This document shows positions 1-44,348 of a stretch of DNA of 44,348 bases, in pieces. The position numbers and the translations under genes are program-made. Position 1 is the stretch's first letter, and every line of letters starts with the position of its first letter. This DNA is from Melioribacteraceae bacterium (GTDB lineage Bacteria > Bacteroidota > Ignavibacteria > Ignavibacteriales > Melioribacteraceae), in the NCBI GenBank assembly GCA_028282005.1, contig JANQIV010000213.1:1-44348 (forward strand), read 5' to 3'. The notes beneath the pieces are model-generated. The model searched no databases and was not told the origin of the DNA. It saw nothing but the letters and a program-made list of their open reading frames with translations.

Positions 1-1
1 T

Positions 2-1426
2 TTAGGGCCGGTTATTTTCTTTGCTGTATTATTTTTTGTTGATTTTAATGGCAATGAAAATGCTGTGTTTACAGCAGCAGCTGCCGCACTAATTGCAACT
101 TGGTGGATCACAGAGGCTATACCAATTGCAGTTACTGCACTAATTCCAATGGTACTTTTCCCGCTATTTGGAATTCTGAAAGGAAGTAATGTTGCCCAAT
201 CTTATATTAACTCAACGATCTTTCTTTTTATTGGCGGATTTATACTCGCAATTGCAATGCAGAAGTGGAATTTACACAAAAGAATTGCTTTGAATTTAAT
301 TTCATTTTTCGGAAAAAATCCTTCCACTACAATTCTGGGGTTTATGATTGCATCGGCTTTTTTGTCTATGTGGATTTCAAACACGGCAACTGCAGTTATG
401 CTTTTACCAATTGGAATGGCATTGTTGCTAAAAGTTGAAGATGAATTTGGGAAAGATAATTCCAAAACTTTTGCAATTGCTTTAATGCTCGGGATTGCAT
501 ATTCCTGTTCAATTGGCGGAATTGCGACTCTCATCGGTACACCGCCGAACTTAGTTTTCCACAGAATCTATGCGATTGTTTTTCCCGATAATCCAGAAAT
601 TACATTTGGGCAGTGGATTATATTTGGGCTCCCACTTTCTGTCTTTATGTTGATTACGGCCTGGCTATTATTGACTAAAGTGATTTACAAACCAAACTCA
701 ATTCTTTCGTTTGACAAAGAAATTATTAATGAACAAAAGAAAGCACTTGGCAAACTGGCTTTCGAAGAAAAAGCTGTATTAGTAGTTTTTATTTCAACAA
801 CTCTGCTTTGGGTTTTCAGAAATGATCTTCAGCTTGGTTTTGTTAAAATTCCCGGCTGGTCAAATTTAATTGTAAATGCAAAAATGATTGATGACGGGAC
901 TGTTGCGGTTGCAATGGCAATCTTACTTTTTATTATTCCGGCAAGGTCTAATAATGAAACAAAACTTTTGAATGTAAAAGCATTCCGTGAAATTCCGTGG
1001 GAAATTATAATTTTGTTCGGCGGTGGTTTTGCTCTTGCGAAAGCTTTTATTTCAAGCGGACTTTCGGAAATTATCGGTGGAAAATTTGCTGCCCTTGAAG
1101 GAGTCCCGATATTTTTTATCATATTAATACTTTGTATTTCTGTTACTTTTTTAACTGAACTTACTTCGAATACCGGTACTTCGGAAATTATATTACCGAT
1201 ACTTGCTGCTCTTTCTACTCAATTAAATACTGAAGCATTGCTATTAATGATACCTGCAACTATCTCTGCTTCAATGGCCTTTATGATGCCAGTGGCAACT
1301 CCGCCGAATGCAATTGTTTTTGGCAGTGGTAGAATCAGAATTCCGGAGATGGCTAAGGCTGGAATAATTCTCAACATTATTGGTGCTGTTGTAATTTCAG
1401 CTTATTGTTATTTTTATTTTAGTTAA
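2..1426 (+). CDS. SLC13/DASS-family sodium-coupled anion transporter (5' end cut by window edge)
   Basis: Inner-membrane symporter of the divalent anion:Na+ family, which imports dicarboxylates, sulfate or similar anions. The reading frame is open back to base 2 with hydrophobic, family-like residues before the first possible start (GTG at 65), so the gene begins outside the window and the GTG is not the real start. Visible are the WWITEAIP segment near the N-terminus, the two SNT motifs that bind sodium and substrate in DASS proteins (SNTATAV, and SNTGTSEI in the second half) and the closing PVATPPNAIVFGSG segment. About ten hydrophobic segments can be seen. The substrate cannot be told from sequence alone. 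The DUF302 gene follows 56 bases downstream. Confidence 0.9.
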   Translation, partial: LGPVIFFAVLFFVDFNGNENAVFTAAAAALIATWWITEAIPIAVTALIPMVLFPLFGILKGSNVAQSYINSTIFLFIGGFILAIAMQKWNLHKRIALNLISFFGKNPSTTILGFMIASAFLSMWISNTATAVMLLPIGMALLLKVEDEFGKDNSKTFAIALMLGIAYSCSIGGIATLIGTPPNLVFHRIYAIVFPDNPEITFGQWIIFGLPLSVFMLITAWLLLTKVIYKPNSILSFDKEIINEQKKALGKLAFEEKAVLVVFISTTLLWVFRNDLQLGFVKIPGWSNLIVNAKMIDDGTVAVAMAILLFIIPARSNNETKLLNVKAFREIPWEIIILFGGGFALAKAFISSGLSEIIGGKFAALEGVPIFFIILILCISVTFLTELTSNTGTSEIILPILAALSTQLNTEALLLMIPATISASMAFMMPVATPPNAIVFGSGRIRIPEMAKAGIILNIIGAVVISAYCYFYFS

Positions 1427-1482
1427 GATTGAATCCTCACTATTTGTTTTGCATCCTACTCAATAAAAAATTGGGAGATAAA

Positions 1483-1869
1483 ATGAGTTACTACATGTCC
1501 AAATTAGTTGACTATCCTTACGAAGAAGCACTAGTAAAAATTACCGAAGAATTAAAGGAAGTAGGTTTTGGGATTTTAACAGAGATTGATGTTAAAGAAA
1601 CACTAAAGAAAAAAATTGATGTGGATTTCAGAAAATACAAAATCCTTGGTGCTTGCAATCCGAACTTTGCGCATCAGGCTTTACAGATTGAAGATAAAGT
1701 CGGAACTTTAATGCCTTGTAGTGTAATTGTTCAGGAAAAAGAAGGAGGAAAATCTGAAATTGCAATCATGGATCCGCTTGCGGCAATGGCTGCAACCGGT
1801 AATGAAGGCTTGAGAGGATTTGCTGAAGAAGTAACTAAATTATTGAATAATGCATTAGAAAAAGTTTGA
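1483..1869 (+). CDS. DUF302 domain protein
   Basis: A 128-residue protein filled by one DUF302 domain, with the characteristic core YKILGACNPNFAHQAL followed by a hydrophobic segment with LMPCSVIV. The domain's biochemical role is not established; the Cys in ILGAC and the Cys in MPCSV are both kept. I chose ATG 1483 because GGGAG lies just upstream at 1473-1477; an in-frame TTG at 1429 would add 18 residues with no counterpart in the family and abuts the transporter stop. There is no signal peptide, so it is probably cytoplasmic. It may be cotranscribed with the transporter. Confidence 0.85.
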   Translation: MSYYMSKLVDYPYEEALVKITEELKEVGFGILTEIDVKETLKKKIDVDFRKYKILGACNPNFAHQALQIEDKVGTLMPCSVIVQEKEGGKSEIAIMDPLAAMAATGNEGLRGFAEEVTKLLNNALEKV

Positions 1870-1902
1870 TCACTTTAAAAATGCATTAGATTTTGCATTG
1901 CC

Positions 1903-1953
1903 GGGATTGTAACTGTTTTGTATAATCCCCTATCACAAAACAATTACAATCCC
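1903..1953. repeat. 19-bp imperfect inverted repeat directly before the start of the Asp-box protein gene
   Basis: Arms at 1903-1921 (GGGATTGTAAC...) and 1935-1953 pair at 18 of 19 positions around a 13-base loop. The right arm ends two bases before ATG 1956. No T-run follows, so it is not a standard terminator for the DUF302 gene. It would fold over the 5' leader, or it could be an operator. Confidence 0.75.
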
Positions 1954-1955
1954 CC

Positions 1956-4511
1956 ATGAAAAAAACAACTATTAGTTTTGTTTGTTTTCTTCTATCCTTT
2001 CTATTGGTTTTTCAGCTAGTTGATTTTAATCCAACTGTTGAACGGAAAGTGCCCAAAGAACTTCCCAATGATTGGTTTTTAGCTCAGAGAGTTTTTCCTC
2101 AACAAGAATTAAATTATGATCTCTTCAAAAAGGCTGTTAAACAATCGCAAGCTTTAAGTCTACGCAAAAGTAACGACAGCCGGAAATGGCAATTGGCAGG
2201 TCCAACAAATATTGGTGGGCGAATATCAGATATTGAACTTCATCCATCTTCGTTTGATATTATTTATGTAGGCGCTGCTTCGGGCGGGGTATTCAAATCT
2301 ATTGACCGTGGAGAAAACTGGACACCAATTTTTGATGATGCCGTGAGTTTGTCAATTGGGGATATTGCGATTGATCCTAACGATTCTCAAACAATTTATG
2401 TTGGTACCGGTGAAGCTAATGCCGGTGGCGGCTCAATGACTTACGGCGGCTTCGGGATTTATAAATCAACAAATGCCGGTGAAAGTTGGGAAAATATTGG
2501 TTTGGAAAAAACTAGATACATTTCGCGGATTGTTATTGACCCATCAAACACGGACAAAATATTTGTCGGCGCAATGGGAAAATTATTTAATAAAAATAAT
2601 GAAAGAGGAATTTACCGCTCAACCGATGGTGGAAAAAACTGGGAAAATGTTTTATTTATTTCAGATTCAACCGGCTGTATTGATTTAGCTATCAATCCGC
2701 AATCACCAAATATTGTTTATGCTGCTATGTGGGAAAGAAGAAGAAGTCCATATTTGAGAAATTACGGCGGCATAACCTGTGGAATTTACAGATCAAAAGA
2801 TGGCGGTAATAACTGGACCCAATTAACGAATGGACTACCAAATGATTTTGAAAAAACCGGTAGAATTGGTTTGGCAATTTCAAATTCGAATCCAAATGTT
2901 ATTTACTCTATTTACGTTGATAATTACGGATATTTCAAAGGAGTTTATAAAAGTGAAAACGGCGGAGATTTATGGTTTGATGTAACGGGCAATTTGCCTG
3001 CTAATATATTTTCAAGTTTTGGCTGGTGGTTCGGAAATATCAGAGTTGATCCAAATGATCCCAATATAATATTTGCACTAGGTTTGAGGCTTTATAAATC
3101 TGTTGTTGGTGGAAACACTTGGACTGAAGTAACAAATGGTGTACACGTTGATCAGCATGGTATGTATATTCATCCGCAGAATAGTAACGTTATTTATTTG
3201 GGTAATGATGGTGGAGCATATATTAGCAATAACGGAGCTGAAACCTGGAAAAAATGGTTCAACTTACCGATTACACAATTTTACACTTGTGAAGTTGATT
3301 ACTTAGATCCTGACAACTTATATGGCGGAACTCAGGATAATTCCGTAATACGAACAATTACCGGTAGCACAGATGATTGGAATATTATTTCACTTGGCGA
3401 TGGATTTTATGTTTTGGTTGATCCCACCGATAACAATTACGTTTACTTGGAATCACAATTCGGTTACATTGAAAGATCTATTGACGGTGGGCAATCTTTT
3501 AGGGATGCGAGAAATGGAATATCCGGTAGAGATAGAAGAAATTGGAATGTCCCAATTGTTTTTGATCCTACTGATCCTTCTATTTTATACACCGGGACAC
3601 ATAGAGTCTATAAGTCTGTAGACAGAGCAGAATCGTGGTTCACAATTAGCGATGATTTATCAAAAGGGAATAATCATTATACACAGGGTATGCCATATTA
3701 CGGTTTTGCAACATTAACAACAATTGCTGTTTCAAAGTCTAGTCCTCAAACGATTTATGCCGGAACAGACGATGGTAATGTGGCTGTTACTTTTGACGGC
3801 GGCGGCAATTGGCAAATAATTTCTGACCAACTTCCGGTTCGCTGGATAACCCGTGTTGCTGTTGACCCGGATAATAATCTTGAAGCGTACGTTACTTTAT
3901 CCGGCTACAGAGATGATGTTTATTTGCCGCATGTTTTTAAAACAATTGACGGTGGTCAAAACTGGGAAGACATTTCCGGTAATTTACCGGAAGCACCTGT
4001 AAATGATATTATTGTTGATACTCACGAAGGCAAGAGATTATTTGTAGCAACTGATGTTGGTGTTTATCAAAAAGAAGAATTGGAAACTGATTGGTTTAAA
4101 TTAGGAGATGATTTACCAAATGTTCCTGTTACAGATATTGATTTGCATAATCCAACCCGAATGCTGCTTGCTGCAACTTATGGTAGATCTCTTCACAAAA
4201 TTTCATTAAACGAAATAACAGATGTTAATGAAATTGCTGAACTGCCTGAAGGATTTAAGCTAACACAAAATTATCCAAATCCTTTTAATCCAACCACTAC
4301 CATAGAATTTAACGTCCCGAAGAATCAGAATGTGAAGCTCACAGTTTATAATGCTCTTGGTCAAAAGGTTAATACAATTTTTGATGAATTCAAAGCAGCG
4401 GGTAATCATGCTGTTACTTTTGATGCTGGCAATCTAAACAGCGGAGTTTATTTTTACAAATTACAGTCAGAAGATTTTGTGGAAAGTAAAAAGATGATTC
4501 TATTAAAATAA
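1956..4511 (+). CDS. Secreted Asp-box (BNR/VPS10-like) beta-propeller protein with type IX sorting tail
   Basis: An 851-residue exported protein. It starts with a signal peptide (MKKTTISFVCFLLSFLLVF). About eleven Asp-box motifs of the form S-x-D-x-G-x-x-W run along the chain (for example KSIDRGENW, RSTDGGKNW, KTIDGGQNW), as in sialidase/GH74/sortilin-type propellers. The last ~85 residues are a Por secretion tail with NYPNPFNPTT, GVYFYKL and a final KKMILLK. Export across the outer membrane by the type IX system and attachment or release at the cell surface is inferred from that tail. Asp-boxes are structural, so no enzymatic activity is assigned. There is no Shine-Dalgarno sequence; a long inverted repeat fills the leader. 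A strong terminator follows. Confidence 0.9.
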   Translation: MKKTTISFVCFLLSFLLVFQLVDFNPTVERKVPKELPNDWFLAQRVFPQQELNYDLFKKAVKQSQALSLRKSNDSRKWQLAGPTNIGGRISDIELHPSSFDIIYVGAASGGVFKSIDRGENWTPIFDDAVSLSIGDIAIDPNDSQTIYVGTGEANAGGGSMTYGGFGIYKSTNAGESWENIGLEKTRYISRIVIDPSNTDKIFVGAMGKLFNKNNERGIYRSTDGGKNWENVLFISDSTGCIDLAINPQSPNIVYAAMWERRRSPYLRNYGGITCGIYRSKDGGNNWTQLTNGLPNDFEKTGRIGLAISNSNPNVIYSIYVDNYGYFKGVYKSENGGDLWFDVTGNLPANIFSSFGWWFGNIRVDPNDPNIIFALGLRLYKSVVGGNTWTEVTNGVHVDQHGMYIHPQNSNVIYLGNDGGAYISNNGAETWKKWFNLPITQFYTCEVDYLDPDNLYGGTQDNSVIRTITGSTDDWNIISLGDGFYVLVDPTDNNYVYLESQFGYIERSIDGGQSFRDARNGISGRDRRNWNVPIVFDPTDPSILYTGTHRVYKSVDRAESWFTISDDLSKGNNHYTQGMPYYGFATLTTIAVSKSSPQTIYAGTDDGNVAVTFDGGGNWQIISDQLPVRWITRVAVDPDNNLEAYVTLSGYRDDVYLPHVFKTIDGGQNWEDISGNLPEAPVNDIIVDTHEGKRLFVATDVGVYQKEELETDWFKLGDDLPNVPVTDIDLHNPTRMLLAATYGRSLHKISLNEITDVNEIAELPEGFKLTQNYPNPFNPTTTIEFNVPKNQNVKLTVYNALGQKVNTIFDEFKAAGNHAVTFDAGNLNSGVYFYKLQSEDFVESKKMILLK

Positions 4512-4530
4512 AATTTAAAACTTTTCATTT

Positions 4531-4560
4531 AAAGGCAGATCAATCGATCTGCCTTTTTTG
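4531..4560 (+). terminator. Rho-independent terminator after the Asp-box protein gene
   Basis: A perfect 11-bp stem (4531-4541 with 4546-4556, AAAGGCAGATC and its complement) closes a 4-base loop and runs into a T tract. It separates the secreted protein from the glycosyltransferase gene. Confidence 0.9.
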
Positions 4561-4622
4561 TTTTTGAGAAGTAAATATTATTTATATTTCTCTCTGTATT
4601 TGTAACCTATTTTTGCTGACTC

Positions 4623-6536
4623 ATGAAAAAGTATCTTATCGTTTCGACCATTTTAATTTTTGTCTCGATATTTGTTGACCTCTGTTTAGAAATTGAATTT
4701 GTTCAGGACGATACTTTTATTTTTCTTCGTTTTGCCAAAAACTTTGTTAATGGAAATGGTTTAGTTTTTAATGTTGGTGAAAATGTTGAAGGCTATTCGA
4801 GTTTGCTTTGGGTGTTACTTCTTTCCGGGTTTTTGTTTTTCAAATTAGATGCAATTTTGTTAAGCCAAATTTCATCAATGATTTTTGGAGTCGCAGTATT
4901 TGTAGTAACATACTTTTTAGCATTTGAATTAAATACCCGGCAAAAAAAATCACATAGATATTTCTTCTCATTGCTTCCGTTATTGTTTATCACGTTTAGT
5001 GGGGGATTTCATTATTGGTCGATTAGTGGAATGGAAACTACACTCTTTGTTTTTCTTTTTATGTTAAGTGTTTTAATTTTTATTAAAAATATTGATAACG
5101 AAAGATCAGATTATAAATTATCACTCCTTTTATTTCTTTCTTTGATTACCAGATTTGAAACACTTTTACTTTTTGGTCTGATTCAACTTTTTTATCTAAT
5201 TTATAAAAGGGGAAATTTTTTCTCGAAAAAACATTTGAAAGAATTAGCTGTATTTGTGATTCCGGCATTAGTTTTTTTTACGATACGTTATTTTTATTAC
5301 GGAAATTTATTGCCGAATACAATGCACGCAAAAACCGGATTTTCGTTTCATTATTTCATTAGGGGATTTGAATATTTTGTTGATAACTTGAAGTACAACT
5401 TACTATTTGGATTTGTTTTGCTTTTGCCCCTGTTGTTTTTAAAAAAAATTATTAAAGAAAAGAGGTTGCTTTTTGTTTTTTCTGTTGCGTTTATTTTCAT
5501 ATTTGTTGTAACACTATTTGGCGGTGATGTTCTACCGCACCACCGTTTTTATTTGCCCGTATTACCTCTTTGTTTTATTGTGTTCTCCATTTCTCTTGGT
5601 TATCTGTTTGATAAAAATAAAACCATTTCAGTTACTGTAATTATAATTAGCATTGCCGGATCAATATTTTCGTATCAAAAAGAATTTAAAGAATTATTCG
5701 GCAATAAAAGTTTTGAAGATGGCTTGGTAAAAAAGATGAGCATTTATGCTTCGTTTGTAAACGACGAAATGAAAGTCCAAAATAAAAAATTGACAACAGC
5801 ACTTTCTACAATCGGCGCTTTTTCTTTTTATTCAAAAGGTGATGTTATAGACATTATTGGTTTAACGGATTCTTACATTTCGCACAACCCAATAGAGGTA
5901 AAAGAAATTGACGATTCATTTCCCATAGCCTGGCGCGAAAGACATTATAACGTTGATTATGTTTTGGAAAGGAAGCCGGATTTTGTGCTTTTCCCGGCCG
6001 GTGCAAAACCTACTGCTTACCCCGAGGCAGCTCTCTTTTCCAAAGATGAGTTTCAAAAAAAATATTATGTGCAGTTGATTTATTCTCGCGAACTTAATCA
6101 ATATCTGCCGATCTTTACCAGACGTGAAAAGCCTTTGGAAATAAGAGAGGGTAGTTCATCACCTCTATTTGTAAAACATTACATTCAAGCTAATAATTAT
6201 TTTCTTTCATTCCTTTCAAATAGGGACTTAAATTTAATATCTCAAATTGAAGTACAAACTGATAGCATGATGATTTTTAATGAAAATTCAAAATCGTATG
6301 CGTATTCAATCTTGGGTTACACTTATTACCATTTGGGTAAATATGATTACGCAATTGATTTTCTCGAAAAGTCAATTGAAGAAGATCCGCAGAATTGTAA
6401 CTCACTTTTGTATTTAACTAAATGTTATTTTGTGGCTGAAGAAAAAGAAAAATATTTGTTCTATTTAAGAATACTTAAAAAATATTCTCCACAATCATTA
6501 CCGAATATTTTTGCTAATATTGGCTCACAAAATTAA
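4623..6536 (+). CDS. GT-C type membrane glycosyltransferase with C-terminal TPR
   Basis: A 637-residue polytopic membrane protein of the GT-C fold, which uses lipid-linked sugar donors outside the cytoplasmic membrane. The first loop has QDDTFIFLRFAKNFVNGNG and VGENVEGYSSLLW, the acidic DD region and GEXVEGYSS signature of a widespread bacterial AftB/PMT-like group. A later loop has FGGDVLPHHRFYLPVLPL, also typical. About ten hydrophobic helices are seen up to residue ~350. The soluble part ends in tetratricopeptide-like helices (SYAYSILGYTYYHLGKYDYA onward, about 565-625). Donor and acceptor cannot be named. Start ATG 4623 has no clear SD. A cell-surface polysaccharide or glycoprotein role is inference. 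Confidence 0.75.
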   Translation: MKKYLIVSTILIFVSIFVDLCLEIEFVQDDTFIFLRFAKNFVNGNGLVFNVGENVEGYSSLLWVLLLSGFLFFKLDAILLSQISSMIFGVAVFVVTYFLAFELNTRQKKSHRYFFSLLPLLFITFSGGFHYWSISGMETTLFVFLFMLSVLIFIKNIDNERSDYKLSLLLFLSLITRFETLLLFGLIQLFYLIYKRGNFFSKKHLKELAVFVIPALVFFTIRYFYYGNLLPNTMHAKTGFSFHYFIRGFEYFVDNLKYNLLFGFVLLLPLLFLKKIIKEKRLLFVFSVAFIFIFVVTLFGGDVLPHHRFYLPVLPLCFIVFSISLGYLFDKNKTISVTVIIISIAGSIFSYQKEFKELFGNKSFEDGLVKKMSIYASFVNDEMKVQNKKLTTALSTIGAFSFYSKGDVIDIIGLTDSYISHNPIEVKEIDDSFPIAWRERHYNVDYVLERKPDFVLFPAGAKPTAYPEAALFSKDEFQKKYYVQLIYSRELNQYLPIFTRREKPLEIREGSSSPLFVKHYIQANNYFLSFLSNRDLNLISQIEVQTDSMMIFNENSKSYAYSILGYTYYHLGKYDYAIDFLEKSIEEDPQNCNSLLYLTKCYFVAEEKEKYLFYLRILKKYSPQSLPNIFANIGSQN

Positions 6537-6583
6537 TTCTTAAGATAACTTATAATTAAAAAAGTCATTTAGAGATTTCTGAA

Positions 6584-7321
6584 ATGAATTCTATGCAAGA
6601 AAAACTTAAACAAGCATTTAATAATTTGTTTGATAAAAATACCCCAGGATATTTGCCAGATTATCTGCCCTCACATAAACAGATAAATGAAGAATTAAAT
6701 GATCTTGATTTGCTTCGTCCTATCCCGGCTATTGGAGAGGTTCTAGAAGATTCTATCCCTATAGGGAATGCAAACGTTAGTATATTGGATTTTTTATATA
6801 GAAATATAAACTCTGTTAAAATATCTGATAATCACAATACTATTAAGTTGGATGGTGAACTTATTACAGTAATTATTAATTTTACTAAAGTATCTGTTTT
6901 AGGCTATTGGGTACTATCTCAAAAAGTAAATCAGTGGACTACCCACGGATGGGGCCCTTTTAAGATTCCAAAGAGAGAAGAATTAACAAAGTTGTTCAAA
7001 GGTATATTTGAGGCAAAGATAGAAATTAATGCTTCTGCTAAATTGAAATTAATTCTGGATTCAAATTCTTCAGATCCGCCAAAAATATTGACAGATAATA
7101 TTTCTACAGATCTTTTTAATTTTAGTGTAAATTTTGATGGGAGTGATTCTTTATCAAAGCAGATCGCTGAGGTAATGTTATCGCATAGTGATTCCATCCT
7201 TAAACTAAATGATAAAATTAAAGAAATTTTTATAAATGATATCCTTTCTCAGATTAAATCGGAGAATATAATTGGGATAAAACTTGAAGAAGCTCTTGCA
7301 AGAATTTGGGCTGAAGAATAA
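6584..7321 (+). CDS. Hypothetical protein, 245 residues
   Basis: I do not recognise this protein. It has no signal peptide or membrane segment and looks soluble and cytoplasmic. Visible traits are a proline-rich N-terminal stretch (PGYLPDYLPSHK), a tryptophan-containing middle (GYWVLSQKVNQWTTHGWGPF) and an acidic helical C-terminus. Base composition matches the neighbours. It starts 47 bases after the glycosyltransferase and ends 13 bases from the convergent GTPase gene, so it could be cotranscribed with the glycosyltransferase; no terminator is seen at either end. Confidence 0.65.
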   Translation: MNSMQEKLKQAFNNLFDKNTPGYLPDYLPSHKQINEELNDLDLLRPIPAIGEVLEDSIPIGNANVSILDFLYRNINSVKISDNHNTIKLDGELITVIINFTKVSVLGYWVLSQKVNQWTTHGWGPFKIPKREELTKLFKGIFEAKIEINASAKLKLILDSNSSDPPKILTDNISTDLFNFSVNFDGSDSLSKQIAEVMLSHSDSILKLNDKIKEIFINDILSQIKSENIIGIKLEEALARIWAEE

Positions 7322-7334
7322 TTTTTTATTATCA

Positions 7335-8321
7335 TTAAATATGCAGCTCAACAACATCTTCATCAATTAAAACGTGATCTTTGCCGACAAGCTGGCCATC
7401 GTGCACTCCCGTTCCCCATATTTTTGCCAACTTTAGTTTTTCATAAAAATCTTTGTGAACTTCTTTCGCGAAATCACCAATGTTGCAGCCTTCTCTCAAA
7501 ACAAATGGCTGACCTCTGTCTGCTTCTGAACCAGGTGGGTTTGAGTATACGCGGATCAATTTTAGTTTTTTTATAATCCGTTTTGTCATCGTTTCCAAAT
7601 TTCTTCCGGTTTTAACTGATATCGGTAAAAGATACCAGCCTTCTTCAGCGAGCAATTCACTGAGAACCTCAAAATCTTCATCCAAATTTTCTGCGTCATC
7701 TTTATTTGTAACAGTTAAAAACGGAATAAAAGTGGCACGCTGTTCTTCAACAAGATGTTTTTTGTAAGCAGCAAATATTCTATTGCTTTCCAAAATTTCT
7801 ATCGACTTTTGAAATTGCTGAATTGGGTACGCCTGTAAATCGAGCATCAAAATTATTAAGTCGGCGCTTTTTATTAAATCCAGAAACTCGGGTTCAATAT
7901 AATCCCGGTCGATTGCGGGAGTATCAATAAGTTGAAGTTGTATTCCTTCAATGTCCGCCATTCCCGGCGCCGGTGCCCAGGTGGTAAAAGGGTTCTCGGA
8001 AATCTCCGGGTGAGCGTGTGAAAGTTTAGCTACCAAAGAGGATTTCCCAACATTCGCTGCACCGAGCACAATTATTCTTGCTGCGCCTTCTTTTTCGATG
8101 TGAAAATGATTCTCGTATTTCCCCTTCTGTTTTTTACTCTGTGACTGCGTTTTCAACTTCGATAATTTTCTTCGCAACTCTGCTCTTAATTTATCTGTGC
8201 CTTTGTGTTTGGGGATTGTGCTAATTAATTCTTCAAGCGAATCGGCTTTTGCTTTTGGAGAAATTGCTTCTTTAAATTTTCTTTCTGCTTCGTAGTATTC
8301 CGGTGGTAAATTTGTAGGCAT
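7335..8321 (-). CDS. DRG-like (Obg superfamily) GTPase with TGS domain
   Basis: A 328-residue GTP-binding protein resembling the DRG branch of the Obg superfamily, which in archaea and eukaryotes associates with ribosomes. Motifs: G1 GAANVGKSS (87-95), switch region PFTTWAPAPG (111-120), G3 DTPA (133-136), G4 NKDD (206-209), G5 SVK (235-237). A TGS domain fills 255-328 with IWGTGVHDGQLVGKDHVLIDEDVVE, very like the DRG C-terminus. The G3 motif is DTPA rather than DXPG, so the glycine that contacts the gamma phosphate is replaced. A basic helical N-terminus (41-70) may bind RNA. The start ATG is preceded by AGGTGA. The target is inferred to be translation. Confidence 0.85.
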   Translation of the reverse strand: MPTNLPPEYYEAERKFKEAISPKAKADSLEELISTIPKHKGTDKLRAELRRKLSKLKTQSQSKKQKGKYENHFHIEKEGAARIIVLGAANVGKSSLVAKLSHAHPEISENPFTTWAPAPGMADIEGIQLQLIDTPAIDRDYIEPEFLDLIKSADLIILMLDLQAYPIQQFQKSIEILESNRIFAAYKKHLVEEQRATFIPFLTVTNKDDAENLDEDFEVLSELLAEEGWYLLPISVKTGRNLETMTKRIIKKLKLIRVYSNPPGSEADRGQPFVLREGCNIGDFAKEVHKDFYEKLKLAKIWGTGVHDGQLVGKDHVLIDEDVVELHI

Positions 8322-8424
8322 ATCTTCACCTAAATTAGTGAGAGATAAGTTAATAATGTCTCAATGTAAATTTTTCAAATTAAATTTCAAGTAAAAATTG
8401 TAGTCTTTTTTTTAGTGATTTATT

Positions 8425-8432
8425 TATATTTG
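8425..8432 (+). promoter_or_regulatory. Possible Bacteroidota-type promoter -7 box for the moxR-bat operon
   Basis: TATATTTG fits the TAnnTTTG box of Bacteroidota housekeeping promoters; a TTG lies at 8398-8400, 24 bases upstream, close to the usual 17-23. It lies 110 bases before the moxR start in the 221-base divergent spacer. The match is short and the region AT-rich, so chance is possible. Confidence 0.3.
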
Positions 8433-8542
8433 ATGCTTTGAAAAAAAAATAAAAATTACATTTCTCAGCAAATTAGAAGAAACTTTCAAACTTCTGGTTT
8501 GTAAAAATCACTTGAAAAATAAAATAACATGAGGGTTGAACT

Positions 8543-9526
8543 TTGGAAATTACCGAACTAAATGAAAAGATAAAGCGCGAAAGTGAATTTATTGATGTTT
8601 TATTCACAGAAATAGGTAAAGTAATAGTCGGCCAAAAACATATGGTTGAAAGATTAGTCATCGGATTGCTGGCAAATGGACACGTTTTACTTGAAGGTGT
8701 TCCCGGGCTAGCAAAAACTTTATCTATAAAATCACTAGCTCAATCAATGGAAGCTGCTTTTCAAAGAATTCAATTTACTCCTGATCTTTTACCTGCCGAC
8801 TTACTCGGTACACAAATTTATAATCAAAAAGACGGCAACTTTACAATAAAGAAAGGCCCAATCTTTTCAAACTTTATTTTGGCAGATGAGATTAACCGTG
8901 CACCTGCAAAAGTACAATCTGCTTTGCTTGAAGCAATGCAGGAAAGACAAGTAACAATTGGTGAAAAAACATTCAAGTTAGATGAGCCGTTTTTAGTTTT
9001 GGCTACTCAAAACCCAATTGAGCAAGAAGGTACTTACCCCTTGCCTGAAGCACAGGTCGACAGATTTATGCTGAAAGTTAAAATTGATTATCCTAGCCGA
9101 AAAGATGAACTAAAAATTATGCAGCAAAATGTTGAAGGTATTTTCCCTAAAATCAATCCCGCAATTAAACCAGAACAAATATTAAACGCACGTAAACTTA
9201 TAAATGAAGTTTACATTGATGAAAAAATTCAAAAATACATTTTAGATATAGTTTTTGCTACTCGTGAACCAAAAGAATTCGGAATGGATAATTTAACAGA
9301 TTTAATAAATTACGGCGGTTCGCCAAGGGCAACAATCAGTTTGGCACTTGGTTCAAAAGCTATGGCTTTCATTAAACGCCGAGGTTATGTAATACCTGAA
9401 GATGTTCGCCAAATTTGTATGGATGTTTTAAGACACAGAATTGCAGTTACATACGAAGCCGAAGCCGAAGATATTACTTCTGAAAACATTATCACTGATA
9501 TTCTAAACAAAGTCGAAGTGCCTTAA
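8543..9526 (+). CDS. moxR: MoxR-family AAA+ ATPase
   Basis: A 327-residue chaperone-like AAA+ ATPase, first gene of the aerotolerance operon. MoxR proteins are thought to mature or activate the VWA proteins encoded next to them. Walker A GVPGLAKT is at 52-59, Walker B FILADEIN at 111-118, and the DLLPADLLGT and GTYPLPEAQVDRF motifs are typical of the family. The start is TTG 8543, the first codon after an in-frame stop (TGA 8537), with GAGGG at 8531-8535 as SD; the next in-frame Met would cut into the ATPase core. An out-of-frame ATG at 8529 opens a 10-codon ORF overlapping the start. DUF58 follows after five bases. Confidence 0.93.
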   Translation: MEITELNEKIKRESEFIDVLFTEIGKVIVGQKHMVERLVIGLLANGHVLLEGVPGLAKTLSIKSLAQSMEAAFQRIQFTPDLLPADLLGTQIYNQKDGNFTIKKGPIFSNFILADEINRAPAKVQSALLEAMQERQVTIGEKTFKLDEPFLVLATQNPIEQEGTYPLPEAQVDRFMLKVKIDYPSRKDELKIMQQNVEGIFPKINPAIKPEQILNARKLINEVYIDEKIQKYILDIVFATREPKEFGMDNLTDLINYGGSPRATISLALGSKAMAFIKRRGYVIPEDVRQICMDVLRHRIAVTYEAEAEDITSENIITDILNKVEVP

Positions 9527-9531
9527 TAGAT

Positions 9532-10407
9532 ATGCTTACTAAAGAATTATTGAAACAAGTTAAGCAAATTGAGATCAGAACCCGCGGAATGGTTAATGAG
9601 GTTTTCTCAGGGGAATACCACTCTGTCTTTAAAGGGCGGGGAATGGAATTCTCTGAAGTGCGGGAATACCAAATAGGTGATGATATCAGAAACATTGACT
9701 GGAATGTTACTGCTCGCTACGGACATCCTTTCGTAAAAATATTTGAAGAAGAACGTGAACTTACGGTAATGCTTCTTGTTGATATGAGTGGCTCATTAAT
9801 GTTTGGTAGCTATGAAAAAACAAAACAGAGAATAGCTGCAGAGCTAAGTGCAATTCTTGCTTTCTCGGCAATGAAAAATAATGACAAAGTTGGTTTGATT
9901 TTATTTACAGACCAAATCGAAAAATTCGTTCCGCCAAGAAAAGGGAAGAGTCACGTTCTTAGAATTATCCGCGAAGTATTGTCATTTGAACCTCAAGGAA
10001 ATAAAACTGATCTAAAAGGTGCGCTCGAATATTTTCATCACACAATAAAAAAGAAAAGTATTGTTTTTTTATTGTCGGATTTTATTGATCAAAATTATGA
10101 GAAGATATTAAAGATTGTCGGAAAGAAACATGATTTAATCGGAATGCTTTTGGAAGATCCGAGAGAAAGAGAATTGCCAAAAGCTGGGTTGATAAAATTT
10201 AAAGATTCGGAAACAAATGAAACCCGCTGGCTTGATACAAGCAGTAGAAAAGTACAAGATTGGTTCAGTAAGTATATTAAAGACACAGAAGAATTCAGAC
10301 GTGATTTATTTGTAAAAAGCAAACTTGATATTATCAGAATTGATGCATCAAAATCATACGTAAAACCTCTTGTTGATTTCTTTAAGTTACGTGAGAAAAG
10401 ATGGTAA
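9532..10407 (+). CDS. DUF58 / VWA-like protein of the Bat operon
   Basis: A 291-residue DUF58 protein. The family signature VREYQIGDDIRNIDWNVTAR is near the N-terminus and a metal-binding VWA-type motif (VDMSGSL, D-x-S-x-S) follows. DUF58 proteins are nearly always encoded beside MoxR and are taken to be its partners. There is no signal peptide or membrane span, so it is cytoplasmic. It starts five bases after moxR and overlaps the next gene by seven bases, which indicates translational coupling. Confidence 0.9.
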   Translation: MLTKELLKQVKQIEIRTRGMVNEVFSGEYHSVFKGRGMEFSEVREYQIGDDIRNIDWNVTARYGHPFVKIFEEERELTVMLLVDMSGSLMFGSYEKTKQRIAAELSAILAFSAMKNNDKVGLILFTDQIEKFVPPRKGKSHVLRIIREVLSFEPQGNKTDLKGALEYFHHTIKKKSIVFLLSDFIDQNYEKILKIVGKKHDLIGMLLEDPRERELPKAGLIKFKDSETNETRWLDTSSRKVQDWFSKYIKDTEEFRRDLFVKSKLDIIRIDASKSYVKPLVDFFKLREKRW

Positions 10408-11348
10408 AAAAAATACTATTTATATTACTTTTATTAGTCTCTTTTAATAATCTCAAAGCACAGTTTGTTGAGGTCTATGCTGAAACAGATTCAGCAGATT
10501 ATTACGTTGGAGACTACATTTATTACAAAGTTTCACTTAAGTACGACAAAAACATAAATGTATTTTTCCCATCCTTAAAAGACAGCCTTGTTGAACTTGA
10601 ATATATAAAGGAATTTCCTCCGGTCAAATCCGACGGTGACAAAATAAATGAAGTTTACGAATTTGTTTTTTCAAAATATGATTCGGCCGAAGTAACAATA
10701 CCGGAAATCCCGATTGAATATACGATTGGCAATGATACCTCAAGATTTAGAATCACAACCAATCCCGTTTCTTTTGCTGTTCATACCTTAGAACTTGAGC
10801 CTGAAGCGGATATTAAAGATGTAAAGTTTCCAATTACAATTCCTTTCAATTGGTTGATCGGAATAATTATAATTTGTATTATTCTAATTTTAGGAGCAAT
10901 TGGATACTACTTATACAGAAGATACAAAAAGAAACGAGCTGCTCAAGAAGTAATTGTTCCGAGAGTTTATGTGCAGCCACATAAAATCGCGATTGATAAG
11001 TTATACGAATTGAAAGACAAAAAACTCTGGCAGCAAAACTTAATTAAAGAATATCATTCAGAGATTACAGAAATTATCCGCGAGTATTTTGAAAAGAGAT
11101 TTGATATTCTAGCACTGGAAATGCCTTCCTCTGAACTACTTGAAAAACTATCACTTAACAATGAAGCGCAGCCAGTTTTTGATACAACGAAAGAATTTTT
11201 GTCAAACGCAGATATGGTCAAGTTTGCTAAATTCAAACCAATTCCGTCTGTAAATGAAGAAATGATGGAGCAAGCATTTGAGATCGTAAAGAAAACGATT
11301 AAAGAAGTAGGCGAAGTTTCTTTTGAAGAGGTTCAAAATGTGGGGTGA
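10401..11348 (+). CDS. Bat operon membrane protein, short BatD-like
   Basis: A 315-residue protein with a signal peptide (MVKKILFILLLLVSFNNLKA), a periplasmic beta-rich domain (about 21-148), one membrane span (151-172) followed by RRYKKKR, and a cytoplasmic helical domain (about 190-315). The layout, and the run EIIREYFEKRFDI...ADMVKFAKFKP in the tail, parallel the C-terminus of the full BatD downstream, so it looks like a shortened BatD paralogue. Its function is unknown; position between DUF58 and BatA suggests it belongs to the same complex. It overlaps both neighbours. Confidence 0.75.
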   Translation: MVKKILFILLLLVSFNNLKAQFVEVYAETDSADYYVGDYIYYKVSLKYDKNINVFFPSLKDSLVELEYIKEFPPVKSDGDKINEVYEFVFSKYDSAEVTIPEIPIEYTIGNDTSRFRITTNPVSFAVHTLELEPEADIKDVKFPITIPFNWLIGIIIICIILILGAIGYYLYRRYKKKRAAQEVIVPRVYVQPHKIAIDKLYELKDKKLWQQNLIKEYHSEITEIIREYFEKRFDILALEMPSSELLEKLSLNNEAQPVFDTTKEFLSNADMVKFAKFKPIPSVNEEMMEQAFEIVKKTIKEVGEVSFEEVQNVG

Positions 11349-12333
11349 TATCGAATTCAAATATTCGTTTGTACTTTATTTTTTAGCAATTATCCCATTA
11401 CTGATTTTATGGTATTGGAAACTTCACAAAAAGCAAACCCTGGATGTTAGTTATTCTAATTTGAGTTTGTTCAAAAACTTAAAACCGACTTTGAGAGAAC
11501 GTTTAAGGCATCTTCCTTTTATTTTGAGAATGCTCGCACTTGCTGCTCTTTTAATTGCTCTGGCAAGGCCACAATCATTTTCAACCGGAGAGAATATAAA
11601 TACTGAAGGTATCGATATTGCAATGCTGCTTGATATTTCCGGTAGTATGCTCGCTGAAGACTTTAAGCCAAACCGTCTTGAAGCAGCAAAACTAGAAATA
11701 GAAAAATTTGTTGAAGGAAGAACTTCGGATAAAATCGGATTAGTGATTTTTGCAGGTAAGAGTTTTACACAATGCCCTTTAACAATAGATTACGGGGTAT
11801 TGCGTGGTTTATTAAAAGATATTAAAAGCGGAATGGTTGAAGACGGCACTGCGATCGGTAACGCTATTGCTAATGGTGTAAATAGATTAAAAGACAGTGA
11901 TGCAAAAAGTAAAGTGCTGATTTTACTAACAGATGGTGTGAACAACGCCGGTGAAGTTGATCCCATAACTGCTGCACAAATAGCACAAACATTCGGAATA
12001 AGAATTTATACGGTTGGCGTTGGTACAAAAGGGAAAGCACCTTATCCTGTTCAAACTCCATTTGGTGTCAGGTATCAGAATGTTCCGGTTGAAATTGATG
12101 AAGAGACATTGACTCAGGTTGCATCAATTACAGATGGGAAATATTTCAGGGCAACAAATAATAAAAGATTGGAAGACATCTACAAAGAGATTGATCAACT
12201 TGAAAAAACAAAAATAGAAGTTACGTCGTACCGCCAGGCGAGTGAAAAATTCTATGGTTGGGCAGGAATTGGTTTACTATTTCTATTTATTGAATTGGGA
12301 TTAATTAGAACTTACTTGAGAAAATTACCGTAA
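11338..12333 (+). CDS. batA: BatA, VWA-domain aerotolerance protein
   Basis: A 331-residue membrane-anchored von Willebrand A protein. Two N-terminal hydrophobic segments (about 10-28 and 60-76), then a VWA domain with an intact MIDAS (LLDISGSM, D99-S101-S103) and a final membrane helix (WAGIGLLFLFIELGLI). In Bacteroidota the Bat proteins are linked to oxidative stress survival and envelope integrity; the mechanism is unclear. I chose ATG 11338, preceded by GAGG at 11328-11331; a TTG at 11323 in the same frame would add five residues. The start lies inside the end of the previous gene. Confidence 0.92.
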   Translation: MWGDIEFKYSFVLYFLAIIPLLILWYWKLHKKQTLDVSYSNLSLFKNLKPTLRERLRHLPFILRMLALAALLIALARPQSFSTGENINTEGIDIAMLLDISGSMLAEDFKPNRLEAAKLEIEKFVEGRTSDKIGLVIFAGKSFTQCPLTIDYGVLRGLLKDIKSGMVEDGTAIGNAIANGVNRLKDSDAKSKVLILLTDGVNNAGEVDPITAAQIAQTFGIRIYTVGVGTKGKAPYPVQTPFGVRYQNVPVEIDEETLTQVASITDGKYFRATNNKRLEDIYKEIDQLEKTKIEVTSYRQASEKFYGWAGIGLLFLFIELGLIRTYLRKLP

Positions 12334-12419
12334 TACTGAAAGTAAGCAATAAGCAAGATGGTTGTATGCAAATAGAAAAACTTTATAACTTTACAAACTT
12401 GATAAACTTTTAACTAAGA

Positions 12420-13460
12420 ATGAACACATTACGATTTGCAAATCCGGAATACTTATACGCTTTGATTTTAATTCCAATTTTTATTTTGATTTATTGGATC
12501 ACGCAAAGGTATGTAAATAAGTCGCTAAATGATTTTGCAAGTGTTACTTTACAAAAAGTATTGGTGCCTTTTCGCAGCGGTGTGAAAACTTTAATGAAAT
12601 TCTTAGTTGTATTATCAGCGTTTTCTTTGACTGTTGTTGCGCTTGCTAATCCTCAGATCGGTTCAAAAATTGAAGAAGTAAAACAAGTTGGTATTGATGT
12701 TTTTATTACTCTTGATCTTTCTTTGAGCATGACTGCCGAAGATATCAAACCAAGCAGGCTCGAAAAAGCAAAATTTGAGATTTCAAAATTAATCAGACGA
12801 TTACGCGGAGATAGAATTGGCTTGATAGTTTTTTCAGGTGAAGCATATATTCAGTTCCCGTTAACAACAGACTATGCTGCTGCAAATTTATTTTTAAATG
12901 CGGTTGATGTAAATACAGTTCCGCAAGCAGGAACAGCAATTGGACCGGCAATTAAACTGGCAATTGATTCATTCAAAGAAGATGAAGAAACTAAAAAGGC
13001 AATTGTTGTTATAACCGATGGTGAAGATCACGAAGGTGATCTTGAAAGTATTGTCGGAGAAGCTGTGGATAAAGATATTGCTATTTATGCTATCGGACTT
13101 GGCTCCCGCGAAGGTGAACCGATTCCGGTTTTTGATGCACGCGGAAATAGAGTCGGTTATAAAAAAGATCGAACAGGTCAAACAGTTTTAACAAAATTGG
13201 ATGAAGCAACTCTTCAAATAATTACCGAGCAAGGGAACGGAAAGTATTACCGTGGAACTAATACGGAAGACGAGCTTGATAAAATTTATACTGATCTTGC
13301 AAAAATTGAAAAGACTGAATTTGGTGCTACCCGTATTACAGAATATGAAGATAGGTTTTATTATTTCTTAGCTCCTGCTATATTGTTATTGCTGCTTGAA
13401 TTATTTATCAAAGATAAAAAATCAAAATTATTTTCAAGGTTTTTGAAACATGAATCATAA
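12420..13460 (+). CDS. batB: BatB, VWA-domain aerotolerance protein
   Basis: A 346-residue paralogue of the upstream BatA with the same build: two N-terminal membrane segments (about 10-28 and 58-77), a VWA domain with complete MIDAS (TLDLSLSM, D99-S101-S103) and a C-terminal helix (FLAPAILLLLLELFI). BatA and BatB are thought to form a membrane complex facing the periplasm. The 86-base gap from batA is the widest between coding regions in this operon apart from batC-batD and holds short repeated AACTTTA-like words. batC overlaps its end by 11 bases. Confidence 0.92.
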   Translation: MNTLRFANPEYLYALILIPIFILIYWITQRYVNKSLNDFASVTLQKVLVPFRSGVKTLMKFLVVLSAFSLTVVALANPQIGSKIEEVKQVGIDVFITLDLSLSMTAEDIKPSRLEKAKFEISKLIRRLRGDRIGLIVFSGEAYIQFPLTTDYAAANLFLNAVDVNTVPQAGTAIGPAIKLAIDSFKEDEETKKAIVVITDGEDHEGDLESIVGEAVDKDIAIYAIGLGSREGEPIPVFDARGNRVGYKKDRTGQTVLTKLDEATLQIITEQGNGKYYRGTNTEDELDKIYTDLAKIEKTEFGATRITEYEDRFYYFLAPAILLLLLELFIKDKKSKLFSRFLKHES

Positions 13461-14193
13461 AAATAGATCAAGCTTGATTGTTATTTTTCTTTTACTTGTT
13501 TCCTCCCAAGTACTTTTAGGGCAGAGTAAAAGAAGTCTAATAAACGAAGGTGTGGATTTTTACAAAAACGAAAAATTCGCCGAAGCCGAAGAGAATTTTA
13601 GAAAAGGGCTGGATAAAGAATATGAATCTTTCATTGGCCATTTTAATTTGGGTGATGCACTTTATAAACAAGAAAATTATCAGGATGCACTGAAGTCATA
13701 CCAAAATGCTATGGCTTTTGCAGAGAATGATTACCAAAAATCAAAAGTTTACCACAATGTTGGAAACACATTGCTGAAAGCTCAAAAATTACAGGAAAGC
13801 ATTGAAGCTTATAAAAATTCACTTAGACTTAATCCTGACGATCTTGAAACAAAGTATAATTTGTCATATGCTTTGAACATGATGAAACAAAATCAAAATC
13901 AGCAGCAGCAAAATCAGAATCAAGACCAGAATAAAGATAATCAGGATCAGCAGCAAAACCAGGATCAACAACAGCAAAATCAAGATCAAAATAAAAATGA
14001 TCAACAGGATCAAAAACAAAATCAAGACCAACAGCAGAATCAGCAACAGCAACAACAGCCTCAACCAAAAAATGAAATTTCAAAAGAGGAAGCTGAAAGA
14101 ATTCTGCAAGCTCTGAAAAACAATGAAGAACAGCTTCAAAAAGAGTTGAGAAAGAAAAAAGGAAAGCCGGTCAAGAAAACTAAAGATTGGTGA
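13450..14193 (+). CDS. batC: BatC-like TPR protein with Gln/Asn-rich tract
   Basis: A 247-residue exported protein: signal peptide (about 1-24), tetratricopeptide repeats over about 30-145, a low-complexity Gln/Asn/Asp tract (147-207) and a charged helical tail rich in Lys. TPRs likely give a periplasmic scaffold for the VWA proteins. The start overlaps batB by 11 bases, so translation is coupled. The Gln/Asn tract is encoded by CAA/CAG/AAT/GAT codons and is prone to length change. Confidence 0.85.
   Translation: MNHKNRSSLIVIFLLLVSSQVLLGQSKRSLINEGVDFYKNEKFAEAEENFRKGLDKEYESFIGHFNLGDALYKQENYQDALKSYQNAMAFAENDYQKSKVYHNVGNTLLKAQKLQESIEAYKNSLRLNPDDLETKYNLSYALNMMKQNQNQQQQNQNQDQNKDNQDQQQNQDQQQQNQDQNKNDQQDQKQNQDQQQNQQQQQQPQPKNEISKEEAERILQALKNNEEQLQKELRKKKGKPVKKTKDW
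13888..14070 (+). repeat. Low-complexity CAR/AAT-rich tract encoding Gln/Asn
   Basis: About 183 bases made almost only of CAA, CAG, AAT, AAC, GAT and GAC codons inside batC. Long open frames on the opposite strand here are by-products of this bias. Confidence 0.85.
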
Positions 14194-14210
14194 TGCAGAA
14201 CTAAATGTCT

Positions 14211-14324
14211 GTCATTTCGAATCCCGCCTTTGGGTGTTGTTTTACTTTGGCAGGATTTTAGAAAAGGGATGAGAAATCTTGAATTGGAGATTTCTCAGTC
14301 GAAAATGATCTCCTTCGAAATGAC
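14211..14324. repeat. GTCATT...AATGAC palindromic element between batC and batD
   Basis: A 114-base structured spacer. Outer 10-bp arms GTCATTTCGA (14211-14220) and TCGAAATGAC (14315-14324) are perfect complements. An inner hairpin pairs GAGAAATCT (14271-14279) with AGATTTCTC (14288-14296). A second element with similar ends lies at 40365-40423. Such elements, often dispersed in intergenic spaces, are known from many Bacteroidota-like genomes; copy number here cannot be judged from this window. Its right end contains an in-frame ATG (14320) for batD. Confidence 0.75.
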
Positions 14325-14355
14325 AACTTTATTGATAAAAGTTATAAAGAAAAAA

Positions 14356-16182
14356 GTGAAAAGAACAGTTTACATATTTCTATTACAAATTTTATTACTC
14401 GCGAATATTTTTGCGCAGAAGTTTGAAGCCACTGTTGACCGAACTACTGTAGGGCAATATGAGAGATTTCAAGTTTATTTTAAATTTGACGGCGGGAATG
14501 TAAATAATGTAACTGGTTTTACACCTCCGGCATTTGCCGGATTCAAAGTATTGAGCGGACCGAATCAGTCAACCAGCATGCAGATTATAAACGGGCAAAT
14601 GTCAGGATCATTAACTTACACTTATATTCTGCAAGCGGATGAAATAGGTGACTATAAAATAAACTCAGCCTCAGTTAAGTATGACAGTAAAAAGTATTCG
14701 ACAAGTACAATAAATATAAAAGTAATAAAAGGCACAGGTAATCCGGCACAGCCAAATAGAAATGATCGTGGTATTTCAGAAGAAGAACTTGCGAAGAATG
14801 TTTTTATCAGGGCAATTGTTGATAAAAATTCTGTGCTGATTGGTGAACAAATTTCACTTACATATAAACTGTACTTTAAAACAAATATTGAATCACCATC
14901 ATTTAATAAACTTCCGACGTACAATGGTTTTTGGGCAGAAGAATTAAAACAGCCGGCAAACCTTCGTCCGCAAAATGAAATGTACCAAGGCGAGAGATAC
15001 CAATCTGTAGTAATCAGACGCGCAGCGTTGTTTCCAACTAAAACCGGTAAACTTACTGTTTCTCCGTTGGAGTTAAACGTGCCGATAATAATTAGAAAAC
15101 GAAGAAGCGGCAATGATATCTTTGATGATTTCTTTAATGATTCTTTTTTTGGTAGAAACGAAAAAATTGACTACACAGCAAAATCAAATACAGTAGTAGT
15201 AAATGTTAAACCTTTACCTGACAATGCTCCGGAGTCCTTCAACGGAGCGGTTGGCAAATTTAATTTTAATGCATCAATAGATAAAAATGAAGTTGAACAA
15301 AATGATGCAGTAACTATTAAAGTAAATATCTCAGGACAGGGAAATATTGCGTTGCTTGATATGCCTGAAGTAAAACTCCCGCCAGGCTTTGAACAATATG
15401 ATCCGAAAACGTCGGAAAGTATAGTAAAAGAAAATATTATAACCGGAAGAAAATCGATTGAATACTTGATTGTACCCCGAGTATCCGGTCAGAAAAAAAT
15501 TGAACCGATTGAATTTACATATTACGATATTTCCCGTAAAAGATATGTAACGTTGAATTCCCCTGAATTTAACTTGGATATTAAACGAGTTGAAGGTGCT
15601 GTTGATGCTCCTGTTGCCGGCTTATCAAAAGAGGAAGTAAAACTATTAAGCCAGGACATTCGTTTTATAAAAATTTCTGATTTTGATTTTTCGAAACAAG
15701 GTGAGTTCGCATTAATCAAATCGTGGTTTTGGTTCGCAACCATCATCCCATTATTGGTTTTACTTGGGGTATTGGAAATTAAAAGGCGCCAGGATAAATT
15801 ATACGGCAATGTTAAACTTCTCAAATTCCAAAAAGCAGAGAAGTTTGCAAAGCAAAGATTGAAAGTTGCTAGGAAAGCCTTGGATGAAAATAATCTCTCA
15901 AAATTTTATGAAGAGCTTTCGCTTGCTATTTTTGGATATCTTGAAGATAAATTGTCAATCCAAAAATCGGAAATGTCACTTGAAAAAGCAGTGGATGTAT
16001 TGAAGAAAAACAATGTGGAAGACTCATTAATTGCAAAATTAAAAACTACTGCTGAACAATGCGAATTTGCACGCTTTGCGCCGAGCAGTGGAACCGGCGC
16101 AAAGGAATCTGAATTGTATGAAAGTACTGTTAAGTTAATTGTCGATCTGGAAAACTCATTAGCCGGAAACAAAAGAAAATGA
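14356..16182 (+). CDS. batD: BatD, oxygen tolerance protein
   Basis: A 608-residue protein if started at GTG 14356, which gives an ideal signal peptide (KRTVYIFLLQILLLANIFA). The periplasmic part carries the repeated beta domains of BatD (VDRTTVGQYERFQVYFKF; VDKNSVLIGEQISLTYKLYF; IDKNEVEQNDAVTIKVNISG), each opening with the same acidic-hydrophobic pattern. A single membrane span (SWFWFATIIPLLVLLGVLEI) precedes a cytoplasmic helical domain. Longer in-frame starts exist (ATG 14320; TTG 14230), but they lie in the palindromic element and would bury the signal peptide. No good SD is seen for any start. It overlaps batE by four bases. Confidence 0.88.
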   Translation: MKRTVYIFLLQILLLANIFAQKFEATVDRTTVGQYERFQVYFKFDGGNVNNVTGFTPPAFAGFKVLSGPNQSTSMQIINGQMSGSLTYTYILQADEIGDYKINSASVKYDSKKYSTSTINIKVIKGTGNPAQPNRNDRGISEEELAKNVFIRAIVDKNSVLIGEQISLTYKLYFKTNIESPSFNKLPTYNGFWAEELKQPANLRPQNEMYQGERYQSVVIRRAALFPTKTGKLTVSPLELNVPIIIRKRRSGNDIFDDFFNDSFFGRNEKIDYTAKSNTVVVNVKPLPDNAPESFNGAVGKFNFNASIDKNEVEQNDAVTIKVNISGQGNIALLDMPEVKLPPGFEQYDPKTSESIVKENIITGRKSIEYLIVPRVSGQKKIEPIEFTYYDISRKRYVTLNSPEFNLDIKRVEGAVDAPVAGLSKEEVKLLSQDIRFIKISDFDFSKQGEFALIKSWFWFATIIPLLVLLGVLEIKRRQDKLYGNVKLLKFQKAEKFAKQRLKVARKALDENNLSKFYEELSLAIFGYLEDKLSIQKSEMSLEKAVDVLKKNNVEDSLIAKLKTTAEQCEFARFAPSSGTGAKESELYESTVKLIVDLENSLAGNKRK

Positions 16183-16937
16183 GAAAAATAGTTATTGTTT
16201 TATTCTCGATAATAAGTTTTTCGCAAATTGCAGCACAAGCAGAAGCAGAGAATTTGCTGCAGCAGGGAAATACATTTTACCAAAGCGGACAATTTGAACA
16301 AGCAATTGAAGTTTATGAAAAAATAATTTCATTAGATTATGAGAGTCCGGCTCTTTATTATAATTTGGGTAATTCTTATTTCAGATCAGAAAAACTGGGA
16401 CTGGCAATATTAAATTTTGAAAAAGCGTTGAAGTTGGATCCTGATGACGAAGATATCCAGCACAATTTGAACATTGCGAAAACCAGAACAGTTGATAAAA
16501 TTAAAGAAGTCCCCAGTTTATTTGTTATTGAATGGTGGAATAGCCTGCTCGCAATTTTATCAATTAATTCGTGGGCAATATTACTACTCCTTTTTTATTT
16601 ACTACTTTTATTGAGTATTGGTTTATACTATATGTCCCGTTCCGTATCGATTCAGCGAAAAGCATTTTACTTTGGATTTATAAATTTACTCGTTTTATTT
16701 GTTGTAATTATTTTGTTTGTCTCAAAAGTAAATAGGGAAGCAACCTCAGATTACGCAATTCTTTTGGAACCCGCAATTACTGCAAAACAATCGCCAAGTG
16801 AAGAAAGCAGCGATGTTTTTGAAATTCACGAAGGTGTTAAGATTAAAGTTGAAGAAAAATTCAACGAGTGGTCAAAAATCCGTTTAGCTGACGGGAAAGT
16901 CGGCTGGCTGCCAAATTCTTCTTTCCAAGAAATTTAA
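16179..16937 (+). CDS. batE: BatE-like TPR and SH3-domain membrane protein
   Basis: A 252-residue last gene of the Bat operon, coupled to batD by an ATGA overlap. It has a signal peptide (1-20), TPR repeats (about 22-105), two membrane helices (about 128-148 and 164-186) and a bacterial SH3-like domain at the C-terminus (AKQSPSEESSDVFEIHEG ... VGWLPNSSFQEI). The TPR part probably pairs with BatC; the SH3 part may touch peptidoglycan. Both are family inferences. No terminator is seen in the 85 bases before the next gene, which has its own strong SD. Confidence 0.88.
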   Translation: MRKIVIVLFSIISFSQIAAQAEAENLLQQGNTFYQSGQFEQAIEVYEKIISLDYESPALYYNLGNSYFRSEKLGLAILNFEKALKLDPDDEDIQHNLNIAKTRTVDKIKEVPSLFVIEWWNSLLAILSINSWAILLLLFYLLLLLSIGLYYMSRSVSIQRKAFYFGFINLLVLFVVIILFVSKVNREATSDYAILLEPAITAKQSPSEESSDVFEIHEGVKIKVEEKFNEWSKIRLADGKVGWLPNSSFQEI

Positions 16938-17022
16938 TTCGCTTGATTTAATACTCATAATTTATCAAATTGAACTTAATTCGGACTGAAGGTGTTTTTA
17001 TGTCAAACGAAAGGAGTCTTCC

Positions 17023-17358
17023 ATGAAAAAGTTTTTTGTTTATTTATTTGCAGTAACGGTTTTTTATTTTGTTGGTGTCTTCCAAATTAGTGAATCTGTA
17101 GCAAGCACCGAAAAATCAGTTAAAAAAGAATCATCAACAGAGTGTCCTTATTTACAACACCATTCTGAGATAAAATCTGAAAAAGAATGCCCATATCTAA
17201 AAAATAAAGAGCAAGCTTCAAAATCTTGCCCTTATTCAAATAACAAGGAAATGAAAAAGGGTGTGTGTCCTTATTCAGGTAAAAGTTTGGACAAGCAAGA
17301 AACTAACAAAGAGAAAGCTCCAAAGAAAATTGAGTATAGATATATAAAAAATACGTGA
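17023..17358 (+). CDS. Small exported protein with four Cys-Pro-Tyr motifs
   Basis: A 111-residue protein not recognised as a named family. It has a signal peptide (MKKFFVYLFAVTVFYFVGVF, cleavage probably near SVA) and then a short, Lys/Glu-rich, probably disordered chain with four evenly spaced motifs: ECPYL, ECPYL, SCPYS, VCPYS. These hold all of its cysteines. Cys-Pro pairs occur in heme-regulatory motifs, so heme or metal binding is one possibility. A strong SD (AAAGGAG, 17009-17015) precedes ATG 17023, suggesting good expression. A shared terminator follows. Confidence 0.8.
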   Translation: MKKFFVYLFAVTVFYFVGVFQISESVASTEKSVKKESSTECPYLQHHSEIKSEKECPYLKNKEQASKSCPYSNNKEMKKGVCPYSGKSLDKQETNKEKAPKKIEYRYIKNT

Positions 17359-17363
17359 GATTA

Positions 17364-17392
17364 TAGCACGCAGAATATCTGCGTGCTACTTT
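17364..17392. terminator. Bidirectional terminator between convergent genes
   Basis: A perfect 10-bp stem TAGCACGCAG (17364-17373) with CTGCGTGCTA (17379-17388) closes a 5-base loop. A T-rich run follows on the plus side. It sits between the CPY protein (plus) and the jelly-roll secreted protein (minus). Confidence 0.8.
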
Positions 17393-17394
17393 AT

Positions 17395-18462
17395 TTATTT
17401 TAATACAACCATCTTTTTTGATTCCCTTGTTCGGCCAGCTATTATTTCGTAAAAATAAACCCCGCTGCTCAATTGTGTCGCATCGAACTGAACTGAATGA
17501 ATGCCGGCACTTTTCTGTTCATCTTCAAGTACAAATAATTCATTACCAAGTAGATCAAAAACGCTTAATTTTACGTCATTTTGTTCAGGTATCTTGTAAC
17601 TAATATTAGTAGAAGGATTAAAAGGATTAGGGTAATTCTGAAATAATTGAAAGTTATCACTAAGATTAATACTGGATTCATCGACATCAGTAATTTCATC
17701 GCCGAATCGAATGTCATCTACTGTGGCTAAATTGCCAACTGTTGCGTTTGTGTTGTATTCGCCATCCCAACTTCCAAAATGAGTGTAGTTAAATGAAGAA
17801 GGACCTCGCCAGCCTGGGATAGGAGTGCTTTCCTCTAAATCGACATTACCGGTTGATAAGTCGATAACTTTGGTGTAAACTTCACCAGTTTCTTTATTAA
17901 CTGAAAACTCGACATGATACCATGTGTCTAATTTTACTTTTACCGGGAACTCTTTATTGTAGAAATTATTGGGGTTAGCATCTGATCTCAATGCATATAA
18001 CACCCAATTTTCGTTAACTGGCTGAACTAGAAAAGTAATTTGCGGTACTGCGTTATTATCCCACCCACTTCTTATTGTATGGAAACCTAACAAAACCGTC
18101 CAATCCGTAAAAAAAGCTCGAGTTGAATTGCTCCATCTATCTATTCTTAATTTTGCGGTTACTCTTAATTCCTGCTCAGTATCTATTTCCCTAAAAATGC
18201 CTCCGCTCGTTGAAACTGCGTCGGCATATTGTAATGCTTTAGTGGGATTCCCATCATAACCTATTGTTTCAATAATTTGCGAAGATGGAGTAGGGGCAGT
18301 AACAGGAATTGAAATATCGACAATATCACCCCAATTTAAAGACGGAAATGAACCTACTTCGTATTCTTCAAAATCTTCGTAAAAAGATGATACTTGAGAA
18401 AAATGACTGGAAGAAAACATTAAAAAAATAGTAAGTATAGATTTTAATCTGAAAAAAAGCAT
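17395..18462 (-). CDS. Secreted jelly-roll-like protein with type IX sorting tail
   Basis: A 355-residue exported protein. After the signal peptide (about 1-22) comes a beta-rich domain opening with FYEDFEEYEVGSFPSLNW and closing with ATVDDIRFG, the pattern of concanavalin/LamG-like jelly-roll domains that often bind carbohydrate. The last ~85 residues are a Por secretion tail (LFQNYPNPFNPSTNISYKIP ... KKMVVLK). No catalytic residues can be assigned, so a binding role is more likely than an enzymatic one. A G-rich stretch (GGGGGG) upstream of the ATG serves as a loose SD. Confidence 0.78.
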   Translation of the reverse strand: MLFFRLKSILTIFLMFSSSHFSQVSSFYEDFEEYEVGSFPSLNWGDIVDISIPVTAPTPSSQIIETIGYDGNPTKALQYADAVSTSGGIFREIDTEQELRVTAKLRIDRWSNSTRAFFTDWTVLLGFHTIRSGWDNNAVPQITFLVQPVNENWVLYALRSDANPNNFYNKEFPVKVKLDTWYHVEFSVNKETGEVYTKVIDLSTGNVDLEESTPIPGWRGPSSFNYTHFGSWDGEYNTNATVGNLATVDDIRFGDEITDVDESSINLSDNFQLFQNYPNPFNPSTNISYKIPEQNDVKLSVFDLLGNELFVLEDEQKSAGIHSVQFDATQLSSGVYFYEIIAGRTRESKKMVVLK

Positions 18463-18567
18463 TATTCCCCCCTATTTAGTTTAAAAAAGTAACACGAGAA
18501 GATAATTAGAGATCGATTTTTGATTCAATTTTTATAAGTCTCAACGGGTAGGATAAACCATTAATGT

Positions 18568-19698
18568 TTATTCTGAGATGAATTGCTTTGGTGTTTTTTT
18601 CTCATATTGTTTAAAAATTCTATAAAATGAAGCTCTACTGTTAAATCCTGCTTCATCTCCAATCGACTCTATTGTATAGTTAATATATTTATCATCTTTT
18701 AATAAAATTTTGGCTTCTTTTACTCTATATCCGTTGATAAAATCGTAAAAACTTTTATCAAACTTTTGATTAATAACTTGTGATAATTTATTCGGTGTTG
18801 TTTCAAGCAATTCAGCCAATTCGGATAATGAAAGATTTTTACTTTTGTAGATTTTTCTATTATCCATTACTTCAATCAATTTTTCAGATAAAGCAATAAT
18901 TTCATCATCTCTCAAAGAAGATTTAGAATATTTTGGTTTCTCCAACTTGATGATGGGGAAAATTTCATCTGATTTAAATAAACCAATGTATGCAACTAAA
19001 ACGGTAAAGATAGATAGTAAAAAAGCAGATCCAAAAGAAGCAGAAGGAAAATGAATGTTAAGGATAAAAATAGGATAGAAAAATAAAGAATCAATAATCA
19101 AAAAAACCAGCATTGATTTAATTAAAAAACTATACCAGCGAATTTGAATTAGGGAATTATTTGAGGAACTTAATTCGAAATTTTTTGAGTATTTTTTTAA
19201 TAAAGATTTTGTTTTCAATAAATAAATTACTGTCTGCAAGAAATAAATTGTTTGAAAAATTATATTCAAGATCCATTTTGTATCGAACAATTTACTACTT
19301 GAAATTATATTAATCTTTTCTTCGGATGATAAAATATAAAAGGGGGTGTTAATTAAGATGACAATTATGAAAGGAATTAAATGGGATAGATTTACGAAAT
19401 CGAATTTAAAATCTTCTTTTATATTTATTAAAAAGTAAAAATAGTAAATAGGCCCCACAAGAAACCAAAGAGGAAATGTAACAGAAATCAAATGAGGAAA
19501 ACGGGCTGTAACACCAAGTAAATTAAGTACAAACTCTAAAATGAGTAATCCTAGCAAAATCAATAGAGTACCCAAAAGGATATTAGCTGATTTCTTCCCT
19601 TGGTTTTGCAGAAAGAAAAATACCGCTACTAAAATGCTGTGTAAAGCGCCAAAGCTTAGGAGTAAAATCCAGATGATTGATTCAAAATTTGAATGCAT
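18568..19698 (-). CDS. AraC-family transcriptional regulator with membrane-embedded N-terminus
   Basis: A 376-residue regulator. Residues 1-245 hold about seven hydrophobic helices (IIWILLLSFGALHSILVAVF first); the last ~100 residues are an AraC-type double helix-turn-helix (LSLSELAELLETTPNKLSQVI ... ESIGDEAGFNSRASFYRIFK). Membrane AraC regulators of this layout are common in Bacteroidota and probably sense a signal in or across the membrane. Targets are unknown; it lies between two genes for secreted proteins on the same strand. There is no SD at the ATG. Confidence 0.85.
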   Translation of the reverse strand: MHSNFESIIWILLLSFGALHSILVAVFFFLQNQGKKSANILLGTLLILLGLLILEFVLNLLGVTARFPHLISVTFPLWFLVGPIYYFYFLINIKEDFKFDFVNLSHLIPFIIVILINTPFYILSSEEKINIISSSKLFDTKWILNIIFQTIYFLQTVIYLLKTKSLLKKYSKNFELSSSNNSLIQIRWYSFLIKSMLVFLIIDSLFFYPIFILNIHFPSASFGSAFLLSIFTVLVAYIGLFKSDEIFPIIKLEKPKYSKSSLRDDEIIALSEKLIEVMDNRKIYKSKNLSLSELAELLETTPNKLSQVINQKFDKSFYDFINGYRVKEAKILLKDDKYINYTIESIGDEAGFNSRASFYRIFKQYEKKTPKQFISE

Positions 19699-19751
19699 TG
19701 TTTACATGAAAATTTATTGGAAAAGTAAATTAAATTTTTGAATTGGAAAAC

Positions 19752-19791
19752 ATAAAAAACCTGCCTTACTAAGCTTACATTAGAAGGCAGG
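19752..19791 (-). terminator. Terminator of the subtilase gene
   Basis: On the minus strand an 8-bp stem CCTGCCTT/AAGGCAGG (19784-19791 with 19760-19767) around a 16-base loop is followed by a run of T. It lies about 65 bases past the protease stop codon. Confidence 0.75.
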
Positions 19792-19803
19792 CTTGGTAGG
19801 ATT

Positions 19804-19846
19804 ATTCAATGAGTGGTTGGTGGGTAATCTCTTATTCTCATTGAAT
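19804..19846 (-). repeat. Inverted repeat in the 3' untranslated region of the subtilase gene
   Basis: Perfect 10-bp arms ATTCAATGAG (19804-19813) and CTCATTGAAT (19837-19846) around 23 bases, just after the protease stop codon and before its terminator hairpin. It may stabilise the mRNA end. Confidence 0.6.
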
Positions 19847-19856
19847 CTTTTCATCC

Positions 19857-22499
19857 CTATTTTAGAATCACCATTTTCTTTGTTTGAATTTTATTCCCGG
19901 CGATTAATTGATAAACATACATTCCACTTGTTAACCGGCTTCCGTTTTCATTTGTGCCGTCAAATACTACTGAATGGTTTCCGGCATCCGCAACTTCATC
20001 AACCAGAATTTTTACTAGCTGTCCTTGAATGTCGAATATTTTTAATGTTACGAATGATGCTTCAGGTAAATCGTAACTAATTACAGTTGCGGGATTAAAT
20101 GGATTCGGATAGTTTTGATTTAATCTAAATTCATGTGGTAACTCACTTTGTTTTTCTGTATTAGCTTTTTCCATTGCAGCCAAAGGAGCACCAGTACTTG
20201 CAACTAAATCTGTAAATAATTTAAATCTTTCTTTGCCTTTCCAAACTGTGAATCCTTCTACAACAACTGTGTACGTGCCTTCAGCTGGTGATACAATGCT
20301 CAATCTTTCAGGTGAGTCAAGTGAAATTCCGTCAAAATCATTGTCGGCATCGTTGTCAACCAAAATCAAATTATTTGATGGATCAAAAACGCTCATATCC
20401 AAATCATCTGTCGGATATCTTTCCCAGTTATCTCTCCAGAATAATTTTAGATTTAATTCAGCGGTGTTTGCCGGAACATTAACTTCGTAAGTTAATGATT
20501 CTCCCTCCGCTACTTTACCGCTAACTCTTGGAAGGAAATTAATTTCATATTCGGTACTAATATCCACTGAAGCAGAAATTTTGCCGGCGTTTGTCCAATC
20601 ACCCATTAGTGTAATTCTTGCGATACCTTCATCTAAATCTGAGCCTTCTAAAATAAATGTTCCTCCTCCCACGCCGATAAAAGCCGGGGTTAGTGCTCTG
20701 TAATCACTTGTAGCAGAAGTTTTTGCACTGTGAATTGCAACGATTAAATCATCACCGAAAAATTGATTTTGATCTTCCGGAGGTAATTCTGGTGTTACGT
20801 TAGTTACATTTACCGTAACTCTTTTTGCATATCGGCTAATGTTGTAAAAATATTCTTTGCGTTGTCCCGGTAATAAATCACCACTATTCGCTGAATAGTT
20901 TCTTCTGTGAATTACTGGGATCCACGAGCCAATTAAAATGTTTGCTTTTACTGAAGGTGTTTCGATACCGAAATCAAATGGATTATAAACACCGTCAAGA
21001 AGTTTTTGATAAGCTGCATTTGCGTCAATAAAACCAAAGCCTCTATCTTGTCTGCCGGAATTATCGTCAAGTGCGTTTGGATTTGCTCCTTTCAATAAAG
21101 CTGCACGAAGCTGGTTCGGATTTGCAGTAGGAACAGCAGATAAAAGTAAAGCCGCAGCGCCAGATACAGTGGGAGCAGAGAATGAGGTTCCGCCAACCCA
21201 ATTAATTGTTGATCCGTTCACATTTTGGCAGAACCTCCAATCTCCGGGAGCAACAATTTCAGGATCTCTTCTACCATCGGCTGTTGGTCCGCGAGAGCTG
21301 AAATCAGTCATAATATTATTATCAACAGGTCTCCAAAAGAATCCTCCCCCGGGGCCAGCAAAGAACAAGTCCGCGACAATTCTTTCATGTGTTGCATCGG
21401 TTGTTGCGCCCACAGTAATAATGTTTCTTGAATCGCCTGGTGTTCCGATACTCATTCCACTCGGCCCTTCGTTGCCGGCTGATACAACAATTAAAACTCC
21501 AGCTTCGTTTGCTGCTTTTGCCAATGGTGCGTAAAAAGGATCGTTGCCCGCATAAAGCGATGATCCGCCTAAACTCATATTTACAACTTGAATATTTATG
21601 CCATCTGCTTCACCATTGTTGTATTTAGTTTTTAATTCAATTGCTCTTTCAAGTGCAGCGGCAATTACACTTCTTGGTGCACCCCCACCTCCAGCTTCAA
21701 AAACTTTCATTGCATAAAACAAAGCACCTGGCGCAGAACCAACCATTGGAATTCCATCAATTCCAGGACCGAAAAAATCCGGAATAACAGAATTTGGTGC
21801 GTATAATTTTATTGCATCCTGAACGGCTGGATTGCCGAATCCGAAAATTCCGTTTGCCCCAACACAGCAAGCTACCCAGGTTCCGTGTGAATCATTAAGC
21901 GGACTAGTTGCCGGAATGCCGTCACTTGTAAAGTTTTCGCCACCAATTATTCTTGAGTTAATTGCAGATGCGGCTGATGATACGCCGTCGTCAATTATTG
22001 CAACAATTACATTTTCGCCAATATGACCTGTGTTGGCGATGAATTCATTTGCAGTTGTTAAATCATTCGTATATGGGAAATAGTTTTGAGGATCATCTAT
22101 CAAAATCCCCATTAATTCTTCTGTGGAAAGTGTTTGAGAATGTGTTGGAGTGTTATCAACTTTATGTCTGATTATTCCATAGCCAGGTTTATTAATTTGG
22201 ACAGGTTCCGGTTTTTGTATATTCAGATCTTTCAAAACTTGTTTTATTTCTTGAGTAGAAGAAAGAATACCCAAATTTTCTTTTGGAACTGAAACTGCCA
22301 TACCTTCGCAGTATTTGTGTTTGATGTGAACTTCACCCTCTAATGAGTTCACAATATTTTCTACCTGCTGGTAATGCTGCTTGGCCACAGATAATAGAAC
22401 TCTAATTTTGTCGCCTTTTTTTGCAAAAATACTCCCCGTTGAAAAAAGAATTGCTATAAAAAGAAAAAAAATTGTGTTGGAAAATCTTTTAAAGCCCAT
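19857..22499 (-). CDS. Subtilisin-family (S8) serine protease with type IX sorting tail
   Basis: An 880-residue secreted protease. Signal peptide (about 1-26), an inhibitor-like propeptide region (about 30-95), then the S8 catalytic domain with the full triad: Asp170 in VIVAIIDDGV, His205 in DSHGTWVA, Ser439 in GGTSFSAP; the oxyanion Asn343 is in VVSAGNEG. A beta-rich region (about 510-770) resembling a P-domain follows, and the chain ends with a Por tail (LNQNYPNPFNPATVISYDLP ... KKMVILK). It probably digests extracellular protein. A near-perfect SD (GGGAGGT) stands five bases before the ATG. Two hairpins lie downstream. Confidence 0.93.
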   Translation of the reverse strand: MGFKRFSNTIFFLFIAILFSTGSIFAKKGDKIRVLLSVAKQHYQQVENIVNSLEGEVHIKHKYCEGMAVSVPKENLGILSSTQEIKQVLKDLNIQKPEPVQINKPGYGIIRHKVDNTPTHSQTLSTEELMGILIDDPQNYFPYTNDLTTANEFIANTGHIGENVIVAIIDDGVSSAASAINSRIIGGENFTSDGIPATSPLNDSHGTWVACCVGANGIFGFGNPAVQDAIKLYAPNSVIPDFFGPGIDGIPMVGSAPGALFYAMKVFEAGGGGAPRSVIAAALERAIELKTKYNNGEADGINIQVVNMSLGGSSLYAGNDPFYAPLAKAANEAGVLIVVSAGNEGPSGMSIGTPGDSRNIITVGATTDATHERIVADLFFAGPGGGFFWRPVDNNIMTDFSSRGPTADGRRDPEIVAPGDWRFCQNVNGSTINWVGGTSFSAPTVSGAAALLLSAVPTANPNQLRAALLKGANPNALDDNSGRQDRGFGFIDANAAYQKLLDGVYNPFDFGIETPSVKANILIGSWIPVIHRRNYSANSGDLLPGQRKEYFYNISRYAKRVTVNVTNVTPELPPEDQNQFFGDDLIVAIHSAKTSATSDYRALTPAFIGVGGGTFILEGSDLDEGIARITLMGDWTNAGKISASVDISTEYEINFLPRVSGKVAEGESLTYEVNVPANTAELNLKLFWRDNWERYPTDDLDMSVFDPSNNLILVDNDADNDFDGISLDSPERLSIVSPAEGTYTVVVEGFTVWKGKERFKLFTDLVASTGAPLAAMEKANTEKQSELPHEFRLNQNYPNPFNPATVISYDLPEASFVTLKIFDIQGQLVKILVDEVADAGNHSVVFDGTNENGSRLTSGMYVYQLIAGNKIQTKKMVILK

Positions 22500-22584
22500 T
22501 GTACCTCCCTTAATGTGTTAAAAAAATAGTGAATTAGCGAACCTCCTTTTAATATAGATTATTGGAATTTTAATTAATGTTGTA

Positions 22585-22607
22585 TATCACTTCACCATTG
22601 AGTGATA
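22585..22607. repeat. Operator-like inverted repeat in the divergent spacer
   Basis: TATCACT (22585-22591) and AGTGATA (22601-22607) are perfect 7-bp arms 9 bases apart, upstream of the protease gene. The size suits a dimeric regulator site. Confidence 0.4.
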
Positions 22608-22703
22608 GCAACTATTGATTACAATTTTATTGTGAACAAGCCCTTGAAGTGAAATTAAAATAATAAATTAATGTATGATGATCAAGAGTATTAATTCTAA
22701 TTA

Positions 22704-22733
22704 ATTATATATTTATATTAATAAATATATAAT
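22704..22733. repeat. AT-only 12-bp inverted repeat
   Basis: Arms 22704-22715 and 22722-22733 pair perfectly around a 6-base loop, entirely A and T. It may be a cruciform or just composition. Confidence 0.4.
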
Positions 22734-22818
22734 ATTGAACTAATCGCAAATCTTTTATTATCAAATTGACTTACAAATATTTACTATATTTTGCCTTTTA
22801 ATAAACAAATTATTTGAA

Positions 22819-23922
22819 ATGAGCGATTCGAAAAATAGTACGGCTAAAAAATACAATAACATTAAACTTGCTTTCAGTATTGGAGAAAGTATACTTTCAT
22901 TTGTTTTGATACTGTCATTTGTATTATTGGGATATAGTTCGGAATTAGCGGAATATTTATCTTCTGCTGTATCAAATAGTTATCTGCAATTCCTATTATT
23001 TGTAATAATTACTGGTTTTGTTGGGGCTGTAATTTTTGCTCCGTTTAATTATTACACAGGTTTTTACCTCGAACATAAATACGAATTATCGAATCAAACA
23101 TTTGTAAAATGGATTTTGGAAGGTGCAAAAGGTTTGCTGGTAAGCTCTGTAATTGGGCTACCTCTTTTACTGGTTTTCTTTTGGGTTATTAATACTTTCG
23201 GTCATTTGTGGTGGCTGGTTTTTGCAATAATTCTATTCCTTTTTTCGGTTGTGCTTGCTCAAATCGTCCCAATAATTATTCTGCCCATATTTTATAAAGT
23301 TACCCCTTTGGAAGATGAAGGGTTAAAAGAAAGAATAATAAAACTGAGCAAAGAGGCCGGAATGAAAGTGCAGAATGTTTTTAAATTTGATATGAGTAAG
23401 AACACGAAAAAAGCTAATGCCGCATTTACCGGCTTGGGCAAAACAAAAAGAATAATTTTAGGCGATACCTTACTTGAAAATTTTGACAATGATCAGATTG
23501 AAACGGTACTTGCTCATGAATTTGGACATTACAGGCATAATCATATTGTGAAAAATATTTTTATCGGGACATTTTTTAGTTTTGTTACTTTTTATTTAAT
23601 GGCTGTTTTATATGAGCTTTCACTACCTTGGTTTGGTTTTAAATCAATCAGCCAGATAGATGCAATTCCTTTACTTACTTTATGGGCAATGTTGATAGGG
23701 ATTATACAGTCACCAATTTCAAATATCATTTCGCGGAAATTTGAATACCAGGCAGATGAATATGCGGTGAAATCTACAAATAAAAAGAAAGCTTTTGTTT
23801 CGACTCTTGATAAACTAACTGATCAAAATTTAGGTGATCGCGAACCGCATCCTTTTGTTGAATGGTTTTTTTATAGACACCCTTCAATAAAAAATAGAGT
23901 AAAATATATCGAGCGCTTATAA
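22819..23922 (+). CDS. M48 family metallopeptidase, Ste24/CAAX-protease-like
   Basis: A 367-residue polytopic membrane zinc protease related to Ste24/HtpX. About six hydrophobic segments surround the catalytic site HEFGH (233-237), with the third zinc ligand Glu309 in KFEYQADEYA. The family acts in quality control of membrane proteins; bacteria lack prenylated CAAX substrates, so the substrate is unknown. No SD is visible. The next gene follows after three bases. Confidence 0.9.
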   Translation: MSDSKNSTAKKYNNIKLAFSIGESILSFVLILSFVLLGYSSELAEYLSSAVSNSYLQFLLFVIITGFVGAVIFAPFNYYTGFYLEHKYELSNQTFVKWILEGAKGLLVSSVIGLPLLLVFFWVINTFGHLWWLVFAIILFLFSVVLAQIVPIIILPIFYKVTPLEDEGLKERIIKLSKEAGMKVQNVFKFDMSKNTKKANAAFTGLGKTKRIILGDTLLENFDNDQIETVLAHEFGHYRHNHIVKNIFIGTFFSFVTFYLMAVLYELSLPWFGFKSISQIDAIPLLTLWAMLIGIIQSPISNIISRKFEYQADEYAVKSTNKKKAFVSTLDKLTDQNLGDREPHPFVEWFFYRHPSIKNRVKYIERL

Positions 23923-23925
23923 AAA

Positions 23926-24432
23926 ATGGAATCACAATTAGAGCAGGTTTTAATAAACTCGTATAAAGATGGAATGATTTCATTTATGCACAAACATCCG
24001 GAATGTTTTGATGAAGCTTTTGAGCTAGCCATTTCAGATAAAGAAAGGCTTTCATGGAGAGCTGCATGGCTTTTATGGAGTTGCTTAAAAGAAAATGATG
24101 AAAAGATAAAACCGCGAGTAGAAGAAATAATAAATGTTATAGACAATAAAAATGATAATCACCAAAGAGAGTTGTTGAAAATTTTGCTACTTATTGATTT
24201 AGATGAAAAGCACGAAAGTTATTTATTCAATTTATGTATGAATATATGGGAGCAGATTGGAAAACAACCTTCTGTTCGATTTATTGCGTTTAAGTTTATT
24301 ACTAAAATCGTAAAAAAATATCCTGAATTGTCCAAAGAAATTATTTTTCTTACAGAAGACCATTACATGGAAACTTTATCACCGGGTGTAAGAAAATCTG
24401 TCCTTAAAATGATGAGAGGGATATCTAAATAA
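23926..24432 (+). CDS. Hypothetical helical protein, HEAT-like
   Basis: A 168-residue, almost wholly alpha-helical protein with no signal peptide. Helix pairs such as DKERLSWRAAWLLWSCLKEN and SVRFIAFKFITKIVKKYPEL suggest a HEAT-like repeat scaffold, a guess from pattern only. It starts three bases after the M48 protease stop, so the two are likely cotranscribed. A terminator shared with the convergent gene follows. Confidence 0.7.
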   Translation: MESQLEQVLINSYKDGMISFMHKHPECFDEAFELAISDKERLSWRAAWLLWSCLKENDEKIKPRVEEIINVIDNKNDNHQRELLKILLLIDLDEKHESYLFNLCMNIWEQIGKQPSVRFIAFKFITKIVKKYPELSKEIIFLTEDHYMETLSPGVRKSVLKMMRGISK

Positions 24433-24435
24433 TTG

Positions 24436-24468
24436 TGTGAAACCCGGCTATTTAAGCCGGATTTCACA
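24436..24468. terminator. Bidirectional terminator between convergent genes
   Basis: Arms TGTGAAACCCGGCT (24436-24449) and 24455-24468 pair at 13 of 14 positions around a 5-base loop. It lies between the HEAT-like protein (plus) and the NBR1-Ig protein (minus). T runs are weak on both sides. Confidence 0.65.
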
Positions 24469-24475
24469 AGATAGT

Positions 24476-27400
24476 TTATTTCAATAATAACATTTTTTTG
24501 GTAAGTACCATACTGTTTGTTCTAAGTCTGTAAAAATATACTCCGCCTGCTAAGTTGCTTGCATCAAATTTAATTTCGTAATTACCCGCAGTCTTAAATG
24601 AATTTTCAAGTGTAGTTATCATTTCTCCAAGTGAATTGAAAATCTCTAAATTGACAAAACTATTTTGAGGTATTGAATATTTGATATTTGTGCTTGGGTT
24701 AAAAGGGTTAGGGTAATTTTGTGACAAAGAGTATTCAGTAAGGATAGCTTCAACACTGTTACTCAATTCAACCTCACTGCTATTTTTCTGCAAGCTGCAA
24801 TTAGTATTTCTTCGAGTTACTGTCCAAATTCTTTTTAATTTTGGCCAGCAGAGTTTGTTAATATCTTGGCCATTATTACACTTTACTTTGAGATCGCTGT
24901 CCTTGTTCCAGCTAAATCCCCAATAACAATTGTCTTTTATATTATTCTTAAAATTATTGAATATTGTTTGATCATCAAATTTCATTAAGCCTGGTATTTG
25001 GGCATACACAGGGTAGCTAGGAAAATAACCGGTTTCAGAGGCATATTCCATCATTTTAACAGAACCACTATTTGAGCCATTATTACTTCCGACTCCTGCG
25101 TATTGAACTAACCAATAGTTATTTAATTTGCTTCTGTTGTGTTCCTCACATTTCTTAAATATCCATCTATTATCCTGCATGTGCATTAAGAGTCTTTGTT
25201 CTTTGACTGTGATACTTTTCCAACCATCAGTAATGAATCTGTCAAATATTGTTTGAAAAGTAGCTGAATTTTTGCTTATATCATAAATATCACTATTTCC
25301 AGCTACATACATGATTATATTATTTGTTCCTACTTTGTTGTTTAAATGATTGTTAATAGCATTAATCCATGCTCTTTTAGAATTTCTATACCAAGTGATA
25401 AATTCTCTTCTGTGTTCTTTATTCTTAATTGTATCAGGTTTTTGGGGAAATTGCCAGTCGTGTTTTGTTTCAAAATCTGTCTCCGCATGATGGTCCAAGT
25501 GCCAGAAATGATCTTTATTTGGATAATTAGGCTCGTTCAGTCTTCCATGGCTAATTCTGACAGAGTAAATATGATTCTGATAATTATTTAAACACAATTC
25601 AAAACTTTTGTTTATAAACCTCTTAGCTTTTACCAGCAAATCGGGATTCCAAATACTCAAAAGGGGTGACTGAACAATTCTATCTGATAGATAATGCTTT
25701 TCATCTGAAACGAGTTGAGTTTCCGGTTTTATCTTATTGTCATTAGTATCGCGGAAATTATGCAAGTAGTTCTGCGGGTTTGTATTTATTTTATTGATAA
25801 ACCATTGTGGATACATGTTGAAGCATAGCTGAATATCAAGTTTAAGAGTTTCTTTTGTAACTGAACTTTCTCTAGCAATAATTTCATCAATAATTGTTTT
25901 TATAGGATTGAAATCCCAGCTATTTTCTGTTGGTTCAACTACACTCCATGGAATCCACAACCTGATAAATTCAGCACCTTTTCGTCCATACTTTCTAATA
26001 CGTTTTTTCAGTTGAGTGAAATTATTTCCCGATACTAATTTATCAGCAAGTTCTTTTGCATTGAGATCATCTTTATTTAAGTCCCTGTGATAAAATATCC
26101 ATGTACCTCCTGAATTCCTTAGGAATTTATTATTTTGTTTTTTTTCAACATGTAACTCTACGTCAGTTCCTTCGCCAAATAGACCATTCCCTTCTTGAAT
26201 CATCTGCCAATTAAAGTTATAATCACCATAGTTAGAGGGGGTACTAATGTTGAAGATAAAATCTTTAGTATTATTGTAAGAAATAATTTCTGTAGGTTCT
26301 AATTCAACTGAATTTGACCCTGTCCATGATGTGTTATTCAATCTTAATTTGTAGTTGTTAGATTTTTGCCATACTGTATTCCCATCGTTTTTCATAGTAA
26401 TAATTACTGGAATACTTTCATTGATCTCCACAATTTCGTTGAAATCATAGTCTTCAGCTATAGCGCCATTTACTACTGGTATAACTATTATTCTGTTTTG
26501 CGTCAAGTCACCAAACCAACCCTCACCTGCATCTTGTACCATTTGCCATTGAAAATTGTAACTTCCGGGGGTCATAGGAGCTTTAATTTGGAATGTGAAA
26601 TCTTTTGTTTGACCCGGGGAAATATTCTCATTTTCATCCAAATAAATTCTAGTTGCTCCTGTCCAAATTTTATTATCACGAGGATTTTGGGTACCTAATT
26701 TGTATCGTTCATCTCTTGTCCAAGTTGTATTTCCTGTATTTTTTAGTTTAACTGTTATTGTTTTGGTTTCGTTTGGAGCCATTTGCGTAGGCAAGTTCTC
26801 ATAAGAAATAAATTGAGCGTTAGTTTTTGGGATCACCGTTATAATTCTGTTTGGTGTCAACTGTCCAAACCAGCCACCACCACCATCTTGTACCATTTGC
26901 CACTGGAAGTTGTAATTGCCTGGAGTTGACGGAGCTTTAATTTGAAACGTGAAATCCTTTATTTGACCTGGCGCAATATTATCTGATGATGATAAATAAA
27001 CTCTGGTGTTACTCATCCACGTTCTGTTATCTTTTGGATTTTGTGAACCAAGTTTATGATTATAATTACTTCGCCAAGTAGAGGTCCCAGTATTTTTCAT
27101 TCTAATAGTTACAGTTACAATCTGATCTTCGAACATAGTTTCCGGAAGATTTAAAATGCTCATAAACTGAGCATTGTTATTAGGTTTTACCGTAACGGTT
27201 CTTACATGAGTTTTTTGACCAAAAAACTGACCTGTATTGTTTACTTTCATTCTCCAAGCATAGTCATATGTCGTCGGGACATTTACATTTGGTGCTGTTA
27301 TTGTAAAATTAAATCTGTGGTGTGAGCCTTGTACAACCGGATTGCTTATTTTAATAAAGTTTACTTCCCAGTTATTATTATTGAACGGGTTTGTGGAGGC

Positions 27401-27610
27401 TAATCCATAATTTTCAGATAATTTCCACTTGTTAGGGCCGGTATTTTTCATTTCAACCCACATTCCAATTCTCTCGCCTGATCTCATTGTTGCAGGCGGA
27501 TTAGACATGTTGATAAATTGAGATCTGTTTTGTGCTTGTGTTGTTTGGTTCAAAAATAAAAAAGAGGTGATAATCGTAAAGATAATAAGAAAGACAGTAT
27601 TCTTTTTCAT
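24476..27610 (-). CDS. Secreted protein with four NBR1-type Ig-like domains, a glycosidase-like domain and type IX sorting tail
   Basis: A 1044-residue exported protein. Signal peptide (about 1-26); four tandem domains of the NBR1 central Ig-like type (about 31-143, 148-260, 266-378, 383-488), each with the pattern M/V-K-N-T/D-G-x-x-x-W and a closing NFxWQM/WFG stretch. Then a region (about 500-930) like a GH-A TIM barrel: FIRLWIPWSVVEPTENSWDF early on, and LNEP (N692-E693), the usual acid/base Asn-Glu pair. The last ~90 residues are a Por tail (LSQNYPNPFNPSTNIKYSIP ... KKMLLLK). A cell-surface glycan-active role is inferred; the nucleophile is not identified. AAGGGT precedes the ATG. Confidence 0.82.
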   Translation of the reverse strand: MKKNTVFLIIFTIITSFLFLNQTTQAQNRSQFINMSNPPATMRSGERIGMWVEMKNTGPNKWKLSENYGLASTNPFNNNNWEVNFIKISNPVVQGSHHRFNFTITAPNVNVPTTYDYAWRMKVNNTGQFFGQKTHVRTVTVKPNNNAQFMSILNLPETMFEDQIVTVTIRMKNTGTSTWRSNYNHKLGSQNPKDNRTWMSNTRVYLSSSDNIAPGQIKDFTFQIKAPSTPGNYNFQWQMVQDGGGGWFGQLTPNRIITVIPKTNAQFISYENLPTQMAPNETKTITVKLKNTGNTTWTRDERYKLGTQNPRDNKIWTGATRIYLDENENISPGQTKDFTFQIKAPMTPGSYNFQWQMVQDAGEGWFGDLTQNRIIVIPVVNGAIAEDYDFNEIVEINESIPVIITMKNDGNTVWQKSNNYKLRLNNTSWTGSNSVELEPTEIISYNNTKDFIFNISTPSNYGDYNFNWQMIQEGNGLFGEGTDVELHVEKKQNNKFLRNSGGTWIFYHRDLNKDDLNAKELADKLVSGNNFTQLKKRIRKYGRKGAEFIRLWIPWSVVEPTENSWDFNPIKTIIDEIIARESSVTKETLKLDIQLCFNMYPQWFINKINTNPQNYLHNFRDTNDNKIKPETQLVSDEKHYLSDRIVQSPLLSIWNPDLLVKAKRFINKSFELCLNNYQNHIYSVRISHGRLNEPNYPNKDHFWHLDHHAETDFETKHDWQFPQKPDTIKNKEHRREFITWYRNSKRAWINAINNHLNNKVGTNNIIMYVAGNSDIYDISKNSATFQTIFDRFITDGWKSITVKEQRLLMHMQDNRWIFKKCEEHNRSKLNNYWLVQYAGVGSNNGSNSGSVKMMEYASETGYFPSYPVYAQIPGLMKFDDQTIFNNFKNNIKDNCYWGFSWNKDSDLKVKCNNGQDINKLCWPKLKRIWTVTRRNTNCSLQKNSSEVELSNSVEAILTEYSLSQNYPNPFNPSTNIKYSIPQNSFVNLEIFNSLGEMITTLENSFKTAGNYEIKFDASNLAGGVYFYRLRTNSMVLTKKMLLLK

Positions 27611-27790
27611 TGTAATACCCTTAAGTAATTTTTAGAAAAGAGAGCCCATCTAAACATAAAAAGATAAATGGGTGTTTTAATTATACAATGAGAGATTCAA
27701 ATGTTCAAGTAGTTATATTATTAAGTTTGTATGAGTTTTGCAAGAAACGTTAAAAAATCGGAAAAATTATTGCAATAGTTTTCACATAAA

Positions 27791-27820
27791 TAATTATTTT
27801 ATTAGCAAATAAAATAGTTA
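27791..27820. repeat. AT-rich inverted repeat upstream of the VWA lipoprotein gene
   Basis: Arms 27791-27803 and 27808-27820 pair at 12 of 13 positions around AGCA, 45 bases before the lipoprotein ATG. It may be a regulatory hairpin or operator. Confidence 0.4.
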
Positions 27821-27864
27821 CAGAATTATTTCTTAAATTATTTTCTCAATAATAAACAGTTTGC

Positions 27865-29415
27865 ATGAAATTTCTTTTAAATTCCGTTTTTGCAATTTTT
27901 TTAGCTTTACTATTAAATGGTTGTTTTGATGGCACAAACGATCCGGTTATTGATGATCCCAACCGGCCGAATAATCCTTCTCCTTCAAATTCATCAACCG
28001 AGCAAAATCTTGTTGTAACTCTTGAGTGGCAATTTGATGGAGCAAATATGTTTGATGTATATTTTGACACTCAAAATCCGCCTGAAGAACTTTACGTAGG
28101 GAATTTAGAGCGAAACAGAATAATTGTAGCGGGATTAAAAAGCGGCGTAACTTATTATTGGAGAGTAGTCGCTAAACCGGACGGCGGCAGCAATGTTGAA
28201 GGCCCGGTTTGGTCGTTTAGAACTAAAACACAAGGCGGTGCAAGCGGACCCGGATTTGTAATGCTGCAGCACAGCCTTCAAACAGAAATTCCAAATTTTG
28301 TGAACATACTTTTCCAAGTTTTGGATTTGGACGGAAATGGTGTTACGGATTTTTCAACAATTGATTTTGAGTTATTTGAAGATGGTGTTTTAGTCGATCA
28401 TCAGGAAGTTGATTTATCGGTAACAAAAAGGGACGATAATAATTTTGTTCACAGAACTGTTTTGATGCTCGATAATAGTACCAGCTTATCATCAACCGAT
28501 TTAAGTGAAATTAGACAAGCATCCATTGATTTTGTAAGAAGCCTTGCAGATAGTCATCAAGTTGCGATTTATCAGTTTTCACAAGATCCGGAATTACTGA
28601 TAGATTTTACTGACGATAAAACATCACTTGAGAATACAATAGCAAATAATTATGTGTCGGGCTTTCAAACCACAAATCTTTACGGCAGTGTAATTGAAGG
28701 CGCAAGTAGAATGAATGATGTAATCAGTATTCAAAGAGTTGTCCAAAGCTCGATGATTCTTTTTACTGATGGTATGGATACGCAAGGTTCAAGTTCGCTT
28801 GAAAATGCACTTGATGCAATTGAAGATAAAAATGTTTACACAGTCGGACTCGGTGTTGATATCGATCCTGAGATTTTAGAATTAATTGGTAAGAGAGGTT
28901 TCTTTTCGATTGCGGAAGCGCAGTCAGGTGATTTGATTGAAGTATTCGATGAGATAAATGAAAACATTTTTAAATTAGCGAATAGCTTTTACTGGCTTCG
29001 ATACAATACCCCCAAAAGGGGAAATGCGAATCATATAGTTAAACTACAGTTGATCGGCAATCCTGTAAATTCATTTATTGAAGATGAATTTAACAGCGCC
29101 CCATTTTATTCTGTTGATCCGGGCATTTATATCGAACCCTCAAAAGACAGACCCAATGGAATTACAACCCTCACAATCCCGGCAGGTTTAACAAAACAAT
29201 TAAAAGCTTACGTGATGGGTGGAGAGAATGAACCTTCAATTAGCTGGGAAGAAGTTTCCGATCCGTCAAATTTGATTTTTATTACTCCGGTTCAAAATAC
29301 AGATAATACTGAAATTATAATTCAAACTACTGCTAATACCGGGCAGGCAATTATTCGTGCAATTGATAATGCAAATTCGTTTGCGTCGCCCGAATTAACA
29401 ATAACTATACAATAA
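27865..29415 (+). CDS. Lipoprotein with fibronectin-like and VWA domains
   Basis: A 516-residue envelope lipoprotein. Lipobox LLNGC puts the lipidated Cys at 20. A short Pro/Asn/Ser linker leads to a fibronectin III-like domain (about 48-122, ending YYWRVVAKPDG ... VWSFRT). A VWA domain (about 197-375) has a MIDAS-like DNSTS (D203-S205-S207). The C-terminus (about 385-516) looks beta-rich. It probably binds protein partners through a metal-dependent site on the outer or inner membrane. It is separate from the Bat operon VWA proteins. gatC follows after nine bases. Confidence 0.82.
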   Translation: MKFLLNSVFAIFLALLLNGCFDGTNDPVIDDPNRPNNPSPSNSSTEQNLVVTLEWQFDGANMFDVYFDTQNPPEELYVGNLERNRIIVAGLKSGVTYYWRVVAKPDGGSNVEGPVWSFRTKTQGGASGPGFVMLQHSLQTEIPNFVNILFQVLDLDGNGVTDFSTIDFELFEDGVLVDHQEVDLSVTKRDDNNFVHRTVLMLDNSTSLSSTDLSEIRQASIDFVRSLADSHQVAIYQFSQDPELLIDFTDDKTSLENTIANNYVSGFQTTNLYGSVIEGASRMNDVISIQRVVQSSMILFTDGMDTQGSSSLENALDAIEDKNVYTVGLGVDIDPEILELIGKRGFFSIAEAQSGDLIEVFDEINENIFKLANSFYWLRYNTPKRGNANHIVKLQLIGNPVNSFIEDEFNSAPFYSVDPGIYIEPSKDRPNGITTLTIPAGLTKQLKAYVMGGENEPSISWEEVSDPSNLIFITPVQNTDNTEIIIQTTANTGQAIIRAIDNANSFASPELTITIQ

Positions 29416-29424
29416 AGAGGAATC

Positions 29425-29724
29425 ATGTCCGTAACTATAAAAGATGTTGAACACATTGCAAAGCTGGCGAGATTAAAATTTTCTGATGAAGAGTTGAAAG
29501 AATTTACCGGTGACATGAACAAGATTTTGGAATACATGGAAAAGCTAAACGAGCTTGATACCTCAAAAGTAGAGCCTCTTTCACATCCGGTTGAACAAGT
29601 AAATGTTTTTAGAGAAGATAAAATTAGAGAATCGATCGATAGTGAAGATGCTTTGAAGAATGCACCTAAAAGTGATGACGAATTTTTCAAAGTACCAAAA
29701 GTTATTAACGTAGATAATAAATGA
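29425..29724 (+). CDS. gatC: Asp-tRNA(Asn)/Glu-tRNA(Gln) amidotransferase subunit C
   Basis: A 99-residue subunit of the GatCAB complex, which converts mischarged Glu-tRNA(Gln) or Asp-tRNA(Asn) by amidation. The sequence shows VEHIAKLARLKFSDEEL, LDTSKVEPLSHP and FREDKIRES, the usual GatC landmarks, and is of normal length. GatA and GatB are not in the window. The SD is AGAGGA before the ATG, and the stop overlaps kdsB by four bases (ATGA). Confidence 0.93.
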   Translation: MSVTIKDVEHIAKLARLKFSDEELKEFTGDMNKILEYMEKLNELDTSKVEPLSHPVEQVNVFREDKIRESIDSEDALKNAPKSDDEFFKVPKVINVDNK

Positions 29725-30488
29725 TAGTTGGAATAATTCCCGCCAGGTTTGCATCATCAAGATTAATGGGAAAACCGCTTGCCAGTATTGGCGGAATGCC
29801 CATGATTCAACATACTTACGAAAGCGCTAAAAAATCAAAACTTCTTCACGATGTAATAATTGCGGTTGACGACCAAAAAGTTTACGACACAATTTCACAA
29901 TTCGGCGGAAATGTGAAAATGACTCCGGCCGATATTCAAACCGGGTCGGATAGAATAGCCTACGTTGCTGATACAATTAGGGGTGCTGAGATTGTAGTAA
30001 ACATTCAAGGCGACGAACCTTTTATTCCCGGCAGAATGATTGACCAGGCAATTGAGCCGCTTTTATTTGATAAATCAGTTGATGTTGCAACACTTGCTAA
30101 AAAAATTACAACAGTTGATGAATTAAAAAATCCATCCGTTGTAAAAGTGGTTTTCGATTATAACAACAACGCTTTGTATTTTTCGCGTTCGCCAATTCCT
30201 TTTGTACGTAGTGCAAGAACAAATCTTGAGAAAATACAACAAGCTGACATTTATAAACATATCGGGCTTTATGTTTACAGAAAAGAGGCGCTAACAAAAT
30301 TTACTTCCACCGAGCCGACCGATCTTGAAATGATTGAAAAACTGGAGCAACTTCGGATGCTTGAAAACGGAATGAAGATAAAAGTGGTGACCACTGAGTA
30401 CGATAGTATTTCTGTTGATACACAAGAAGATTTGAACCTAGCAAGAAAATATTACGGCAAATTTATAAAACCAAAAGAGAAACAATGA
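29721..30488 (+). CDS. kdsB: 3-deoxy-manno-octulosonate cytidylyltransferase (CMP-Kdo synthetase)
   Basis: A 255-residue cytoplasmic enzyme that activates Kdo with CTP for lipid A core assembly. Typical motifs: IIPARFASSRLMGKPL, QTGSDRIA, VNIQGDEPFI, and near the C-terminus SVDTQEDLNLAR. Length is normal. It is linked to gatC by ATGA overlap and to the next gene by another four-base overlap. Together with kdsA and kdsD about 4 kb downstream it shows the cell makes Kdo-type LPS. Confidence 0.95.
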   Translation: MIVGIIPARFASSRLMGKPLASIGGMPMIQHTYESAKKSKLLHDVIIAVDDQKVYDTISQFGGNVKMTPADIQTGSDRIAYVADTIRGAEIVVNIQGDEPFIPGRMIDQAIEPLLFDKSVDVATLAKKITTVDELKNPSVVKVVFDYNNNALYFSRSPIPFVRSARTNLEKIQQADIYKHIGLYVYRKEALTKFTSTEPTDLEMIEKLEQLRMLENGMKIKVVTTEYDSISVDTQEDLNLARKYYGKFIKPKEKQ

Positions 30489-31444
30489 TAGTCCCAAAAA
30501 AGATTGATCTTGCAAACATTCCAACCCCAATTCAAAAAATAAAATTTAACGGCTGCACTTTTTTAATTAAACGTGATGATTTAACAGGTGTAGAATTAAG
30601 CGGAAATAAAATAAGAAAACTTGATTATTTACATTACCATGCAAAAAAAAGAAACGCTGATTATATTTTTACATCGGGCGGTGATCAATCAAACCATTGC
30701 CGGGCATCTGTAATTGCAGCCGCTTCAGTCGGTATCAAATCAAAAATATTTTTGTGGGGAAAAGACAAAGTTTTACCAGAAGGAAATTTATTCTTAGATA
30801 AAATCTTCGGTGGCGAAATTCAATATTTATCAAAAGAAGAATTCTTTAATATTGATGAAATAATTGCGGAAGAGAAAAAGAAATTCGCAAAAAAGAATTT
30901 AATTGTTTATGATTTCCCGCCCGGAGGTTCATCAGAATTGGGCATTTGGGGGTATATAAATTTTATTGATGAATTAAAAAATCAGATTGACTTTAAAAAT
31001 GTTAAAGGCTTGTTCTCTGCTGCAGGCAGCGGTGGAACAGCAGCCGGAATGCTTGTTGGTTGTGCATTGCATAAATTGAATACAAAAATATTTGCTGTAA
31101 ATGTGCTGTTGACAAAAAGTGATTTGCAAAATTATATCGAAGAACTAATTGAAAAATGCATCTCGAAATACAAACTAAAAATCAAAGTTGATTTTAGTAA
31201 GCTTGAAATTTTGGACGGTTATTCTGAAGAAGGTTATAAAAATATTAAGCCGGAAAAAATAGAAGTGATAAAAGACTTTGCGAAACAGTCGGGAGTTTTA
31301 TTCGATCCGACGTACACCGGAAAAGCTTTTTACGCTTACAAAGAGAATTTCTTGCAAAACAAAAAAAGTAATAAAGTTATGTTTGTTCACACAGGCGGAT
31401 TATTCGGAGCTTTCGCAAAAAGAAAAGATTATTTACATTCATAA
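30485..31444 (+). CDS. PLP-dependent D-cysteine desulfhydrase / ACC deaminase-like enzyme
   Basis: A 319-residue fold-type II PLP enzyme. LSGNKIRKLDYL places the PLP-binding lysine at Lys42; FTSGGDQSNHCR and SAAGSGGTAAGM are the substrate and phosphate-binding loops. The closest named activities are D-cysteine desulfhydrase and ACC deaminase; which applies is not decidable by eye. It overlaps kdsB by four bases, an odd partner for Kdo synthesis. Confidence 0.85.
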   Translation: MIVPKKIDLANIPTPIQKIKFNGCTFLIKRDDLTGVELSGNKIRKLDYLHYHAKKRNADYIFTSGGDQSNHCRASVIAAASVGIKSKIFLWGKDKVLPEGNLFLDKIFGGEIQYLSKEEFFNIDEIIAEEKKKFAKKNLIVYDFPPGGSSELGIWGYINFIDELKNQIDFKNVKGLFSAAGSGGTAAGMLVGCALHKLNTKIFAVNVLLTKSDLQNYIEELIEKCISKYKLKIKVDFSKLEILDGYSEEGYKNIKPEKIEVIKDFAKQSGVLFDPTYTGKAFYAYKENFLQNKKSNKVMFVHTGGLFGAFAKRKDYLHS

Positions 31445-31513
31445 TTAGCTCTCTTGTCTTTTAATAATTACTTAGCTAATTTTGATGTAGTTATATTAAA
31501 ACTTGAGGAATTA

Positions 31514-31921
31514 ATGGACAAAAGAATTAGAGTTCTTATTGCAAAAGGCGGTTTGGACGGACATGATCGCGGAGCAAAAGTAGTTGCCGCAGCATTGCGA
31601 GATGCCGGAATGGAAGTTATTTACACTGGCCTTCGTCAAACACCGGCAATGATTGTTGAAGCAGCTCTACAGGAAGATGTCGACGCAATTGGCCTCAGTA
31701 TTTTGTCCGGGGCTCATATGACGCTTTTCCCAAAAGTTATAGATTTAATGCACGAAAAAGGAATGACAGATGTACTTGTGTTTGGTGGAGGAATAATTCC
31801 TGAAGAAGACATTGCTGTGCTTAAAGAAAAAGGTGTTGGTGAGATTTTTACACCTGGAGCTCCAACTACAGAGATTGTTGATTTCCTAAGAAAATGGGTA
31901 GTTGAAAACCCTAAAGTTTAA
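31514..31921 (+). CDS. Stand-alone B12-binding protein, methylmalonyl-CoA mutase C-terminal type
   Basis: A 135-residue single domain matching the cobalamin-binding end of methylmalonyl-CoA mutase, with the D-x-H-x-x-G motif ([10 protein letters not shown]), SILSGAH and [10 protein letters not shown]. It probably works with a separate catalytic subunit encoded elsewhere. I chose ATG 31514, preceded by TGAGGA at 31503-31508; a TTG at 31454 in the same frame gives an unrelated 20-residue prefix. Confidence 0.88.
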
Positions 31922-32007
31922 TTTAAAATTCTTGCCTTACTTCTTTCCAATTATTTTCTTATCGCGGAATCTTTAATTATCTTTAAAGATTATTTTACCG
32001 ATTACAA

Positions 32008-33141
32008 ATGAATAGCCAAAATCAAAATAACAGAGTTATCTACTTGGATCTTTTGCGTGCCTTTGCAGTTATTATGATGGTGCAAGGCCACACAATGCAT
32101 ACATTTTTGATGGAAGAATACCGCACACTGGACTCTGCATTTTACAGCATTTGGCACATGATGCGCGGATTTACAGCTCCAATTTTTATGTTTACTGCAG
32201 GATGTGTTTTTGCATATTTATTTAAAAGAAAGAATCTTCCTTTCTTCGAAAATCCAAGAGTGAAAAAGGGATTGATCAGATTTCTGACACTTCTTTCGCT
32301 TGGATATTTTTTGAGGTATCCGACTCATAAAATTATTGATTTCTCTGAAGTTTCTTATCAAAGGATGTTGAGCTTTGTCAGTGTTGATGCATTGCACTTA
32401 ATTGCATTCGGAATTTTATTTATTATAGCCGTTGAGTATGTGAGTGAAAAATTAAAAATTAAAGATTCTTATTTATTTATCGGATTAACTCTATTTTTTT
32501 TCGTGCTTGCAATTCCATTTCGTTCAATAAATTTCATTGAGATTTTGCCATTACCGGTTGCTGCATATTTTAATTACGATACCGGGTCATTTTTCCCGTT
32601 ATTCCCTTGGGCAGGATATGTTTTATCCGGTGCTTATCTAGGATATCATTTGGCAAAGAATCCTGGAATTTATTTACAAAAGTTTTTCAGTTATAACCTT
32701 ATTTTAACTGGATTAATTTTAATTGGATTGTCTTTTTTATTGAAAATAACCCTAGAGTTTTATGTGATAAATGAAAATTTCTGGAATGCATATCCGACAT
32801 TGCCATACTTTAGAATTGGAGTTGTATTACTGCTGAATGGATTAATTTCATTAATAAGTAGATCGGTCAACAGATTGCCGAAAGTCGTTAATTTGTTGGG
32901 TAGGCACACATTATCTGTTTACGTTGTTCATTTGATAATTTTATATGGCTGGGTTTTTTCACCAGGATTTTATTATAAATTTTCGAAAACATTGAATGTA
33001 TTTGAATCAATAGGTGCGGTTATTATAATGATATCGCTAATGAGTGGAATGGTTTTGTTAATCGAAAAAATTAAGAAATCAAGAAACATAAAATTAAATT
33101 TATATTTGTTCGGTAAAAAAATTAAGGCGCTTGTTCATTGA
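32008..33141 (+). CDS. Polytopic membrane acyltransferase (acyltransferase 3 / DUF1624-like)
   Basis: A 377-residue inner membrane protein with about ten helices. The opening [22 protein letters not shown] matches both acyltransferase 3 and the heparan acetyltransferase-like (DUF1624) group; the His after QG is the likely catalytic residue. It probably O-acylates a cell-surface glycan or lipid. The ruvB start overlaps its stop codon. Confidence 0.8.
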
Positions 33142-34169
33142 GTAGAGAATCCGAAAATACTGATCCTTTTGTTTCTGACGAAGAAAAAACATTTGAGAAT
33201 TCCTTACGTCCTCTGAAGTTTGAAGAATTCATTGGGCAGGGAAAAATAACTGATAACTTAAAAGTTTTTATTGGTGCTGCCAGAAAAAGAAATGAAAGCC
33301 TTGACCATGTATTGCTTACAGGCCCGCCGGGATTGGGTAAAACAACACTCGCGCATATCATCGCAAATGAAATGGAAGTGAACATAAAAATTACTTCCGG
33401 GCCAGTGCTCGAAAAGCCTGGCGATCTTGCGGGAATACTAACAAACCTCGAAGAGAAATCAGTTTTATTTATTGATGAAATCCATCGCCTCAGTCCTGTA
33501 GTTGAAGAATATCTTTATTCCGCAATGGAAGATTATAAACTAGATATTATGATTGATTCAGGCCCCAATGCACGGAGTGTTCAAATTAAACTTCCGCAAT
33601 ACACTTTAATAGGCGCTACTACCAGAGCAGGCTTATTAACTGCTCCATTGCGTGACCGTTTCGGAATAAAATCCCGTTTAGATTATTATGACGGTAAGCT
33701 TTTAACCGGAATTGTAAAAAGATCATCTTCAATTTTGAATCTTAGAATCAATGATGATGCAGCAATTGAAATAGCAAGGCGCTCACGTGGTACTCCAAGA
33801 ATTGCAAACAGGTTATTGCGCCGTACACGTGACTTTGCTGATTACGAAGATAAAAAAGTTATTGATGTTGAAATAGCAAAGAAGGCATTAGAAGCATTGG
33901 AGGTTGATCAGTTTGGCCTAGATGAAATGGACAAAGATATTATTCTAACAATTATTGATAAATTCAAAGGCGGGCCTGTTGGTTTAAGCACTTTGGCCGT
34001 TGCAGTTAACGAAGATCCCGGAACACTTGAAGAAGTTTATGAACCTTTTTTGATTCAGCAGGGATTTATTCAAAGAACTCCACGGGGAAGGGAAGCAACT
34101 GATATTGCTTACGAAAAATTCAACAGGAAAAGAATAAGCAAAAAAAATCAAGATTCATTATTTGATTAG
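33138..34169 (+). CDS. ruvB: Holliday junction branch migration helicase RuvB
   Basis: A 343-residue AAA+ motor that drives branch migration with RuvA. Walker A GPPGLGKT (62-69), Walker B LFIDEIH (D113-E114), sensor [18 protein letters not shown], and the C-terminal winged helix ([20 protein letters not shown]) are all present. The start is TTG 33138 overlapping the stop of the acyltransferase, with AAGG ten bases upstream; no better start fits the family N-terminus. ruvA and ruvC are not here. Confidence 0.95.
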
Positions 34170-34176
34170 GGAAGAA

Positions 34177-34989
34177 ATGATAAAATTAAACGATATAAAT
34201 ATTGGAAGCGGAAATCCGCTGGTATTAATTGCTGGGCCATGCGTAATTGAAAACGAGGAAATTACATTATCAACTGCAGAGAAAATAAAAGAAGTTACAA
34301 CTGAGTTGAGTATTCCGTTTGTATTTAAATCAAGCTTTAAAAAAGCAAACCGTACTAATGTGAACTCCTTTATCGGATTGGGAAACGAAGAAGCATTAGG
34401 AATATTAAATAAAGCAAAAGAGAATTTTAGTGTTCCTGTTTTAACAGATGTACACACTAATGAAGAAGTAGCTGAGGCAGCAAGTGTTGCTGATATTTTA
34501 CAGATCCCGGCTTTCCTTTGCAGACAAACGGATTTACTTGTTGAAGCTGGTAAAAGTGGAAAAGTCGTAAATGTAAAGAAAGGCCAGTTTCTTGCACCGG
34601 AAGATATGAAACATGCGGTAGAAAAAATTGTATCAACCGGGAATGAAAAAGTTATTTTGACTGAAAGAGGAACAACGTTTGGTTATCACAACTTGGTTGT
34701 TGATATGCGCTCTCTGGTTATTATGAAAAATATTGGTTACCCGGTTGTAATGGATGCGACTCATTCAGTGCAAATGCCATCTTCAGGTAATGAAACCGGC
34801 GGCAATCCGGAATTTATTTTACCGTTAGCAAAAGCAGCAACAGCAATCGGTATCGACGCATTATTCCTCGAAGTTCATCCTGATCCCGAAAATGCTTTGA
34901 GCGATAAAGCAAGCCAGCTAAAATTAGAAAACTTGAGAGAATTATTAATTCAAATCAAAGATATTGATCAATTAGTAAAAAAGAAGTAA
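34177..34989 (+). CDS. kdsA: 3-deoxy-8-phosphooctulonate synthase
   Basis: A 270-residue enzyme condensing arabinose 5-phosphate with PEP to Kdo 8-phosphate. GPCVIEN, FKSSFKKANRTNVNSF, TDVHT, LTERGTTFGY and MDATHSVQMPS are diagnostic. ATG 34177 follows AGGGAAG; a TTG at 34162 would add five residues and is less likely. It lies seven bases after the ruvB stop and ten before kdsD, so all are one operon. Confidence 0.95.
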   Translation: MIKLNDINIGSGNPLVLIAGPCVIENEEITLSTAEKIKEVTTELSIPFVFKSSFKKANRTNVNSFIGLGNEEALGILNKAKENFSVPVLTDVHTNEEVAEAASVADILQIPAFLCRQTDLLVEAGKSGKVVNVKKGQFLAPEDMKHAVEKIVSTGNEKVILTERGTTFGYHNLVVDMRSLVIMKNIGYPVVMDATHSVQMPSSGNETGGNPEFILPLAKAATAIGIDALFLEVHPDPENALSDKASQLKLENLRELLIQIKDIDQLVKKK

Positions 34990-34999
34990 GAGGTTTTTT

Positions 35000-35977
35000 G
35001 TGACAAAAGAAGAAGTAATTGCTAGAGGGAAAAAAGTAATTGAAATAGAATTGGATGCAATTAAAGATTTAAATCAAAGTATAAATGGTGATTTTGCTGA
35101 AGCTGTTGAATTAATATTTAATTCAACTGGAAGAGTTGTTTTTACTGGTATGGGTAAGTCGGGATTGATTGCCCGTAAAATAGTTTCAACTCTTAACTCG
35201 ACTGGTACAGCTGCGATTTATCTTCACCCTACTGATGCGGTTCACGGTGATTTGGGGATGGTGCGCAAAGATGACGTGGTAATAATTATTTCTAAAAGTG
35301 GAAATACAGAAGAGTTGATGTCGTTAACTACAATGATAAAGCGATTGGGTGTTAAAGTTATAGGAATGACAAGCAATAGAGATTCACATATCGGTAAATT
35401 ATGTGACGTTATTTTAGATGTAATCGTAAAAGAAGAAGCATGTCCACATGATTTAGCGCCTACTTCATCAACTACTGCGACACTTGTTTTGGGTGATGCC
35501 CTTGCTATGGCACTGCTGGAGAAAAGAGGTTTCACTGCTGATGATTTTGCTATGCTGCACCCTGGCGGAAGTTTGGGCAAAAGGCTTTCGTTAAAGATTT
35601 CAGAGATAATGTACAAAGATGGTGATGTGCCTGTTGTTAAAGAAAGGACTCCTTTAAAGGATACCATTTTGGAAATTACTTCTAAAAGATTGGGAACTAC
35701 TTGTGTTGTAAACGAAGAAGGAATCTTAACGGGAGTAATAACTGACGGGGATTTAAGACGCTTGCTTGAGAAAACACTTGATATAAAAGAGTTAAAAGCT
35801 GCTGACCTGATGACAAAAAATCCGAAAACAATTTTGCAAAAATACCTCGCCTCATTTGCTTTACAGCAAATGGAAAACTACAACATTACTTCTCTGATTG
35901 TTGTGGACGAATCAAACAAGCCTGTTGGGATGGTTCATTTGCATGATTTAGTTAAACTTGGATTAAAAAGAAGATGA
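35000..35977 (+). CDS. kdsD: Arabinose-5-phosphate isomerase
   Basis: A 325-residue KdsD/KpsF protein making the arabinose 5-phosphate used by KdsA. An SIS domain (about 40-175, GMGKSGLIARKI and SKSGNTEEL) is followed by two CBS domains (about 205-325). Start GTG 35000 has SD AAGAGG six bases ahead. It is coupled to lptC by an ATGA overlap. Confidence 0.95.
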   Translation: MTKEEVIARGKKVIEIELDAIKDLNQSINGDFAEAVELIFNSTGRVVFTGMGKSGLIARKIVSTLNSTGTAAIYLHPTDAVHGDLGMVRKDDVVIIISKSGNTEELMSLTTMIKRLGVKVIGMTSNRDSHIGKLCDVILDVIVKEEACPHDLAPTSSTTATLVLGDALAMALLEKRGFTADDFAMLHPGGSLGKRLSLKISEIMYKDGDVPVVKERTPLKDTILEITSKRLGTTCVVNEEGILTGVITDGDLRRLLEKTLDIKELKAADLMTKNPKTILQKYLASFALQQMENYNITSLIVVDESNKPVGMVHLHDLVKLGLKRR

Positions 35978-36516
35978 AACAATTAATCCTCAGCTTCATT
36001 GTTACTTTTTTGTTTTTTGTTTCGTGTAATAAAAATAAGGTTAAACCAACTATAGATAATTTAATTATCGATGGTGAATATCCTTCACAAGAAAGCTGGG
36101 ATTCAAAAATATTATTTTCCGAAGAAGGAAAAATAAAAGCAGTTCTTTACGCAGATCATTTAACAAAATACGACAAAAAACAAGAGTCATATCTCGAAGG
36201 AGTAAAAATTCTATTTTATAATGAAGAAGGTGTAAATACTTCCGTGCTGACTTCGGATAGCGGTATTGTAAATGATTTAACGAAAAACATGTACGCAATA
36301 AATAATGTTGTCGCAATTAGTGACAGTGGTGATACGCTTACTTCTGACGAACTACTTTGGGTAAACAAAGAAAAGAAAATCAAAACTGAAAAATTCGTTA
36401 CAATAAAATCCGAAGAAGAAATAATACAGGGTTACGGTTTCGAATCAGATCAAAATCTTAATAACTATGTAATCTACAAAATCACTTACATTACTACAAA
36501 CAATGGTAAAAACTAA
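35974..36516 (+). CDS. lptC: LptC-like LPS export protein with lipobox
   Basis: A 180-residue protein placed between kdsD and the OstA-like gene, the usual location for LptC, which takes LPS from the inner membrane transporter. The beta-rich part (GKIKAVLYADHLTKYDKK ... LTSDSGIVNDL) fits the family. Its N-terminus FLFFVSCNKN is a lipobox with Cys18, whereas the classic LptC has an uncleaved membrane anchor. The two ends overlap the neighbours (4 and 14 bases). Confidence 0.85.
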   Translation: MKQLILSFIVTFLFFVSCNKNKVKPTIDNLIIDGEYPSQESWDSKILFSEEGKIKAVLYADHLTKYDKKQESYLEGVKILFYNEEGVNTSVLTSDSGIVNDLTKNMYAINNVVAISDSGDTLTSDELLWVNKEKKIKTEKFVTIKSEEEIIQGYGFESDQNLNNYVIYKITYITTNNGKN

Positions 36517-37849
36517 TCTCAATATATTTTTCATTTTAATTTTTGCTGCTTCTCTTTTTGCTCAAGAGAATGAAAGAATAACCGTTGTCGGTGATAGCCT
36601 TGTTGGCAAAAGGGTTAACGGTCAGCAGATTAGAGAGGTAATTGGCAATGTAGTAATGACGCAAGGCGATGTGCAAATTACTTGCGATAAAGCAATCCAG
36701 TACATTGCGAAAAATGAAGCTCATCTATTTGGAAATGTAAAAGCGGTGCAGGATACGATTTTGATCTTGGCAAATTCTGCATTTTACTACGGCAATGAAA
36801 AGTTTACTGAATCGAATACGGGCGTAAAACTTAACGACGGTAATGTCGAGTTATCAGCAATTAACGGGAAATATTTTTTCAACGAAAAAAAAGCTTTATT
36901 CAACAGGGACGTTGTACTGATTGATTCGTCAAATAAATTGACTTCAGATCATCTTACATATTTTGATAAAGAGGACAAAGCAATTGCAGTTGGAAGTGTT
37001 GTAATCTCGGATGCTGTTTCGTCAATATCTGCAGATAGCTTGATTCATTTTAGGGAAAACAAAAATACATTTGCTTTTGGAAATGTTGCCATAGTTGATT
37101 CGAATAACAATGTTACAATTACCGGAAAAGAACTCGAAGATATTTCTGAAAAGAAATACACAAGAATTGATGGCGACCCATTGCTTGTACAAATTGATAC
37201 CACGGAAAGTGGTTCTATCGACACATTGATTATAAGTTGTAAAGTGATGGAAGCAGTTGAAGACAGTGTAAGAAAATTAATTGCGACTGATTCTGTAAAA
37301 ATTATAAGAGGAGAGTTTTCTTCGGTAAATCAAAAATCTATTTTATTTAGGGATGATAATAAAATAGAAACAATTAAACCAAATGAAGATGCGCCTGCTC
37401 CAATTCTTTGGTATGAAGATTCGCAAGTGGTTGGAGATACTGTTTTTATTTACCTTAATGGTAATGCACTAAAACAGATTGATATAATCGGGAATTCCTC
37501 GATAATTTCTAATCACGTAGGATTTGAATTCCGCTTTGATCAAGTTTCCGGAGACATTGTAAAACTGTATTTTGAAAATGATGAAATAAACAAAACTGAA
37601 GTGTTCGGAAAAGTTCTTTCAATTTATTATATGTTTGATGAAGAAGAACCGAATGGGCTTGTAAAAGCAAGTTCCCGAAGAGCATTAATTGAATTTGATG
37701 AAGGTCGTATTGCTGATGTAAAAATGTACGGATCGCCGGAAAGTGAGTTTCATCCGGAGAATAAAATTATTGGTAAAGAAAAAGAATTCATTTTACCAAC
37801 TTTTATTTTATATGATAATAAACCAACTAAAGAAAAAATTCTCAATTGA
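36503..37849 (+). CDS. OstA-like (LptA-type repeat) periplasmic protein
   Basis: A 448-residue exported protein (signal peptide [20 protein letters not shown]). It is made of repeated OstA/LptA beta-strand units such as [30 protein letters not shown] and AVGSVVISD, which in LptA stack to form a bridge for LPS across the periplasm. It is longer than LptA (about 180) but lacks the large beta-barrel of LptD, so it probably acts as an extended bridge. The LPS export ATPase gene follows two bases later. Confidence 0.83.
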
Positions 37850-37851
37850 TT

Positions 37852-38595
37852 ATGGAAAATAAATTAAAACTTAGTGGTGAAGGTTTAGTAAAGATTTACA
37901 AAAAAAGAACTGTTGTGAATAACGTTTCCGTAAATGTTGAACAGGGTGAAGTGGTTGGTTTACTTGGTCCGAACGGTGCCGGGAAAACAACAACATTTTA
38001 TATGATTGTTGGAATGATAAAACCAAACGATGGGAAAGTTTATTTGGATAATTCAGAGATAACCGGAAACCCAATGTACGCAAGGGCAAGAATGGGTATT
38101 GGTTATTTACCCCAAGAAGCATCGGTGTTCAGGCGACTGAGTGTTGAGGATAATATAATGGCTGTGCTTCAAATGATAAATCTTTCTAACAAGGAAAGAA
38201 AAGAAAAAATGGAAGCTTTGCTGGAAGAATTAAATATTACTCACATCCGCAAAAGCTTAGGTTTTCAATTAAGCGGAGGTGAAAGAAGGCGTACAGAAAT
38301 TGCACGTGCTTTGGCAACTGATCCAAAATTTATTTTACTTGATGAGCCCTTCGCCGGGGTTGACCCGATTGCTGTTGAAGACATTATGAATATTGTTGCG
38401 AACCTAAAGCATAAAGGCATCGGTATTTTGATTACCGATCACAACGTGCACGAAACTTTAAGTATTGTTGACAGAGCTTACATTTTGATTGAAGGAAAAA
38501 TCTTCAAAGACGGCAGTGCGCACGATTTAGCTGAAGACAGTGAAGTACGTAAACTTTATCTTGGCGAGAAATTCAAATTGGAAAGATACCAGTAA
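37852..38595 (+). CDS. lptB: LPS export ABC transporter ATPase LptB
   Basis: A 247-residue ATPase that powers extraction of LPS with LptFG. Walker A GPNGAGKT (39-46), signature [15 protein letters not shown], Walker [13 protein letters not shown] and H-loop ITDHNVHE are complete; [12 protein letters not shown] is typical of LptB. ATG 37852 is two bases after the previous stop; a TTG at 37846 would add only Met-Ile. lptF and lptG are not in the window. Confidence 0.95.
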
Positions 38596-38601
38596 CGAGT
38601 C

Positions 38602-38660
38602 AAAAGTTAGAAATAAAAACTGGCCTCACTTTCAACTTCTAACCTTTCCCCCTAACTTTT
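38602..38660. terminator. Weak terminator-like region between lptB and the aldehyde dehydrogenase gene
   Basis: AAAAGTTAG (38602-38610) can pair with CTAACTTTT (38652-38660), or GTTAGAA (38606-38612) with TTCTAAC (38637-38643). The two pairings exclude each other. Both genes converge here. Confidence 0.35.
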
Positions 38661-40253
38661 TTACGAATTAAAATCTTTTATAATTTTCTGAATCTCAGAT
38701 TCACTAATTCCTGATCCGTAAATCATTCCTTTTTTAACATCTGTACTTTGACTTGGTGAACTTTTTTGAACATTTGCAGAAACAACCGGATTGCCTGCAC
38801 GTGCTCTTAATCTTTCTTCAATTTGATTCATAAAACTACCGGTTGCAGCAGATGTATTCGTGAAACCGGTTGCGTCAAATGAATTTATCGTGTTGCCTTT
38901 GTTGATTGGGTTCGTCTCAAATGCGAGAGCTTTTACATTTATCAAGTGTTTTGCAGAAACGTTTTCAGAAATTATTGATCCACCCCAGGTACCTGGTCCC
39001 AAAGTAAGTGATGCATCAATTGCAGTAGTATAGCCAACTGCTCCAATTGAGCTGACTGTGTTAACAACAATTCTGAAAGCCGGTTTTTCAAGTCCGAATT
39101 TTAAGATGATTTCTTTGTTATTGCAGTGTAATGCCATTGTGTGTCCGATACCGCCAAACTCTAGTAAGTCGATACATTTGTGGCAGCCTTCAAGCCAGCC
39201 GTCAACAACATAAAAAGCCAGCATTGGTGAAAGTTTCTCCATTGAGAGCGGTTCGTCTTTCCCAACCTTTGTGCATTCTGCAACTAAAACAGTAGTGCTT
39301 TCAGGAACTTTGAATCCAGCGTATTCAGCAATAAATGTTGCAGGTTTGCCGACTATGTCAGCATTTATTTTTCCGCCTTTTGTGACGGTATTTTCTAATT
39401 TTCTTTTTTCGTCTTCGTTTACAAAATAGCAGCCTTTTTTCTTTGCTTCTTCAATCACTTTTTCTTTTAACGGTGCGTCGACAATCATTGCCTGTTCAGA
39501 TGAACACAAAACACCATTGTCAAAAGTCGTTCCGTAAACTATATCGGCAACTGCTTTTTTATAGTCTGCAGTTCTTTCGATAAATGCTGGAACGTTTCCT
39601 GCCCCAACACCGTAAGCCGGATTACCAGTGCTGTATGCTGCTCTCACCATGGCAGTACTTCCGGTTGCTAAAATCACTGCTACATTTTTTTCTTTCATTA
39701 AAGCGTTTGTGCCTTCAATTGTCGGCTGAGATAAACATTGAATCAATCCTTTCGGAGCACCTGCTTTTTCTGCAGCATCCGATAAAATCTTCAACGCTGT
39801 AGCCGTACTGTTTTTTGCCTTCGGGTGAGGACTCGCAACAATCGCGTTTCTTCCTTTTAACGAAATTAGTGCTTTAAACATCGCAGTTGATGTTGGGTTT
39901 GTTGATGGAACCAAAGCCGCTACAACGCCCATCGGTTCAGCAATTTTAACAACTTTGCCATTTTTTTGAACGTCAATAACGCCGACTGTTTTTAGGTCTT
40001 TTATATTTTCCCAAACATTACGTGAACCAAATTGGTTTTTTATAATCTTGTCTTTTACTTTACCAAAGCCGGTTTCTTCATGAGCCATTTGTGCTAATTT
40101 TTCAGCATTTGTATAGCCGGCATCCGCCATTGCTTTTACAATTTTATCAACTTGTTCCTGATTGTAATGTTTGAATTCTAATTGTGCTTCTTTTGCTTTT
40201 AAGGTTAGTTCTCTAACTTCCTGGATTGATTGCAGGTCTTTGTCAACGTTCAT
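38661..40253 (-). CDS. Acylating aldehyde dehydrogenase (AdhE N-terminal/EutE-like) with C-terminal extension
   Basis: A 530-residue NAD-dependent enzyme converting an aldehyde and CoA to acyl-CoA. Catalytic Cys250 sits in FDNGVLCSSEQ as in the aldehyde half of AdhE; VVAALVPSTNPTST and ATGSTAMVRAAYSTG are further family motifs. The alcohol dehydrogenase half is missing. After the domain ends (~490) a Ser/Gln/Lys linker leads to a short predicted amphipathic helix (ISESEIQKIIKDF, 516-528), unusual for a plain EutE-length enzyme (about 470). Substrate could be acetaldehyde, propionaldehyde, lactaldehyde or sulfoacetaldehyde. SD TGAGGA precedes the ATG. Confidence 0.87.
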   Translation of the reverse strand: MNVDKDLQSIQEVRELTLKAKEAQLEFKHYNQEQVDKIVKAMADAGYTNAEKLAQMAHEETGFGKVKDKIIKNQFGSRNVWENIKDLKTVGVIDVQKNGKVVKIAEPMGVVAALVPSTNPTSTAMFKALISLKGRNAIVASPHPKAKNSTATALKILSDAAEKAGAPKGLIQCLSQPTIEGTNALMKEKNVAVILATGSTAMVRAAYSTGNPAYGVGAGNVPAFIERTADYKKAVADIVYGTTFDNGVLCSSEQAMIVDAPLKEKVIEEAKKKGCYFVNEDEKRKLENTVTKGGKINADIVGKPATFIAEYAGFKVPESTTVLVAECTKVGKDEPLSMEKLSPMLAFYVVDGWLEGCHKCIDLLEFGGIGHTMALHCNNKEIILKFGLEKPAFRIVVNTVSSIGAVGYTTAIDASLTLGPGTWGGSIISENVSAKHLINVKALAFETNPINKGNTINSFDATGFTNTSAATGSFMNQIEERLRARAGNPVVSANVQKSSPSQSTDVKKGMIYGSGISESEIQKIIKDFNS

Positions 40254-40327
40254 TATTTATCCTCAGCTTTAACAAACCAAAATATAAAAATAGGGGGGAT
40301 AAACCGCAATTAGAGTTTGTTTTGAAA

Positions 40328-40444
40328 GTGTCTTAATTTCAATTGGTTACAAAACTAAAATCTTGTCATTCTGAATTCATTTCAGAATCTTTATAATAGA
40401 TTCCGGATCAAGCCCGGAATGACGTCTTCCGGAAATTAAGACAC
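40328..40444. repeat. Nested palindromic element containing a second GTCATT...AATGAC unit
   Basis: Outer 13-bp perfect arms GTGTCTTAATTTC (40328-40340) and 40432-40444 enclose a unit at 40365-40423 that opens GTCATTCTGAA and closes CCCGGAATGAC, with AGATTCCGG in between. The unit ends resemble those of the element at 14211-14324. It fills the spacer between the response regulator stop and the aldehyde dehydrogenase start, both on the minus strand, and may act as transcription terminator for the former. Confidence 0.7.
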
Positions 40445-40448
40445 ACTA

Positions 40449-41195
40449 TTAATTCAAACGCTCTTTTAATTTTGCGTAACCGCTTTTACTGACCGGTAAA
40501 GTTTGCCCATTTTTCAAATTTACAGTATTTGATTCGTTTGCGGAAATATCAACATTTTCTAATTGATCAAATTTTACAATGTATGATCTATGGATTCTTA
40601 AAAAATCATCGGGATTCAAATTTTCTTCAAAAAACTTCATCGTTTTTTTCTTTAAAAACTTTCCTTTTTCGGAGTAGATCATTACATAATCATCCTGTGC
40701 TTCGAAGTATTCAATTTCATCAGTTGGGACGATATTGATTTTATTACTTTGCTTAACTGCTATTCTTTCAAGATATTCTTTTGAATATTTGGTGTCTGTT
40801 AATAAGTTATTCAATTTCGCATTTTCTTTCCCACTGTTCAAACTTTTTATCGCTTTTTCAACAGCACCATTAAATCTATCTTTTGAAAAAGGTTTTAGCA
40901 GATAATCGGTTGCATTTACTTCAAATGCTTTAATCGCATATTGGTCGAAAGCTGTAGTGAAAATTATTAAGGGGGGATCGTCAATTAATTCGAGCATTTC
41001 AAAGCCGGAAAGTTTCGGCATTTGAATATCGAGAAATACTAAGTCAGGTTTCAATTCATTTATTTTTTCTATTCCCTCAAATCCGTTTCCGCATTCACCA
41101 ATCAGTTCAAGTTTTTCATGATTTTTCAAATAATTTCTAACTATGTCTCTTCCTAGTTTTTCATCATCAACTATAATTGTTGTGAGTTTACTCAT
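40449..41195 (-). CDS. LytTR-family response regulator
   Basis: A 248-residue regulator: receiver domain (1-120) with Asp10/Asp11, phosphoacceptor Asp56 in LVFLDIQMP and Lys101 in LLKPF; LytTR DNA-binding domain (about 145-248, IEYFEAQDDYVMIYSEKGKF ... FLRIHRSYIV). It is coupled to the kinase by an ATGA overlap, so the two form a LytS/LytR-type pair. Confidence 0.95.
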   Translation of the reverse strand: MSKLTTIIVDDEKLGRDIVRNYLKNHEKLELIGECGNGFEGIEKINELKPDLVFLDIQMPKLSGFEMLELIDDPPLIIFTTAFDQYAIKAFEVNATDYLLKPFSKDRFNGAVEKAIKSLNSGKENAKLNNLLTDTKYSKEYLERIAVKQSNKINIVPTDEIEYFEAQDDYVMIYSEKGKFLKKKTMKFFEENLNPDDFLRIHRSYIVKFDQLENVDISANESNTVNLKNGQTLPVSKSGYAKLKERLN

Positions 41196-42256
41196 AAAAC
41201 ATTCTCCTTCTCCAAAGGAATAAAAATATTGACTTTAAAGATTGTGCCGTCTTTTGAATAAGTTATCAAGTTTTCCTGGTTATAAATTAATTTTAGTCTG
41301 TTTTTGATATTCTGTAATCCAATACCTTCACCTTTTCTCGGTACCGCATCGGGATCAAAATTATTTTCAACAGTAATTTTTAAATATTCTGCTTCTTTCG
41401 AGCAAGTTAATATAATATTTACTTGCTCAATACTTTCATAAACGCCGTGTTTAATCGCGTTTTCAAAAACGGGCTGCAAAATCATTGACGGGACTTTTAT
41501 GTTTTCACACGCTTCTATAACATTTTCAATGTATTCAAATTTGTCTTCGAACCTTACTTTTTCAATATCAAGGTAAAGCCGTGCGTTTTTAATTTCTTCT
41601 CTTAACGGAGCTTTCTGCATTTCATTTTTAGAAACAGTTGCCCGCATAAATTCGGAAAGCTTAATTGTCATTTCCTGTGCTCTTTCCGGATTAGACATTG
41701 TAAGGGAACTTATCGAGTTGAGGCTATTAAATATAAAGTGCGGATTGATCTGGTATTTTAATGATTTTAGTTCCGCCTCTTTTACAAGCACTTTTAGATT
41801 TGATTCGTTTAATTCTTTTTCTTTATAATCCGAATAAGTTACGTAAACATAAATTAGCGAAACAATTACTACATAAAACAGTATTCCAATTGCATATCGC
41901 CAAATTAAAGAAGATAAAAGAAAATCATAATATTCTTGTTGAAATTCAAAAACACTTGTTAAGATAAAGTAACATGCAACTAACCACAGTCCAGTAGTTA
42001 TAGCTGCAGCAGCAAGGTGATTCATAATTAATCTGGGTGTGGAGTAGATATCAATTGACATATACTTCACCGGGTACCAAAAGCTCGCACCAATTAAAAC
42101 ATACATTATGTTGAAGACAAAACTATCTGCCAGGGCTGATTCAATACTCAACCCCAGCTCAAAATAGACAATTGTAAAATGGATGAAGAATAATGCTGTC
42201 CAAACCAGTAAGTAAATTAGTACGTTACCTTTTACAACCGAATCGCTTTTATGCAT
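41192..42256 (-). CDS. LytS-like sensor histidine kinase
   Basis: A 354-residue kinase with four membrane helices (about 12-138), short linker and a His_kinase/HATPase module. The phosphoacceptor is His173 in YQINPHFIFNSLNSIS; N-box FENAIKHG and G-box GEGIGLQNIKNRL follow. No periplasmic sensor domain is seen; sensing may be in the membrane or through the LiaF-like proteins. ATG 42256 with AAGGA is preferred; a TTG at 42280 would add eight residues. It overlaps the upstream gene by eight bases. Confidence 0.92.
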   Translation of the reverse strand: MHKSDSVVKGNVLIYLLVWTALFFIHFTIVYFELGLSIESALADSFVFNIMYVLIGASFWYPVKYMSIDIYSTPRLIMNHLAAAAITTGLWLVACYFILTSVFEFQQEYYDFLLSSLIWRYAIGILFYVVIVSLIYVYVTYSDYKEKELNESNLKVLVKEAELKSLKYQINPHFIFNSLNSISSLTMSNPERAQEMTIKLSEFMRATVSKNEMQKAPLREEIKNARLYLDIEKVRFEDKFEYIENVIEACENIKVPSMILQPVFENAIKHGVYESIEQVNIILTCSKEAEYLKITVENNFDPDAVPRKGEGIGLQNIKNRLKLIYNQENLITYSKDGTIFKVNIFIPLEKENVL

Positions 42257-42971
42257 ATCCTTGAATATCTCCGCCACCAAAAAGAATTAGACCTCTAACT
42301 TCCAATGAACTGTTATGATTTGGAACTTGATTTGGGTCTTTAAAACGTTTGTCTGAGATACCACCAAAAATCACAGGTGAATTGAGATCAACTTTCATGT
42401 CATTTCTTACAGTTAAATTTAATCCGCCAAAGATTACTACAACATCCAAAACGTTTTTCCCTTCTGCAAGTTTCGCTTCACGCAAATCCAAATTTGTACC
42501 GCCAAAGAGAGTTGTAATTTTACCGCCTTTAAAATTTTGTGAAACAATTTTTCTTTTAGTAGTATTTAATATTGAAGTTATGTCTACCGAATCTCCATCG
42601 TCAGATTCTTCTTTGCCTGCTAAGGGAGTTTCCGACTTATTATCGTTGGAACTAGTGCCTTTTCTTACCAGAAAATATATACCTAATGCAATTAAAAGTA
42701 ACGGCCAGTATTCCTGCCAAATGTATCTAAAAGAAACACCGAAAATGTCACTCGCAATAAATGCGCCTCCGGTTAACATAAGTAAGTATCCGAAAAAACT
42801 ATTCCTAGAATTCAAAACAATAATAAATCCTACGGCAGCCATAATTATTGGCCAGAACCTTATATCATATAAAAAATAGTATGGAAGTATGTGAGTGTTT
42901 CTCAATAGAAAGAAAGCACCTATTATTAAAAGTATTCCGCCTATCCATGCTCTTGAATTTGATTTTTCCAT
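42249..42971 (-). CDS. LiaF-like membrane protein 2
   Basis: A 240-residue protein: four short membrane helices (DUF5668-like, about 5-103) and a C-terminal LiaF-like beta domain with repeated FGG turns (TLFGGTNLDL, VIFGGLNLTV, VIFGGISDKRF, ILFGGGDIQGY). In Firmicutes LiaF inhibits a cell-envelope stress kinase; the same is inferred for this pair with the adjacent LytS. ATG 42971 has GGGGA eight bases upstream; ATG 42986 is an alternative adding five residues. It overlaps the kinase gene. Confidence 0.85.
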   Translation of the reverse strand: MEKSNSRAWIGGILLIIGAFFLLRNTHILPYYFLYDIRFWPIIMAAVGFIIVLNSRNSFFGYLLMLTGGAFIASDIFGVSFRYIWQEYWPLLLIALGIYFLVRKGTSSNDNKSETPLAGKEESDDGDSVDITSILNTTKRKIVSQNFKGGKITTLFGGTNLDLREAKLAEGKNVLDVVVIFGGLNLTVRNDMKVDLNSPVIFGGISDKRFKDPNQVPNHNSSLEVRGLILFGGGDIQGYA

Positions 42972-42987
42972 TTTATTTATCCCCATT

Positions 42988-43680
42988 TTAATAACTTTTT
43001 ATTTCGCCGCCGCCAAATATTACGATGCCTTTTATAATCAATTTTTTGTTTTCGTCGTAATTTATGTTTGGGTCTTTCACACGTTTATCGGAAAAGCCGC
43101 CGAAAATCGGAAGGGCATCATTCACTATTAACCAATCACGAGGTACAATGAATGTATTTCCCCCAAATATAGTAACCATGTCTATTGTATTTTTTCCTTC
43201 AGCGAGTTGGCAGTTTGTTAGGTTAATCTCAGCACCTCCGAAAATGGAAGTTACTTTCCCGCCTTTAAAATTTGATGTGTGATAGCTTCTTTCTCCTCCA
43301 CCAAAAATCGACATATCATTAATTTTATCTTCATCATTAATTTCTTCATCTTTTACTGAACCTACTTTTGATACAAAAACACTGAATCTATTTTTATTGG
43401 CAAGAAAGTAAATTCCAAGTACGATTAAAATTATCGGCCAAAATTCGCTTCCCATAAAAAATATACCAATTAAAAATAGAATTATTCCGCCTGCTTTGTT
43501 TTCGCTGGTAAAAAATACAGCTGTTCCGGCAACAAGAAAGAATAATGGAAAGATTCCGATATCCCTTATAAAATAAGGTATTTCAATTACGTAAAAATTG
43601 TCTAAAAGAAAAAGACCGCCAATTACTATTAAAAATAATCCGATCCATATTTTTGGGCTTGTTGATTTATCATTTGGCAT
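42988..43680 (-). CDS. LiaF-like membrane protein 1
   Basis: A 230-residue paralogue of the next gene, same layout: about four membrane helices (10-100) then a LiaF-type beta domain (about 125-230, SIFGGAEINL, TIFGGNTFIV, PIFGGFSDKRV, VIFGGGEIKSY). Strong SD GGAGG six bases before the ATG. It is the first gene of the four-gene operon with its paralogue, kinase and regulator. Confidence 0.87.
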   Translation of the reverse strand: MPNDKSTSPKIWIGLFLIVIGGLFLLDNFYVIEIPYFIRDIGIFPLFFLVAGTAVFFTSENKAGGIILFLIGIFFMGSEFWPIILIVLGIYFLANKNRFSVFVSKVGSVKDEEINDEDKINDMSIFGGGERSYHTSNFKGGKVTSIFGGAEINLTNCQLAEGKNTIDMVTIFGGNTFIVPRDWLIVNDALPIFGGFSDKRVKDPNINYDENKKLIIKGIVIFGGGEIKSY

Positions 43681-43745
43681 TTTTACCTCCGTTTTTATTT
43701 TTCTGACGCTAATTTAGTTTGAGAGTTTTATAAATAAAACGGTTT

Positions 43746-43775
43746 ATCGGTGAATGCGATGTAATAATCGGTAAA
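43746..43775. promoter_or_regulatory. Candidate LytTR operator: two 9-bp direct repeats
   Basis: ATCGGTGAA (43746-43754) and ATCGGTAAA (43767-43775) are separated by 12 bases, 21 bases start to start. LytTR proteins bind two 9-bp direct repeats 12-13 bp apart; each copy matches the published consensus at about six of nine positions. It lies 66 bases upstream of the LiaF/LytS/LytTR operon. Confidence 0.45.
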
Positions 43776-43802
43776 CAAATGAATATTTATTTTTTTGTTC
43801 GC

Positions 43803-43833
43803 TTTTTGATGATTAAGTTTTTTTTTATAATTG
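43803..43833 (+). promoter_or_regulatory. Possible promoter of the K+ channel gene
   Basis: TTTTTG at 43803-43808 and TATAATTG at 43826-43833 are 17 bases apart, close to the TTTG / TAnnTTTG pattern of Bacteroidota promoters with one mismatch, 22 bases before ATG 43856. Confidence 0.3.
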
Positions 43834-43855
43834 AATATCACTAAAAAAGAGTTAA

Positions 43856-44348
43856 ATGAAATCCAGCGCATTTAATCAATTCAGATTTGGTTTAGTTAGT
43901 CTCTTTGTAATTATTGTTGTCGGGACATTAGGTTACGAAATTATTGAGGAGGATTGGGACCTTCTCGATTCTTTTTATATGACTGTAATTACAATTTCAA
44001 CAACAGGTTTTAAAGAAGTAAAAAACTTATCAACTGAAGGTAGAATTTTAACAATATTTCTGATTATTTCAGGTGTTTTAACCATTGCTTACACAGGAGG
44101 TAAAGCGGCACAAATACTGGTTGAAACACAGTTATTCAGGAGGAGAAGGATGAGCAAAGAACTTGAAAATATTTCTGGGCATTACATCGTTTGCGGTTAC
44201 GGAAGAATGGGTAAACACATCTGTGATGGGTTGAAGTATAATAAAATGCCTTTTGTTGTTATCGAGAACGATTTGAAGAAGATTGAAATAATTGACGAGT
44301 TAGGATATCTCTTTATAAATGGTGATGCAACAAGTGATGAAATTTTTA
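43856..44348 (+). CDS. Two-helix potassium channel with RCK/TrkA-N domain (3' end cut by window edge)
   Basis: The 164 visible residues show TM1 (11-27), a pore loop with filter-like ITISTTGFKEV (45-55), TM2 (64-80), then an RCK NAD-binding fold from about 109 (HYIVCGYGRMGKHI, with the acidic VIEND after it). The layout is that of MthK-type ligand-gated K+ channels. The filter reads T-T-G-F-K-E instead of T-x-G-Y-G-D. Met99, between TM2 and RCK, has AGGAGG six bases upstream (44138-44143), as if the RCK part were also made alone. The gene starts at ATG 43856 and continues past the window. Confidence 0.88.
   Translation, partial: MKSSAFNQFRFGLVSLFVIIVVGTLGYEIIEEDWDLLDSFYMTVITISTTGFKEVKNLSTEGRILTIFLIISGVLTIAYTGGKAAQILVETQLFRRRRMSKELENISGHYIVCGYGRMGKHICDGLKYNKMPFVVIENDLKKIEIIDELGYLFINGDATSDEIF
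44138..44152 (+). promoter_or_regulatory. Internal ribosome binding site and start in the K+ channel gene
   Basis: AGGAGG at 44138-44143, then six bases, then in-frame ATG 44150. It is the best SD in the window although it lies inside a coding region; it encodes the Arg-rich junction RRRR before Met99. Confidence 0.6.

Follow-up and report, generated by a model that had tools for sequence, protein, structure and literature searches.

Codon-level conservation of an internal Shine-Dalgarno sequence and start codon at the pore/RCK junction of a bacterial two-helix channel gene, with a predicted free RCK product

The locus considered here raises the question of whether a single reading frame, coding for a K+ channel with two transmembrane (TM) helices and an RCK domain, gives rise to one protein or to two. 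The window, that is, the whole stretch of DNA analysed (44,348 nt), includes on its forward strand the first 164 codons of this gene (43856..44348), with the Pfam domains Ion_trans_2 and TrkA_N. The gene is interrupted by the contig end, where the end of contig C175 and the start of contig C74 overlap by 99 identical bases, a break that probably reflects a k-mer overlap left by the assembly. The remaining 168 codons, including TrkA_C, were recovered from C74 (L001) through the 99-bp overlap, and the joined protein has 332 aa, a computed mass of 36.9 kDa and TrkA_C at its end. Its layout is a pore part of two TM helices and a P-loop, after which comes a single RCK domain (TrkA_N + TrkA_C), and its closest named relatives are found in Melioribacteraceae and other Ignavibacteria. 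The gene located directly downstream of the channel (L001:619-1781) resembles, by eye, a penicillin-acylase-type hydrolase gene.

According to the original prediction, the channel frame carries a second initiation signal between TM2 and the RCK domain, while its main start lacks a Shine-Dalgarno (SD) sequence, and the sequence has borne out each of these points. The internal SD sequence AGGAGG (44138..44143, forward strand) corresponds to codons Arg95-Arg96, with AGG at codon 95, and is separated by a six-base spacer (AGAAGG, 44144-44149) from an ATG (44150..44152, forward strand) that is codon 99 (Met99) of the frame opened at 43856. The site falls between Ion_trans_2 (residues 16-89) and TrkA_N (from residue 110), at the pore/RCK junction. 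The anti-SD duplex energy was -10.3 kcal/mol at the internal site versus -1.7 kcal/mol at the main start ATG (43856..43858, forward strand), both calculated with an anti-SD not read from this species, the host assembly containing no SSU rRNA. The use of SD sequences by the host is deduced from the window ORFs, in which 19% of first ATGs showed an energy of -6 or lower, versus 2% of internal ATGs; among in-frame internal ATGs of these ORFs, 0/210 reached -9. The predicted free RCK product, which would begin with MSKELENISG at 44150 and continue in the window to 44348 (forward strand) with TrkA_N, has in full 234 aa and a computed mass of 25.8 kDa. A scan against Rfam gave no RNA family match.

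The motif by itself is at chance level, since AGGAGG-N4-9-ATG is expected 0.89 times in the 44,348-nt window and was found once. This count has been set aside as evidence for an internal start, and the meaning of the motif therefore rests on the comparison across homologues. The chance level also agrees with a reading in which Arg codons happen to spell the SD, owing to ordinary codon bias and the protein constraint on a basic linker; basic linkers after TM2 are common, and AGR-type poly-Arg codons resemble an SD sequence.

The position of the internal start has an archaeal precedent in MthK, the Ca2+-gated K+ channel of Methanothermobacter thermautotrophicus, in which a free RCK produced from the internal start Met107 makes the other half of the gating ring (PMC2920069, PMC9440719). 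The likeness to MthK anticipated for this locus is confirmed by the alignment, Met99 corresponding to Met107 in ungapped register, with ten residues in both proteins from the Met to the His that precedes the first RCK strand. Both channels have two TM helices and one RCK domain in about 330 aa, with a free RCK of about 230 aa. For an orthologue, AlphaFold2 predicted (pLDDT 84, pTM 0.54) a single long helix at residues 60-105, which comprises TM2 and the linker, and placed the first strand of the Rossmann fold at residue 110; the best PDB match of this model with Foldseek was full-length MthK (E=5.5e-23). The channel was thus found to have the MthK-type single-RCK architecture. The differences are that the channel described here is bacterial and about 25% identical to MthK, that the start in its homologues is often GTG or TTG, and that its RCK domain carries the Rossmann motif GYGRMG and the acidic residue E137, whereas MthK has CGWSES. 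The Rossmann motif is intact (CGYGRMG ... VVIEN, residues 113-137, 44192-44268), which suggests a nucleotide ligand; GYGRMG and acidic E137 are typical of nucleotide-binding RCKs, so Ca2+ by itself is probably not what the domain binds.

The selectivity filter departs from the canonical K+ signature T-x-G-Y/F-G, as the corresponding region (residues 49-55, 44000..44020, forward strand, from the translation) reads TTGFKEV. The second Gly of GYG is retained in 76/319 homologues, and most of the others have Lys, Gln, Arg, Ser, Ala or Met. This single-Gly filter is reminiscent of Trk/Ktr/HKT pores, and the resemblance means that K+ selectivity should not be assumed.

The reading that we favour, with a probability of about 0.86 and argued from sequence comparison, is that this one reading frame is translated into two proteins, the full channel and a free RCK which, as in MthK, would complete an octameric gating ring. 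Ribosomes starting at 43856 would synthesize the full channel subunit, with two TM helices and one RCK, while the AGGAGG at 44138-44143 would recruit ribosomes independently to start at Met99 and yield a soluble free RCK of about 234 aa. Four of these free subunits, together with four tethered ones, would then form the octameric ring, as described for MthK Met107.

In 79 genomes of the family, 29 orthologous loci were identified, and the analysis of codons in the window gene and the readable orthologues (29 sequences) was the check proposed with the original prediction. The ATG at the site was retained in all family orthologues. At codon 95, 25/27 Arg residues are encoded by AGG, a codon whose share among all Arg codons of these genes is 19% (p=1.8e-16); of the 1,186 combinations of site and codon tested, this was the most extreme, and the next best site was at 2e-9. 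When residue 96 is Ser, its codon is AGC or AGT, so that AGGAG is retained. The stretch RRRRM was the most conserved 5-codon window for synonymous codons (z=10.2, permuting synonymous codons per gene). The main start could be read in 25 family loci; of these, 84% showed an SD of -6 or lower at the internal site versus none at the main start, even taking the best main-start candidate. The original prediction had also named what would speak against it, orthologues that keep the basic residues and lose the SD and ATG; six members (L013, L019, L023, L030, L032 and L038) do keep the basic residues and have a weak SD or none, with the ATG preserved, and they represent only a minority of the family. 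In another orthologue (L037 / L128, same-family genome G013), in-frame stop codons were found, and the internal SD and ATG are still there.

The comparison was extended beyond the family with homologues obtained from a scan of GTDB genomes by peptide patterns away from the linker and from phylum-wide searches in Bacteroidota, Nitrospirota, Desulfobacterota, Spirochaetota and Calditrichota. A set of 316 homologues was compared, with 277 outside Bacteroidota proper and 40 of Bacteroidota proper in the tallies; plasmid homologues, mostly too distant, were left out of the count. An SD was scored at an energy of -6 or lower, and the simple binomial p values are indicative only and overstated, because the homologues are related to each other. 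The residue at the aligned site varies among Met, Leu and Val, and the codon remains a start codon, in agreement with the predicted conservation of the signal, since start codon and SD persist across phyla in spite of the amino acid replacements. In the sequences outside Bacteroidota proper, TTG encodes 96/99 of the Leu residues at the site (background about 12.5%) and GTG 54/55 of the Val residues (background 30%), and Ile was found twice among the 277 sequences. The codons CTG and TTA, each only one synonymous transition away from TTG, account for 3/99 of the Leu residues. The proportion of TTG/GTG is 96% at the site, compared with 43% in the next column and a median of 19% over the 112 columns with at least 60 Leu/Val, and parsimony on a FastTree tree gave about 28 changes from one start codon to another.

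An SD together with a start codon was present at the site in 235/277 (85%) of the homologues outside Bacteroidota proper, compared with 17% for the remaining in-frame start codons in those genes (n=5,513). Along the gene, the SD energy peaks at columns 99-102, with the strongest mean of any column. The last GGAG ends mostly 7 or 4 nt from the start codon, and the 4-nt class corresponds to GGGAGGAG-type sites with a second, overlapping GGAG. The SD is spelled by AGG-AGG (RR), AGG-AGC/AGT (RS), GGG-AGG (GR) or CGG-AGG (RR), but also by GGA-GGC (GG) in L329 and L330, by AAG-GAG (KE) in L357 and L360, and by GTG-GAG-GAC and similar codons (VED, MEE, VEE) in L359, L362 and L363. The start is shifted by one to three codons in L110, L117, L211, L276, L277, L295, L296 and L303. 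Five Nitrospirota sequences (L158, L162, L164, L172 and L180) have a full AAGGAGGT about 16 nt before the ATG, with KK (AAA-AAR) at the usual SD position, which may or may not act as an SD with a long spacer, and in a Rhodococcus homologue a GGAG is located nine bases ahead of the aligned ATG.

These data make it very improbable that the SD merely follows from Arg codons. The synonymous tests at codons 95 and 99 argue against that reading, as do the near absence of CTG and TTA and the persistence of the SD where the residues are Gly-Gly or Val-Glu-Glu; it is refuted for the family as a whole. An internal in-frame initiation signal, composed of SD and start codon, is thus selected beyond protein coding, as judged from codon usage.

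A signal selected at this place could also act during elongation. An SD-like sequence directly after TM2 might pause the ribosome once this helix emerges and aid membrane insertion or RCK folding, with no initiation, and AGG is a minor Arg codon in the family, as would suit a pause. However, such a pause does not need a start codon at fixed spacing, and yet the downstream codon is held to ATG, GTG or TTG and not to an amino acid, while the SD is spelled by different codons in other clades. SD and start also disappear together, both being absent in 8 sequences and the start alone in 1 (Fisher p=1e-6), and the start is retained with a weak SD or none in 33. Dual-RCK channels share the TM2-RCK junction and are without the signal. 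Pausing has been rejected on the basis of the start-codon constraint, the joint loss and the dual-RCK contrast, and we regard it as highly unlikely.

The dual-RCK channels are a natural control for the need for a second product. It is stated generally in the GsuK paper that single-RCK channels need an internal start, and one recombinant GsuK construct reportedly begins at an internal Met107 (PMC3510474). GsuK of Geobacter sulfurreducens is likewise an RCK-gated K+ channel with an octameric ring, but it has two RCK domains per chain, and its relatives are without the internal SD and start at the site; a tandem RCK pair of the GsuK type was not found in the channel family studied here. If the purpose of a free RCK is to provide eight RCKs around four pores, chains with two RCKs should not need the internal start. 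The control set comprised 27 GsuK-like channels from Desulfobacterota, in which any start codon accompanied by an SD was accepted within the 20 codons that precede the RCK. Such a combination was found in 3/27 dual-RCK versus 62/69 single-RCK channels of Desulfobacterota (Fisher p=2e-13), and the 3 matches were at scattered positions. The length downstream of the site has a median of 236 aa, and almost all dual-RCK control channels have 432 or more there. The signal is therefore under codon-level selection across phyla in single-RCK but not in dual-RCK channels, and from it we infer initiation at Met99, the protein product and the assembly of the ring.

The same control bears on the partner of the free RCK. 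It is conceivable, although improbable, that the free RCK is made and acts mainly with a Trk/Ktr-type transporter, or as ligand-buffering free RCK rings, instead of joining its own channel. The free product matches KtrA/KtrC in domain make-up and size, and KtrA/KtrC were among the profile matches. Moreover, in all non-Bacteroidota groups the SD at the internal site is stronger than that of even the best candidate main start, and for this reason the free subunit would at least equal the channel in amount, maybe with an excess of RCK. Nevertheless, the dual-RCK control fits a need set by the ring stoichiometry of the channel itself, and the start site corresponds to Met107 of MthK, where the resulting product becomes part of the MthK channel itself.

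Other observations count against the production of a free RCK to complete the ring. E. coli Kch, also an RCK-containing channel, has a proposed internal start (Met240) before its RCK domain, and according to PMC2920069, which cites Kuo et al. 2003, expression and function were unchanged without this putative start. Kch differs in having 6 TM helices, and upstream of its Met240 codon only a weak SD-like sequence, AAAGGA, was found at about 14 nt. Further counterpoints are the orthologues with a weak SD or none, the Calditrichota, with both SD and start in 11/25 and distant sequences often without a strong SD, and Bacteroidota proper, in which 38/40 have a start codon there or close by and 2/40 an SD. 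Bacteroidota use SD sequences weakly, and the scarcity at the site fits this habit of the phylum; at the main starts of Bacteroidota proper, 9% were at -6 or below.

A separate RCK subunit from an internal ribosome-binding site has a further parallel in the Thermotoga maritima TrkA proteins TM1088A/TM1088B, in which a TTG start with the internal site GGGAG gives rise to a separate RCK subunit of an octameric ring (PMC4380455). That system has the overlapping stop/start of two genes instead of nested in-frame products, and no channel is in frame. In the literature, which was covered in part, no report was found of the conservation, the non-ATG starts or the dual-RCK control, and an earlier remark in Jiang et al. 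2002 is possible. The mechanism is known in kind, and the cross-phylum codon evidence and the dual-RCK control appear to be new.

Considering all these data, it is likely that SD-driven co-production of a free RCK is ancient and general in bacterial single-RCK channels of at least five phyla, with selection acting on codons, a signal tuned above that of the main start, an SD-independent start in Bacteroidota proper, and the second start dispensed with when the RCK was duplicated within the chain. The in vivo role of free RCK subunits and octameric rings is disputed, the idea derived from MthK being based largely on recombinant protein and structures, and a 2009 study on KefC reportedly questioned octamers. 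The codon-level selection, the joint loss and the natural control offered by dual-RCK channels are evolutionary evidence that the second product is needed, and hundreds of annotated channel genes would have an unannotated second start. Precise synonymous mutations follow from the codon evidence and would allow a clean test. If true, ancient and general co-production of the free RCK would settle, for bacteria, the dispute over whether the octameric ring matters in vivo.
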